A stretch of 46,247 bases of DNA from Prevotella sp. (lineage in GTDB: Bacteria > Bacteroidota > Bacteroidia > Bacteroidales > Bacteroidaceae), in NCBI GenBank assembly GCA_017428925.1, contig JAFRPY010000032.1, positions 1-46,247 on the forward strand. The letters are read 5' to 3'. The notes under the pieces are model-generated. The model made no database searches and had not been told where the DNA came from. It worked only from the letters and a program-made list of their open reading frames with translations. The position numbers were made by a program, and so were the translations under genes. Shown one piece after another: positions 1 through 46,247 of this stretch; the first letter of the stretch is position 1, and each line of letters begins with the position of its first letter.

Positions 1-194
1 TATTTGTTGGAAGGCAGGCTGGGTGCTTGCACACAAGCAGAATTACAACAAATGGCGTTAATACTCTGACAAGAGTATCTTTCTCAGCAAGGGGTTTTCA
101 AGGTTTTTGTTCAAAATCAACAACCGAAACTTAAATTAATTTTAAATTTAATTTCAAGGGCATAGCCCGACCAAAAGAAAATATAACAAAAAAA
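1..194. other. Intergenic left edge, no gene seen
   Basis: I see no convincing coding region here. Bases 128-170 are AT-rich and end in a small GC hairpin (GGGC-AT-AGCCC). They closely resemble, in inverse orientation, the sequence at 41609-41655, so this is one copy of a dispersed intergenic repeat. Confidence 0.4.
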
Positions 195-545
195 ATGGGG
201 ATGCCCAAACTCACTGGTCGGTGTTACCATATCTTTGCACGAGAAAAAAGTATTACCTACCCATAATTTTAATCAAATACCATGAAAAACATTTACATCA
301 GAAACACAGACGACATGAAGGCCCCCAGCATCCGGGGGCCTTCAGCTGATTCCCGCCACAGACGCCTTTTGTCACGACATGGCCTGAAACTATGCACGAA
401 CCCGTAGAACCGGGATTTCCAAAACCCTATCTTTTGCCCTGCGTCCCACCCTGTATTGCGACTCAAAAGCCTATCTTTTGAAAAGCAATACAGGGGTTTT
501 TTGTGCCCAAATCCGTATTTTTCGCCCCTCAAATCCTTATTTTTC
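195..545 (+). repeat. Dispersed element, copy A (promoter, short ORF, palindrome)
   Basis: This unit recurs in inverse orientation at 34125-34520. The order is the same in both: a block reading CCCAAACTCACTGG, a TATCTTTG -7 box (230-237 here), an ATG-AAA-AAC short ORF, then a palindromic block. The palindrome here has perfect 11-bp arms CCCTGTATTGC (449-459) and GCAATACAGGG (485-495). It is surrounded by recurring CCTATCTTTTG and AAATCCTTATTTTT words. The short ORF bodies differ between the copies, while the promoter and palindrome are conserved. I do not know the element's name or mobility mechanism. Confidence 0.6.
282..407 (+). CDS. Short ORF of repeat element A (41 aa)
   Basis: The ORF starts MKNIYIRNTDD and is 41 residues long. 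It begins 45 bp after a TATCTTTG -7 box and runs through a strong hairpin (GAAGGCCCCC / GGGGGCCTTC, about 315-341) that has no following T run. The second element copy also begins ATG-AAA-AAC at the same place but then diverges, giving a 29-residue ORF at 34338-34427. The conserved start with a variable body suggests either leader peptides or remnants of a small-protein gene. Translation is unproven and I assign no function. Confidence 0.25.
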   Translation: MKNIYIRNTDDMKAPSIRGPSADSRHRRLLSRHGLKLCTNP

Positions 546-664
546 CCATTCGCCAACACTATTTCTCCATTCCAATTGGTGTCATTTTTTTATACATTTC
601 AACAAAAGGTGAAGGAAATTCGGCCATCTTTTGCCTTCGTGTTCAGTAAAAAAAACGTACATGA

Positions 665-696
665 TTTGGCAGTTACGCCACTTTGTGCTATCTTTG
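665..696 (+). promoter_or_regulatory. Promoter of upp
   Basis: TTTG at 665-668 and TATCTTTG at 689-696 are separated by exactly 20 bp, matching the Bacteroidetes sigma-ABfr promoter. The upp ATG lies 22 bp downstream, so the leader would be only about 15 nt. Confidence 0.75.
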
Positions 697-718
697 CACG
701 GAAAACGAATCACAAAAT

Positions 719-1378
719 ATGAAAACAATTAACCTGTCAGAACAAAACAGCGTGCTCAGCCAATATATGGCGGAAATCCGCGACATCGACTACCAGAAGA
801 ACCGCCTGCTCTTCCGAAACAATGTAAGGCGCATCGGCGAGATTGTCGCCTACGAAATTTCGAAAACGCTAACCTACGAGCCGTCGTTCGTGGAAACCCC
901 GTTGGGAACAGCCAACGTGGCACTGCCGAAAGACAAACTGGTGATTGCCACCGTGCTGAGGGCCGGTCTGCCTTTCCATGAAGGTTTCCTGCATGTGTTC
1001 GACCACGCTGAGAACGGTTTCGTCAGTGCCTATCGCATGTACACCAACCGCGAACATACGGAGGTGGGCATCCACACGGAATACATGGCGGCACCATCGG
1101 TGGAGGGCAAAACGCTCATCATTGCCGATCCGATGCTGGCCACGGGCGGGAGCATGGCCGCCGCCTACGAGGCCCTGCTGAAACACGGCACACCGAAGGC
1201 CGTGCACATAGCCGCCGTGATAGCCACACCCGAGGGCATCGAGGTGGTGAAACAGGCCGTAAATCCCGAAACCACCACGCTATGGACTGCCGCCATCGAC
1301 CCGGGCATGAACGAGCAAAAGTATATCGTGCCGGGATTCGGTGATGCCGGGGATTTGTGCTATGGGGAGAAAAAATAA
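719..1378 (+). CDS. upp: Uracil phosphoribosyltransferase
   Basis: The enzyme makes UMP from uracil and PRPP in the cytosolic pyrimidine salvage pathway. The 219-residue protein has the PRPP-binding segment LIIADPMLATGGSM (around residue 133) and the C-terminal uracil-binding stretch IVPGFGDAGDLCYG, both characteristic of Upp, and its length is normal for the family. I chose the ATG at 719 because an upstream in-frame TTG at 683 lies inside the promoter -7 region. The gene is monocistronic: its own promoter is 22 bp upstream and a strong terminator hairpin follows about 90 bp after the stop. Confidence 0.95.
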   Translation: MKTINLSEQNSVLSQYMAEIRDIDYQKNRLLFRNNVRRIGEIVAYEISKTLTYEPSFVETPLGTANVALPKDKLVIATVLRAGLPFHEGFLHVFDHAENGFVSAYRMYTNREHTEVGIHTEYMAAPSVEGKTLIIADPMLATGGSMAAAYEALLKHGTPKAVHIAAVIATPEGIEVVKQAVNPETTTLWTAAIDPGMNEQKYIVPGFGDAGDLCYGEKK

Positions 1379-1400
1379 AAGACAAAAAGACAACCCCAAA

Positions 1401-1570
1401 GCCCTACAGACCCACCCCCGCCCTCCCTATAGGGAGGGAGTTATTACTTGTTACGGAGAAAACATAAAAAGCCACCTTTTCGGGTGGCTTTTTATTATAT
1501 TGAAAGGATTTTACCCTCTACAGCATACTGCTCCCTCCCTATAGGGAGGGCGGGGGTGGGTCTGTAGGGC
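1401..1570. repeat. Perfect 40-bp inverted repeat framing a terminator
   Basis: Bases 1401-1440 are the exact reverse complement of 1531-1570. Each arm contains its own internal palindrome CCCTCCCTATAGGGAGGG. The 90 bp between the arms hold the upp terminator. A partial extra copy of the GGGGTGGGTC word follows at 1571-1581. The layout resembles a REP/BIME-type or MITE-like intergenic element. I see no encoded protein in it. Confidence 0.75.
1466..1493 (+). terminator. Intrinsic terminator after upp, probably bidirectional
   Basis: The stem AAAAAGCCACC / GGTGGCTTTTT with a TTTTCG loop ends in a T run on the plus strand and, read from the other side, in a T run on the minus strand. It lies between the convergent ends of upp and korB, so it could stop both. 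Confidence 0.85.
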
Positions 1571-1588
1571 AGGGGTGGGTCTTTTTTT

Positions 1589-2593
1589 CTATTTTACCTC
1601 CCAAATATCGTTGGTCTCCAGGAGTTCAGCGAAGTTGTGATACTTCTTCTGAGCCTTCACCTCCTCAATCTGAGCCGTCACGCTGTCGTCGTAGGTGGGG
1701 GCATCCACGTCGCGGATGACGCCGAGGGCAATGGGGAAACCGTCGTTGTTGCCCATCAGGGCGAGCTTCAACTGCAGGGTGTTGTCCTCACAATGAGCGT
1801 CGTGGACAAGGATGTCCTTCTCGGTGATGCCGTTCTCACCAATCTTCACAATCTTCAGGCCGAAACCTTCCTGCACCAGTCCAAATTCGTTGTTAGGGCC
1901 GAAGATGAGGGGCTTGCCGTGCTCCACGTAGATGGCGTTTTCCTTACGTGCATCGGGTTTGTAGACGGCATCGTGACAGTGGTCGTTGAAGATGACGCAG
2001 TTCTGCAGAATCTCGCAGACGGCGGCACCCTTATGATTATAGGCACTTTTCAAAATCTCTACCGTTCCCTTGGCATCGGTGGCCACGGCACGGGCAAAGA
2101 AATGGCCACGGGCACCGAAACAGAGTTCGGCGGGACGGAACGGGTCTTCCACTGTGCCGTAGGGTGACGACTTGCTCACGAATCCACGTGGAGAGGTGGG
2201 GCTGTACTGTCCCTTCGTCAGACCGTAGATGCGGTTGTTGAGCAGAATCATGTTGAGGTTGATGTTGCGGCGGTTGGCATGGATGAAATGGTTACCACCG
2301 ATGGCCAGACCGTCACCGTCGCCCGACACCTGCCATACGGTGAGATTGGGGTTAGCCACCTTTGCACCGGTAGCAATCGCGGCTGCACGTCCGTGGATGG
2401 TGTTCATGCCGTAGGTGGCCATATAGTGGGGCAGACGGCTGCTACAGCCGATACCCGAAATCACTGCAACATCTTTGGGGGCTACGCCAATCTCGGCCAT
2501 AGCCTTATGGAGCGATGCCAGGAAAAAGTGGTCACCGCAACCCGGACACCAGCGTGGCTGTCCTTTCTTGAAATCATTTGCTGTGTAGGTCAT
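1589..2593 (-). CDS. korB: 2-oxoglutarate:ferredoxin oxidoreductase, beta subunit
   Basis: This is the TPP-binding subunit of the ferredoxin-linked 2-oxoacid oxidoreductase that converts 2-oxoglutarate and CoA to succinyl-CoA in anaerobic Bacteroidales. The 334-residue protein opens with the iron-sulfur and TPP region WCPGCGDHF (around residue 16). It carries the TPP motif VSGDGDGLAIGGNHF (around residue 90) followed by NMILLNNRIYGLTKGQYSPT, typical of KorB. korA lies upstream on the same strand. About 530 bp containing a GxxExxY gene separates the two, an unusual gap for subunits of one complex. The exact 2-oxoacid specificity is inferred from family resemblance. Confidence 0.9.
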   Translation of the reverse strand: MTYTANDFKKGQPRWCPGCGDHFFLASLHKAMAEIGVAPKDVAVISGIGCSSRLPHYMATYGMNTIHGRAAAIATGAKVANPNLTVWQVSGDGDGLAIGGNHFIHANRRNINLNMILLNNRIYGLTKGQYSPTSPRGFVSKSSPYGTVEDPFRPAELCFGARGHFFARAVATDAKGTVEILKSAYNHKGAAVCEILQNCVIFNDHCHDAVYKPDARKENAIYVEHGKPLIFGPNNEFGLVQEGFGLKIVKIGENGITEKDILVHDAHCEDNTLQLKLALMGNNDGFPIALGVIRDVDAPTYDDSVTAQIEEVKAQKKYHNFAELLETNDIWEVK

Positions 2594-2610
2594 AACACTT
2601 TATTTTTAAC

Positions 2611-3112
2611 AACGAATTTATCGAATTAAACGAATTATTCCTCTACCCTGATTTGGCGTCAAGTCTGTTTATCGAATTAAACGAAAGTTCACTTTACCTT
2701 TTATAACGGAAGTTCGGAAGTCGGACTTGCTGCAGGGAGGTTTCCCCGAAATTTATGAGGAGGGCCAACCTGAAATTGCAGATTCTTGCATAATTGATGG
2801 CCTGTGCCTTGTGTACTTCTTCAAGTTCCTTTATTGCCTTCAGTTCTACAATGATTTTATCGTAGCAGACGAAGTCTGGCCTGAAGGTCGATTTAAGGAT
2901 TTCTCCCTTGTAATCAATATGAAGCTCGGGTTCTCTGCTGTATGGAATCTGCTGAAGTTTGAGTTCTGCTTCAAAGGCATCTTGGTAAACCTTCTCTGTG
3001 AATCCTGCCCCCAATGTATTATGGACAGCCATAGCCGCTCCGATAATATTGTGCGATTCCAGTGCAAAAACAATCCCGCTCATCCGAATTCGTTAAATTC
3101 GTTAAATTCGTT
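2611..3112. repeat. Inverted repeats flanking the GxxExxY gene
   Basis: The sequence 2611-2636 and the reverse complement of 3087-3112 match at 24 of 26 positions. Both are built from an ACGAATT/TTAA unit repeated about every 9 bp. A further partial copy lies at 2669-2685. The repeats lie immediately on either side of the GxxExxY gene and inside the kor operon, as expected for the ends of a small inserted cassette. Confidence 0.6.
2694..3083 (-). CDS. GxxExxY protein (PD-(D/E)xK nuclease-like fold)
   Basis: The 129-residue protein carries the family signature GAGFTEKVY (around residue 25) and the nuclease-like core RPDFVCYDKIIVELKA (around residue 68), which fits a PD-(D/E)xK arrangement. 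The family is widespread in Bacteroidetes as isolated genes of unknown function. Here it sits between korA and korB on the same strand and is bounded by 26-bp imperfect inverted repeats, which suggests insertion as a cassette. Nuclease activity is a family-level inference and no substrate can be named. Confidence 0.85.
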   Translation of the reverse strand: MSGIVFALESHNIIGAAMAVHNTLGAGFTEKVYQDAFEAELKLQQIPYSREPELHIDYKGEILKSTFRPDFVCYDKIIVELKAIKELEEVHKAQAINYARICNFRLALLINFGETSLQQVRLPNFRYKR

Positions 3113-3126
3113 GTTTTGTTATTATT

Positions 3127-4977
3127 TTATTTGTTGTTTATTATCTCTTCGAAGTTTGCGACAAGTGAGGAGGTGGTGAAAGGCTGTCCCTTGACCTCGT
3201 TGAACTGGAAGGGTACGAAGTTGTCCACCATCATGCGCAGATAGCCGGCAAGCTGTCCCATGTTCTGTTCGGCCACCACGACCTTTTTGTACTTGGAAAG
3301 CACTTCGGCGGTGTTCTTGGGCAGCGGATTGATGTACTTGAAATGAGTCTGAGCCACCTTGTAACCCTTCTGGCGGAGTTCATCCATGGCCGAACGCAGA
3401 TGACCGTATGTAGAACCGAAGCCCACAATGAGCAGATCGGCATCGTCGACATCACCGTCAACTTCGAGGTCGGGAACCTGAATATTGGCAATTTTCTGCT
3501 GGCGCAGGCGCGTCATCAGGTCGTGATTTTCGGGATTGGTCGAGATTGCACCCGTGTTGGAGTCTTTCTCCAGTCCGCCAAGGATATGCTCGAAGCCCTC
3601 GCGACCGGGCACTGCCCAGTAGCGGGTGCCATTTTCAGCACGCATATAGGGTGTCCATTTTCCTTTCAGTTCCTCGGGAACATACGGAGGATTGATGGCT
3701 GGCAGTTTGGCGAGGTCGGGGAGTTTGAAAGCACCCGAACCATTTGCACAGTAGGCATCGGTGAGCAGAATGACGGGCGTCATGTGCTCCAGAGCCATCT
3801 TGCAAGCCATATAGGCTGCATCAAAGCAGTCGGTGGGACTGGTGGCAGCCATCACCGGCATGGGACTCTCACCATTACGGCCGAAGAGGGCCTGAAGGAG
3901 GTCGGTCTGTTCCGACTTCGTGGGGAGACCAGTGGCAGGACCGCCGCGCTGCACATCGAGCACCACCAACGGCAATTCCATGATGACGGCGAGGTTCATG
4001 GCCTCACTCTTCAGGCAGATGCCAGGACCAGAGGTAGAAGTCACGCCCAAAGCACCGGCAAAAGAAGCACCGAGGGCAGAAGCACAGCCCGAGATTTCAT
4101 CCTCACACTGCACCGTTGTCACGCCCAGCGACTTGTGCTTAGACAGTTCGTGGAGCACGTCGGTAGCCGGAGTGATGGGGTAAGAACCCAGATAAAGCTT
4201 CAGCCCAGCCTTCTCGGCAGCAGCAATGAAGCCGTAGGCCGTGGCCTTATTACCCGTGATATCCATATAGCGGCCAGGTTCCTTCTCCTTCGACTCGATA
4301 CGATAAACATTCATGGCCGAAGAATGGGTGTTGTGACCGTAATCGTAGCCAGCCTGTATCACCTTGATATTCGCCTCGGCAATAGCAGGCTTCTTGGCAA
4401 ATTTATCCTTGAGGAAGTTGAACACCAGGTTCAAGTCGCGGTCAAAGAGCCAGCATACCAATCCCAGTGCAAACATATTGCGGCATTTCAGCACGGCCTT
4501 GTTATCCATTCCTGAGTCTGCCAGTGCATCTTTTACCATCTGTGTGATGGGGCACTGGATGACGCGGTCGGGATCGACACCCATCTCACCGAGATAGTCT
4601 TCCGTCTGGAAGGCTGCCTTCTTCAGGTCGTTGGGACCGAAAGAATCTGTGTCGATGATGATTGTCGCCTGTGGCTTGGCATATTTCAACTGCGTCTTCA
4701 GCGCAGCAGCGTTCATAGCCACCAGCACGTCGGCCTTGTCGCCCGGTGTATACACCTTTCCGGCACCGATGTGCACCTGAAAGCCGGAGACACCCGTCAG
4801 CGAGCCTTGCGGGGCGCGGATGTCAGCGGGATAGTCGGGGAATGTTGAGATACCATTACCTACGGTAGCAGAGACCGTAGAAAAGATGTTTCCGGCCAAC
4901 TGCATACCATCGCCGGAATCACCCGAAAAGCGGACCACCACTTGGTCCAGTTCCTGAATGTCCAATTTTTCTGCCAT
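3127..4977 (-). CDS. korA: 2-oxoglutarate:ferredoxin oxidoreductase, alpha subunit with fused gamma domain
   Basis: The protein has 616 residues. The N-terminal part (about 1-190) is the gamma domain, with VVRFSGDSGDGMQLAGN and DIRAPQGSLTGVSGFQVHIG. The alpha pyrimidine-binding domain follows, with GSYPITPATDVLHELSKH near residue 260 and QRGGPATGLPTKSEQTDL near residue 345. The gamma-alpha fusion is the usual KorA form in Bacteroidetes. It partners KorB encoded downstream to make succinyl-CoA from 2-oxoglutarate with ferredoxin reduction. The start is well supported: MAEKLDIQEL leads straight into the domain. Confidence 0.92.
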   Translation of the reverse strand: MAEKLDIQELDQVVVRFSGDSGDGMQLAGNIFSTVSATVGNGISTFPDYPADIRAPQGSLTGVSGFQVHIGAGKVYTPGDKADVLVAMNAAALKTQLKYAKPQATIIIDTDSFGPNDLKKAAFQTEDYLGEMGVDPDRVIQCPITQMVKDALADSGMDNKAVLKCRNMFALGLVCWLFDRDLNLVFNFLKDKFAKKPAIAEANIKVIQAGYDYGHNTHSSAMNVYRIESKEKEPGRYMDITGNKATAYGFIAAAEKAGLKLYLGSYPITPATDVLHELSKHKSLGVTTVQCEDEISGCASALGASFAGALGVTSTSGPGICLKSEAMNLAVIMELPLVVLDVQRGGPATGLPTKSEQTDLLQALFGRNGESPMPVMAATSPTDCFDAAYMACKMALEHMTPVILLTDAYCANGSGAFKLPDLAKLPAINPPYVPEELKGKWTPYMRAENGTRYWAVPGREGFEHILGGLEKDSNTGAISTNPENHDLMTRLRQQKIANIQVPDLEVDGDVDDADLLIVGFGSTYGHLRSAMDELRQKGYKVAQTHFKYINPLPKNTAEVLSKYKKVVVAEQNMGQLAGYLRMMVDNFVPFQFNEVKGQPFTTSSLVANFEEIINNK

Positions 4978-5076
4978 ATAATCTTGTTCTGTTAAAGGTT
5001 CTTCTTTAATACAAAAACGCTGGGAAGCAAATTGCGGTTTGGCTGCCCTGCGTTTTCATAGTCCGTTAAACGGCTG

Positions 5077-5107
5077 CAAAGTTCGTAATAATTATTGAAA
5101 AAACAAA
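5077..5107 (-). promoter_or_regulatory. Candidate korA promoter
   Basis: On the minus strand TTTG (5104-5107) is followed after 19 bp by GAACTTTG (5077-5084), an imperfect TAnnTTTG box, about 100 bp before the korA ATG. Confidence 0.45.
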
Positions 5108-5178
5108 ATGTTTTTGCATAAATCGGTGGAAATTCATGCAAAAACATTCATTTTTGAATATCTGTGATAATAAAAATA

Positions 5179-5391
5179 CTATTTATCGTCTTCGTCCCAG
5201 TTGCTGTAGAGTTTCCTCACATCAATGTTTAGTACGGGTTTGTCGTCGTCGGGTTCAAAGAAATCCTGCTCCTTGGCACCACCCACCTGCGGGTCGGGGA
5301 TATAGCCCGGCGGCATTCCGCTGCCAGCCAGTAAAAACGGACTGCTCTCCGTCACGGTTATCAGTGGCCTTGCATATATGATTTTATCCAT
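5179..5391 (-). CDS. Small acidic hypothetical protein (70 aa)
   Basis: The protein starts MDKIIYARPLITVTESSPF and ends in an acidic tail (EPDDDKPVL...NWDEDDK). There is no signal peptide or membrane segment. It starts 8 bp after the stop of the C10 protease gene on the same strand, so the two are probably co-transcribed. Small proteins beginning with such a proline/threonine-rich head occur downstream of secreted proteins in Prevotella, but I do not recognise a function. Confidence 0.5.
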   Translation of the reverse strand: MDKIIYARPLITVTESSPFLLAGSGMPPGYIPDPQVGGAKEQDFFEPDDDKPVLNIDVRKLYSNWDEDDK

Positions 5392-5399
5392 GATATTTC

Positions 5400-8300
5400 T
5401 TATTTTGTGAGATATTTCTTTCCGTTCTTAATATACACACCCTTTGCCGGAATGCCCACACGCTGGCCTTGCAGGTTATAGATGACCGGTTCAGCGGAAG
5501 CGACAGGCTCAGGCATTTCCAGAGAGACGATTCCCGTGGTGGTGGACGGCAGTGTGGCAATTGCCAGGGCTTCAGGACGGAACAGTGCCATCTTCAGCGT
5601 GACGTATGCACGGAAGGGATTCACGGTAACGGTTCCCGAAGCCTGCATAAACTTGCTGCCGGCGGCATCGAGCTGATAAGGAGTCTCCACGTCAGTAGCG
5701 GCCAATGCACCCGTAAAGGTGTAACTGTTGGTGCCCAGCGACAGGCCGACGGTGGCCTTCACCACGGCATTCTCGGCACTGAAGGTAATGGCCTCGCCCT
5801 GCAGTTTCCACGCCTTGCCCCATTTGTTGCCGGGCACGGCAATAATATAAGGCGTGTTGGCCTTTAGTTGCGTGGGATAGTTGTAATAGAGCGTCGTGCC
5901 GTCTTCAACGCCCGAAAATTCCTTTATCCACATATTCTTCCCCGATTCCGTTGCACTGGTGAACCACGTCAGGTTTTTGTTGTCGGAAACCCTTACGGCC
6001 TTCGTAGCAGCAAAGGGCAACACCATTGTCTCCCAACCGACGGCAGTGGCCTCGCCGTTGTAGGCCAGTTGCGGCGTGCGCGTATAGCTGACGCTTTCAG
6101 CCGTGAAGTCGATGGGCGAATAGAAATCGTAGCCGTCCTGCAAGACGATGCTTTCGGCAGCAGTACCCTTCACGACGTTCAGTCCGCTGATGCCATCAGG
6201 AGTATCTGCATTCTCGTCGAGCAGATAGAGCGTGTTGGGGTTGCTGTTGGGCGTTATCGATGTGACGGAAGAAACGCCCCTGAGGTCGACGACAACAGCA
6301 TCGCTTGCCACGTCAAAAGATTCAGAAGCAGCATAACTCACAACGGAGCCGTCGCCAAGATAGGTTGTCACGCCGGAGGCATCCCAGAAAACGAACTGAT
6401 ATCCGCCCACATAGAACATATACTTCAGCGTATTGTCCACCTGCAGGTCTGACAAGGTAAAATCGTACGACTTGGTTTCCCCTGCAGGTATGTTTACACT
6501 GATCGCGCCTACAGAATAACCACTGTACGAAGTCGACCCGGAAGATTCTTGTTTATACAGGCTGACATCAATATCTCCGATAAGCGGCAGATTAGAATCA
6601 TTATTCTGAACGGTAATCGTAAATGTGGATGCCGGCCCGTAAATATAATTCACTCCACTTTTGACTTCACTATTAGATGCCGTGATGCTTTGCACGATAT
6701 AAGACGCAGAGCTTTCCTTGTCCAGGATTTCGACCGTCGCCGTTCCCACCACGTCGGTGCCAGCCTCATCGGTGGCTACCCACACATTATAAGTGCCGGC
6801 AGAAGTGGGCGTAAAATAGAAGGGAATGAGCGACTTGCCGTTGGCAGGAACCGTAGAGCCAGTACAAGACTGGGCACTGCCCATATCCGACGTCGTGCTG
6901 GCGAAGAAATAGAGATTATCGTAGTATTCCGCAGCGCTGCTGTTCTTCAGCTTGGCCACCACCTCCTGCAGATCTCCTGCATAGCCATCGGTGGAAAGGC
7001 TAACGCTCTCGAGCGACAATTCTGGAACAGGGAGCGTAAGTGTTACTACGCCACCACTTACGGTAACGACAACAAACTGAGAAGAACTGTTCACCCAAGT
7101 GTCGGAACTGGACAGCTTGCTGATAATATGCAACTCGTATGTTCCGTCTTCAAGTCCTTTGCCAGAAAGGTCAATATCCAAACTTGAATCACCGTAGTAT
7201 GGCTCGAATTCATCCTGATACTTGTCCAACACCTGATATCCGTCGTCGGTCTTCAAGCCGAAACCAAGGTCGAATGTGTAGGTGCCACTCGTCAGGTTAT
7301 ATATCCCTGTAGTTACCACGGTGCCGCTGACACTGAGATTTTGGGCTGTCATGTGAACATTTCCCCCGAAGGTCTCTCCGTCAGGCCGCTGTATGCCGAT
7401 AATTGCACCCTGGTCGGACGAGTATCCGTCCTTTGTCCCACTGGATCCCGAGCCATTGTTGTCGTTAGGATTACAAAGCGAAAGCAGATAGAATCCATCC
7501 TGATAACCACCCCATCCCCAGTTGATGTGGAAATAGTTGTCGGTATCGTAGCCGTCACAGACAAATGCGTGACCACCATTAGACGACTGGCCTTCGAGAA
7601 TCACCACGCGCCCCTCGCTCAGTTCGCCGTAGACCAGCGCTATCCAGCCATCAAGCGTATAAGAAGAACGGTCGACATACCTCACAGCGTCGTCGTAGCC
7701 GAAATAATTTTTCAGAGCAGTAGCTACATTTGAGGCAACGGCTCCCGAACTGTCATAACAATACTTCATTTCGACGCTCTGGCCACAATAGCGCATCAGC
7801 GTACTAACAGCCTCGGCCTCGGCATCAGTTTCAGCCTCACTGCCTGTATAACTGCCTTTCATGTTAACCCAGTCGAATGTCGTGGGGGGCAGGGCTGCAA
7901 GCGTACCAGCAGCTGTTACGTTTGTATATTTCTGACCGCTGGTATAACTTGGTATTTCCGTACACGCCTCTTGCGGCCACTCGTTGAACTTCATGGCCTG
8001 GGCCATTGCCGTAGCGACACATCCCGTCAGACAATAATAGGTCGTGTTGTTACTGGTATTCGTCACCTTCGGGCACTTGAAGTTGTAGGCCGTGCCTTTG
8101 TTGAACGACTTTTTCCTTGATCCCATGTGGTGGTCATCATCGGACTGATAGAACTCATGGCCGGGTCTTTTGCACGCCTTACAGCAGAACGCTGTCCACT
8201 TGTCACCGCTGCTATCTGGCTGCACATATCCTCGAGCCATGCCTTCATGTTGACGGGAATATCCCCGTCGGCGAACGTGCCTGTTTCGCTATAGCCCAGC

Positions 8301-8575
8301 ACCGGCTCAACAGTATCGTCGGCAGCAGCAATGACAAAGCCTCCGCTGCCCAGGTTGAAGGCATAGTAGTACGTGCCCGTCCCTGCAGCTTTCTCCTGAA
8401 CTTTTGTCAGCGAAGGAGACTTGTAGGGTGCAGCTTTCTGGCGACCAGGTTTGCTTTCATGCCGCATTTTCAGGAATGCCTGCACATTCTCTTGCGCCTT
8501 CTGAGCGTCAATCGGGTTGGCCTGTAGATGAATTGCCGACAAGGCAATCGCTATGGCAATAATGAGTCTCTTCAT
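5400..8575 (-). CDS. Secreted C10 (streptopain-like) cysteine protease, frameshifted
   Basis: The gene begins MKRLIIAIAIALSAIHLQA, a signal peptide, followed by a Spi-type propeptide ending in TTTWDQG. There the frame breaks, and the mature domain continues in another frame with KSFNKGTAYNF, the catalytic-Cys block CLTGCVATAMAQAMKF, the His block NGGHAFVCDGYD and HINWGWGG. Long beta-rich repeats follow. The C terminus VIYNLQGQRVGIPAKGVYI resembles a T9SS type A sorting motif. The break is at a run of five A (minus strand, 8110-8114); six A would restore one protein of about 1058 residues. Either a real inactivating frameshift, a slippage-prone tract or a read error could explain it. Without correction, only an unsecreted mature part (5400-8240) would be made. 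Confidence 0.8.
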
Positions 8576-8610
8576 AGGTTAAACAATTTTGAATATCATT
8601 AATGACATCG

Positions 8611-8640
8611 CAAAGATAGCCAAAAATTTTGGGAAAACAA
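8611..8640 (-). promoter_or_regulatory. Promoter of the C10 protease gene
   Basis: On the minus strand TTG (8638-8640) and TATCTTTG (8611-8618) are 19 bp apart and lie 36 bp before the protease ATG. This separates the protease gene from the polyene operon that ends at 8649. Confidence 0.65.
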
Positions 8641-8648
8641 GTTTTTTG

Positions 8649-10040
8649 TCATTTTTTTTGATGTCCACACCTTTTCCTCTGGCGATAGGCCTTGCGGTTG
8701 AGTTTTCCGTTATAGGTGCGGTTCACTTTGTCCACCTGTTCGTAAAGCAAAGGCACCTTATAAGATTCCAAACGGGTTTTCAGATAGCGGGCAATGACGC
8801 GCTTATCGAAATCGTAACCTGGTGCGGAAACGACAAGCAGCTTGAGGGCACGGCCCACAATCGGATGAGGCGCAGCAATACAAATGCAGTCGGCCACCTG
8901 AGGCAACGACATGGCTGCGTCTTCGACCTCGGTGGGAGCCACCTTGAAACCACCAACATTGATAACATCGTCTTCGCGCCCTAAAAGGTGAAGATTGCCT
9001 TCAGCGTCGATTATACCACGATCGGCAGTAAACAACGTAGGTTCCGACTGATAGTCACGAAGAACCGTGGCGGTGAGTTCTTTGTCACCAATATATCCGG
9101 TCATCAGCGTCGGTCCCTGACAAGCGATAGTGCCTTCGGGGGTGATGAAAAGTCGAGAATGGCGCATGGGACGGCCAAGACAGCCGGCCTTAGGAGAGCC
9201 ATTGTTGAAATCGTAGGTGCTGATGATGCCTGTCTCGGTGGAAGCGTAGGTGTTGTAGAGCCGTGTACGGGGCAGCAACCGGCATAGCATTTCCATGTCC
9301 GCCTGAGAAATGGCGGCTGCACCCGTCTCTAAGAAATCCATTTTTTCGGCCAAGGCCTCAACGCGAGCGGAACTGAACTGAAGGAGCATGCGGATGCTGG
9401 CAGGAACAAGGAATGTGGCCATTTTGGGCGAAGGATAGTCGAAAGCCCGGAAAAATTTATCGATGTCCTTCAGTCCGTCGACAATGATGAGCGTCGCACC
9501 AACCAGTAGGACGGGCCATATTTTTGACAGGCTGCCAATATGGTTAAGCGGACCGCTAACGACAAACGCGTGTTCAGGACTGAAACCCTGCCCTCCGATA
9601 AGATTCTCGGCATCGGCAATGATGGTGCGATGACTCATGATGACACCCTTTGAACGTCCCGTCGTGCCAGTGGTAAAGAGCACGTCGGCAGAATCTTCTG
9701 GTAACGAGACGTTGGAAAGCAGCCGTACGATTTCATCGTAACTGTCGGCTGGCAAATCGTGTTCCAAGGGAACTGCTGCCGCACCCGCAAGATGGATGCC
9801 CATATACTCCACCAAAAAGTCGACGCTCTGGGAAGAGCGGAAAGGAATGGCGGGAAGTGAAGAGTGAAGAGTGAAGAGTGAAGAATCAGAAGTGGAGAAT
9901 GATGCCGTCAATTCTTCTGCACGCTGCTGCACACGCTGATAAAGCTCAGCGTACGTATACTCTTCACCACCACAGACGACGGCTATCTTCTGTGGTGACT
10001 GACAGGCATGCAACGCCAGGTAATCTTCAAGCCTCATCAT
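8649..10040 (-). CDS. Acyl-CoA synthetase/AMP-dependent ligase of the polyene cluster
   Basis: This is an ANL-family adenylate-forming enzyme that would activate the aromatic starter acid and load it on an ACP, as ApeH does in aryl polyene synthesis. The 463-residue protein shows the P-loop LFTTGTTGRSKGVIMSH (around residue 120). It also has the hinge GREDDVINVGGFKVAPTEVED (split here by function, about 350-370) and the C-terminal catalytic lysine in RTYNGKLNRK. It is the last gene of the operon and overlaps the ACP upstream by 4 bp. Near residue 50 a DNA repeat of four AGTGAAG units (9856-9883) adds an insertion containing SSLFTLHSSL. The same peptide appears in the unrelated CapA-like protein. 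Confidence 0.88.
   Translation of the reverse strand: MMRLEDYLALHACQSPQKIAVVCGGEEYTYAELYQRVQQRAEELTASFSTSDSSLFTLHSSLPAIPFRSSQSVDFLVEYMGIHLAGAAAVPLEHDLPADSYDEIVRLLSNVSLPEDSADVLFTTGTTGRSKGVIMSHRTIIADAENLIGGQGFSPEHAFVVSGPLNHIGSLSKIWPVLLVGATLIIVDGLKDIDKFFRAFDYPSPKMATFLVPASIRMLLQFSSARVEALAEKMDFLETGAAAISQADMEMLCRLLPRTRLYNTYASTETGIISTYDFNNGSPKAGCLGRPMRHSRLFITPEGTIACQGPTLMTGYIGDKELTATVLRDYQSEPTLFTADRGIIDAEGNLHLLGREDDVINVGGFKVAPTEVEDAAMSLPQVADCICIAAPHPIVGRALKLLVVSAPGYDFDKRVIARYLKTRLESYKVPLLYEQVDKVNRTYNGKLNRKAYRQRKRCGHQKK
9856..9883. repeat. Four tandem AGTGAAG heptamers inside the ligase gene
   Basis: Four perfect AGTGAAG copies lie in the ligase coding sequence. Read on the coding strand, the unit is CTTCACT. 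Three heptamers make 21 bp, so the encoded peptide repeats every seven residues. The same heptamer occurs at 41841-41861 (three copies) and singly near 41593 and 41732. Confidence 0.85.
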
Positions 10041-10267
10041 CCCTTCTTCTCGGCGAGTTTCCGCTCGACAAGCGCCACAATGCTGTCGAGCGTCTTCAGG
10101 TTTTTCGGGGTAGCATCAGCGGCTTCGAGCGAGATGCCGTAATTGTCGGAGAGTGTCATTAAGATGGTGGTCACACCAAGTGAATCGAGCTCGCTGAACA
10201 GAAAATCGGAGTCGAAATCCACTATGGGAAGGACATCTTCCAACAAAGCCTTAATCTTGTCTCTCAT
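10037..10267 (-). CDS. Acyl carrier protein (third ACP of the cluster)
   Basis: This 76-residue ACP has the phosphopantetheine serine in SELDSLGVTTILMTL (around residue 31). It overlaps the ligase start by 4 bp and the acyltransferase stop on the other side by 17 bp, so it is translationally coupled to both. Its place next to the AMP ligase suggests it receives the activated starter unit, as the stand-alone starter ACP does in aryl polyene systems. It differs from the other two ACPs in lacking the D-S-I/L-D motif (DSLG instead). Confidence 0.88.
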   Translation of the reverse strand: MRDKIKALLEDVLPIVDFDSDFLFSELDSLGVTTILMTLSDNYGISLEAADATPKNLKTLDSIVALVERKLAEKKG

Positions 10268-11402
10268 TTTGTTTCTCTATCTTTAACTTGTTTTTAACGG
10301 GGTTAGAATAAATCTCCAGCAGAATATCTTTCAGGAGAATGGCATCGCAATCATATTTTTCCAACTTGTCGAGACGCTTTTCAAAAGCCTTCTTCTCCTC
10401 AGGTGTATATTCTCCTGTGAATCGCTGTTGACCGTAATGCATATCGTATGCAATATAATTGTTTGGCCAGAGTTTATAGGAACGAAGAATCCAGTCGTCA
10501 ATCAACTTGGCCACATTCCTATGATACTCATTGTTCGTACAATCGTCAAACTGCAACAATTCTTCTTCTGTAATCACGGGACAGATCTGGAAATGTACCC
10601 GTCCTTTGTACTGAAGAATTCCAGTCAGGATGCTGTTCAGGTCCTCACCGGGTTTCTTGATATACTTTACATTTTTGCTTTCATACAATTCGATGGCCTT
10701 CAGGATATCGCACGACTCCCATTCGTATGACACGGATATGGGCACGATGTTCAACTCGCTCAGAGCCTCGATTTTGTTTTCCGACTTGCTCATGCAGAAC
10801 ATCTTTATGATGCCCTGATCCGTCTGGTCGTTGCCGTCTTTTGTCCTGCCATTGCGCTGGGCAATCCATACAGACTCCTTTTCGTCCACAATGACGTTGC
10901 GGATATATTGTGAGAGATGGAGAGAACCCTTATAGAAATCCTTGGCATTGCCGCCGGGGCGCTCCACCCTGAACATCTTGTTCGACTTGCCGATATCAAT
11001 AACCAGGGGATTCATCATCAGGTTTGCCCCAAACGTTATCTGCGATGTCTCTATCCCCTCATCCACAAAGACATTCTGGAGGAGAGAGGCGTCAAGCATG
11101 ATGTCGCGATGATTACTGACAAACAGATAAGGCTTGTTTTTCTGAAGCTGCTCTATTCCTCCAAAAGAAAACTCGGAAATACTTTGCCTGATGACTTGCC
11201 TGTTAACATGATACATCACCCCTAATTGGAAGTCTTTTATGGTCTTAAAACCACAAAGCATCTGCTTGATCTCGTCGACCGACATATCGGGAAAGACATA
11301 CGAAACCAAGATGGGTAACATGGAACTCTCAGCAATGCGGTGCATGGCAGCCGGAATTTCCTCATCCGTATATGGACGGATATCATCAAAATCTGAATGC
11401 AT
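10251..11402 (-). CDS. Glycerophosphate-type acyltransferase
   Basis: The 383-residue soluble-looking protein belongs to the PlsB/PlsC-like acyltransferases. The motif SNHRDIMLDASLL (around residue 97) resembles the HX4D catalytic block, although the distance from His to the second Asp is five residues. FRVERPGG and the later IVPISVSYEW fit motifs II to IV. There is no predicted signal peptide. Between the ACP and the MMPL exporter in the operon, it probably transfers an acyl or polyene chain to a lipid acceptor. The acceptor cannot be read from the sequence. Confidence 0.75.
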   Translation of the reverse strand: MHSDFDDIRPYTDEEIPAAMHRIAESSMLPILVSYVFPDMSVDEIKQMLCGFKTIKDFQLGVMYHVNRQVIRQSISEFSFGGIEQLQKNKPYLFVSNHRDIMLDASLLQNVFVDEGIETSQITFGANLMMNPLVIDIGKSNKMFRVERPGGNAKDFYKGSLHLSQYIRNVIVDEKESVWIAQRNGRTKDGNDQTDQGIIKMFCMSKSENKIEALSELNIVPISVSYEWESCDILKAIELYESKNVKYIKKPGEDLNSILTGILQYKGRVHFQICPVITEEELLQFDDCTNNEYHRNVAKLIDDWILRSYKLWPNNYIAYDMHYGQQRFTGEYTPEEKKAFEKRLDKLEKYDCDAILLKDILLEIYSNPVKNKLKIEKQNERQD

Positions 11403-11419
11403 TGTCTGAATTTATAGGG

Positions 11420-14400
11420 TTACTCAATAATCGTAGAAAGGTCGATTGTATTACCTTTTTCGGCAGTCATCTTTTCTTTACTATGGTAGACATGCAAATT
11501 CGCAGGCATGGGGTCACAACTTGAGGCCAATGCTACGTCATCTTCATCGTCAGCGTATGAGTTGACTTGTATATCGGGATGTACAAGTGCAAAGAGCAAG
11601 GAGAACTGACCATGTCCGGCATTGATGATGCTCACGATGCCAGATGACTCTCCGTCCTGCCTATATCCATCAATCCACTGACTGAAATCATTATAGCGCT
11701 TCAAAAGCCGTCTTGTTTCTTTTTCCAGTCCTATCCCCTTAAAAATATACTTGTAAATTATATAGTGATGGAAATAATGGGTGTTCTCGATGGTATGTTT
11801 CATTTCCTGATAATGATGCTCATAACTGTCAGCATTAAATCCTGAATTCTGGAGTTCTTTTGCCGGAATACGCTGGCCAATCTCGACATCAACCTGCCCC
11901 TTTGCCATTAATCCGCTGCCTTCGGGCATCACATGCTCTGTGCCGTGAATATACAGGGGCAAGGTATCTGCATCCAACTGCCGAGCCAGATTAACGACAT
12001 CTTCAGGAGCGACGACAACGCTGTAACCGTCTTTCACGGCCTTGGCGACATCTTTTTCATTTATCATCACCTTCTCATTCAAAGCCAACAGATACAGTGC
12101 ATCTAACCTTGAATGACGGTTACAGATGACGATACTTCCCCGGCTAAAATCTTCGTGACTGTCATTTTTCACATGATGCTTTACTCCCCAGATATGGTTA
12201 ACATTCATGCGAGCCGTTCTGCTGATTACACGATGGAACCACGCCGTCTTGCCATCCTTATCGCCAGGCAACAGCCGGATCATCCATCCGATGATGCAGC
12301 CTATGAACACTTCAACCGCCCATACTACTCTGCAATAGCCTGTGCAAACAAGCTGTTCAATGGTTATCGGTGTCCTTCTTGTCTTGTTGTTCTTCTCCAC
12401 CAACCAGCTAAAAATAAGCGGGGGCACAACCCAGGCCATCAGTACAACCGTAAACATTCCGACGATGGTCACCTCGGCAAGGGAATGCAGGGCGGGGTGT
12501 TTGGCAACAATCAGCGAGCCGATGCCGATGAACATAATCAGCGCCGAGATGATAATGCTGCTCTTAAACGACGTCAGCAGTTTTTTCCGATAGGCATATT
12601 CTGAAATCAGGCCGTCGGTAATAAATATTGTATAGTCGTCGCCTTGACCGAAGATAAAGGTGGCCAGAATCACATTGACGATATTGAACTGCATGCCGAA
12701 CAGGAACATGATGCCCAATATCCACAGCCAGCCCATGGCCATCGGCAGGAACGCGAGCAGACTAAGTTCCAGTCTGCCGAAGGAAAGCCAGAGGAAAAGG
12801 AACACGATGAAACCGCAGGCAAAACCGATATAGTTGAAATCTCCTGAGAGTGACTCTGCAATCGAACTGTTCATCCCCGCAAAATCAAAAGCGTAGCCTC
12901 TGGACCCGATTCCCTTGTTCAGGGCGTTCTCCAAATCCTTCACGCTGGCATTCCCCGCATGAACGACGTCGACCACCGAACAACAGCCTGTGCTGGTGCT
13001 GAAGGAGTTGCTCAGGAGCACCGAGTTGACGGGCTCGAAGTATTCGAATGGCTGAGGAGTGTATTTCTTGTTGATGATTTCGATGAAATCACTGAAAGCA
13101 TCATTGCTAAACCCATACTTGGGGGTGGTCTTCTCTAGCATAGCCACCACTTCATCGCGATGCCTGTCCCAGAACTCGTCCCATTTCCTAATACGGCGGG
13201 CCTGCTCTTCAGCGGAGCATACAAACGAGGTCGCGTCGGTATAACTGGCGATTGCGCCTCCACGATGCAAGCTGTCGATCATCTGCCCCAGCTGCTCTCT
13301 CTTCTTTAAAGCCTCGTCCCAAGTTTTTCCCTCGGTCACCACATACACATTCGTCGAATCGCTGATGCCGGCCAGTGTCTGCAAGTCAGAAAGGACTTTT
13401 TCCTGTTCGTCGGTCATGTAGTTGATGTTGTGCATGTTCGTGTCGAACGACGTGCCCAGACTGAAATAACCGAATATGAGCGTCAAGACGAGGATAACCC
13501 ACAGCAACCAGCGGTGTCTGTCGGGTGAAATCGATGAAATCCTGTCGAACGAAAGACGCTGTTTCCCTGCATGAACCCTTTCCTTGACCAGATGTGGAAG
13601 GAATACGAGAACAAAAAGGATCGTTCCAACCAGCATGAAGGCAGCAAAAAAGCCCAGGTCGCGCAATGCGGGAGCATCCAGCGGCATCAAACTGGCGAAG
13701 GCGCCCACCGTGGTGATGTTTCCTATCAGCAGAGGGGCCACCATCTCCTTCAGCACCTCACGTGTCGTTCCGCCGTAGTCGGTATGGGCAATGAAATGCA
13801 GCGGGTAGTTGACGGCTATTCCGATGATGATTGAACCTATTCCCAGCACAATCAGCGAGACGTCGCTCCGCATGACAGAGATAAAGCCCATGGCAAAAAG
13901 CCAACCAAAGCCTATAGACGCGACGATAAGTAGCAGGCTCCTCTTCCTCCTGAACGAGAACACCAGCAACAGCATAATCAGCGTCACGGCGATAGAGATG
14001 GCCAGCCAACTGTCTTTCTTTATCTGACCGGCATTACCCACGGCTATCACGGGCGAACCCGTAATGGAAACGTCAACGCTGGGCACCGTCTTCATGGTCT
14101 GCTGTGCGATGCTGTCGACATAATTCACCAGCAAGTTGTTGTTCGACGACTCCATCGAACCGTATGGAGATGTCAGCATGGCAATGGCATATTTCTTTCC
14201 TGGCGTGAAGATATACCCGTTGTCCATCTCGAAAGGCATGGCCGTCTGTCGGGCCTGCAGCCGGTCGGTCAGTGTGCTGAAAAGACTCAGCGGGTCGTTG
14301 CTGATGCTCGGAGTGAAAAAGCCCGTGGCAGGCATCATCATCATCTGCACATCGGCAGCCAGCTGGCTGTCGGCAAAATCGGGAGCCCGCAGCATGTTCT

Positions 14401-14824
14401 CCATGCGTACGTAGTCACTGTCGGAGAGCATGAACGGCACGTTTTGGTAGAGGAATGCCGTGATATTGGCTATCTTGTCGAAATCCACCTGTGTCGTTAT
14501 CTCGCTGACATGTCTTTTCCCGTCGCCAGCCATGATTTTCGCGGCAAACGTGTCCACAGCTTCCTCTTGCTTGTCGGACTGTTCCCCACTCTCTTCCTTT
14601 GCCTTGAACATCGCATAGATGCGCTGTCCGCCGGTCACGTCCTGATACACCGTGATGGCGCGCTGCTCGTTTCCGCTCAGCGGCAGGAAGTCGTAGATGT
14701 TCTCATTGTATTTCAGCGAGGAGACCATTGCTATCAGAATCGCTGTCAGCACTGCCGCCAGCGTCAGGCAAAGACCTCTCCTCTTCTTCAGGAAGTCAAA
14801 GACGTGTAGGAAAAATTCAACCAT
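11420..14824 (-). CDS. MMPL/RND-type exporter fused to PlsC-like and methyltransferase-like domains
   Basis: The N-terminal part (roughly residues 1-800) is an MMPL lipid exporter. It has two sets of transmembrane helices, each after a large periplasmic loop, with LGIGSIIIGIAVNYPLHFIA and FIFGQGDDYTIFITDGLI. A PlsC-like domain follows after about residue 840, but its motif I reads NRHSRLDALYL, with Arg where the catalytic His normally stands and His one position late. The last about 70 residues hold SIINAGHGQFSLLFALV, like motif I of a SAM methyltransferase. I chose the ATG at 14824 because earlier in-frame ATGs lie inside the hydrolase gene. The likely role is export of the finished lipid or pigment across the inner membrane. 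Confidence 0.85.
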   Translation of the reverse strand: MVEFFLHVFDFLKKRRGLCLTLAAVLTAILIAMVSSLKYNENIYDFLPLSGNEQRAITVYQDVTGGQRIYAMFKAKEESGEQSDKQEEAVDTFAAKIMAGDGKRHVSEITTQVDFDKIANITAFLYQNVPFMLSDSDYVRMENMLRAPDFADSQLAADVQMMMMPATGFFTPSISNDPLSLFSTLTDRLQARQTAMPFEMDNGYIFTPGKKYAIAMLTSPYGSMESSNNNLLVNYVDSIAQQTMKTVPSVDVSITGSPVIAVGNAGQIKKDSWLAISIAVTLIMLLLVFSFRRKRSLLLIVASIGFGWLFAMGFISVMRSDVSLIVLGIGSIIIGIAVNYPLHFIAHTDYGGTTREVLKEMVAPLLIGNITTVGAFASLMPLDAPALRDLGFFAAFMLVGTILFVLVFLPHLVKERVHAGKQRLSFDRISSISPDRHRWLLWVILVLTLIFGYFSLGTSFDTNMHNINYMTDEQEKVLSDLQTLAGISDSTNVYVVTEGKTWDEALKKREQLGQMIDSLHRGGAIASYTDATSFVCSAEEQARRIRKWDEFWDRHRDEVVAMLEKTTPKYGFSNDAFSDFIEIINKKYTPQPFEYFEPVNSVLLSNSFSTSTGCCSVVDVVHAGNASVKDLENALNKGIGSRGYAFDFAGMNSSIAESLSGDFNYIGFACGFIVFLFLWLSFGRLELSLLAFLPMAMGWLWILGIMFLFGMQFNIVNVILATFIFGQGDDYTIFITDGLISEYAYRKKLLTSFKSSIIISALIMFIGIGSLIVAKHPALHSLAEVTIVGMFTVVLMAWVVPPLIFSWLVEKNNKTRRTPITIEQLVCTGYCRVVWAVEVFIGCIIGWMIRLLPGDKDGKTAWFHRVISRTARMNVNHIWGVKHHVKNDSHEDFSRGSIVICNRHSRLDALYLLALNEKVMINEKDVAKAVKDGYSVVVAPEDVVNLARQLDADTLPLYIHGTEHVMPEGSGLMAKGQVDVEIGQRIPAKELQNSGFNADSYEHHYQEMKHTIENTHYFHHYIIYKYIFKGIGLEKETRRLLKRYNDFSQWIDGYRQDGESSGIVSIINAGHGQFSLLFALVHPDIQVNSYADDEDDVALASSCDPMPANLHVYHSKEKMTAEKGNTIDLSTIIE

Positions 14825-14838
14825 CAGGAAAACTTTCT

Positions 14839-15639
14839 TTAACCAATAATACTTTTCAGCCAGACCAGGAACCGCTCCTTCCAACAAATAGCCTCGCGTG
14901 TGGTCTTCTCTTCAGACACCCCGAACCCATGACCGCCCGTGCGGTAATGCTCATACTGATGGGGGATACCATGCCGGGTCAGTGCCGAGTCCAGCAGTTC
15001 CGCATTATGATAGTGCACCACGGGGTCGTCGTCGCAATTCATCAGGAAGACAGGCGGACAGTTCACCGGCACATGATGTTCGAGCGACAAACTGTCCTTC
15101 ATTGCCTTCGATGGAAACTCTCCCAACAATCCCCGGCGCGACCTTTTGTGCGCACATGGATGAGTCATGGACACAACGGGATACATGGGAGCCACAAAGG
15201 CTATCGCCTGTGGTGTACCTGCCAGTTGCTCGGCAGCATGCATCACCAGATGCCCACCGGCCGAGAAGCCCATGCAACCAATACGGTCAGCCCTCACTCC
15301 ATATTTTTCCGCGTCAGTCTTCACACTCGCCAATGCCCTCGACAAGTCATCGAAACCGGCAGGGAAACTGCGTCCCCGCGTACGAACATGAAACGCAAAG
15401 GCACCCCATCCCCCATGGCTATACTCCAGCACAAAAGCCGCAATACCGTTTTCCGACAGCCATCGGGCCACCTTTTCCCCTTCGGTTACCTTGTCCAGCC
15501 AGAAATAACTGCCTCCGGGACAGACTATCACCCCCGTTTTCGTGGGGTTTTCCTGCGGGATATAGGCCGTCAGCCTGTAGGCCTTTATCGTTGAGGCCAT
15601 GAGCAGGCTGGTAAGGAGCACCAGCAGTTTTATTTTCAT
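14839..15639 (-). CDS. Secreted alpha/beta hydrolase (esterase-like)
   Basis: The 266-residue protein has a signal peptide (MKIKLLVLLTSLLMASTIKA), an oxyanion-type block VCPGGSYFWLD, and the nucleophile elbow GFSAGGH (around residue 140). A late acidic block CDDDPVVHY and a C-terminal His in GGHGFG complete a Ser-Asp-His triad. It resembles acetyl-xylan esterase or BD-FAE-like carboxylesterases. It overlaps the BtrH-like gene by 4 bp, so it is part of the polyene operon. A periplasmic deacylase or ester-forming role on the product is possible but is only inferred. Confidence 0.82.
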   Translation of the reverse strand: MKIKLLVLLTSLLMASTIKAYRLTAYIPQENPTKTGVIVCPGGSYFWLDKVTEGEKVARWLSENGIAAFVLEYSHGGWGAFAFHVRTRGRSFPAGFDDLSRALASVKTDAEKYGVRADRIGCMGFSAGGHLVMHAAEQLAGTPQAIAFVAPMYPVVSMTHPCAHKRSRRGLLGEFPSKAMKDSLSLEHHVPVNCPPVFLMNCDDDPVVHYHNAELLDSALTRHGIPHQYEHYRTGGHGFGVSEEKTTREAICWKERFLVWLKSIIG

Positions 15640-16886
15640 TTCATATATTCTTTGGCCGTGCGGTCAAGATCCTGGAAGAAAACCTTTTCCCGCTCACCGA
15701 TGGTCTGCAGCAGGTCGCCCAGGTCATCGTATGTGTAGTTCTCGCCCTCACGACGTTTATATATTCTTGAAGCCTTCAAGGCGAAGTCGCGCCACAGATC
15801 ACCGATTTCCGTGAGACGCATGGAATAGTCGTTCAGACAACTGATGCCTGTCTTCTCTGCCGCTTCCTGCAGGAAAGCAGCATAGACGAAACGGAAGCCT
15901 GCCCCGCCCGTACCAATCTCTTCGAGCATACGAATCACCTGCACCAGGTTCTGTCTGGCCTTGCGCGCCCCCATCTTCTGCTCCCACTTCCGTATCCGAC
16001 GTGAGAGATAAAGGATGCCGTTGGCTCCGGCAAACTTGATGAAACCGGGCTGCGACACCATATACCAGCAGGTCTTACGAATAGACTTCAAAATCATCGG
16101 CTTCAGTTCTGGCAACTCCTTGGGCACCGATTTCACCCAGTACATCTGTCCCATGGGAGGATATGATCCCCCTTTGGCAAAACGTACTTTCCTGAGCAAC
16201 GTCCCGCTGATGGTCGCCTTCTCGGTAATGATAGGGTCGAGCACGCTATACACGTCGCGCTCCTCGTCCTTGCCAATGATACAGATATTGTGCCCGTTGA
16301 AATGCATACGGTATTCGGGCGGGTAATAAGGCAGGTCGTAGATGCCCACCACACAAGCCACGGGAATCTTTTGTCCCAACAGCACCTTGTCGAGCGTCTT
16401 CATAGCTTTTTCCTCACTCAGGAAACGGAGCGTCTTTGTCTTGATGCCATACAGTTTCATGATGCGCTTGAACAATGAACCCGGCAGCGTGCGGAAAGCC
16501 GTCACCGGCATGCCTTGCATCTTAATAAAAGGTATGTGGGCAAAGAACAGTCCGCTGGCCAGTCCGAAGGCCATGGGTTCCGACAGTTCTATGCCGTAGA
16601 ACCTCAGCATCGTCGAGATGACACCATTCTCGCAATGCGATGCAGAACGATGATCCAGGTCAAGTTCAAACCCGTGGAACTCTTCTGGCTCGTACAGTTC
16701 CATGCGGCTGCGCTCCTCGTTGTCCTTGTCGTCTTCCAAGGCCACGTCGAGCGCATCGTTCTTTGGTTCCCATCCGTCGCTCCACACTTTCTGGTACTTA
16801 CCCTCGCTGTCCAAAGCATAGTTCTGGTCGCGCACAAGACCACGGTTAAAGTATTTCAAATCCTGTGGTACTTCTTCTACTTTCAT
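15636..16886 (-). CDS. BtrH-like acyl-ACP acyltransferase (BtrH_N/DUF4872)
   Basis: The 416-residue protein matches the BtrH family. BtrH moves an acyl group from an ACP to an amine in butirosin synthesis through a papain-like Cys/His pair. The Cys block is SASHCENGVISTMLRFYG (around residue 85) and the His block is MHFNGHNICIIGKDEE (around residue 205). The gene lies within the polyene operon and overlaps the hydrolase gene by 4 bp. I infer that it transfers an ACP-bound polyene or acyl chain to an alcohol or amine acceptor. Its presence argues for a conjugated end product rather than a free polyene acid. Confidence 0.8.
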   Translation of the reverse strand: MKVEEVPQDLKYFNRGLVRDQNYALDSEGKYQKVWSDGWEPKNDALDVALEDDKDNEERSRMELYEPEEFHGFELDLDHRSASHCENGVISTMLRFYGIELSEPMAFGLASGLFFAHIPFIKMQGMPVTAFRTLPGSLFKRIMKLYGIKTKTLRFLSEEKAMKTLDKVLLGQKIPVACVVGIYDLPYYPPEYRMHFNGHNICIIGKDEERDVYSVLDPIITEKATISGTLLRKVRFAKGGSYPPMGQMYWVKSVPKELPELKPMILKSIRKTCWYMVSQPGFIKFAGANGILYLSRRIRKWEQKMGARKARQNLVQVIRMLEEIGTGGAGFRFVYAAFLQEAAEKTGISCLNDYSMRLTEIGDLWRDFALKASRIYKRREGENYTYDDLGDLLQTIGEREKVFFQDLDRTAKEYMK

Positions 16887-16935
16887 CTGAAAATATCAAT
16901 GTTAAACAAACGTATAAACTCGCAAACTTAAGATT

Positions 16936-18414
16936 TCAGAGTTGTGAAAACAACACTTCGGGTGTAAGTATCTCGCTGCAAGTGGTCAGACTTCCTGCCA
17001 GCACGCCCAACATGCCGTGCAGCGTGACGCACTGTCCAGCCAACAACAGGTTGGGAATGCCGGTCCTGGCAGAGAGATAACCACCTCCAACCATATTCAC
17101 ATCCTTGGCTGTACCATACATCGCACCTTCAGGCACACCGGTATAATCAAAATACGTCAATGGTGTGGAGGTGTAGTACCGCTCAATATCGTCACGAATA
17201 CCGGGTATTTCCTGTTCCAGCGCATCCAGCAGTTTCTCAGCCTTCATTCGCTTAAACTGCTCGTAGGTTTCGCCGCGATGCCCGATACGGGTTCCCAGCC
17301 ATTGACCGGTTTCGTGGTAGTCCATGTAGGTCATCACCTCGGCAGTCTCGGCAAACTCGGGATTTTCCTTATGGCAGAAATGCATATAGAGCATAAACTT
17401 GGGCCACGTAGCGTCGTCGTACTTCTCGCAATTCCAAACCGTGTCGCCACGATAATAATAGACATTATGGTTCAGATACCTTACCCTATCCTTGCGGAAC
17501 TTCAGATACAGCGTGAATGCCGAGGTGGTGTTCCGGAGTCCCTCCATGCGCCGGCGATAGGCCCTGCGCAGCAGACGACTATCAACCAGCTGGACCATAT
17601 TCGAAGGATGGATAGCACTGATTACGAGATCCGCAGGAAAGCGTTCACCACTCGAAGTGATAACTGCCGTAGCCTTCGACTCGTCGCACTCAATCTTCAC
17701 GGCCTTACGCCGGGTGAGCACTTTTCCGCCATGGCTGGCGACGACGCCGGCCAAGGCGTCGGCCAGCACGCTGCTGCCTCCTATGATACGGAAACTGCTC
17801 TGATGGTAGAAGTCGGCAACAAGGGCATGAACGCCAAACGGGGTGATGTCCTTCTCACCGGCATAGAGCGGGACTACTCCCGCAAGAACCTGCTGCAACG
17901 TGGGGTCGCTCACCACGCTGCCTATCACCTCATTGACCGTTACCATCTGGTACTTTGCCAATGTTTCGATATCGGCCTTCTCGTTCAGCGTATGCATCGG
18001 TGACGATGCCGCCACCTGACCTATTAAATCATAATAGTGATACAGCTCGTCGCGGTTCCTGGGGAAATGTTCAGCCAGTGTCTTTACAAAATTCTCCCTA
18101 CCATTGGCCAGTCTGTATTGTTCACCTTGGAACGAGATGATATCGTAACCCATAGGGTCGAGACGATGTAACTTCACGTCACTGCCTACACCCAGATAAT
18201 TCAAAAGCGTATGGAGCACCTGTCCCGGGTCGGCACTGCCTACATAATGCATGCCTGTATCGAACACGCCGTTGCCACGCCGGAAACACTGCAGACAACC
18301 GCCCACCTGACGTGCCTGCTCGAGAACCGTCACCTCATAACCGTTCTTCGCCAGAATGCAACCGCACGACAGTCCACCCAAGCCACTACCTATGACTACA
18401 CACCTCTTCATCAT
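16936..18414 (-). CDS. FAD-dependent oxidoreductase (phytoene desaturase/retinol saturase-like)
   Basis: The 492-residue protein begins with the dinucleotide-binding fold CVVIGSGLGGLSCGCILAK and VTVLEQARQVGGCLQCF, typical of CrtI-like flavoenzymes. It ends with the FAD-contact region NLLLAGQCVTLHGMLGV. Enzymes of this type desaturate or saturate conjugated chains. In a polyene cluster it could adjust chain conjugation or the head group. The start overlaps the stop of the upstream acyltransferase by 29 bp. The substrate is unknown. Confidence 0.82.
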   Translation of the reverse strand: MMKRCVVIGSGLGGLSCGCILAKNGYEVTVLEQARQVGGCLQCFRRGNGVFDTGMHYVGSADPGQVLHTLLNYLGVGSDVKLHRLDPMGYDIISFQGEQYRLANGRENFVKTLAEHFPRNRDELYHYYDLIGQVAASSPMHTLNEKADIETLAKYQMVTVNEVIGSVVSDPTLQQVLAGVVPLYAGEKDITPFGVHALVADFYHQSSFRIIGGSSVLADALAGVVASHGGKVLTRRKAVKIECDESKATAVITSSGERFPADLVISAIHPSNMVQLVDSRLLRRAYRRRMEGLRNTTSAFTLYLKFRKDRVRYLNHNVYYYRGDTVWNCEKYDDATWPKFMLYMHFCHKENPEFAETAEVMTYMDYHETGQWLGTRIGHRGETYEQFKRMKAEKLLDALEQEIPGIRDDIERYYTSTPLTYFDYTGVPEGAMYGTAKDVNMVGGGYLSARTGIPNLLLAGQCVTLHGMLGVLAGSLTTCSEILTPEVLFSQL

Positions 18415-19135
18415 TTTTCTTCACATACAAACCATGCAACTTCCTTGTCATTTCCCTGTAGCCAATCGTCTGCCCATCAACGTCACGCCGAATACGGGGC
18501 ATCACCTCCAGCGACATCCGGCCAGGATGCAGGTGCCATGAAGTCTTAGGCAGTACTTGTCCAAAACCCTTGATAAAAACAGGAATGATATCCAGCCCGA
18601 TTTTTTCTGCCAGATAGAAAGCCCCGCGATGGAAACGCTGTATATGGCAATCGGGCGAACGCGTACCCTCTGGGAAAATCACTACCGAATAGCCCTTGCC
18701 CACTTTCTCTTCCACGACGGTCGCCATATTTTCGGTGTCGGAAATGGGGAAATAGTCGGCATAGCGTATCACAATACCATAAAAAGGATTATGCCATACC
18801 CAACCCTTCGTAAGAATAATCAACTTTGGCGTCAGCATAATGATGGCCATTAGGTCCAGATGCGACTGATGGTTGCTGACAATCACCGCCGGCTTCTCGA
18901 ACGTCTCCCCCACCGTATTGTCGTAAGTGAACGTTGTTCCCGGAATATGGTTGACCACAAACCTTGCCCTTCGCTGCAGCAGCCGGTGGTACTTCAGTTT
19001 GTTCTCGTCAGTGGCTCCACATAGTGTAATCATAAGGAATCCGCGAACCGTCAGTTCTATGGCAAGGCATAGAAAAAAACAAAAGGAGTAAACGGTATAG
19101 GCGGCCTGACGGATCAAATAGAGAATTCGTTTCAT
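18386..19135 (-). CDS. PlsC-like 1-acyl-glycerol-3-phosphate acyltransferase
   Basis: A membrane anchor (LIRQAAYTVYSFCFFLCLAI) precedes motif I VIVSNHQSHLDLMAII, an intact HX4D. Motif III, VIFPEGTRSPD, follows. The protein has 249 residues. I chose the ATG at 19135 because it overlaps the stop of the glycosyltransferase in an ATGA junction. An earlier ATG at 19201 lies inside that gene. Unlike the degenerate PlsC-like domain fused to the exporter, this one keeps all catalytic residues. It would acylate a lipid acceptor in the polyene pathway. Confidence 0.85.
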   Translation of the reverse strand: MKRILYLIRQAAYTVYSFCFFLCLAIELTVRGFLMITLCGATDENKLKYHRLLQRRARFVVNHIPGTTFTYDNTVGETFEKPAVIVSNHQSHLDLMAIIMLTPKLIILTKGWVWHNPFYGIVIRYADYFPISDTENMATVVEEKVGKGYSVVIFPEGTRSPDCHIQRFHRGAFYLAEKIGLDIIPVFIKGFGQVLPKTSWHLHPGRMSLEVMPRIRRDVDGQTIGYREMTRKLHGLYVKKNDEEVCSHR

Positions 19136-19890
19136 GAAAAAAAGCGCTTGACAGCTCGTAATGCCATACGGGGATAACCATAGACCAAGGCGGCAATGCA
19201 CAACAGGGTGTTAAGGATGCTGATGCGCACAAAATCGTAGATTGGACGGAAATGGCTTACGCGTTCATCGGCTGGAGGATAATATACCCTTACGGGAACA
19301 GAAATTATTGGAGTGCCTGCCCATGCGGCAAACACCAACAGTTCCAACTCTGCCTCGTAACGGAAAGTGATGAAACGCAGCCCCCGCAATGCACTTATCG
19401 GATAGAGCCGGAAACCACTTTGCGTGTCCTGTAGGTTGATGCCTGTCTGCAAACGGAACCAAAAATTGGAGAACTTATTGGCAAAGGTGTTCCCCCTCGG
19501 CATATTCTCTTCGGTCAGGTTACGCGCTCCTACGACAATCGTGTCCGTATGGTTGTCCAATTCTTTAATGAAGACAGGAATATCATCGGCAAAATGTTGA
19601 CCGTCGGCATCAATAGTAATGACATGGGTAAACCCCATCTCCTTCGCCTTGCGGAACCCTGCCACCAACGCATGCCCCTTGCCACGGTTGGGCTGATAGG
19701 AGACGATGGTGATGTGACTCGAGAGCGAACGGATCTCAGCGGATGTCCCGTCTGTGCAGCCGTCATCGACGACAATCACCTGGCTACAATACTTCAAAAC
19801 GTCGGTAATTACCTTACCAATCGTCCTAACATTATTGTAGGTAGGGATGATTACACACAACTGCCTGTTATCCGTCGTGGCTTCCATCAA
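19132..19890 (-). CDS. Family 2 glycosyltransferase (DPM1-like)
   Basis: The 252-residue GT-A protein has CVIIPTYNNVRTIGKVI, the nucleotide-binding VIVVDDGCTDGT, and VITIDADGQHFADDI with the DXD-like motif. A C-terminal hydrophobic stretch is present. It resembles dolichyl- or undecaprenyl-phosphate sugar transferases. ATGA overlaps couple it to the neighbours on both sides. It is the only glycosyltransferase of the cluster, so a sugar on the lipid anchor or carrier is likely. The small DMT transporter of the same operon could flip such a lipid-linked sugar. Confidence 0.87.
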   Translation of the reverse strand: MMEATTDNRQLCVIIPTYNNVRTIGKVITDVLKYCSQVIVVDDGCTDGTSAEIRSLSSHITIVSYQPNRGKGHALVAGFRKAKEMGFTHVITIDADGQHFADDIPVFIKELDNHTDTIVVGARNLTEENMPRGNTFANKFSNFWFRLQTGINLQDTQSGFRLYPISALRGLRFITFRYEAELELLVFAAWAGTPIISVPVRVYYPPADERVSHFRPIYDFVRISILNTLLCIAALVYGYPRMALRAVKRFFS

Positions 19891-20255
19891 TCGGCTACAC
19901 TATATTGCAATGACATTTTCACAAACTGCGTCTCGCCCCGCTCCACGCTCACACTGGTAGAGAGGCTGCCGTCGGCAAACTTTGTCTTGGTAAATACAAA
20001 CTCAGGTTCCTCGTTCGGGGCTACAAGGTTCTTGAACTTAATGTTCGAACCCTTGCGGAAAATAAGTTTCTTATTGTATTCCTGACTCAATATCTCGGTA
20101 GCCATCTGTAGCAGACAAACGCCTGGGGTGACGGGATTGCCCGGGAAATGTACCCGATAATAGTCGTGACCGGCATTCAACCGCGTACGACATCTGAAAC
20201 CGCCATCGACAGTCTCGGTCGATATAATATGGAAAAAGTCATTGATCAGTTTCAT
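19887..20255 (-). CDS. Hotdog dehydratase with His but no Glu (ApeI-like)
   Basis: This is a 122-residue FabA/FabZ-type hotdog protein. Its block HFPGNPVTPGVCLLQMATEI (around residues 36-55) aligns with the FabZ block HFPGxPVMPGVLxxEAM. The catalytic His is kept, but the position of the catalytic Glu is Gln. The second dehydratase of the cluster (26396-26815) has the opposite pattern. In studied aryl polyene systems ApeI and ApeP form a heterodimeric dehydratase, so these two probably share one active site. The gene overlaps both neighbours. Confidence 0.82.
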   Translation of the reverse strand: MKLINDFFHIISTETVDGGFRCRTRLNAGHDYYRVHFPGNPVTPGVCLLQMATEILSQEYNKKLIFRKGSNIKFKNLVAPNEEPEFVFTKTKFADGSLSTSVSVERGETQFVKMSLQYSVAD

Positions 20256-20706
20256 CGCTCACTGCAATAGGGGTAAACACGTAGTGTATTTTGTATTTGT
20301 CGTTATCGACTATGATTTCGCCGTTATCGGGGAAGGTTATCCTTTGTTTTTTCTCAGTGGTGTCCTTACCTTGAGGAATATGCCGAAAGGCAAAACCAAA
20401 ATCTTTCCGCAGCACTTTCTTGATATACCATTTGTCGAGCGGCTTCATTACATTGACCAGCCTGACCTTACCGCGATTTATCAAGAAATCAAAAGCCTTA
20501 ATCCCGAATTCGTTGACTATGGTTCCAGTCAGATTCCCATCAGGAGCGATGCTGACCATGCAGATACCCGTAAGTTCCTGCCCACGTGCCTGCATAAGGA
20601 ATGTATATTCGCTACTGACAATGGAGTCGTCCGCCACATCTTGGGCATGACAGGGCAACAAACAGAGTAGGGTCAGGAGGTTAATCAGTAGAAAACATCT
20701 TCTCAT
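20239..20706 (-). CDS. Periplasmic protein of unknown function
   Basis: The 155-residue protein starts with a signal peptide (MRRCFLLINLLTLLCLLPCHA, cleavage likely after HAQ). A small beta-rich domain follows, with TGTIVNEFGIKAFDF and DKYKIHYVFTPIAV. I placed the start at 20706, in preference to the ATG 12 bp upstream, because it puts Arg-Arg directly before the hydrophobic core. It overlaps the LolA-like gene by 26 bp. Its position after the LolA-like carrier suggests a role in moving or anchoring the product in the envelope. I do not recognise the family. Confidence 0.65.
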   Translation of the reverse strand: MRRCFLLINLLTLLCLLPCHAQDVADDSIVSSEYTFLMQARGQELTGICMVSIAPDGNLTGTIVNEFGIKAFDFLINRGKVRLVNVMKPLDKWYIKKVLRKDFGFAFRHIPQGKDTTEKKQRITFPDNGEIIVDNDKYKIHYVFTPIAVSDETDQ

Positions 20707-21313
20707 TGATGGGCACATTTAACTTCACTCCGGTGAGCCGGACCTGTGTGCTATCACCAGTCTTTTCCATCATGATGACGCTATCGACCATGGTCAGTGT
20801 GGGATTGAAGTGTATCTCTATGGTCTGATATATCTGTTTCAGTTCTTTCTTCTTAGGATACAGCTTGGCAAAATATCCTTTGTCGGACTTGTACAACTCG
20901 ACCTGAAAATCGGATGTCTTCTTGAGACCGCCTCCAGTAATGCTGTTAAGGATAATTCCCGTTATCTGGCGGAACATCTTGTTTTTCTGTACGTCGATGT
21001 CCTTTGTGGATTTTGCTGACTTGAGACGTACCTTATCGCCATTTAGGATGAAGATATAGTCGTAGGGGGAAGTGTATTGCCAGCGCAGTTTGTTATCTTT
21101 CTTGAAATACATGACACCCTTCGACATCATTTCCTTCTTAAGCAGTTTCATTCGCTTGGTCTGAGTAAAGTCACATTGCATGCTTGTGGTCGCAGCGGAT
21201 GACTTTTCGATTTTCTCCAATATCTGGTTCTGTTGCTGTGGGGTGAGCTTAGTCTGCCCCCATGACTGGAGCGCAACAATGGTGACCAGCATGACAAATA
21301 GTAATCTTCTCAT
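20681..21313 (-). CDS. LolA-like outer-membrane lipoprotein carrier
   Basis: The 210-residue protein has a signal peptide (MRRLLFVMLVTIVALQSWGQ) and a LolA-type fold, seen in MQCDFTQTKRMKLLKKEMMSK and KKDNKLRWQYTSPYDYIFIL. LolA-like proteins are regular members of aryl polyene clusters, where they are thought to carry the hydrophobic product across the periplasm to the outer membrane. Within this operon it would act after the MMPL exporter. It is followed by a second small periplasmic protein that may assist it. Confidence 0.85.
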   Translation of the reverse strand: MRRLLFVMLVTIVALQSWGQTKLTPQQQNQILEKIEKSSAATTSMQCDFTQTKRMKLLKKEMMSKGVMYFKKDNKLRWQYTSPYDYIFILNGDKVRLKSAKSTKDIDVQKNKMFRQITGIILNSITGGGLKKTSDFQVELYKSDKGYFAKLYPKKKELKQIYQTIEIHFNPTLTMVDSVIMMEKTGDSTQVRLTGVKLNVPINEKMFSTD

Positions 21314-21379
21314 AATTATATTAAGTTTTTAAGTTTATGAGTTAGGAGTTTCATTTCTCATTTTCTCCATTTCATTCTT

Positions 21380-21736
21380 TTACCGTGCGATAAGAACGCA
21401 GCCCGTCAGTATCAGGAACACGCCTATCCATCGCTGCAAGGGTATTTGCTCATGAAAAAAGATGATGGCAGCAAACATTCCCATCACATAGCTCAGGCTG
21501 ACCATCGGATAGGCCATGCTGAACGGGAAGTTCTTGACAATATACATCCACAGGATGGAACCCGCCGCAAAGCAGAGTCCGCAACAGACGAACTGCCAGT
21601 TGGTGAACAATCGCCGGAAATACTGCCACGAGAAAGAAAAATCCCCCACCTCAGTAAGTCCGTATTTCATAAGCACCTGCCCGCCTGTGAGCAATGCGCA
21701 TTGGATAAGCGATATGGGTAATAGCTTGAGCATCAT
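21380..21736 (-). CDS. Small four-helix DMT/EamA-type transporter
   Basis: The 118-residue integral membrane protein has four hydrophobic segments, as in SMR/EmrE and the ArnE/ArnF flippases. They run from LLPISLIQCALLTGGQVLMK through CCGLCFAAGSILWMYIV and MAYPMVSLSYVMGMFAAIIF to WIGVFLILTGCVLIA. I chose the ATG at 21736, which overlaps the stop of the chain-length-factor gene in an ATGA junction. Beside a GT2 enzyme, a flippase for a lipid-linked sugar is the most economical guess. A drug-export role cannot be excluded. Confidence 0.72.
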   Translation of the reverse strand: MMLKLLPISLIQCALLTGGQVLMKYGLTEVGDFSFSWQYFRRLFTNWQFVCCGLCFAAGSILWMYIVKNFPFSMAYPMVSLSYVMGMFAAIIFFHEQIPLQRWIGVFLILTGCVLIAR

Positions 21737-22770
21737 GGTTTCTTGAGCAAGACGAACGAATATTCGCGACCTCTGGTGATGTTGACAAAAAGTATATTCT
21801 GTAGTGCCTCGCACCAGAAAGTGTGCCGCGAGTCATACATAAACGAAGGTATCGTGCCGCGCTTCAGGCAGTGTGCTGCCGCATAGACTCCCAGTGCCGA
21901 CGAGGTATGGTTTTCTCCGAAGATGTGCTTGTAGTGCAAAAGCGGTTTGTCGGGGAAAAGTTCTTCAGCAAGTTCCAGATAGGGTTTGTCGTTATCGGCA
22001 TTTCCATTGACGCCTGTCATCACGGAAGAGATGTCTGCCCTCGACATATTTGCTTCACTAAGCAGTTTCTCAACCTGTGTCTTAAGCCTGTTGGCGTCTG
22101 GACGGTGCAGGATACAGATACCGGCCAACTCGCACAGATGGTCTGGTGCAACGTTGGTATTCAGCATCATCGACATGGTTGTCTCACTGCATGGAACCAT
22201 GCCGGGAACGCCTACATAGCCTGTTTTCCTGAGCAATTCGAAATAATTATCTACCATCTCATCATATCCTCCTACCAATGCCGTGGAAATCTTGCCTAAC
22301 TGCATCTGCATCCATGCGTCGAGCAGAGCTAAGTCGAAACTCAGGGCACCATGCGAGTAAGTGGTATTGTAACTGTGGTTCTTGCTATAGATGGACAGCG
22401 TGGAACCCACGGTATTGTGGGTGGACTGCATGAAATAGGTAGGGCTGAGCGTCTGCTCATCGTTCACAATCAGTGCATCGAGGAACCGTTCTGAATAGTC
22501 GAGACTGCCGAGACTGGTACCCGTGATAATGGCTTCGGGATTGGGCGTCTGGGTTTCGTCGAGTACTTTCAGCGTGGCTACCAATGCGCGTTTCATCAGG
22601 TTTCCCATTCGGCGCACGTCGTTAGGCGCAAGATAATCGCGAAAAGAGGGATTCACCGCCTTTACCAGAACGTCTTTGTAGTGGATGGGATCTTCCATCC
22701 ACTGCTCCGAAAGTGGCTGCTGGATGGAGATTTGCTCTGCCGCCTGTATGTAAATGCGTTTCCGTTGCAT
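21733..22770 (-). CDS. Chain-length-factor-like ketosynthase homologue (inactive KS)
   Basis: The protein of about 345 residues has the thiolase fold of a KS but lacks the catalytic residues. The nucleophile region reads TYSHGALSFDLALLD with no Cys, and both His positions are replaced. It directly follows an active KS, the classic KS-CLF pair that forms a heterodimer (ApeO-ApeC in aryl polyene synthesis). The start at 22770 follows the KS stop by one base. An alternative ATG at 22782 would overlap the KS stop. It probably sets the polyene chain length. Confidence 0.8.
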   Translation of the reverse strand: MQRKRIYIQAAEQISIQQPLSEQWMEDPIHYKDVLVKAVNPSFRDYLAPNDVRRMGNLMKRALVATLKVLDETQTPNPEAIITGTSLGSLDYSERFLDALIVNDEQTLSPTYFMQSTHNTVGSTLSIYSKNHSYNTTYSHGALSFDLALLDAWMQMQLGKISTALVGGYDEMVDNYFELLRKTGYVGVPGMVPCSETTMSMMLNTNVAPDHLCELAGICILHRPDANRLKTQVEKLLSEANMSRADISSVMTGVNGNADNDKPYLELAEELFPDKPLLHYKHIFGENHTSSALGVYAAAHCLKRGTIPSFMYDSRHTFWCEALQNILFVNITRGREYSFVLLKKP

Positions 22771-22771
22771 A

Positions 22772-23971
22772 TCAGGCTTCATATCTTGAAAGAATGATAG
22801 AGGAGTCGTTGCCACCAAATCCAAAGGCATTGCTCATCACATGACAGATTTCTACAGGCGAATGGCTGCCGACAACAGGAATGATTCCGTCTTCCATCGG
22901 CGTTTGCCAATTGATGTTGGGAGGCAAGAACTGATTGTTCATGGCGATAATACATATCACGGCCTCAACACTGCCTGAGGCACTGGTGGTGTGGCCCGTA
23001 AACGACTTGGTGCTTGAGACAAAGGGATATTCGCTGCCAAACACACGCTTCAGGGCCGTACTCTCTGACTGATCGTTATTAGGGGTACCCGTGCCATGAG
23101 CATTCACATACTGAATGTCGGCAGGTTTCAGACCTGCCATCTGCAAGGCCTCGGTCATAGCCAGAAAAGCACCCTCGCCATCGGGTGACGATGCGGTCTG
23201 GTGGAAGGCGTCGCAGGCATTGCCATAACCATCGAGGCGGCACAGCGGTTTAATGCCACGGCGACTGACGGAAGCTCCAGTTTCCATTACCAGATAGGCA
23301 GCCCCCTCTCCGAGATTCAACCCAGCACGATTGGCATCAAATGGACGGCATGGCTGGCGGTCGAGAATCATCAGCGTGTTAAAACCGTTCAGATGGAACT
23401 TCGACAAACTTTCTGCCCCACCCACAACAACGATTTCAGCAAGACCACAACGCAGCATGTTAGCACCGGTAATGATGGCATTGGTGGCCGACGAGCAGGC
23501 CGTGGAGATGGTGGACAAGAAGGCGAAATCGCCAAACTGACTGGCAATGAGCTGGGTACTTGTCCCACAATTATGGGTGGCGATAAGGGCATGTTGGAGG
23601 TCACAGCCCTCTTCCTGGGCATGGAACATTTCCCTGCGATCCATGCCACCTACTGTCGTAGCCGAGATAAATGAAACGGTCCTGAGGGCATCACCAGAAA
23701 GACGCGCTTCATCCAAAGCCTCACGAAGAGCCAATCTGCCGAGAAGTGCAGTGCGGGGAAAAGCAGGGTCGTCGGCAATGCCAAGCATCGCCGCCATTTC
23801 CGCATTGCTAAGCTGTACTTCTCCCACGGGAATGTCATGATGGCAGGAAGGAAGATATCTCATCTCACGAATCCCCGACTGACAGGCCTTCAGGGAATCG
23901 TAGGTGGACGCTTTACCTACACCAATGGCAGAAACGATGCCTGCACCCGTGATATATATCGGCTCAGTCAT
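22772..23971 (-). CDS. 3-oxoacyl-ACP synthase (KS partner of the CLF)
   Basis: The 399-residue FabF-type ketosynthase has an intact triad: Cys in STACSSATNAI (about 159), His in VNAHGTGTPNND, and His in KSFTGHTTSASGSVE. It ends in NAFGFGGNDSSIILSRYEA. It is followed immediately by the catalytically empty homologue. The pair would perform the iterative polyene elongation, taking malonyl units from the ACP encoded 14 bp upstream. Clear resemblance to the KS of KS-CLF pairs supports the call. Confidence 0.9.
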   Translation of the reverse strand: MTEPIYITGAGIVSAIGVGKASTYDSLKACQSGIREMRYLPSCHHDIPVGEVQLSNAEMAAMLGIADDPAFPRTALLGRLALREALDEARLSGDALRTVSFISATTVGGMDRREMFHAQEEGCDLQHALIATHNCGTSTQLIASQFGDFAFLSTISTACSSATNAIITGANMLRCGLAEIVVVGGAESLSKFHLNGFNTLMILDRQPCRPFDANRAGLNLGEGAAYLVMETGASVSRRGIKPLCRLDGYGNACDAFHQTASSPDGEGAFLAMTEALQMAGLKPADIQYVNAHGTGTPNNDQSESTALKRVFGSEYPFVSSTKSFTGHTTSASGSVEAVICIIAMNNQFLPPNINWQTPMEDGIIPVVGSHSPVEICHVMSNAFGFGGNDSSIILSRYEA

Positions 23972-23985
23972 GGACTACAGTCGGG

Positions 23986-24243
23986 TTATTTTGTGCGGTT
24001 CGCGGCAATGAACTCTGCCATCACATTGACCGACTTAAACACTTCCTTGCTTTTGGTCGGGTCTTGCAACTTAATGCCGTACTTCTTTTCAATAAGTACA
24101 ATCAGTTCCAAAGCATCAATTGAATCAAGGCCAAGGCCGCTTCCAAACAACGGGGCATCGGCATCAATATCATCGGGAGTGATGTCCTCCAGATTCAGTG
24201 CTTCGATAATCTCACTTTTCAATTCATTTACAAGTTCTTCCAT
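23986..24243 (-). CDS. Acyl carrier protein
   Basis: The 85-residue ACP has the 4'-phosphopantetheine attachment serine in GLGLDSIDALELIVLIEKK (around residue 40). It lies between two ketosynthase genes with gaps of 6 and 14 bp, so it is probably the main extension carrier for both. Confidence 0.92.
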   Translation of the reverse strand: MEELVNELKSEIIEALNLEDITPDDIDADAPLFGSGLGLDSIDALELIVLIEKKYGIKLQDPTKSKEVFKSVNVMAEFIAANRTK

Positions 24244-24249
24244 ATTCTT

Positions 24250-25953
24250 TTATGATAATTGGTTTTCAACAATATATAAATCTGCTTCATAATTTGTATC
24301 ATTCTGATAGTCAAGCCATCCGCCCAATACACTTTTGGTGGTAGCATCTCTGAAGGAGGCACTGATGACCTGATAAATTAGGTCATCGTCTTTTTCTGGC
24401 AAGACGTAAAATGACGTTTCACCCTGATAATGGTTGCGAATAGAGATCTCGCCAGCCACAATATTGGGTAAGGTATAGACGAAGGCCGAAGGACTGGGAT
24501 AAAAATCCTCAGGGTTCTGAATGGACGCCTGATAGGCCTTGTCTGCCTGGATGGATGACGAATGGTTGAACAGGACAACAGCCCTGTCCTCGCACGGAGT
24601 ATCGCCATGACTCTCGTCTGTCTTCAGCAACAGTTCGGAAGCGACAAAACCCAGACGTGACAAACTGTCCATCTTATAGAATTTGGGATAGTTGTTGATG
24701 TAGCGTTTATAGATGTTTGTCAGCATGGACTTTCCTTCTCCCTCAAACGCCAATTCCTTACCATCGACAAGCAACTGGGTCGGGGTTATCCTGATGTGGT
24801 GACGATGAACCAAACTGGGTAAGGACTTGCGCTCATCCCGAGGTTGCGCATCCTTGGAAACAAGGACGGCAGCATTGCATCCGCCAAAACCGGAAATCAT
24901 CTTGATAAAACTCTGGCGGTCAGTGGGACTGTTCTGCGACGAAACCTTGATTTGTCCAGATACACCAATCTCCGTGAGACCACGGGTTCCCAGAATGTTA
25001 TGGTCGTCGATGGATGCCATGGACAGAATAGTTTCGAGGATGCCTGCTGCACCAAGAGTATGGCCATAATAACCTTTCAACGCATTCACAGGAACATCCT
25101 GCAGCCCTGCCCTCTCAATGGCAATCGACTCCATCTGATCGTTGAACAGTGTTGCCGTACCATGGGCATTGACAAACGCAAGCTTTTCGACATCTCCTTC
25201 ACGGGTGATGGCATTAATGGTCAGCCGCGCACCTTCTCCGTTCTTCGAAGGGGAGCTGATGTGGAAGGCATCATTCCGGACGGCACCGCTTTCCATAACC
25301 CAGCCATCAGCCTGCGGTTGGCGTGAAAAGACGATGGTAGCCGCAGCTTCTCCGAGATTGAGTCCCAGACGCTCGATGTCAAAAGGCCGGCATTCGTTTG
25401 CAGATACGGCCTTCAATGACTGGAAACCAGAAATCGTAAACTGGTTCTGGGTGTCGGCACCACAGACAACGGCATAGTCATACGCCCCTGCCTCCAAAAG
25501 CCTGAGGGCAAGCACCATGGCCGAAACGCCTGATATGCAGGCATTGCAGACGGTGATGGGGGTAGTGGTGATGCCGAGTCGCTGGGCGACATGTTGGGCT
25601 GCCGTACACGGATAGAGAATCGAATCGTCGGGAAGATTGCCGGAAATCAGTTCGATGTTTCCTTTTGTGGTACTCAGAATGAAGACAACGTTCGGCGCAG
25701 TGGCGTCGATGCCCGACGACTGGATAGCCTTACGGGCCGAGGCATAGGCGAGCGACTCGAAACGGGTGAGTCCGTCAAGGGCCAGCTGGCGGTTCTGCTC
25801 TTCGGTTAAGAGAGACGCCGTGAAAGGCTCGGGAATACCGGAATAACTTTCATATCGGCAAAGCCTGGTGCGGCCGGCTTTTACGGCTGCATAGTTTTGC
25901 TGGGTTGTCTCACCCAACGGTGACAGTATGTTATCGCTTATCCTATATATCAT
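24250..25953 (-). CDS. Ketosynthase with C-terminal thiolase-like extension
   Basis: The first about 370 residues form a complete KS: Cys in TVCNACISGVSAM (about 139), His in VNAHGTATLFND, and His in LKGYYGHTLGAAGILE. The remaining about 190 residues resemble the ketoacyl-synthase-like half domain known from aryl polyene clusters (PF13723 type): PKFYKMDSLSRLGFVASELL, AVVLFNHSSSIQ and VYTLPNIVAGEISIRNHY. The fused half has no catalytic Cys. This is the largest KS of the cluster, at 567 residues against about 400 normally. It may do the first condensation on the starter, or pair with itself as a built-in KS-CLF. Confidence 0.82.
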   Translation of the reverse strand: MIYRISDNILSPLGETTQQNYAAVKAGRTRLCRYESYSGIPEPFTASLLTEEQNRQLALDGLTRFESLAYASARKAIQSSGIDATAPNVVFILSTTKGNIELISGNLPDDSILYPCTAAQHVAQRLGITTTPITVCNACISGVSAMVLALRLLEAGAYDYAVVCGADTQNQFTISGFQSLKAVSANECRPFDIERLGLNLGEAAATIVFSRQPQADGWVMESGAVRNDAFHISSPSKNGEGARLTINAITREGDVEKLAFVNAHGTATLFNDQMESIAIERAGLQDVPVNALKGYYGHTLGAAGILETILSMASIDDHNILGTRGLTEIGVSGQIKVSSQNSPTDRQSFIKMISGFGGCNAAVLVSKDAQPRDERKSLPSLVHRHHIRITPTQLLVDGKELAFEGEGKSMLTNIYKRYINNYPKFYKMDSLSRLGFVASELLLKTDESHGDTPCEDRAVVLFNHSSSIQADKAYQASIQNPEDFYPSPSAFVYTLPNIVAGEISIRNHYQGETSFYVLPEKDDDLIYQVISASFRDATTKSVLGGWLDYQNDTNYEADLYIVENQLS

Positions 25954-25970
25954 TTTCGCTTTGCCTTACG

Positions 25971-26396
25971 TTAAATGATGTCCCACTTGCGCTTCCATTC
26001 CTCATAGAATTCGGGATTCTCCCATATCAGCTGATATTGGGTATCCATAAAAACCTGAATGGAATGGCCTGTAACGAACACACCCTCACCGTTGGTTCCG
26101 CGAATCTCGTAGTCGAAGACTATTTTTGCAGCCTCCGTAGGCCGGTAGGTAATGGTTATCTCAGGTTCCATACCATATTTCAGCGGTTGCCTATACTGGA
26201 AAGACAAATCCACGATAGGGGCATAGAATCCGTTCTGCTCGAACAGCTGGTAGCTTAATCCGAAATCCTTTCCGAACTGTTCGCGCGCATCTTCGAAATA
26301 CTTGGCATAGGCACCATGCCAAACCACTCGCATGGCGTCTATCTCGCTGAAGCGTATCTTAAAGCGCAGTGTGGATTGGAGAACGGCAGCTGTCAT
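25971..26396 (-). CDS. Acyl-CoA/ACP thioesterase (4HBT hotdog)
   Basis: The 141-residue hotdog thioesterase has the block FSEIDAMRVVWHGAYAKYFE, matching the 4HBT/YbgC signature with the catalytic Asp, then DAREQFGKDFG. It overlaps the dehydratase stop in an ATGA junction. Such thioesterases are standard members of aryl polyene clusters and probably release or edit ACP-bound chains. The natural thioester is not evident. Confidence 0.86.
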   Translation of the reverse strand: MTAAVLQSTLRFKIRFSEIDAMRVVWHGAYAKYFEDAREQFGKDFGLSYQLFEQNGFYAPIVDLSFQYRQPLKYGMEPEITITYRPTEAAKIVFDYEIRGTNGEGVFVTGHSIQVFMDTQYQLIWENPEFYEEWKRKWDII

Positions 26397-26815
26397 CAGT
26401 CGGTAAGGGCTATTTTCATGCGGGCCTCGGCAATGACTTCGTCGCCAATTCGTGTAGTTACTTCTGCCAGTGTCAGATTGAAGACTTCTTCCATGACATG
26501 GACATGGGTGGAGAGGACTTCACCCTGGCGGGGCTGACGGTAGACGGTACAATTGCGGATGTCGCCAATATAACCTATCTTTATGGACTCGTTGCCCATC
26601 ATGCTGATACAACCCATACGGGCAGCACACGACTGGGCCATGTTCTCGATGATACCTGCCGGCGAAAATAGCATATCGTCGAGGAAGATGTTGTCTTCAC
26701 GAATCGTGAATTCTGCCACGGCGTCGGTTTCATCACAGCTGACAATTCGGTCAACCATGACGAATGGCGGACGCTGGGGAATGAGGTCGGTTATGGGAAC
26801 ATCCTTGAAATCCAT
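26396..26815 (-). CDS. Hotdog dehydratase with Glu but no His (ApeP-like)
   Basis: The 139-residue protein opens with the family block ITDLIPQRPPFVMVDRIVSC. At the catalytic helix it reads MLFSPAGIIENMAQSCAARM. The Glu of the FabZ block is present (IIEN), but the HFP loop carrying the catalytic His is missing. This complements the dehydratase at 19887-20255, which has His without Glu. The two probably assemble one heterodimeric dehydratase, as for ApeI and ApeP. It overlaps the thioesterase gene. Confidence 0.83.
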   Translation of the reverse strand: MDFKDVPITDLIPQRPPFVMVDRIVSCDETDAVAEFTIREDNIFLDDMLFSPAGIIENMAQSCAARMGCISMMGNESIKIGYIGDIRNCTVYRQPRQGEVLSTHVHVMEEVFNLTLAEVTTRIGDEVIAEARMKIALTD

Positions 26816-26822
26816 GACGGCG

Positions 26823-27065
26823 TTATCCTACCTTGGATTCAATATAATCATAGAACTGGGAAAGGGTCTTTACATTGGCCATCTCCTGGGGAACAATCTT
26901 GAAACCGAAATTCTTCTCGACAATGACAACGATGTCTACATAGTCGAGACTGTCGATGCCCATATCTTCTTTCAACCTGGCTTCAGGGAAGATGTTTTCC
27001 TCTTCAATTTCCAGATCATCAATAAGAAAATCCCTTACTTTCTGTTCAATTTCTGTTCTTGTCAT
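26823..27065 (-). CDS. Acyl carrier protein
   Basis: The 80-residue ACP has the attachment serine in DMGIDSLDYVDIVVIVEKN (around residue 38). It lies between an LpxL-like acyltransferase and the dehydratase, with small gaps, in the same operon. With three ACPs in the cluster, separate starter, extension and transfer carriers are likely. Confidence 0.92.
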   Translation of the reverse strand: MTRTEIEQKVRDFLIDDLEIEEENIFPEARLKEDMGIDSLDYVDIVVIVEKNFGFKIVPQEMANVKTLSQFYDYIESKVG

Positions 27066-27112
27066 CTTGCAAAATTTTAAATTTGTTACTAAATATGATT
27101 TTGGGTGTTGGG

Positions 27113-27991
27113 TTATTTCCAGAATTCGAAGAAATTATACCACTGAGTGGGATAAAGCTTAAGCATACGTTCCAGTTCAGCAACATAGGAGTGAACCAGT
27201 TCGGCAATTTGCTGCTTCCGGGGTGCGTCCTTGCTATAACTGAGTGGGGTGACATAGATTTTATAAGTTTTCGACGATGTCTTCATAACGTTCACCGCCA
27301 AGGCATCGAGTCCGCGCATAGTGGCTACACTGAACGGGCCCAACGGGAATTCGGCAGGGGCACCGAGGAAGGTGGCGGTGACAGTCTTCTGAGAACCGAA
27401 ATTGCGGTCTGCGGGCATGCTCAGCGTCTCGCCATTTTCCAGAACCTGGTTGATGACAAACAGATGGCTCATGTCGTCGCTGACCGGTATCATCTTGATA
27501 TGGGTGTCGGCAAACATCTGCTGTCGACTCTCCATGACCGACTCTTTCTCGCCATGAAACACCAGCGCATTAAAGGGTTTGTCGGCGGCCACTAAGGTGT
27601 AGCCGGCAATCTCGTAGTTGCCGATGTGGGAACTGAACTGAATGAATCCTTCCTTCTGACGGGCCAGTTGCAGAAAATGGTCGTAGCCTTCGGTCTCCAC
27701 ATGGAATTTCTTCCCTGCATACATGGCGAAACGGTCGATGACCACCTGACTGAAAATGCAGTGGTTGATATATGTATTCCATGCCGACCGAAAGACACCA
27801 TATCCATGCCGGCGGCGGAAATAGCGGTAAATGACACGCGGTCCCTCGTTGACGACAAGGCAGACGGGAACGATGAATACAGACGTGAAGGCATACAACA
27901 CCCTCACATCCAGCCATCGCGTCAGGCGGATAAGCCATTTATGCATCCACCTGTTGCCAAAGGTGGTTCCGGTCCATTTCTTGTCGGCCAT
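27113..27991 (-). CDS. LpxL/HtrB-type lysophospholipid acyltransferase 1
   Basis: The 292-residue protein has an N-terminal hydrophobic segment (VLYAFTSVFIVPVCLVV). The catalytic block FIQFSSHIGNYEIAGYTL (H-X4-E, around residue 128) is intact, and the family ending YPTQWYNFFEFW is present. These enzymes move acyl chains from ACP to lipid acceptors at the inner membrane. It is paralogous to the acyltransferase at 29155-30054. The two may add two chains, or a chain and a polyene, to the same anchor. Confidence 0.85.
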   Translation of the reverse strand: MADKKWTGTTFGNRWMHKWLIRLTRWLDVRVLYAFTSVFIVPVCLVVNEGPRVIYRYFRRRHGYGVFRSAWNTYINHCIFSQVVIDRFAMYAGKKFHVETEGYDHFLQLARQKEGFIQFSSHIGNYEIAGYTLVAADKPFNALVFHGEKESVMESRQQMFADTHIKMIPVSDDMSHLFVINQVLENGETLSMPADRNFGSQKTVTATFLGAPAEFPLGPFSVATMRGLDALAVNVMKTSSKTYKIYVTPLSYSKDAPRKQQIAELVHSYVAELERMLKLYPTQWYNFFEFWK

Positions 27992-28008
27992 TTAAGTGCG
28001 TCGGGTTG

Positions 28009-29115
28009 TCAGTTGTTCAATTTGCAGACGATAATAGAATGTCCCTGTCCCAGATGGTCGTGGATTTGCTCGATTTCGAGGCCGGCCTCACGGATGCAGT
28101 ATTCCATGTCTTCAGTGTTATACATCTTGGAATTGCCATTGGCCAAGGCGGTGAAATAGAGGCTCGTCATGGTCAGGCAGAAGGCTGCGGGCTCAAATCG
28201 CTGACGATCCCACAGGGTTTCCATGATATATATTCGGGTTTCATTAGTCATGATACGTCGTGCACGCTTCAGGATGTCGATGATTTGCGGCATACTGAAA
28301 CAATCCAAGAACTGGCTCATCCAAATGGCGTCAAGTCCATTCTCGCGTGCAGGAATTTCTGAGGCGGTGTCGAGCAGGTTAATGCCTAACCCCTTGATGC
28401 GGTCGGCACCGGGCTTCCCCGCCACATTCCCTTGCATCATCTTGATTTGCTGGGGGAGGTCGAGAATCGTCACTTCCACATCAGGGTCGAACCCTACACA
28501 CTGAAGTGCCCACTTACCCGTATTTCCGCCAACATCGTAGAGCGACTTCACATGATGCTCGTTGAAGATAATCTCCAGGGCTTGGGGGAACGACGAGTCA
28601 CTATAAAAATGATCAAAACCGAACCAACTCTTCTGCACCTGGTCGGGCAGAGAAGACAGTCCCTCATAGATGGTTGGCCAGTCGCCGAAATGTTTCAGCC
28701 CCTCGGGCTTGCCGTTCAGCAACGACTCTTCCAGCCGGAACCATCCTTCGTAGTTCACGTCATGATTAAAGTCGATATTGATGCGCGTGGCAGGGTCGTT
28801 AATCAGAAACCATCCTGTCTTCGAAATCGTAAAACGGTCGGTTTCAGGATTCACCAGAATCGTCCCGATGCAAAGCGATGCCTCGGTAAGACACTTGACG
28901 GCATAGTCTGAAAGCCCTGTCTTCTCCACAATCTCCTGGCGCGTCAGTCCATCGTCGGAATCGCGCAGCAAGTCGAGGATACCAAACTTCAGCATCAGTC
29001 TGGAAGCCTGGAACACAACGGGGCCCCAGGCGATGAACTCTGCCTGTCGCTGGGCATCTCTTGCTGAGAGCTGTTCTTTTGTGTAATGACTCTTTAAGTT
29101 GGGGAATAAATCCAT
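28009..29115 (-). CDS. SAM-dependent O-methyltransferase (COMT-like)
   Basis: The 368-residue protein has an N-terminal winged-helix dimerisation region (GILDLLRDSDDGLTRQEIVE) and a class I Rossmann domain. Motif I is SLYDVGGNTGKWALQ (around residue 195) and a later acidic site reads VEVTILDLPQQIK. The form is typical of aromatic O- or C-methyltransferases in secondary metabolism. In this setting the likely target is the aryl head group. No other methyltransferase is present apart from the degenerate-looking domain fused to the exporter. Confidence 0.85.
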   Translation of the reverse strand: MDLFPNLKSHYTKEQLSARDAQRQAEFIAWGPVVFQASRLMLKFGILDLLRDSDDGLTRQEIVEKTGLSDYAVKCLTEASLCIGTILVNPETDRFTISKTGWFLINDPATRINIDFNHDVNYEGWFRLEESLLNGKPEGLKHFGDWPTIYEGLSSLPDQVQKSWFGFDHFYSDSSFPQALEIIFNEHHVKSLYDVGGNTGKWALQCVGFDPDVEVTILDLPQQIKMMQGNVAGKPGADRIKGLGINLLDTASEIPARENGLDAIWMSQFLDCFSMPQIIDILKRARRIMTNETRIYIMETLWDRQRFEPAAFCLTMTSLYFTALANGNSKMYNTEDMEYCIREAGLEIEQIHDHLGQGHSIIVCKLNN

Positions 29116-29154
29116 TTCTTTTTAGAGAAATTATATGTTTTACTTTTGTTTCTG

Positions 29155-30054
29155 TTAACTTTCAGAAGTGACGTTCACCCACGGGTCGGAGTAATTGAAC
29201 CACTGCAGGGGGTACATTTCAAGCAATCGGTCAATCTCTGCCGTGTAGGCATCAGCGATTTGCTGCCGCTGCTGACTCTTCGGGAGCGTCTTGTCGTAGT
29301 GCAGCTGTGTCATGAACGACGTGTACGACCCGTTTTGTTCTTTCATCGCACTGATCATCATGACATTCATTTCTCTCGTCACAGCAATCGAGAACGGACC
29401 TTTGGCCAGGTTTATCGGATAACCGTGCACTTTCGATACAATCAGTTTCTTGGCATTCATAAACCTGTCGGCAAACGCACTGATGGTCTCACCATTGTCG
29501 AGGGCCTTGATGATTTCGTCACTATGGAACGTGCCAATACCTACGGGTATCATCTTCATGTTCATGTCGCCAAATGATGACTTTCTGTAACTCATCAGCG
29601 ACTGTTTCTCGCCGCCAAAGACAAGTACATTACAGGGTTTGGTGAGCCGGAGGGAATATCCTATAATCTCGCTGCAACCGATATGGGCATTAAGCAGAAG
29701 CAATGGTGTCGGTTCTTTCTCCAACTCGATGAACTCGTCGAGTCCATGATATGAGATATTGAACTTATGCCCGGCATACATGGCGAATTTGTCGATGACG
29801 GTCTGCCCGAAAATACAGTGATTACGATAAGTGTACCACCACGACTTGCATCGGCCAAAGCCTCTTTTCTGGCGGAAATAGCGATAGGTGAGCCGTGCGC
29901 CAGGACTGAATATCAAGGTCGGGGGAATCACCACAACGGCCATGAATGCATAGAACACCTTTATGTTGATGTGCTTCAGCATAAAGATGATAGCCTTGTA
30001 CATCCAGGCATTGCCGTAGGTAGCCCCGTCTTTCCTTCTATTCAAAGAGAACAT
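29155..30054 (-). CDS. LpxL/HtrB-type acyltransferase 2
   Basis: The 299-residue protein is a paralogue of the product at 27113-27991. It shares the hydrophobic N-terminal helix (NIKVFYAFMAVVVIPPTLIF), the H-X4-E block LLNAHIGCSEIIGYSLRL and the ending YPLQWFNYSDPW. It is the first enzyme gene after the antiterminator, only 8 bp away. Confidence 0.85.
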   Translation of the reverse strand: MFSLNRRKDGATYGNAWMYKAIIFMLKHINIKVFYAFMAVVVIPPTLIFSPGARLTYRYFRQKRGFGRCKSWWYTYRNHCIFGQTVIDKFAMYAGHKFNISYHGLDEFIELEKEPTPLLLLNAHIGCSEIIGYSLRLTKPCNVLVFGGEKQSLMSYRKSSFGDMNMKMIPVGIGTFHSDEIIKALDNGETISAFADRFMNAKKLIVSKVHGYPINLAKGPFSIAVTREMNVMMISAMKEQNGSYTSFMTQLHYDKTLPKSQQRQQIADAYTAEIDRLLEMYPLQWFNYSDPWVNVTSES

Positions 30055-30062
30055 CCTAAATG

Positions 30063-30734
30063 TTAAGTCAACTTTTCAATAAATGCTGTCGGGATATAGG
30101 CAGTGGAAATAAGTCCGACGTTGGTGATCGACACAATCACCCTTTGCTGACCGGCCACTCTTGCCACCTTGCCTTCAACACCCTTAAACATTCCGTCTGT
30201 GACGATTACTGATTCACCACCCTTGTAATGACACTGCGAGGGTTCCACGAACCGCAGGTGCTCGCTCTTGGTCTCAGCAGTCCTGATGAGCGTGGCCATA
30301 TCCTTTTCGGGAACGGTCAGCGGTGGATTCTTATCTTCCCCGTCTTTCTTGAAATGATCCAGGTAATAGCTCAGGAACGAAAGCGAAGGTGTCTGGTAGA
30401 TATATTCTTCCGCCTTCGCCCTGGTGGTATAGACAAAAATCAGGTTAGGGATAAGCGATCTCATCTTCCTAATCCTTTTCCCGTTCCTGTATTTCACCAC
30501 ATACTGCTTGGCTATATAAGGGTAAGTCCCGTCTTCCACAAGAATATCAAACGCCTTGTCTTCACGTCCGTATGATGCACGAAATACATACCAGTTCTTG
30601 CTTGGGTCGGGCACATATCTTACCGACACCCCTGTTTTTGAGCTTTTGGCTTCGGGGAAGGCAAAGGGGGCAAACCCTATGCGGGGAGAGACTATACCCG
30701 TCTCCTCGGGTGTCACATTAGACAATGTGCTCAT
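30063..30734 (-). CDS. UpxY-family NusG-like transcription antiterminator
   Basis: The 223-residue protein has an N-terminal NGN domain starting at NWYVFRASYGREDKAFDIL (around residue 47). It has a C-terminal KOW segment GGESVIVTDGMFKGVEGKVA (around residue 165). This length and form match the UpxY proteins that Bacteroides encodes as the first gene of capsule operons to let RNA polymerase read through the leader of the same operon. Here the gene heads a 22-kb, 24-gene polyene operon, and its 5' leader contains two hairpins. I infer operon-specific antitermination. The housekeeping NusG is shorter and is normally next to rplK. Confidence 0.9.
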   Translation of the reverse strand: MSTLSNVTPEETGIVSPRIGFAPFAFPEAKSSKTGVSVRYVPDPSKNWYVFRASYGREDKAFDILVEDGTYPYIAKQYVVKYRNGKRIRKMRSLIPNLIFVYTTRAKAEEYIYQTPSLSFLSYYLDHFKKDGEDKNPPLTVPEKDMATLIRTAETKSEHLRFVEPSQCHYKGGESVIVTDGMFKGVEGKVARVAGQQRVIVSITNVGLISTAYIPTAFIEKLT

Positions 30735-30777
30735 ATCGGACCTTTGAATCTTTCTTGTCGGTTCGATTTCTTACAAT

Positions 30778-30801
30778 AAAAAGACGCGCTAACGCCTTTT
30801 T
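30778..30801 (-). terminator. Candidate leader attenuator before the UpxY gene
   Basis: On the minus strand the RNA would form AAAAAG-GCG / CGC-(2-nt bulge)-CUUUUU with a UUAG loop, ending in a U run 44 nt before the UpxY start codon. A second hairpin (TCTC...AAATC-GTAA-GATTT...GAGA) lies just upstream at about 30813-30839. A terminator inside the leader is what an UpxY-type antiterminator would act on. The hairpin is weak, so this is tentative. Confidence 0.45.
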
Positions 30802-30847
30802 ACGAATCCGATTCTCTTAAAAATCTTACGATTTGAGAAATCGTGTG

Positions 30848-30855
30848 CAAAATTA
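30848..30855 (-). promoter_or_regulatory. Candidate -7 box for the UpxY-led operon
   Basis: TAATTTTG on the minus strand fits TAnnTTTG. It would start transcription near 30841, giving a leader of about 107 nt. No clear -33 box is present, so readthrough from the three genes upstream is also possible. Confidence 0.4.
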
Positions 30856-30967
30856 CAGTTTTACTTTGAAATAAAAGAATTCAATGGCACAAAAAATTCA
30901 AAATGTAGCCAAATCTAATAGAAGCTATTAGATATATCAAGAAAACAAGCCAAAAAGTTGGATTTTT

Positions 30968-31471
30968 TTACATCCTATCTTTGATGAGGGAGCCCAGTGC
31001 GACGCCCGTGAGTGCTGACCAAATCTTTATTCTGGCCAACTTGGTTCCCGGCGTGAAGAACGAGTCGCTCGAGCCTTTCAGATCCTCAACGGCAAAGTAC
31101 ACCTTACCGTTTTTGTCGGTCAGGACGGCATCGCACACGATAAAACCTTTCGTGGTGATACTTTTCACGGTAACGGTCATCTGATAGTCGACATCATCAT
31201 AGTAGCCAAGTTTCATCTCGTTGTCGAGCTTCACATTGGCTGCTGCACGGAATTTCTCCACAATCGACGGTTTGTCTTTTTCCCAGTCTTTCTCGTATTT
31301 GGCAAAGTTCTCCTCACTCATCTCATGTATAATGGCTTTCGAAAAATCCATCACCAGATTTGCACGCAAACCAAGAGGTGCCTTCCTAAGACTATCCACG
31401 GTCACGGTCTGCCCCATGGCACTGAATGCCAGGCCGACCATCATCAATGTCAACAACAATACTTTCTTCAT
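30968..31471 (-). CDS. Secreted protein of unknown function
   Basis: The 167-residue protein starts with a signal peptide (MKKVLLLTLMMVGLAFSAMG). A mixed domain follows, with MTVTVKSITTKGFIVCDAVL and KVYFAVEDLKGSSDSFF near the C terminus. It follows the ketosynthase by 36 bp and appears to be the last gene of the first transcription block of the cluster. I do not recognise the family. Its place suggests an envelope role in handling the polyene product. Confidence 0.7.
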   Translation of the reverse strand: MKKVLLLTLMMVGLAFSAMGQTVTVDSLRKAPLGLRANLVMDFSKAIIHEMSEENFAKYEKDWEKDKPSIVEKFRAAANVKLDNEMKLGYYDDVDYQMTVTVKSITTKGFIVCDAVLTDKNGKVYFAVEDLKGSSDSFFTPGTKLARIKIWSALTGVALGSLIKDRM

Positions 31472-31507
31472 AGTTTTAAATATTTGTGGTTATAAAACTC
31501 TGTATCC

Positions 31508-32725
31508 TCATATACGCTTGATTACCAGCGCCGAATTAGTTCCGCCGAATCCGAAGGAGTTGCTCAAGATGGTGTTCAGCTCAGTTTCCACGGTCTTGGC
31601 CGTGATGTTCAACTTTTCCGAATACTCGTCAGGTTCCTCGAAGTTGATGTTGGGAGCCACGAAGTTGTTCTGCATCATCAGGATGCTGTATACAATCTCA
31701 CTGGCACCGGCCATCCAGCATTCATGACCCGTCATCGACTTCGTGCTGCTGATAAGCGCACGCTGTCCTTGGAACAGACGGCCCAAGGCAATAGCCTCGA
31801 ACATGTCGCCCTGATGCGTAGATGTGGCATGGGCATTGATATAGTCGATATCGTCAACCACTACTCCGGCATCCTTCATGGCACGGCTCATGGCCGTCAC
31901 GCTGCCGTCGTCGCTGGGCTGCGAGATTCCGCCGCCGTTCGACGAGAATCCATATCCTGAAATTTCACAGATAATCTTTGCACCGCGAGCCACGGCATGG
32001 TCGTAGTCTTCCAGCACCAGTGCGGCAGCACCGCCGCTCGGAACCAGTCCGTCGCGGTTGCGGTCGAAGGGCCGGCTGGCTTTCGTCGGCTCGTCCATCC
32101 TAACGGAGAAAGCCGACAGGGCATCAAACGATGCCATTGAGAAAAAATTCACCTCCTGGGCACCACCACAGAGCACCATGTCCTGCAGTCCCTGACGTAT
32201 CATCATCATGCCTAAACCGATGGAATGGCTTCCGCTGGCACAGGCCGCGCTCACCGTGAAGTTGATGCCGCGCAGGTGGAAGATGGTATTCAGGTTCATC
32301 GTCACCGTCGAGTTCATAGACTGGAAGATGTTGCCCGAACCCAGCATGGCCGTGTCGTGCTTCTCGTCCATAATCTTCAAGCATTCCATCACGGGCTTCG
32401 ACGAAGAGTCGTTACCAAAGATAACGCCCACCTCGTTTTTCAACAGATAGTCCGCGTCAACGCCAGCCTGCTCAAATGCCTGACGGGCAGCCATATAGGC
32501 GTATTCGCCTTCTTCGGCCATACCCACGCGAATGCGGCGGTCGAGCAAACCCTTCAGTTTTGGCCGCTCCACAATACCCGTCAGTCCCGAGCGGTATCCG
32601 TAATCCAGTCGCTCCTGGTCCAGTCCGATACCCGACTTTCCCTGATAGAGCGATTCCTTCACGCTCGCTACGTCAGTTCCTAAGCACGACCATATACCCA
32701 CGCCCGTTACAACAACTCTTCTCAT
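31508..32725 (-). CDS. 3-oxoacyl-ACP synthase (FabB/FabF-type) of the polyene cluster
   Basis: The 405-residue ketosynthase has a complete triad: Cys in TVSAACASGSHSI (about 162), His in INAHATSTHQGD, and His in KSMTGHECWMAGASE. It ends NSFGFGGTNSALVIKRI. It lies 85 bp after the ketoreductase gene. Together with the KS-CLF pair and the fused KS, the cluster has three catalytic ketosynthases, the number used by aryl polyene systems once the CLF is counted separately. Confidence 0.9.
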   Translation of the reverse strand: MRRVVVTGVGIWSCLGTDVASVKESLYQGKSGIGLDQERLDYGYRSGLTGIVERPKLKGLLDRRIRVGMAEEGEYAYMAARQAFEQAGVDADYLLKNEVGVIFGNDSSSKPVMECLKIMDEKHDTAMLGSGNIFQSMNSTVTMNLNTIFHLRGINFTVSAACASGSHSIGLGMMMIRQGLQDMVLCGGAQEVNFFSMASFDALSAFSVRMDEPTKASRPFDRNRDGLVPSGGAAALVLEDYDHAVARGAKIICEISGYGFSSNGGGISQPSDDGSVTAMSRAMKDAGVVVDDIDYINAHATSTHQGDMFEAIALGRLFQGQRALISSTKSMTGHECWMAGASEIVYSILMMQNNFVAPNINFEEPDEYSEKLNITAKTVETELNTILSNSFGFGGTNSALVIKRI

Positions 32726-32810
32726 TAAATGCTTAGTTTCAAAAAATCTTAATTCTTACTTCTTACTCGCCAAAGGCGACACATCCAAACTCCTAACTCC
32801 TAATTCCTAA

Positions 32811-33542
32811 CTACGTATAAAGTCCTCCATTCACACTGATTACTTCGCCCGTGATATAAGAGGCACCCTCGGAGACAAGGAAAGCAACCGTGGCGGCCAC
32901 CTCTTCGGGACGGCCGAAACGGCCCATGGGAATCTGCTTCTCCAGTTCTTCCTGCGGAAGGCCCTTCGTCATGTCGGTTTCAATGAAACCCGGTGCCACC
33001 GCATTCACCGTCACACCGCGTGGAGCCACCTCCTGTGCCAGGGCTTTTGTGGCACCTATCAGCGCAGCCTTTGCCGCACTGTAGTTAGCCTGACCAGCCA
33101 TACCTTTCAGACCCGATAGCGAAGCCATGTTCACGATACGTCCGCCTCGGCGGCGCGGCATCATGTGCTTCAGCAACCGGCGCGTGATATAGAAAAAGCC
33201 GTTGAGGGTCGTATCGAGCACCGTGTGCCACTCATCGTCGCCCATCATAAACATCACGTTATCCCGACGGATTCCGGCGTTGTTCACCAGCACCGAGATA
33301 TAGTCGTCGGGGTGTGATGCCTCCCATTGGTCGAGAGCCTTTTCCACCTCTTCCTTCTTACTCACGTCGAAGGGCAGCAGTTCAGCCTTTCCGCCTAATT
33401 CCTCAATCAGCCGTTTCGTCTCTTCAGCCGCATCAGCATTGCGCTGATAGTTGATAACCACGGGCATTCCGGCCTCAGCCAATTTCAGGCAAACAGCCCT
33501 GCCCAAACCTCGGGACCCGCCCGTCACAAGTGCATATTTCAT
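32811..33542 (-). CDS. 3-oxoacyl-ACP reductase (FabG-like, ApeQ-type)
   Basis: The 243-residue short-chain dehydrogenase has the NADPH-binding block YALVTGGSRGLGRAVCLK. The catalytic Ser-Tyr-Lys set is in NMASLSGLKGMAGQANYSAA followed by K. The ending YITGEVISVNGGLYT is typical. It would reduce each 3-oxoacyl intermediate during polyene extension. It is the first gene of the cluster, with its own promoter upstream. Confidence 0.92.
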   Translation of the reverse strand: MKYALVTGGSRGLGRAVCLKLAEAGMPVVINYQRNADAAEETKRLIEELGGKAELLPFDVSKKEEVEKALDQWEASHPDDYISVLVNNAGIRRDNVMFMMGDDEWHTVLDTTLNGFFYITRRLLKHMMPRRRGGRIVNMASLSGLKGMAGQANYSAAKAALIGATKALAQEVAPRGVTVNAVAPGFIETDMTKGLPQEELEKQIPMGRFGRPEEVAATVAFLVSEGASYITGEVISVNGGLYT

Positions 33543-33576
33543 GCGATATTTTATCTTTTATGTGTTATTTAAAGTG

Positions 33577-33584
33577 CAAAGGTA
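33577..33584 (-). promoter_or_regulatory. -7 box upstream of the ketoreductase gene
   Basis: TACCTTTG on the minus strand fits TAnnTTTG and lies 35 bp before the ketoreductase ATG. The -33 region is AT-rich without a clear TTTG. Confidence 0.55.
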
Positions 33585-33667
33585 CGAAAAAAACAATTAA
33601 ATTCACCGAAAAGCAATCCCTTTTCAGTTTTTTTTCATAATTTTGCAAACATAGCAAGTATAAGTAT

Positions 33668-33841
33668 GTGGAAATGTACTACCGGCCAAGTGGTGAAGGA
33701 ACTCCCGTTTACTCGAATAAGCCCCAAGAAGGACGTGTTGTCATTTTAAGTGATAACTTTGAGAAATCTCAGGGCATGAAACATGAACCACATATAGATT
33801 CGGATATTTCGATGGCTGCTGACGAGCGGGAGGAGAGGTAA
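33668..33841 (+). CDS. Small ORF of unknown function (57 aa)
   Basis: The ORF opens with GTG then an in-frame ATG two codons later (MYYRPSGEGTPVYSNKPQEG) and is strongly charged toward its end (DISMAADEREER). A TAATTTTG -7-like box lies at 33638-33645. I do not recognise it. It may be a remnant, because the following 280 bp hold only short, out-of-frame coding-like fragments. Confidence 0.25.
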   Translation: MEMYYRPSGEGTPVYSNKPQEGRVVILSDNFEKSQGMKHEPHIDSDISMAADEREER

Positions 33842-34124
33842 AATAGAAAGATGTGGCAAGCTCACAGCCCCCTGTGACATGTCGCAATAGATAAAGTTAT
33901 CAAATCACAGATTAACGAAAAACTTCTAGAGAATATGTATATACCACCATTTACGATAACGTCTGTTTATGCTGCGTTGTTTGTTTGATGCAATGGATAT
34001 TTATGAAGACGATGAATGGGAACTTCACGATAAACTGCACGATAAATTTCCGCAGTTATCAGAGAAAGCCTTTGAAGTCCTATATTCGCCAAAAAACCGA
34101 ATGATTAGGGGGTTGAAAACAAAA
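33842..34124. other. Probable gene debris
   Basis: This stretch has short coding-like pieces on the plus strand, one ending SVYAALFV and one running DAMDIYEDDEWELHDKLHDK, in different frames and without a common start. It reads like the decayed remains of a gene next to a dispersed repeat. I cannot identify it. Confidence 0.25.
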
Positions 34125-34520
34125 AATAAGGATTTTGTGGGCAAAGAATAAGGATTTGGGGACGAAAAAACCCTGTATTGCTCATCAAAAGATAATGATT
34201 TGAAGTGCAACACAGGGTCAGTTGGGAGGCAAAAGATAGGGTTTTGAAATGCAAATCATATTGCTTTGCCCTCAAAAAAACGGCGATTTCATCGGCGATT
34301 TTTATCCTCATCAAGGGATAATATCAGGTAAAAAAGTTCACCTGAGAATTGAACACGGAGGAGGAAACCGGGCATAAAGAGTCGGCGGGGGTGAATTGAT
34401 TCGGTTCGGAATGTTAAGGTTTTTCATAATTAAAACTGATTTAAAAGGTGAAGTAACGGGCATTTTTCGCACAAAGATAAGGCGGAAGCGCCCAGTGAGT
34501 TTGGGCACATCCGTCTAAAA
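34125..34520 (-). repeat. Dispersed element, copy B
   Basis: This is the inverse-oriented counterpart of 195-545. On the minus strand it shows CCCAAACTCACTGG, a TATCTTTG box (34472-34479), a short ORF starting ATG-AAA-AAC (34427 down to 34338, 29 codons), and the palindrome CCCTGTATTGC / GCAACACAGGG (34171-34181 and 34207-34217, one mismatch). The flanking CCTATCTTTTG-like and AAATCCTTATT words recur as well. Confidence 0.6.
34338..34427 (-). CDS. Short ORF of repeat element B (29 aa)
   Basis: The ORF starts MKNLNIPNRINSPPPTLYAR and ends at a TGA. It begins 45 bp after a TATCTTTG -7 box, exactly the layout of copy A (282-407), but shares only the first codons with it. It may be a leader peptide or a remnant. 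Translation is unproven. Confidence 0.2.
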   Translation of the reverse strand: MKNLNIPNRINSPPPTLYARFPPPCSILR

Positions 34521-34660
34521 CGGTCCTCTCTGTCAACAGGCCACAGGGAATAATCGGTTTCGCGCTTTCAACTTGCGACAATAAATTCAGAATCGGCATG
34601 CTACAGGCGAAACCGGCGAAATCGAAAGTATGAATACGATTGTGCCGGACGAATGAGAAT

Positions 34661-34697
34661 AAAGACTGCACCGGCCAAAATGGCTGGTGCAGTCTTT
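34661..34697 (-). terminator. Intrinsic terminator of pnp
   Basis: A long stem, AAAGACTGCACC plus GGCC/GGCT around an AAAAT loop, lies 29 bp after the pnp stop and ends in TCTTTATT on the minus strand. Confidence 0.85.
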
Positions 34698-34725
34698 AAT
34701 TTGTTTATTCTTTTAAGCCTGTGGC

Positions 34726-37083
34726 TTAGAAATCCATTTTGTCGAGTTCGTCGGTGAATCCCTTCGGCTCATTCGAAGGCTCATGATACTCATCATTACG
34801 ACGGTCGAAACGCTGGCCGTTCCTTTCAGGACGCGGACGGCGCTCGCCGCGGTCACCACGCTCGCTGCGCTGACCGTTGCGCTGCCTCTCAGGACGATCT
34901 CCACGCGGACGACGCTCACGCTCTACATATCCCTCGGGCTTCGGAATGAGCACACGGTGAGAGAGTTTGTACTTGCCTGTCTTCGGGTCAATCTCAAGGA
35001 GCTTCACGTTAATCTTGTCACCTTCCTTCAGACCAGCCTCTTCGACAGTCTCCAGACGCTTCCAGTCAATTTCAGAAATGTGGAGCAGACCATCCTTACC
35101 CGGCATAATCTCTACGAAACAGCCGTAAGGCATGATGCTTCGAACGGTTCCCTCGTAGACTTCGCCAACCTCTGGTACAGCCACAATCGACTTGATTTTG
35201 CGGACGGCGGCATCGATACTCTCCTTGTTGGGAGCCGACACCTGGACAATGCCCTTGCCGTCAATCTCGTCGATGGTGATGACAGAACCTGTCTCTTCCT
35301 GCATCTGCTGGATAATCTTTCCGCCAGGACCGATGACGGCACCGATGAATTCCTTCGGAATATCGAACTGCTCGATGCGTGGAACCTGGGGTTTCAGTTC
35401 TGCACGTGGCTCGCTGATGGTATCGGTGATGCACTTCAGAATGTGCTCACGGCCGGCCTTGGCCTGCATGAGGGCTTTTTCAAGAATCTCGAACGACAGA
35501 CCGTCGCACTTGATGTCCATCTGGGTAGCGGTCAGACCGTCCTTTGTACCGGTGGTCTTGAAGTCCATGTCGCCCAGGTGGTCCTCGTCACCAAGAATGT
35601 CGCTGAGCACAGCATACTTTTCTTCACCAGGATTCTTGATCAGACCCATTGCAATTCCCGAAACGGGTTTCTTCATGGGAACACCGGCATCCATCAAGGC
35701 CAGCGTGCCGGCACATACGGTTGCCATAGACGAAGAACCGTTAGACTCGAGAATCTGACTTACCAGACGTACGGTATAGGGGAAGTCTGCGGGAATCTGA
35801 CCCTTCAGTCCACGCCATGCCAGATGGCCGTGGCCAATCTCGCGACGGCCTACGCCGCGCTGTGCTTTAGCCTCGCCGGTACAGAACGGGGGGAAGTTAT
35901 AGTGAAGGAGGAAGCGCATGTAACTTTTCTCGAGCACATCGTCGACCAGTTTTTCATCGAGTTTGGTACCCAAGGTACAGGTGGAAAGGCTCTGAGTCTC
36001 ACCACGGGTGAAAATTGCACTTCCGTGAGGCATGGGCAGCGGAGAAACCTCGCACCAGATGGGGCGGATCTCGTCGCACTTACGACCGTCGAGACGGATA
36101 CCCTCGTCGAGGATGCAGCGGCGCATGGCATCGCGCTCCACGTCGTGGTAATAACGATCCATCATGGCCTCGTACTCCTCGTCAGAGATTTCGGCGTTCT
36201 CAGCGTTTTCTGCATTTTCGGAGCGCTCAGCGAAGAACTTCTCCTTGAAATCGGCCAGCAACTTCTCGAAAGCCTCAGCACGTGCATGCTTCTCGAGTGC
36301 CTGCTTGGTGATGTCGTAGGCGGGCTGATAGAGTTCTTTGTTCATCTGCTCGCGCAGAGCCTCGTCGTTCACCTCGTGGTCGTACTCGCGCTTCACGTCC
36401 TTGCCGAGTTCCTTGCTCAGCTCTGTCTGCAGCTCACACATGGGCTTGATGGCCTCCATGGCAGCTTTCAGGGCACCAATCATGTCCTGCTCGGTCACTT
36501 CCTTCATCTCGCCTTCCACCATCATGATGTTTTCGGCCGAGGCACCCACCATGATGTCCATGTCGGCCTCCTTCATCTGCTCGAAGGTAGGATTGATGAC
36601 ATACTCGCCGTTGACACGGGCAACGCGGACTTCAGAGATTGGGCACTCGAAAGGAATATCTGAACAAGCCAGAGCGGCTGAAGCAGCAAAGCCAGCCAAT
36701 GCGTCGGGTTGGTCTACTCCGTCGGCAGAGAGCAACATCACGTTAACAAATACCTCAGCGTGATAGTTTGAGGGGAAGAGGGGACGAAGCACACGGTCGA
36801 CCAGTCGCGAGGTCAGAATCTCGTTGTCGCCGGCCTTGCCTTCGCGCTTCGTGAATCCGCCGGGGAAACGTCCGGCAGCGGAATACTGTTCTCTGTAGTC
36901 AACCTGCAAAGGCATGAAATCTGTTCCGGGAACTGCATCCTTTGCGGCACAAACAGTGGCCAGCAACACAGTGTTGTTCATACGCAGAACAACGCTTCCG
37001 TCGGTCTGTTTTGCCACTTTCCCGGTTTCAATGGTGATGGTCCTGCCATCAGCCAATTGAAGGGTTTTCGTAATTACGTTCAT
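34726..37083 (-). CDS. pnp: Polyribonucleotide nucleotidyltransferase (PNPase)
   Basis: This is the 3'-5' phosphorolytic exoribonuclease of RNA turnover. The 785-residue protein has two RNase PH domains. The second contains the catalytic region from [15 protein letters not shown] through [23 protein letters not shown] domain ([20 protein letters not shown], around residue 600) and an S1 domain ([20 protein letters not shown]) follow. The C-terminal tail is an Arg/Gly-rich stretch ([20 protein letters not shown]) typical of Bacteroidetes PNPases. A local [11 protein letters not shown] repeat sits in the linker helix region. The gene has its own promoter and terminator. Confidence 0.96.
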
Positions 37084-37151
37084 CTAAAAATACTTATTGT
37101 TTTAACTTAACATCAAAATGCGAATGACAATCCTTCGCATAAAAATCCGTG

Positions 37152-37159
37152 CAAAGGTA
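37152..37159 (-). promoter_or_regulatory. -7 box of the pnp promoter
   Basis: TACCTTTG on the minus strand lies 69 bp before the pnp ATG. The nearest TTTG upstream is 16 bp away, closer than the usual spacing. Confidence 0.5.
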
Positions 37160-37426
37160 CGGAAAAGAAAATGAACAAACGAATAAAAACGTCATTATTA
37201 TCTTTTTTTTACCATTTAGGGGGCAGTATGAGCAAAGAAAAAGGCTGCATTTTTTTGTTTTGTTTCTAAATTGCACTATCTTTTCATAAGAAAAGGCGGC
37301 ACTCGGAAATACAAAACGAAAAAAACGATTTTTTGTTTTGTTATTTCTCTCGTTTGGATAAATTTCTCACGCTCAAGAATACAAAAAATAATTTTGCATT
37401 CTCTTCGCTAAACCGAAATTTTGCAC

Positions 37427-37434
37427 TATCTTTG
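37427..37434 (+). promoter_or_regulatory. -7 box of the lipoprotein operon
   Basis: TATCTTTG lies 31 bp before the lipoprotein ATG. The sequence after it (GCACCCAACATAAG) is typical of Bacteroidetes starts. Confidence 0.6.
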
Positions 37435-37464
37435 CACCCAACATAAGAAAAAAAAATAGTAAAA

Positions 37465-38619
37465 ATGAAGAAGACACTTTTCAAGACAATAGTTGCAGGA
37501 GCCGCCGTATTGGCACTCACTGCCTGCAACAAAGAGAAATTCCACATTACGGGCAACATCACTGAGGCCAAGGACTTGATGCTCTATTTTGAAAACATCA
37601 GCCTCGACGGACCTGTGGCGGTCGACTCGGTGAAACTCGGCGAAGACGGACACTTCGACTTCTCGGATAGCAGGCCCGAGGCCCCTGAGTTCTATCGTCT
37701 GCGCATAGCCAACCAGTTTGTGAGCCTCAGCGTCGACTCCACAGAAACCATCACCATTAAGGCCCAATATCCCACCATGTCGACAGGATATACCGTGGAA
37801 GGTTCTGAAAACTGCGAGACCATCAAGACACTTTCGCTGAAAAACATCGCTCTGTTCAACAGCATTGTTGCCATCCAGCAAAATCCACAGCTGGGCTTAG
37901 AGGCCACCAACGACAGCATCCGCAAAACAGTTGAAGCCTACAAACAAGATATCAAGCAGAACTACATCTTCAAGGCACCCATGAAATCGAGCAGCTATTT
38001 CGCGCTCTTCCAGACATTGGGCAACATGCTGATATTCAACCCCCGAGAGAACAAGGACGACATCAAGGCATTTGCCGCCGTGGCCACCTCGTGGGACACC
38101 TTCTATCCGAACTCGCTGCGCAAAGAGAACTTGCACAACATCACCATGGAGGGCATGAAGAACATACGCATCATCGAAAGCAAGTATAACATGCAGATCG
38201 ACCCGAGCAAGGTGAATACCTCCGGCGTTCTCGACATCGAACTGATCAACAACAAGGGACAAGTGAGCAAACTGAGCGACCTGAAGGGAAAGGTGGTACT
38301 GCTTGACTTCCACGCCTTTGCATCCGAAGAGAGCACCGCCCGCATCATGAAATTGCGCGAAGTCTATAATAAGTATCATGCACAGGGATTTGAAATATAT
38401 CAGGTCAGTGTGGATCCCAATGAACATTTCTGGAAACAGCAGACCGAAGCCCTGCCGTGGGTAAGTGTACGCGACCCTGAGGGGATTGATTCGAAGCTCA
38501 TGCAGACCTTTAACGTGCAGAGCTTCCCGACATTCTTTACCGTTGGACGCGACAACCTGCTTCACAAGCGCGACGCACAAATCAAGGATCTGGACGTAGA
38601 GATTCAAAGTTTACTTTAA
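37465..38619 (+). CDS. Thioredoxin-fold lipoprotein (DUF4369 + TlpA-like) lacking CXXC
   Basis: The 384-residue protein begins with a lipoprotein signal (AVLALTACNKE, lipid Cys near residue 21). A DUF4369-type beta domain follows (FHITGNITEAKDLMLYFENI) and then a C-terminal TlpA/AhpC-like domain (GKVVLLDFHAFASEESTARI, QGFEIYQVSVDPNEHFWKQQ, FNVQSFPTFFTVGRD). In normal TlpA proteins the block after VLLDF reads like WASWCGPC. Here both cysteines are absent (HAFASEES), so thiol redox activity is unlikely. The cis-Pro region (SFPTFF) is kept. A binding or structural role in the envelope is possible. Confidence 0.85.
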   Translation: MKKTLFKTIVAGAAVLALTACNKEKFHITGNITEAKDLMLYFENISLDGPVAVDSVKLGEDGHFDFSDSRPEAPEFYRLRIANQFVSLSVDSTETITIKAQYPTMSTGYTVEGSENCETIKTLSLKNIALFNSIVAIQQNPQLGLEATNDSIRKTVEAYKQDIKQNYIFKAPMKSSSYFALFQTLGNMLIFNPRENKDDIKAFAAVATSWDTFYPNSLRKENLHNITMEGMKNIRIIESKYNMQIDPSKVNTSGVLDIELINNKGQVSKLSDLKGKVVLLDFHAFASEESTARIMKLREVYNKYHAQGFEIYQVSVDPNEHFWKQQTEALPWVSVRDPEGIDSKLMQTFNVQSFPTFFTVGRDNLLHKRDAQIKDLDVEIQSLL

Positions 38620-38631
38620 AAACACAACGAT

Positions 38632-39147
38632 ATGACGAAAGGCATACTGACAACATTCCTGCTGTTCAGTATGCCTTTTGTGCTTCCTGCAACAGCAGAA
38701 GAGAAAGCCGACAGCGCCGTCTTCTCACTTCGCCAGGTGAACGACACGCTCCACTTTCTGGAACTCAGAAGCAAAGAACAGGTGAACAAATGGCGGCTGC
38801 CCTACCCCGTTTACCAATTCCAGACAGGCGATGTGGACGGTGACGGAAAAACGGATGCCATGGTAGGTGTCATCAAAAGCACCCGCTACTTCCCCGAAAA
38901 AGCCCGGCGCCTCTTCATTTTCAAGAACTATGAGGGACATGTGAGGGCACTTTGGCTGGGTTCGCGTTTGGGGGGTATTCTTCAGGATTTCCGCTATGTC
39001 AACGGACTCATTCGCAGTCTGGAGACCACTACCGACAACCGCTACGTGGTGGCCGAGTACCAGTGGGAACACTTCGGCATGGGTTTCGTCCGGTTCTTGG
39101 CCAAAAACGTCAGCCGTGAAAAAGCCTTACAGATTTTCAACCAATGA
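38632..39147 (+). CDS. Small secreted protein with FG-GAP-like segment
   Basis: The 171-residue protein has a signal peptide (MTKGILTTFLLFSMPFVLPATA) and the calcium-loop-like segment QTGDVDGDGKTDAMVG (around residue 63), followed by KARRLFIFKNYEG and ALWLGSRLGG. It starts 12 bp after the lipoprotein stop and 25 bp before the next gene, so the three are probably one operon. The family occurs in Bacteroidales without a known function. Confidence 0.7.
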   Translation: MTKGILTTFLLFSMPFVLPATAEEKADSAVFSLRQVNDTLHFLELRSKEQVNKWRLPYPVYQFQTGDVDGDGKTDAMVGVIKSTRYFPEKARRLFIFKNYEGHVRALWLGSRLGGILQDFRYVNGLIRSLETTTDNRYVVAEYQWEHFGMGFVRFLAKNVSREKALQIFNQ

Positions 39148-39172
39148 ACATTAACATTAAACATTCAATATT

Positions 39173-41581
39173 ATGAGAAAAGCAATTCTATTCGCCCTTT
39201 TGCTCTTCACGATGGGAGCAAGCGCACAACAACTGAAGCCTTCACGCCTGGATGTGGAAAAACTCAATGGGAAGATAGACCTCAAACAGGACATCTCCGG
39301 TTACAGTCTCAGCGATCTGCGCATCCTGCGCAATGCCTTCTCTGCCCGTCAGGGCTACTGTTTCATGAATGCAGACTTGCGCGGCATCTTCAGCAGCACA
39401 TCTTGGTACAACACCGTATTGGAAAAACGATTCTGGGACAGTGAGGAATACAACGAAAGCGGAGAAAAGAACGCCAAGCGTAATGCCATGCCCCCCATCA
39501 GTTACACCAAGGAGGAACAGGCCTTTATGGATAAGCTGAAGGCGCGTGAGGATGAACTGAAAGCCAACAATTTCCCCGGTACTGCCGGACAACTGGTGAA
39601 CATCGCCAATATCGTGAACCCCTTCCAGCTTTCTACCTTCGACCCGCGGCTGCAGAAAGCCCTCAGCCGCCAGGGATTTGCCATTGTGCCCGGAGAAGAA
39701 GACCAGCTGTTCCACGTCTATGAGCGCAACGACTATCACAACTTCCCCAGCTTTGTCACCACCGACCTTTTCCTGCAGGCCTTCCACATGTATTTCGACT
39801 GCCTGCTGCGCGACGTTGAACAGCAAAAGCTTCTTCCCGTGATGACCGAATTCAGCAAGACGGCACATCAGGAAATGAGCAAGATTGTCAGCCAGACGAA
39901 GAATGCCGACATAAAGGCTGCCGCCGAATACGACATGGCTTTCTTTGCCATTGCCCACACGCTGCTCACGGGCAAACAGACGCTTGCCGTCCCTGCCGCC
40001 TACAAGGAAAAGATCAGTCAGGAAATCGCCAATGTCAAGAAAGCCGATATCGACTATTCGGAATTTCTGGGCTATACGCCTGAAAACGAAATGCCAAAAT
40101 ATTTCTACAGCACTTATCGGCCCCGCGGTCATTACACTCGGTCGGAAAGCCTGAAAAACTATTTCATGGGAATGATGTGGCTACAGAGTGCTCCCTTCGG
40201 CACGGAGATGACTCCCTATCTGAAGAGTGCACTGCTCATCGCCGATGTCATCGGCAAGAACGAAAAACTGCATCGGCTCTATGAAACCGTTAACCAGCCC
40301 GTCACCTTCCTGATGGGCCAGACCGACAACGTATCGCTGCTACAGGTCTATCAGCTGATGAAGGAGCAGAACCTAACGCTTGAGGAATGTTTCAAAAACA
40401 AGGGTAAACTTGCAAAAATCCGCCAATCCATCGAGGATTTGGATAGTAAGCAGACACATATCAAACCCAAGTTCCTTGCATCCAGCAAGGTGAAACTCAA
40501 CGTGATTCCACAGCGTTATCAACCCGATGCCGAAGTGCTGCAGGAGATGGTGGACTACGACAACAAACCTACGCTCCGCCCCGAGCCAACCGGGCTCGAC
40601 GTGCTCGCTGCCATCGGCATTCAGTCTGCAGAGCGCATCCTGCTGAAAGAACTCAACGAACAGAAACGCTGGAACAAGTACGAAGAGAACCTGCAACGCA
40701 TGAAACAGCGGATGAAGGAGATTGACTGGAACTGCTGCGTGGCCAACCGTTGGATAGCCTCCACCCAAGACGTTACGGCCGTTCCCGAGGGCGCACCCTA
40801 TTTCATGAAGACACAGCAATGGGACAAGAAGACGCTCAACAGTGCTTTGGCCTCCTGGGCAGAACTCAAACATGATGCCATTCTCTATGCCAAGCAGCCA
40901 TTCGGTGCCGAATGCGGCGGCTACGGCGTGCCGGAGCCTATCACCCGCGGTTATGTAGAGCCCAACATTGCCTACTGGACGAAAGCCCTCGAACTGATTG
41001 ACGCCACCAATTCGCTGCTCCAGAAATACGACCTCACCACCGAGAAGAGCAAGAGTTGCACCGAGGAACTGCGCGACAAGGCCGAGTTCCTGCTCAACTG
41101 CAGCAAGAAGGAACTGGCAGGGAAGCGCCTCAGCGACGAAGAATACGGTCAGGTGGAATCCATCGGCTCTGCCTTCGAGTACATCACCCTGCACCTGATC
41201 CAGCAGAAAGACGAGTATCTGAATGGATGGGATGCCGTAGAGGGTGCTGACAAGAAGATCAGTCTGGTAGCCGATGTCTATACGGCTAATGCCGACAACA
41301 ACCCCAATCCGGCAGTCGTCTACGAAGCCGTGGGACCTGCTCACGAGATTTATGTGGTCGTAGAAATAGAAGGCTACCTATATCTCACCCGTGGCGCCGT
41401 CTTCTCCTACCGTGAATTCCATGAGGCCCTCGATACCCCGCGCATGACCGACGAGGAATGGCAGGAACAACTGCAAACGAAGCCCAACAAGGGTATTCCC
41501 GAATGGATGCAGGAAATCATCGTGCCACTCAACGGCAAATCACTCGACAACGAGAAGATTTTCTATAGTTCCGGTTGCTGA
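39173..41581 (+). CDS. Secreted YARHG / DUF3160 protein
   Basis: The 802-residue protein has a signal peptide (MRKAILFALLLFTMGASA) and a YARHG domain (LRILRNAFSARQGYCFMNAD, around residue 48). A long DUF3160 region follows, with FPSFVTTDLFLQAFHMYFDC, GGYGVPEPITRGYVEPN and EIYVVVEIEGYLYLTRGAV. Both domains belong to secreted or surface proteins of unknown role. It ends with a Cys (YSSGC). The downstream gap holds dispersed repeats. Confidence 0.85.
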   Translation: MRKAILFALLLFTMGASAQQLKPSRLDVEKLNGKIDLKQDISGYSLSDLRILRNAFSARQGYCFMNADLRGIFSSTSWYNTVLEKRFWDSEEYNESGEKNAKRNAMPPISYTKEEQAFMDKLKAREDELKANNFPGTAGQLVNIANIVNPFQLSTFDPRLQKALSRQGFAIVPGEEDQLFHVYERNDYHNFPSFVTTDLFLQAFHMYFDCLLRDVEQQKLLPVMTEFSKTAHQEMSKIVSQTKNADIKAAAEYDMAFFAIAHTLLTGKQTLAVPAAYKEKISQEIANVKKADIDYSEFLGYTPENEMPKYFYSTYRPRGHYTRSESLKNYFMGMMWLQSAPFGTEMTPYLKSALLIADVIGKNEKLHRLYETVNQPVTFLMGQTDNVSLLQVYQLMKEQNLTLEECFKNKGKLAKIRQSIEDLDSKQTHIKPKFLASSKVKLNVIPQRYQPDAEVLQEMVDYDNKPTLRPEPTGLDVLAAIGIQSAERILLKELNEQKRWNKYEENLQRMKQRMKEIDWNCCVANRWIASTQDVTAVPEGAPYFMKTQQWDKKTLNSALASWAELKHDAILYAKQPFGAECGGYGVPEPITRGYVEPNIAYWTKALELIDATNSLLQKYDLTTEKSKSCTEELRDKAEFLLNCSKKELAGKRLSDEEYGQVESIGSAFEYITLHLIQQKDEYLNGWDAVEGADKKISLVADVYTANADNNPNPAVVYEAVGPAHEIYVVVEIEGYLYLTRGAVFSYREFHEALDTPRMTDEEWQEQLQTKPNKGIPEWMQEIIVPLNGKSLDNEKIFYSSGC

Positions 41582-41608
41582 TTAAATAATGCAGAGTGAA
41601 GAAGTTTT

Positions 41609-41735
41609 GGGCGGGCTTCGCCCTTGAAATTATATTTAAAATTAAGTTTAAAATTCCTTGGAAAAATACTAAGTGATAATTCTAAATATAATTTTAAGTA
41701 TAATTTCGAGCGAAGCGACCAGAGGAAAAATAAAG
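41609..41735. repeat. Intergenic inverted repeat with GC hairpin ends
   Basis: The left arm (GGGCGGGCTTCGCCC then AT-rich, 41609-41655) and the right arm (AT-rich then CGAGCGAAGCGACC, about 41676-41720) are imperfect inverted copies. The right-arm type recurs at 128-170. Single AGTGAAG units border it at about 41593 and 41732. It lies between a DUF3160 gene and a capA-like gene. Confidence 0.5.
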
Positions 41736-41736
41736 A

Positions 41737-42747
41737 GTGAAGAATCATTTTCCGACATATTGCCTCCAGGCTGTTATAGCGATATTCGTATTCACAGCCA
41801 CAATATCCGCCTCAGCAAAGGCGGCAGCCGATTCATCACTCTTCACTCTTCACTCTTCACTTAAAGACACTCTTAACTCTTCACTTAACACCGACACCAT
41901 AGAGGTGCTCTTTACCGGCGACATCCTGCTCGACCGTGGCGTCCGCCAGCGCATTGAACATATCGGCATTGAGCGTCTTTTCTCGAAAGGCATCGATTCG
42001 CTGTTCCGTCAGGCGGATTACGTGGTGGGCAACCTGGAATGCCCTGCCACCAAGACCATTCAGCCAAACTTCAAGAAATTCGTTTTCCGTGCAGAACCCG
42101 AATGGCTCTCCGTGCTCCGCGAGCATCACGTCACCCATCTCAACCTGGCCAACAATCACAGCATCGACCAGGGACGCGCGGGACTGGTGGACACCTGGCA
42201 GAATATCCGTAAGGCAGGAATGACGCCCGTAGGGGCGGGCAATAACTTGGAAGAAGCCATCCAGCCCGTGCTTATTTGTGATAATCCCCGACCCGTATGG
42301 CTGTTTGCCTCGCTGCGGCTGACGCTCGAAAACTATTCCTTCCTGCCCGACAAGCCATGTGTCAGTCAGGAAAACATCGATTCGCTCTGCCAGCGAATCT
42401 TCCGTCTGCGCCATTCGCAGCCCGAAGCCTATATCATCGTCAGCCTCCATTGGGGCGGCGAACATACCTTGAAGCCCGTTCCCCAGCAGCGCAAGGAGGC
42501 CCGCCAACTCATTGATGCCGGAGCCGACGTGCTCATCTGCCATCACACCCACACCCTGCAGACCATCGAGGACTACAACGGCCACCGCATCTACTACAGC
42601 ATCGGCAACTTCATCTTCGACCAGCAGCGCCCCATCAACACCCGGGCCTGCATGGTCCGCCTGAAAATCACGCGAGAATCCTCCCTGATAGAGACGATTC
42701 CCGTGGAAATCCGCAAATGCGTGCCGTATTTGATATTTAATAAGTAA
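41737..42747 (+). CDS. CapA-like (PGA_cap) secreted metallophosphatase-fold protein
   Basis: The 336-residue protein has a signal peptide (CLQAVIAIFVFTATISASAKA). The calcineurin-like CapA fold shows EVLFTGDILLDRG, VVGNLECPATK, HLNLANNHSIDQGR, VSLHWGGEHT, HHTHTLQTIE and YYSIGNFIFDQQ. CapA proteins take part in poly-gamma-glutamate or related surface polymer handling. Near residue 33 the CTTCACT DNA repeat (41841-41861) adds the peptide DSSLFTLHSSL, found also in the polyene AMP ligase. The 3' end of this gene is duplicated after the RhuM-Fic gene. Confidence 0.88.
   Translation: MKNHFPTYCLQAVIAIFVFTATISASAKAAADSSLFTLHSSLKDTLNSSLNTDTIEVLFTGDILLDRGVRQRIEHIGIERLFSKGIDSLFRQADYVVGNLECPATKTIQPNFKKFVFRAEPEWLSVLREHHVTHLNLANNHSIDQGRAGLVDTWQNIRKAGMTPVGAGNNLEEAIQPVLICDNPRPVWLFASLRLTLENYSFLPDKPCVSQENIDSLCQRIFRLRHSQPEAYIIVSLHWGGEHTLKPVPQQRKEARQLIDAGADVLICHHTHTLQTIEDYNGHRIYYSIGNFIFDQQRPINTRACMVRLKITRESSLIETIPVEIRKCVPYLIFNK
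41841..41861. repeat. Three tandem CTTCACT heptamers in capA
   Basis: These are the reverse complement of the AGTGAAG unit at 9856-9883. Another partial array (CTTAACTCTTCACTTAAC) follows at 41872-41889. It lies between the signal peptide and the catalytic fold, so length changes in multiples of three units would stay in frame. Confidence 0.8.
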
Positions 42748-42843
42748 CACATCAAAAGGCTCCCAATAGGCGATTTGCTTCTTCGGAGCCTGATATTACA
42801 AGAGAAATTTCCCCTTTCCGTTCCTTATATAAGAAATAATTTG

Positions 42844-42851
42844 TATCTTTG
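42844..42851 (+). promoter_or_regulatory. -7 box of the RhuM-Fic gene
   Basis: TATCTTTG lies 17 bp before the TTG at 42868 and decides against the longer frame opening at 42775, because transcription would start near 42858. No clear -33 TTTG is seen. Confidence 0.6.
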
Positions 42852-42867
42852 CAGAATAGAAAACCTT

Positions 42868-43866
42868 TTGAAAACAGAAAAGAACTTGGAAGAGAACAAA
42901 ATTATCATCTATCAGACCGAGGACGGACAGACGCAGATTGATGTGCGTTTGAAGAATGAGACCGTGTGGCTGACGCAAAAGCAAATAGCCGAATTGTTTG
43001 GCACCAAGAGGCCGGCAATCACAAAGCATTTGAAGAACATATATTCTTCAGAGGAACTTGATGAACAAAGCACATGTTCCATTTTGGAACACATGGGTAA
43101 TGATGGGAAACAGGTATATAGCACAAGATATTATAATCTCGATGCTATTATATCTGTTGGATATCGCGTGAATAGTAAGAATGCTACTCATTTTCGTCAA
43201 TGGGCTAACAACGTTCTTAGAAACTATCTCGTCAAGGGCTATGCCGTCAACGAACGCATCCACAAGGAGCAGATTGGTGAGTTGCGCCAGTTAGTGGGGA
43301 TGCTGGGGCGTACCATCCAGAGCCAGCCTGTACTCTCTACCGATGAAACCAACGCCCTCTTCGAGGTGGTAACCGACTATAGTTATGCCCTCGACACCCT
43401 CGACAACTACGATTACCAACGGCTGACCATCGAGAAGACCACGAAGGAAGAACCCTTCCACGCTACTTACGAGAATGCGATGGAAGAAATTAACCAGTTG
43501 AGGGAGAAATTCGGTGGTTCCATTCTCTTTGGCAATGAGAAGGATGATTCCTTCAAGAGCAGCATCGGACAAATATACCAGACCTTTGGGGGCAAGGAAC
43601 TCTATCCCAGCGTAGAGGAGAAGGCCGCCATGCTGCTCTATCTCGTCACCAAGAACCATTCGTTCAGCGACGGCAACAAACGCATTGCCGCCACGCTCTT
43701 CCTGTGGTTCCTCAACGGCAACCGCATTCTCTATCGTGCCGACGGTTCAAAGCGTATTCCTGACAACACCCTTGTTGCCCTCACCCTGATGATAGCCGAG
43801 AGCCGTACGGAGGAAAAGGACGTAATGGTGAAGGTTGTAGTAAACCTGATTAATCAGCAGAATTAG
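42868..43866 (+). CDS. RhuM-Fic/Doc fusion protein
   Basis: The protein has about 332 residues. The N-terminal part is the RhuM (virulence_RhuM) region with a helix-turn-helix (LTQKQIAELFGTKRPAITKH) and HFRQWANNVLRNYLVKGYAV. The C-terminal Fic/Doc domain has HSFSDGNKRIAATLF, an intact HxFxDGNxR motif, so nucleotidyl- or phosphotransferase activity on a protein is expected. I place the start at TTG 42868 after the promoter; TTG 42883 (then EENKIIIYQ) is an alternative, and there is no early ATG. The gene sits between two copies of the capA 3' end, which indicates insertion. No antitoxin gene is seen next to it. Confidence 0.85.
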   Translation: MKTEKNLEENKIIIYQTEDGQTQIDVRLKNETVWLTQKQIAELFGTKRPAITKHLKNIYSSEELDEQSTCSILEHMGNDGKQVYSTRYYNLDAIISVGYRVNSKNATHFRQWANNVLRNYLVKGYAVNERIHKEQIGELRQLVGMLGRTIQSQPVLSTDETNALFEVVTDYSYALDTLDNYDYQRLTIEKTTKEEPFHATYENAMEEINQLREKFGGSILFGNEKDDSFKSSIGQIYQTFGGKELYPSVEEKAAMLLYLVTKNHSFSDGNKRIAATLFLWFLNGNRILYRADGSKRIPDNTLVALTLMIAESRTEEKDVMVKVVVNLINQQN

Positions 43867-43890
43867 TGTAAATGTAATATTTTATAGTGA

Positions 43891-44032
43891 CAGCATCGGC
43901 AACTTCATCTTCGACCAGCAGCGCCCCATCAACACCCGTGCCTGTATGGTCCGCCTGAAAATATCGCGGGAATCATCCCATGTAGAGACGATTCCCGTTG
44001 AAATCCGCAAATGCGTTCCGTATCTGTTGTGA
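43891..44032 (+). pseudogene. Second copy of the capA 3' end
   Basis: This 142-bp stretch matches the end of capA (42597-42741) at roughly nine of ten bases. It still encodes SIGNFIFDQQRPINTRACM and ...VEIRKCVPYLL before a TGA. It is followed by a perfect 7-bp hairpin (TGTGAAC / GTTCACA, 44028-44045) and a T-rich tract, a likely terminator. That terminator is missing after the intact capA, so this fragment may be the original gene end, displaced by insertion of the RhuM-Fic gene. Confidence 0.75.
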
Positions 44033-44045
44033 ACCCCTGTTCACA
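44028..44045 (+). terminator. Hairpin after the capA remnant
   Basis: TGTGAAC-CCCT-GTTCACA is a perfect 7-bp stem followed on the plus strand by CTTACTTTTTC. It overlaps the TGA of the capA remnant. Confidence 0.5.
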
Positions 44046-44046
44046 C

Positions 44047-45046
44047 TTACTTTTTCTTGTCCTCCAAGTATCGGCGTTTCTTCGCACTCGTTGGCCGAGC
44101 CTCCTTGGCGGCCTTGGCAGCAGCACGGGCGGCGTTCTCGGCCTTTCGCTTCTTGGCCGCAGCCTGACTGGCCCTGCGCTTGGCATCGCGTATTCGCGTC
44201 TGTTCCTTCCATTTCTCGCGCCGCTGCTCACGAGCCTCCTTCTTTTTCGCCTCACGCTCTTCAACCTCTGCCTTACGCTGTTCCTTTTCTTCCTCCATGC
44301 GGGCTAATACACGGGCCTGGTATTCGGGGTTCGACAGGATATACTTTCTTGATGGCATGGCAAGGATGTCGAGAGCCATCTTCGCAGCCTTCTGCCGTGC
44401 ATAGCGCCAACTCTTGCTCACGGCCTCGCACAGCACCGACCCGTCAGAGAGCATGGCCTTCGCCCGGTGCAGCCCGTCGGCGGTCTGTTCCATTTCCAGC
44501 GCGAGCCGTCGCCCGTCGGTTTTCTGCACGATGTCGTCGGCCTGAGCCAGCAGGTCGCGGTTGCGCCTCCGGTGCGTCAGCAGATGCTCCGTTTCGCCGA
44601 TGATGTATTTCGAGATAAACCACTGGCGCGTTTCCTCGTCGAGTGTCGTCACGTAGCCATAGATGGCATAGACGAAGATGTGCTTATGTTTCGGGTATGT
44701 CGAACTTCTCACCGGCGCGGGCAAACTGCCGCAAGTGCCATTCGTCGAACTGCCGCTCCAGCCGTTCTTGGCGGAACATGTTACCCAGCACGTGCTGCAG
44801 GCGCTTGCCGTCGCCGGCGGCATAGCGAAACAGCACATCGCCCACCATACCCTTGAAGACAAACATCCCTGCAAACACATAGCGGCTGTTGCCCTTGCCT
44901 TCCTCTTCGTAAAAAGAACTGTGTGTCAACACCTCACGAAGGCGGGCGCGCGAGAACATCCGCCGCAAGTCATTGAACAGCGGATATTCCCACTTCTTGA
45001 AGTTGTCTTTAGAATGAGGTTGTTGTTGCCGTTTCTCGTCTTCCAT
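44047..45046 (-). CDS. RNase III-fold plus dsRBD-like protein without catalytic residues, frameshifted
   Basis: Two frames join into about 332 residues if one base is removed from the GGG at 44693-44695. Residues 1-150 look like RNase III: REVLTHSSFYEEEGKGNSRY, VFAGMFVFKGMVGDVLFRYA and HIFVYAIYGYVTTLDEETRQ. The four acidic positions of active RNase III align with Val57, Met61, Ile123 and Tyr126, so no metal site remains. Residues about 178-228 (DGLHRAKAMLSDGSVLCEAV followed by SKSWRYARQKAAKMALDIL) resemble a dsRNA-binding domain. The last about 80 residues are a Lys/Arg/Ala-rich coiled tail. The ATG lies 4 bp after a tRNA-like gene with no promoter between. The resemblance is moderate. Without the frame correction the protein would end after PET at residue 120. 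Confidence 0.6.
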
Positions 45047-45050
45047 CTTG

Positions 45051-45141
45051 CACGGGCAGGCGGAGTCGAACCACCTCTGTCGGATTGGAAGCCGACCGTC
45101 AGGCCCCGAAAACCTGTGTGCTGCCGTTACACTAAGCCCGC
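45051..45141 (-). tRNA. Class II tRNA-like gene, anticodon UCG (Arg codon CGA, uncertain identity)
   Basis: It folds as a 91-nt class II cloverleaf. The acceptor is GCGGGCT / TGCCCGT (one G-U and one T-T pair) and the D stem is GTG/CAC. The anticodon stem CAGGT / GCCTG has loop TTTCGGG, giving anticodon TCG at 45107-45109. A 5-bp variable arm GTCGG / CCGAC has loop CTTCCAAT. The T arm is GGTGG-TTCGACT-CCGCC and the discriminator is G. CCA is not encoded. The D arm is nearly identical to that of the neighbour at 45152, so the two are paralogues. No standard arginine tRNA has such a variable arm. Confidence 0.65.
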
Positions 45142-45151
45142 ATTTTACTTG

Positions 45152-45244
45152 AGCGGGTGACGGGAATCGAACCCGCGCCTGCGCACTGGAGGTACGCCGA
45201 ATCAAGATCTGAAGTCTTGCGTGCTGCCACTACACTACACCCGC
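45152..45244 (-). tRNA. Class II tRNA-like gene, anticodon UCA (reads UGA)
   Basis: It folds as a clean 93-nt class II tRNA. A perfect 7-bp acceptor GCGGGTG / CACCCGC joins a 3-bp D stem GTG/CAC with GG in the loop. The anticodon stem CAAGA / TCTTG has loop CTTCAGA, giving TCA at 45210-45212. A 6-bp variable arm GCGTAC / GTGCGC has loop CTCCA. The T arm is GCGGG-TTCGATT-CCCGT and the discriminator is U. The 7/5 acceptor-T arrangement and 3-bp D stem differ from bacterial tRNA-Sec (8/5, 6-bp D stem). G1-C72, C2-G71, G3-C70 and U73 resemble bacterial glycine acceptors. A strong promoter ends 12 bp upstream. Confidence 0.75.
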
Positions 45245-45256
45245 ATGCTCACGATG

Positions 45257-45288
45257 CAAAGGTACGAAAAAACTGCAAACATCGCAAA
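45257..45288 (-). promoter_or_regulatory. Promoter of the tRNA-like/RNase III-like transcript
   Basis: On the minus strand TTTG (45285-45288) and TACCTTTG (45257-45264) are exactly 20 bp apart, a consensus-quality Bacteroidetes promoter, with the first tRNA-like gene beginning 13 bp after the -7 box. Confidence 0.8.
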
Positions 45289-45302
45289 TTATCACCGAAA
45301 TA

Positions 45303-45334
45303 TTTGGAACTTTTCGGATTATTCCCTATCTTTG
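45303..45334 (+). promoter_or_regulatory. Divergent promoter facing the UGA-containing frame
   Basis: TTTG (45303-45306) and TATCTTTG (45327-45334) are exactly 20 bp apart on the plus strand. Its -33 box is only 14 bp from that of the divergent tRNA promoter. Transcription would begin near 45341. Confidence 0.75.
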
Positions 45335-45652
45335 CATCGAAGATGCGAAGATTATTTAACTCGGGCTTGTCCCGATCGCGAGCGTGCGACGGAGGTCACG
45401 GCAGGGGGTAGCGTTTATCTGCGTTCACAGCCCTGTGCGACAGCAAAGGAAAGGCCGGGAGAGACGGTGCAAGGGCGGGGAACAGAAAGCGTGTGCTATT
45501 AAGCTGCATAGGGATATGGAGGCAAGTGTGCATGGCTGCCGCTCATAGATAGGCACATGGTAAAAGGCGTCTCTCCACATGGTGGCACTTCTCCTCATCC
45601 TCCTGAACATGTTCAAATGCGGACGGAAGAGCCTACAAAAGACCAATAGCGT
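45335..45652 (+). other. Long leader or structured RNA candidate
   Basis: No clear gene is seen between the promoter and the frame starting at 45653. Right at the expected start lie hairpins GCATC-GAA-GATGC (45335-45347) and TCGGG/CCCGA (45361-45375). Further inverted words such as CACATGG / CCATGTGG occur near 45551-45590. A 22-codon ORF (MRRLFNSGLSRSRACDGGHG) could be a leader peptide. I match it to no known RNA family. Confidence 0.3.
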
Positions 45653-46018
45653 ATGAAGACCTGAAGACTGTATTCGTTCTGGCAAAGCATTTTTAAACTG
45701 ATCCTTATAGCATGAATGGCGATTGTCATTCCTGCCAGTTCTTTAGTTGCGCAGGACTATCAGCCTTTGGAAATCAAAAATATCAGGCCTGCTGACATCC
45801 TGCCTATAGTAGGACAAGTGGAGGCGTGAGATAAAAAGGTGTATAATCGCATAGAACATCTCAGAATAGCTGAAGCCACCAGAATCAGAGATATGATGAG
45901 AAAATATGGTGCTGGTAATCACTCTCCAGAAGAATATCAACAACTAATGAATAGACTTAATACTGGAATGCTTCTAGAGACCCCAAAATGATATAGTAAC
46001 TATGAGGTAATCTGATGA
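45653..46018 (+). pseudogene. Secreted-protein frame interrupted only by UGA codons
   Basis: Starting at ATG 45653, the frame reads MKT-UGA-RLYSFWQSIFKLILIA-UGA-MAIVIPASSLVAQ, a convincing signal peptide. A mature part follows: DYQPLEIKNIRPADILPIV, GQVEA-UGA-DKKVYNRIEHLR, IAEATRIRDMMRKYGAGNH, SPEEYQQLMNRL and ETPK-UGA-YSNYEVI, ending at a double UGA (46013-46018). The UGA codons are at 45662, 45713, 45827 and 45989. From 45650 to the window end this frame has no UAA or UAG. Either it is a decayed gene, or UGA is read through with the UCA tRNA encoded 400 bp away. I do not recognise the family. Confidence 0.45.
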
Positions 46019-46192
46019 GACTGAGCTACTACACCATCTAACCACTCACATAATGAGCGAGATATACTAAATACACTTATAGAACATGCAAATTTTAAGG
46101 TAGTAGGGTTCTGCGTCAATTTGGGTGGTAACTTATTGTTGTATTATTTAACTAAATACTTGATAATCAACATATTAGTTAACAAAATAAAG

Positions 46193-46223
46193 TTGCAGAT
46201 GTGCATTATTTTTCGTATCTTTG
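46193..46223 (+). promoter_or_regulatory. Promoter at the right edge
   Basis: TTG (46193-46195) and TATCTTTG (46216-46223) are 20 bp apart on the plus strand, facing a gene beyond the window. This makes it unlikely that the UGA-containing frame is coding up to the window end. Confidence 0.6.
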
Positions 46224-46247
46224 TATGTGACCCCAAATCAGAAAAAA

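Follow-up and report, generated by a model that had tools for sequence, protein, structure and literature searches.

The locus described here very probably represents a portable local genetic code, in which a tRNA-Gly with anticodon UCA and a tRNA-Trp with anticodon UCG serve a few nearby genes. It lies towards the right end of the window, by which is meant the whole analysed stretch of 46,247 nucleotides (Prevotella sp., assembly GCA_017428925.1, contig JAFRPY010000032.1). The UCA tRNA would be loaded with glycine and decode UGA, and the UCG tRNA would be loaded with tryptophan and decode CGA. The pair would thereby permit translation of nearby genes with many in-frame UGAs and some CGAs for tryptophan, and the other host genes would retain UGA as stop and CGA as arginine. 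In the first two target families, codon alignments support glycine for UGA and tryptophan for CGA as the probable meanings in leader-bearing genes, and comparison among relatives supports linkage of the tRNAs, an RNase III-like protein, a structured leader RNA, and the targets (Table 1).

To our knowledge, code changes are otherwise genome-wide, or concern the 21st or 22nd amino acid, or occur in phages or organelles. Searches of the open full-text literature, subscription papers and preprints lying outside it, showed no gene-specific code of such a kind among the papers listed. If the interpretation is true, two codes run in one cytoplasm, and one codon stands for different amino acids in adjacent genes. 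A code in which a stop codon and also a sense codon acquire new, ordinary amino acids in particular genes would show that the meaning of a codon can be fixed for each mRNA separately. Such a local code would naturally lock the expression and the transfer of genes, would be a ready-made orthogonal decoding system, and would flag genes now fragmented by current annotation. Cellular tolerance of dual codon meaning would become directly testable, for which Prevotella sp. tf2-5 is a carrier. The preliminary description of this DNA is partly supported: it had recognized the tRNA pair, and absent from it were the dedicated adjacent targets (including the UGA-rich open reading frame (ORF) at the window's right end), CGA as tryptophan, the leader, and the RNase III-like gene.

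Table 1. Features of the module in the window.
Feature	Position	Strand	Basis or remark
RNase III-like, dsRBD-like protein gene	44047..45046	-	window copy in two frames, 44690-45046 and 44050-44694
Class II tRNA, anticodon UCG, putative tRNA-Trp reading CGA	45051..45141	-	ARAGORN, Rfam, covariation, acceptor elements
Class II tRNA, anticodon UCA, putative tRNA-Gly reading UGA	45152..45244	-	ARAGORN, Rfam, covariation, acceptor elements
TAnnTTTG promoter-like motif	45257..45264	-	12 nt before UCA tRNA
Structured leader RNA of target gene	45392..45602	+	model core 45456-45577
Recoded target gene, 5' part	45653..46105	+	ATG AAG ACC TGA...; 7 in-frame TGA, 1 CGA; cut by insertion
End of IS-like insertion interrupting target	46106..46247	.	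matching inverted ends, 7-nt duplication

The tRNA pair and its acceptor elements

Both tRNAs are genuine, being class II tRNAs with anticodons UCA and UCG that show compensatory changes among relatives. ARAGORN called them on the reverse strand at 45151-45244 (UCA, labelled tRNA-SeC) and 45050-45141 (UCG, labelled tRNA-Arg). Rfam RF00005, with a gathering score of 29, scored 62 bits on 45152-45244 and 37.5 bits on 45051-45141, which bears out the two class II cloverleaves first proposed from the sequence. Each has a 7-bp acceptor stem, a 4-bp D stem, a 5-bp anticodon stem, and a 5-bp T stem, together with a long variable arm of 5-6 bp whose loop keeps UCCA in the alignments. The 3.56-Mb draft genome contains the pair once. 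A TAnnTTTG motif stands within 40 nt upstream of the UCA tRNA in 17 of 25 cases, compared with 306 of 20,000 random 40-mers.

Among 16 chosen UCA tRNAs, of which 15 are distinct, standard pairs occupy 99.5% of 405 pair cells, and both sides have changed at 8 of 27 pairs, a count that none of 500 shuffles reached. The 18 UCG/CCG tRNAs have 99.4% of 466 cells standard and both-side changes at 6 of 26 pairs, as high a count being seen in 6 of 500 shuffles; further pair types were no more numerous here than in shuffles (254/500). The compensatory changes thus keep both folds, the outcome that had been proposed as a check on the pair. Pair 7-66 of the UCG tRNA reads as a U-U mismatch in the window.

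The UCA tRNA has a 7/5 branch and a 4-bp D stem in place of the selenocysteine-type 8/5 branch and 6-bp D stem, both of which the preliminary description had found lacking, and the label Sec is rejected on these grounds. The allo-tRNA-type 8/4 or 9/3 acceptor branch is likewise not what is seen, with 7/5 in both tRNA alignments.

Passages of PMC8629427 give acceptor criteria for both kinds of tRNA: G1:C72, C2:G71, G3:C70, and U73 for glycine in UCA tRNAs, and G73 without A20 for tryptophan in UCG/CCG tRNAs, with A/G1:U72 supportive. The three glycine-type pairs are present in 15 of 15 distinct UCA tRNAs and U73 is invariant, so the acceptor noted earlier as glycine-like holds across relatives; the acceptor type is identical to that of the host tRNA-Gly(GCC). 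The UCG/CCG tRNAs carry G1:U72 in 12 of 18 cases and A1:U72 in 6 of 18, with G73 invariant. Their position 20 was judged by eye, and the exception with A20 is the second copy at locus L064, which has anticodon CCG. No tRNA-Trp for comparison was found among the host tRNAs read. The module tRNAs therefore match the glycine and tryptophan identity criteria given in PMC8629427, which suggests charging with these two amino acids.

Codon meaning in the target genes

Recoded genes came to light when the region upstream of the tRNAs was translated with UGA as an open codon, which gave long homologous ORFs. An opening frame of ATG, one to four codons, and TGA was specifically sought in each of the 23 leader-bearing ORFs (22 loci), and all 23 have it, across three unrelated target families; the early TGA stands at codon 3 in 19 ORFs, at codon 4 in 3, and at codon 5 in 1. 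These ORFs start 282-327 nt into the extracted stretch and contain up to 36 in-frame UGAs each. The early UGA would act as a gate, making the product strictly dependent on the system, with none formed without the tRNAs.

In the codon alignments, UGA columns have a mean glycine fraction of 0.484 (n = 314), compared with 0.066 at random positions (2000 draws, highest 0.107). CGA columns have a mean tryptophan fraction of 0.283 (n = 38), compared with 0.013 (highest 0.081). The codon counts exclude the end of the window copy and, in one L032 copy, the end that follows a run of N. The two UGA-free homologues present glycine opposite target UGA in 353 of 596 cells (opposite GGA, 167 of 254) and tryptophan opposite target CGA in 21 of 72 (opposite TGG, 139 of 194). 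The best tryptophan columns combine 9, 8, and 4 TGG rows with 4, 5, and 5 CGA rows, respectively, and about half of the CGA positions fall in variable columns. Under the same column test, CGT faces arginine in 30 of 42 cells and AGA in 150 of 236; CGC is noisy (12 proline and 10 arginine of 44). Since tryptophan is the commonest residue opposite target CGA and arginine is outside the five commonest, the ARAGORN label Arg for the UCG tRNA is rejected.

Two further target families besides the first occur at other loci. In the second, UGA faces glycine in 17 of 35 cells with a non-UGA partner, and CGA faces tryptophan in 4 of 7. The third gave no glycine signal at UGA in its alignment; its support comes from the early UGA, the leader, and a single motif in which CGA is aligned with TGG. 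At L064, which has a CCG tRNA, the recoded ORF has 3 CGG, and tryptophan is faced in 1 of 3 cells.

Copies without a UCG tRNA at the locus use little CGA: the count is 0 at L057, 0 at L060, and 1 at L056, where the single CGA sits in a tryptophan column, a point against the local code. This scarcity, and anticodons that exactly match the two codons with changed meaning next door, speak against the tRNAs being regulatory or decoy RNAs outside decoding, a role to which the unusual long variable arms, the conserved UCCA loop, and the RNase III-like neighbor would lend themselves and which is now highly improbable. Between the two functions first suggested, suppressor or regulatory tRNAs, the column tests and identity elements support the suppressor, and a purely regulatory role is not favored.

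Decay of the targets into pseudogenes, with the glycine alignment arising by chance or through mutation bias from GGA to TGA, deserves hardly any credence, even though the window copy is interrupted and module remnants are common in the genus. A target profile search of 398 genus genomes, which read through and counted every stop, gave 203 TGA, 3 TAA, and 0 TAG across the 21 matches listed. Target UGA stands opposite GGC (368 cells) and GGT (352) as well as GGA (619), CGA faces TGG, from which it is two changes apart, and both the early UGA and the leader are conserved.

The same code, UGA as glycine and CGA and CGG as tryptophan, is described as genome-wide in the Absconditabacteria in the available text of PMC8629427, and the recoded genes and tRNAs might have been imported from that lineage. 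This is very unlikely, because G237 and G320, genomes of the same genus, have near-full-length homologues of the first target family without an internal stop or UGA (with TGA at the protein end), so that this family, at least, is native. Neither genome matched the tRNA pair, the module protein, or the leader. Two other genomes speak against the local code: G169 and G259 have UGA targets, yet no module turned up in either, both being incomplete MAGs (completeness 85% and 58%, respectively).

The targets begin with signal-peptide-like or lipoprotein-like sequences, and several contain Ig-like repeats by eye, with Pfam support weak; they accordingly look secreted or surface exposed. Pfam, NCBIfam, and PHROGs gave weak matches only and PDB one at E 0.13, and no identity was accepted for the target protein; short stretches may resemble subtilases. 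In the third family (L059, L061, and L048), tandem SADAQQR / SAEARQQ-type repeats vary in number.

The window copy of the module may be inactive, with the protein gene in two frames and the target interrupted after 46105. The remainder of its target gene is on contig C34 of the same genome (G000; locus L125), with 11 TGA in the matched part. Relatives hold intact module copies.

The leader RNA, the RNase III-like protein, and proposed confinement of the code

The standard code operates beside the module. Of 36 window ORFs, picked on length alone, 13 have TGA as their stop, and CGA accounts for 53 of their 13,449 codons; release factor 2 was found in each of the 5 genomes tested. UGA is thus still a stop in this genome, as had been stated from the outset. 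CGA in the RNase III-like gene faces arginine in 817 of 1218 cells of its codon alignment, and CGG in 1473 of 2258; L063 was kept out of this alignment, its length not being a multiple of three. None of the 22 in-frame copies of the gene has an internal TGA, and TGA follows 7 of them. CGA as arginine in this adjacent gene, the TGA stops, and release factor 2 together indicate that some mRNAs have the new meanings and their neighbors the standard ones, and the genome-wide scope of the Absconditabacteria-type code does not apply here.

We lean towards a private code that is read only on leader-bearing mRNAs by means of the two tRNAs and a catalytically dead RNase III-like adaptor, in chromosomal genes of gut and rumen Bacteroidales, with CGG perhaps also tryptophan at one locus. 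The structured leader would tag mRNAs for recoding, and the RNA-binding protein would bridge the leader and/or the tRNA variable arms to the ribosome, perhaps by binding both. Confinement through this protein is suggested by its linkage to the other components.

The leader is a conserved element of about 210 nt; in the window, about 50 nt separate it from the target ATG. A fold of 56 pairs was predicted and counted on 22 leaders from 21 loci (L054 was left out as nearly identical to L053): 95.3% of 1223 cells are paired, and both-side changes occur at 31 of 56 pairs, with 0 of 500 shuffles as high. There are 28 module loci, namely 24 named loci with a UCA tRNA, the window, G351, G460, and G747. 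The leader is present at 22 of them, and at L045 it is cut by the contig end; it was not seen in the available DNA of L055, L060, L062, L067, and G747 (5 of 28), and at L055 and L060 the 5' part of the target itself is cut off or missing. A model of the leader core matched 10 of 40 genomes, which are the eight genus genomes with the module, G169, and G460; it found nothing in G747 or in 29 others, including G237 and G320 as controls. The leader of G460 precedes an ORF whose fourth codon is UGA. No Rfam family reached gathering score on the leader in the window or matched it at E <= 0.5 over six loci, and 45300-45720 alone gave two chance-level matches far under gathering score. Pairing of the leader with the variable-arm loops was considered by eye and is not supported.

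The RNase III-like protein is conserved, about 330 aa long, and encoded downstream of the tRNAs on the same strand. It matches Pfam Ribonucleas_3_3 at E 8e-7, its 29.7 bits falling short of the cut-off of 35, and has a weak dsRBD match. In a weak PDB profile alignment (E 0.36), the RNase III signature NERLEFLGDAVL stands as NSRYVFAGMFVF, so that the catalytic acidic residues of the signature are missing from the module protein. Like the RNase III family, it has a dsRBD-like domain after the RNase III-like one; unlike that family, it lacks the catalytic acidic residues and has a long charged C-terminal tail added. The window gene is open in two overlapping frames at 44684-44880, a frameshift or an assembly error, and relatives are intact. 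Its ATG lies a few nt past the tRNA 3' end in the window (45046-45051) and at many loci, so that tRNA 3' processing would give an almost leaderless mRNA.

Alternatively, the tRNAs may act on all mRNAs, suppressing UGA and mistranslating CGA in a tolerated or conditional manner, with the leader merely regulatory. This alternative is rather unlikely. Low or conditional tRNA expression would allow release factor 2 and normal stops to coexist with the tRNAs, most UCA tRNAs have the promoter-like motif, and mRNA specificity is proposed from linkage. It fits poorly with the unusual regularity with which the leader and the RNase III-like gene accompany the tRNAs. Moreover, the normal use of CGA for arginine in the adjacent gene and its occurrence in the window ORFs imply that a free tRNA-Trp(UCG) should be costly.

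Distribution and comparison with known systems

Selenocysteine insertion employs a tRNA-Sec with anticodon UCA and a long variable arm, the factor SelB, and the SECIS cis RNA structure, and it reads UGA gene-specifically. The module shares the UCA anticodon, the long variable arm, a cis RNA structure, and gene-specific UGA. It differs in its 7/5 tRNA with a glycine-type acceptor, in the change of a sense codon, in having one 5' leader for all the UGAs of an ORF, and in an RNase III-like protein, presumably in place of a known SelB. Some gut phages have alternative codes in standard-code hosts, with their own suppressor tRNAs; here, in contrast, the loci are bacterial and chromosomal and the codons are others. 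The reassignments are identical to those of the Absconditabacteria, and the tRNA acceptor elements satisfy the same criteria (PMC8629427, available passages). Differing from that lineage, few genes are concerned, release factor 2, UGA stops, and CGA as arginine persist in the neighbors, and the tRNAs are class II and are accompanied by the leader RNA and the RNase III-like protein. Opal suppressors, allo-tRNAs, and selC* tRNA-Cys are also dedicated UGA-reading tRNAs of unusual shape, according to the available text of PMC7609411, which has no mention of Prevotella or Bacteroid-. The module differs from these in its 7/5 branch (not 8/4 or 9/3), glycine identity, and fixed linkage to targets.

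Occurrence of the system is patchy and decay is frequent, a pattern that fits accessory DNA. The search for the pair in Prevotella genomes that had been recommended gave matches to a 206-nt query in 31 of 398 genus genomes, 12 of them strong (E < 1e-14). The other 19 were short (E > 1e-4), and ARAGORN found ordinary tRNA genes at the match in the two put through it. At the 12 strong loci, it called both UCA and UCG tRNAs at 7, including the window, UCA only at 1, and neither at 4, whose sequences resemble truncated or fused remnants. The RNase III-like protein matches in 14 of the 398 genomes: 7 full length, two pieces in the window's genome, and 6 partial.

A scan of one genome per species in 84,980 species, which relied on two peptide patterns and so may miss more distant relatives, found the protein at 26 loci. 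These are MAG-type records with Bacteroidales among them, many named from rumen, reticulum, or omasum, together with Prevotella sp. tf2-5, which has a strain-level genome record. The tf2-5 record, NZ_FOWK01000011, contains the UCA tRNA, the protein gene, the leader, and the early UGA, and a run of N falls within its target region. A UCA tRNA adjoins the gene at 24 of 26; L047 and L066 start at a contig end. The UCG tRNA is also kept at 20 of the 24, with UCA only at L056, L057, L058, and L060. An extra class II tRNA with anticodon CCG is present at L061:5872-5965 and L064:9972-10063.

In other families of the order, G460 and G747 have both tRNAs in swapped order, followed by a protein gene of the same kind, which in G747 seems frameshifted from its sequence. 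The UCA model placed only G000 (the window's genome), G460, and G747 above the ordinary-tRNA background in 393 order genomes; at a loose E-value it picks up ordinary tRNAs in 392 of the 393. At a strict E-value, G000 alone passed among 345 class genomes.

Neither the RNase III-like protein nor exact tRNA patterns found a relative in viral contigs, and phage records gave no match by DNA; a phage origin was rejected accordingly. A plasmid origin was also rejected, one match over 26% of the query being judged a chance or ordinary-tRNA match, as was a defence system, with only weak PADLOC scores.

The locus is not merely an artefact of fragmented MAGs, since it also occurs in G351, whose 2.7-Mb genome is one contig. 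Between the UCG and UCA tRNAs of G460 (L114, near 410-510) is a degenerate third tRNA-like stretch, which ARAGORN did not call. The truncated UCA tRNAs at L008, L010, L011, and L012 look like remnants of decayed modules; one is fused into the middle of an RNase III-like gene, and one resembles a UCA/UCG hybrid.
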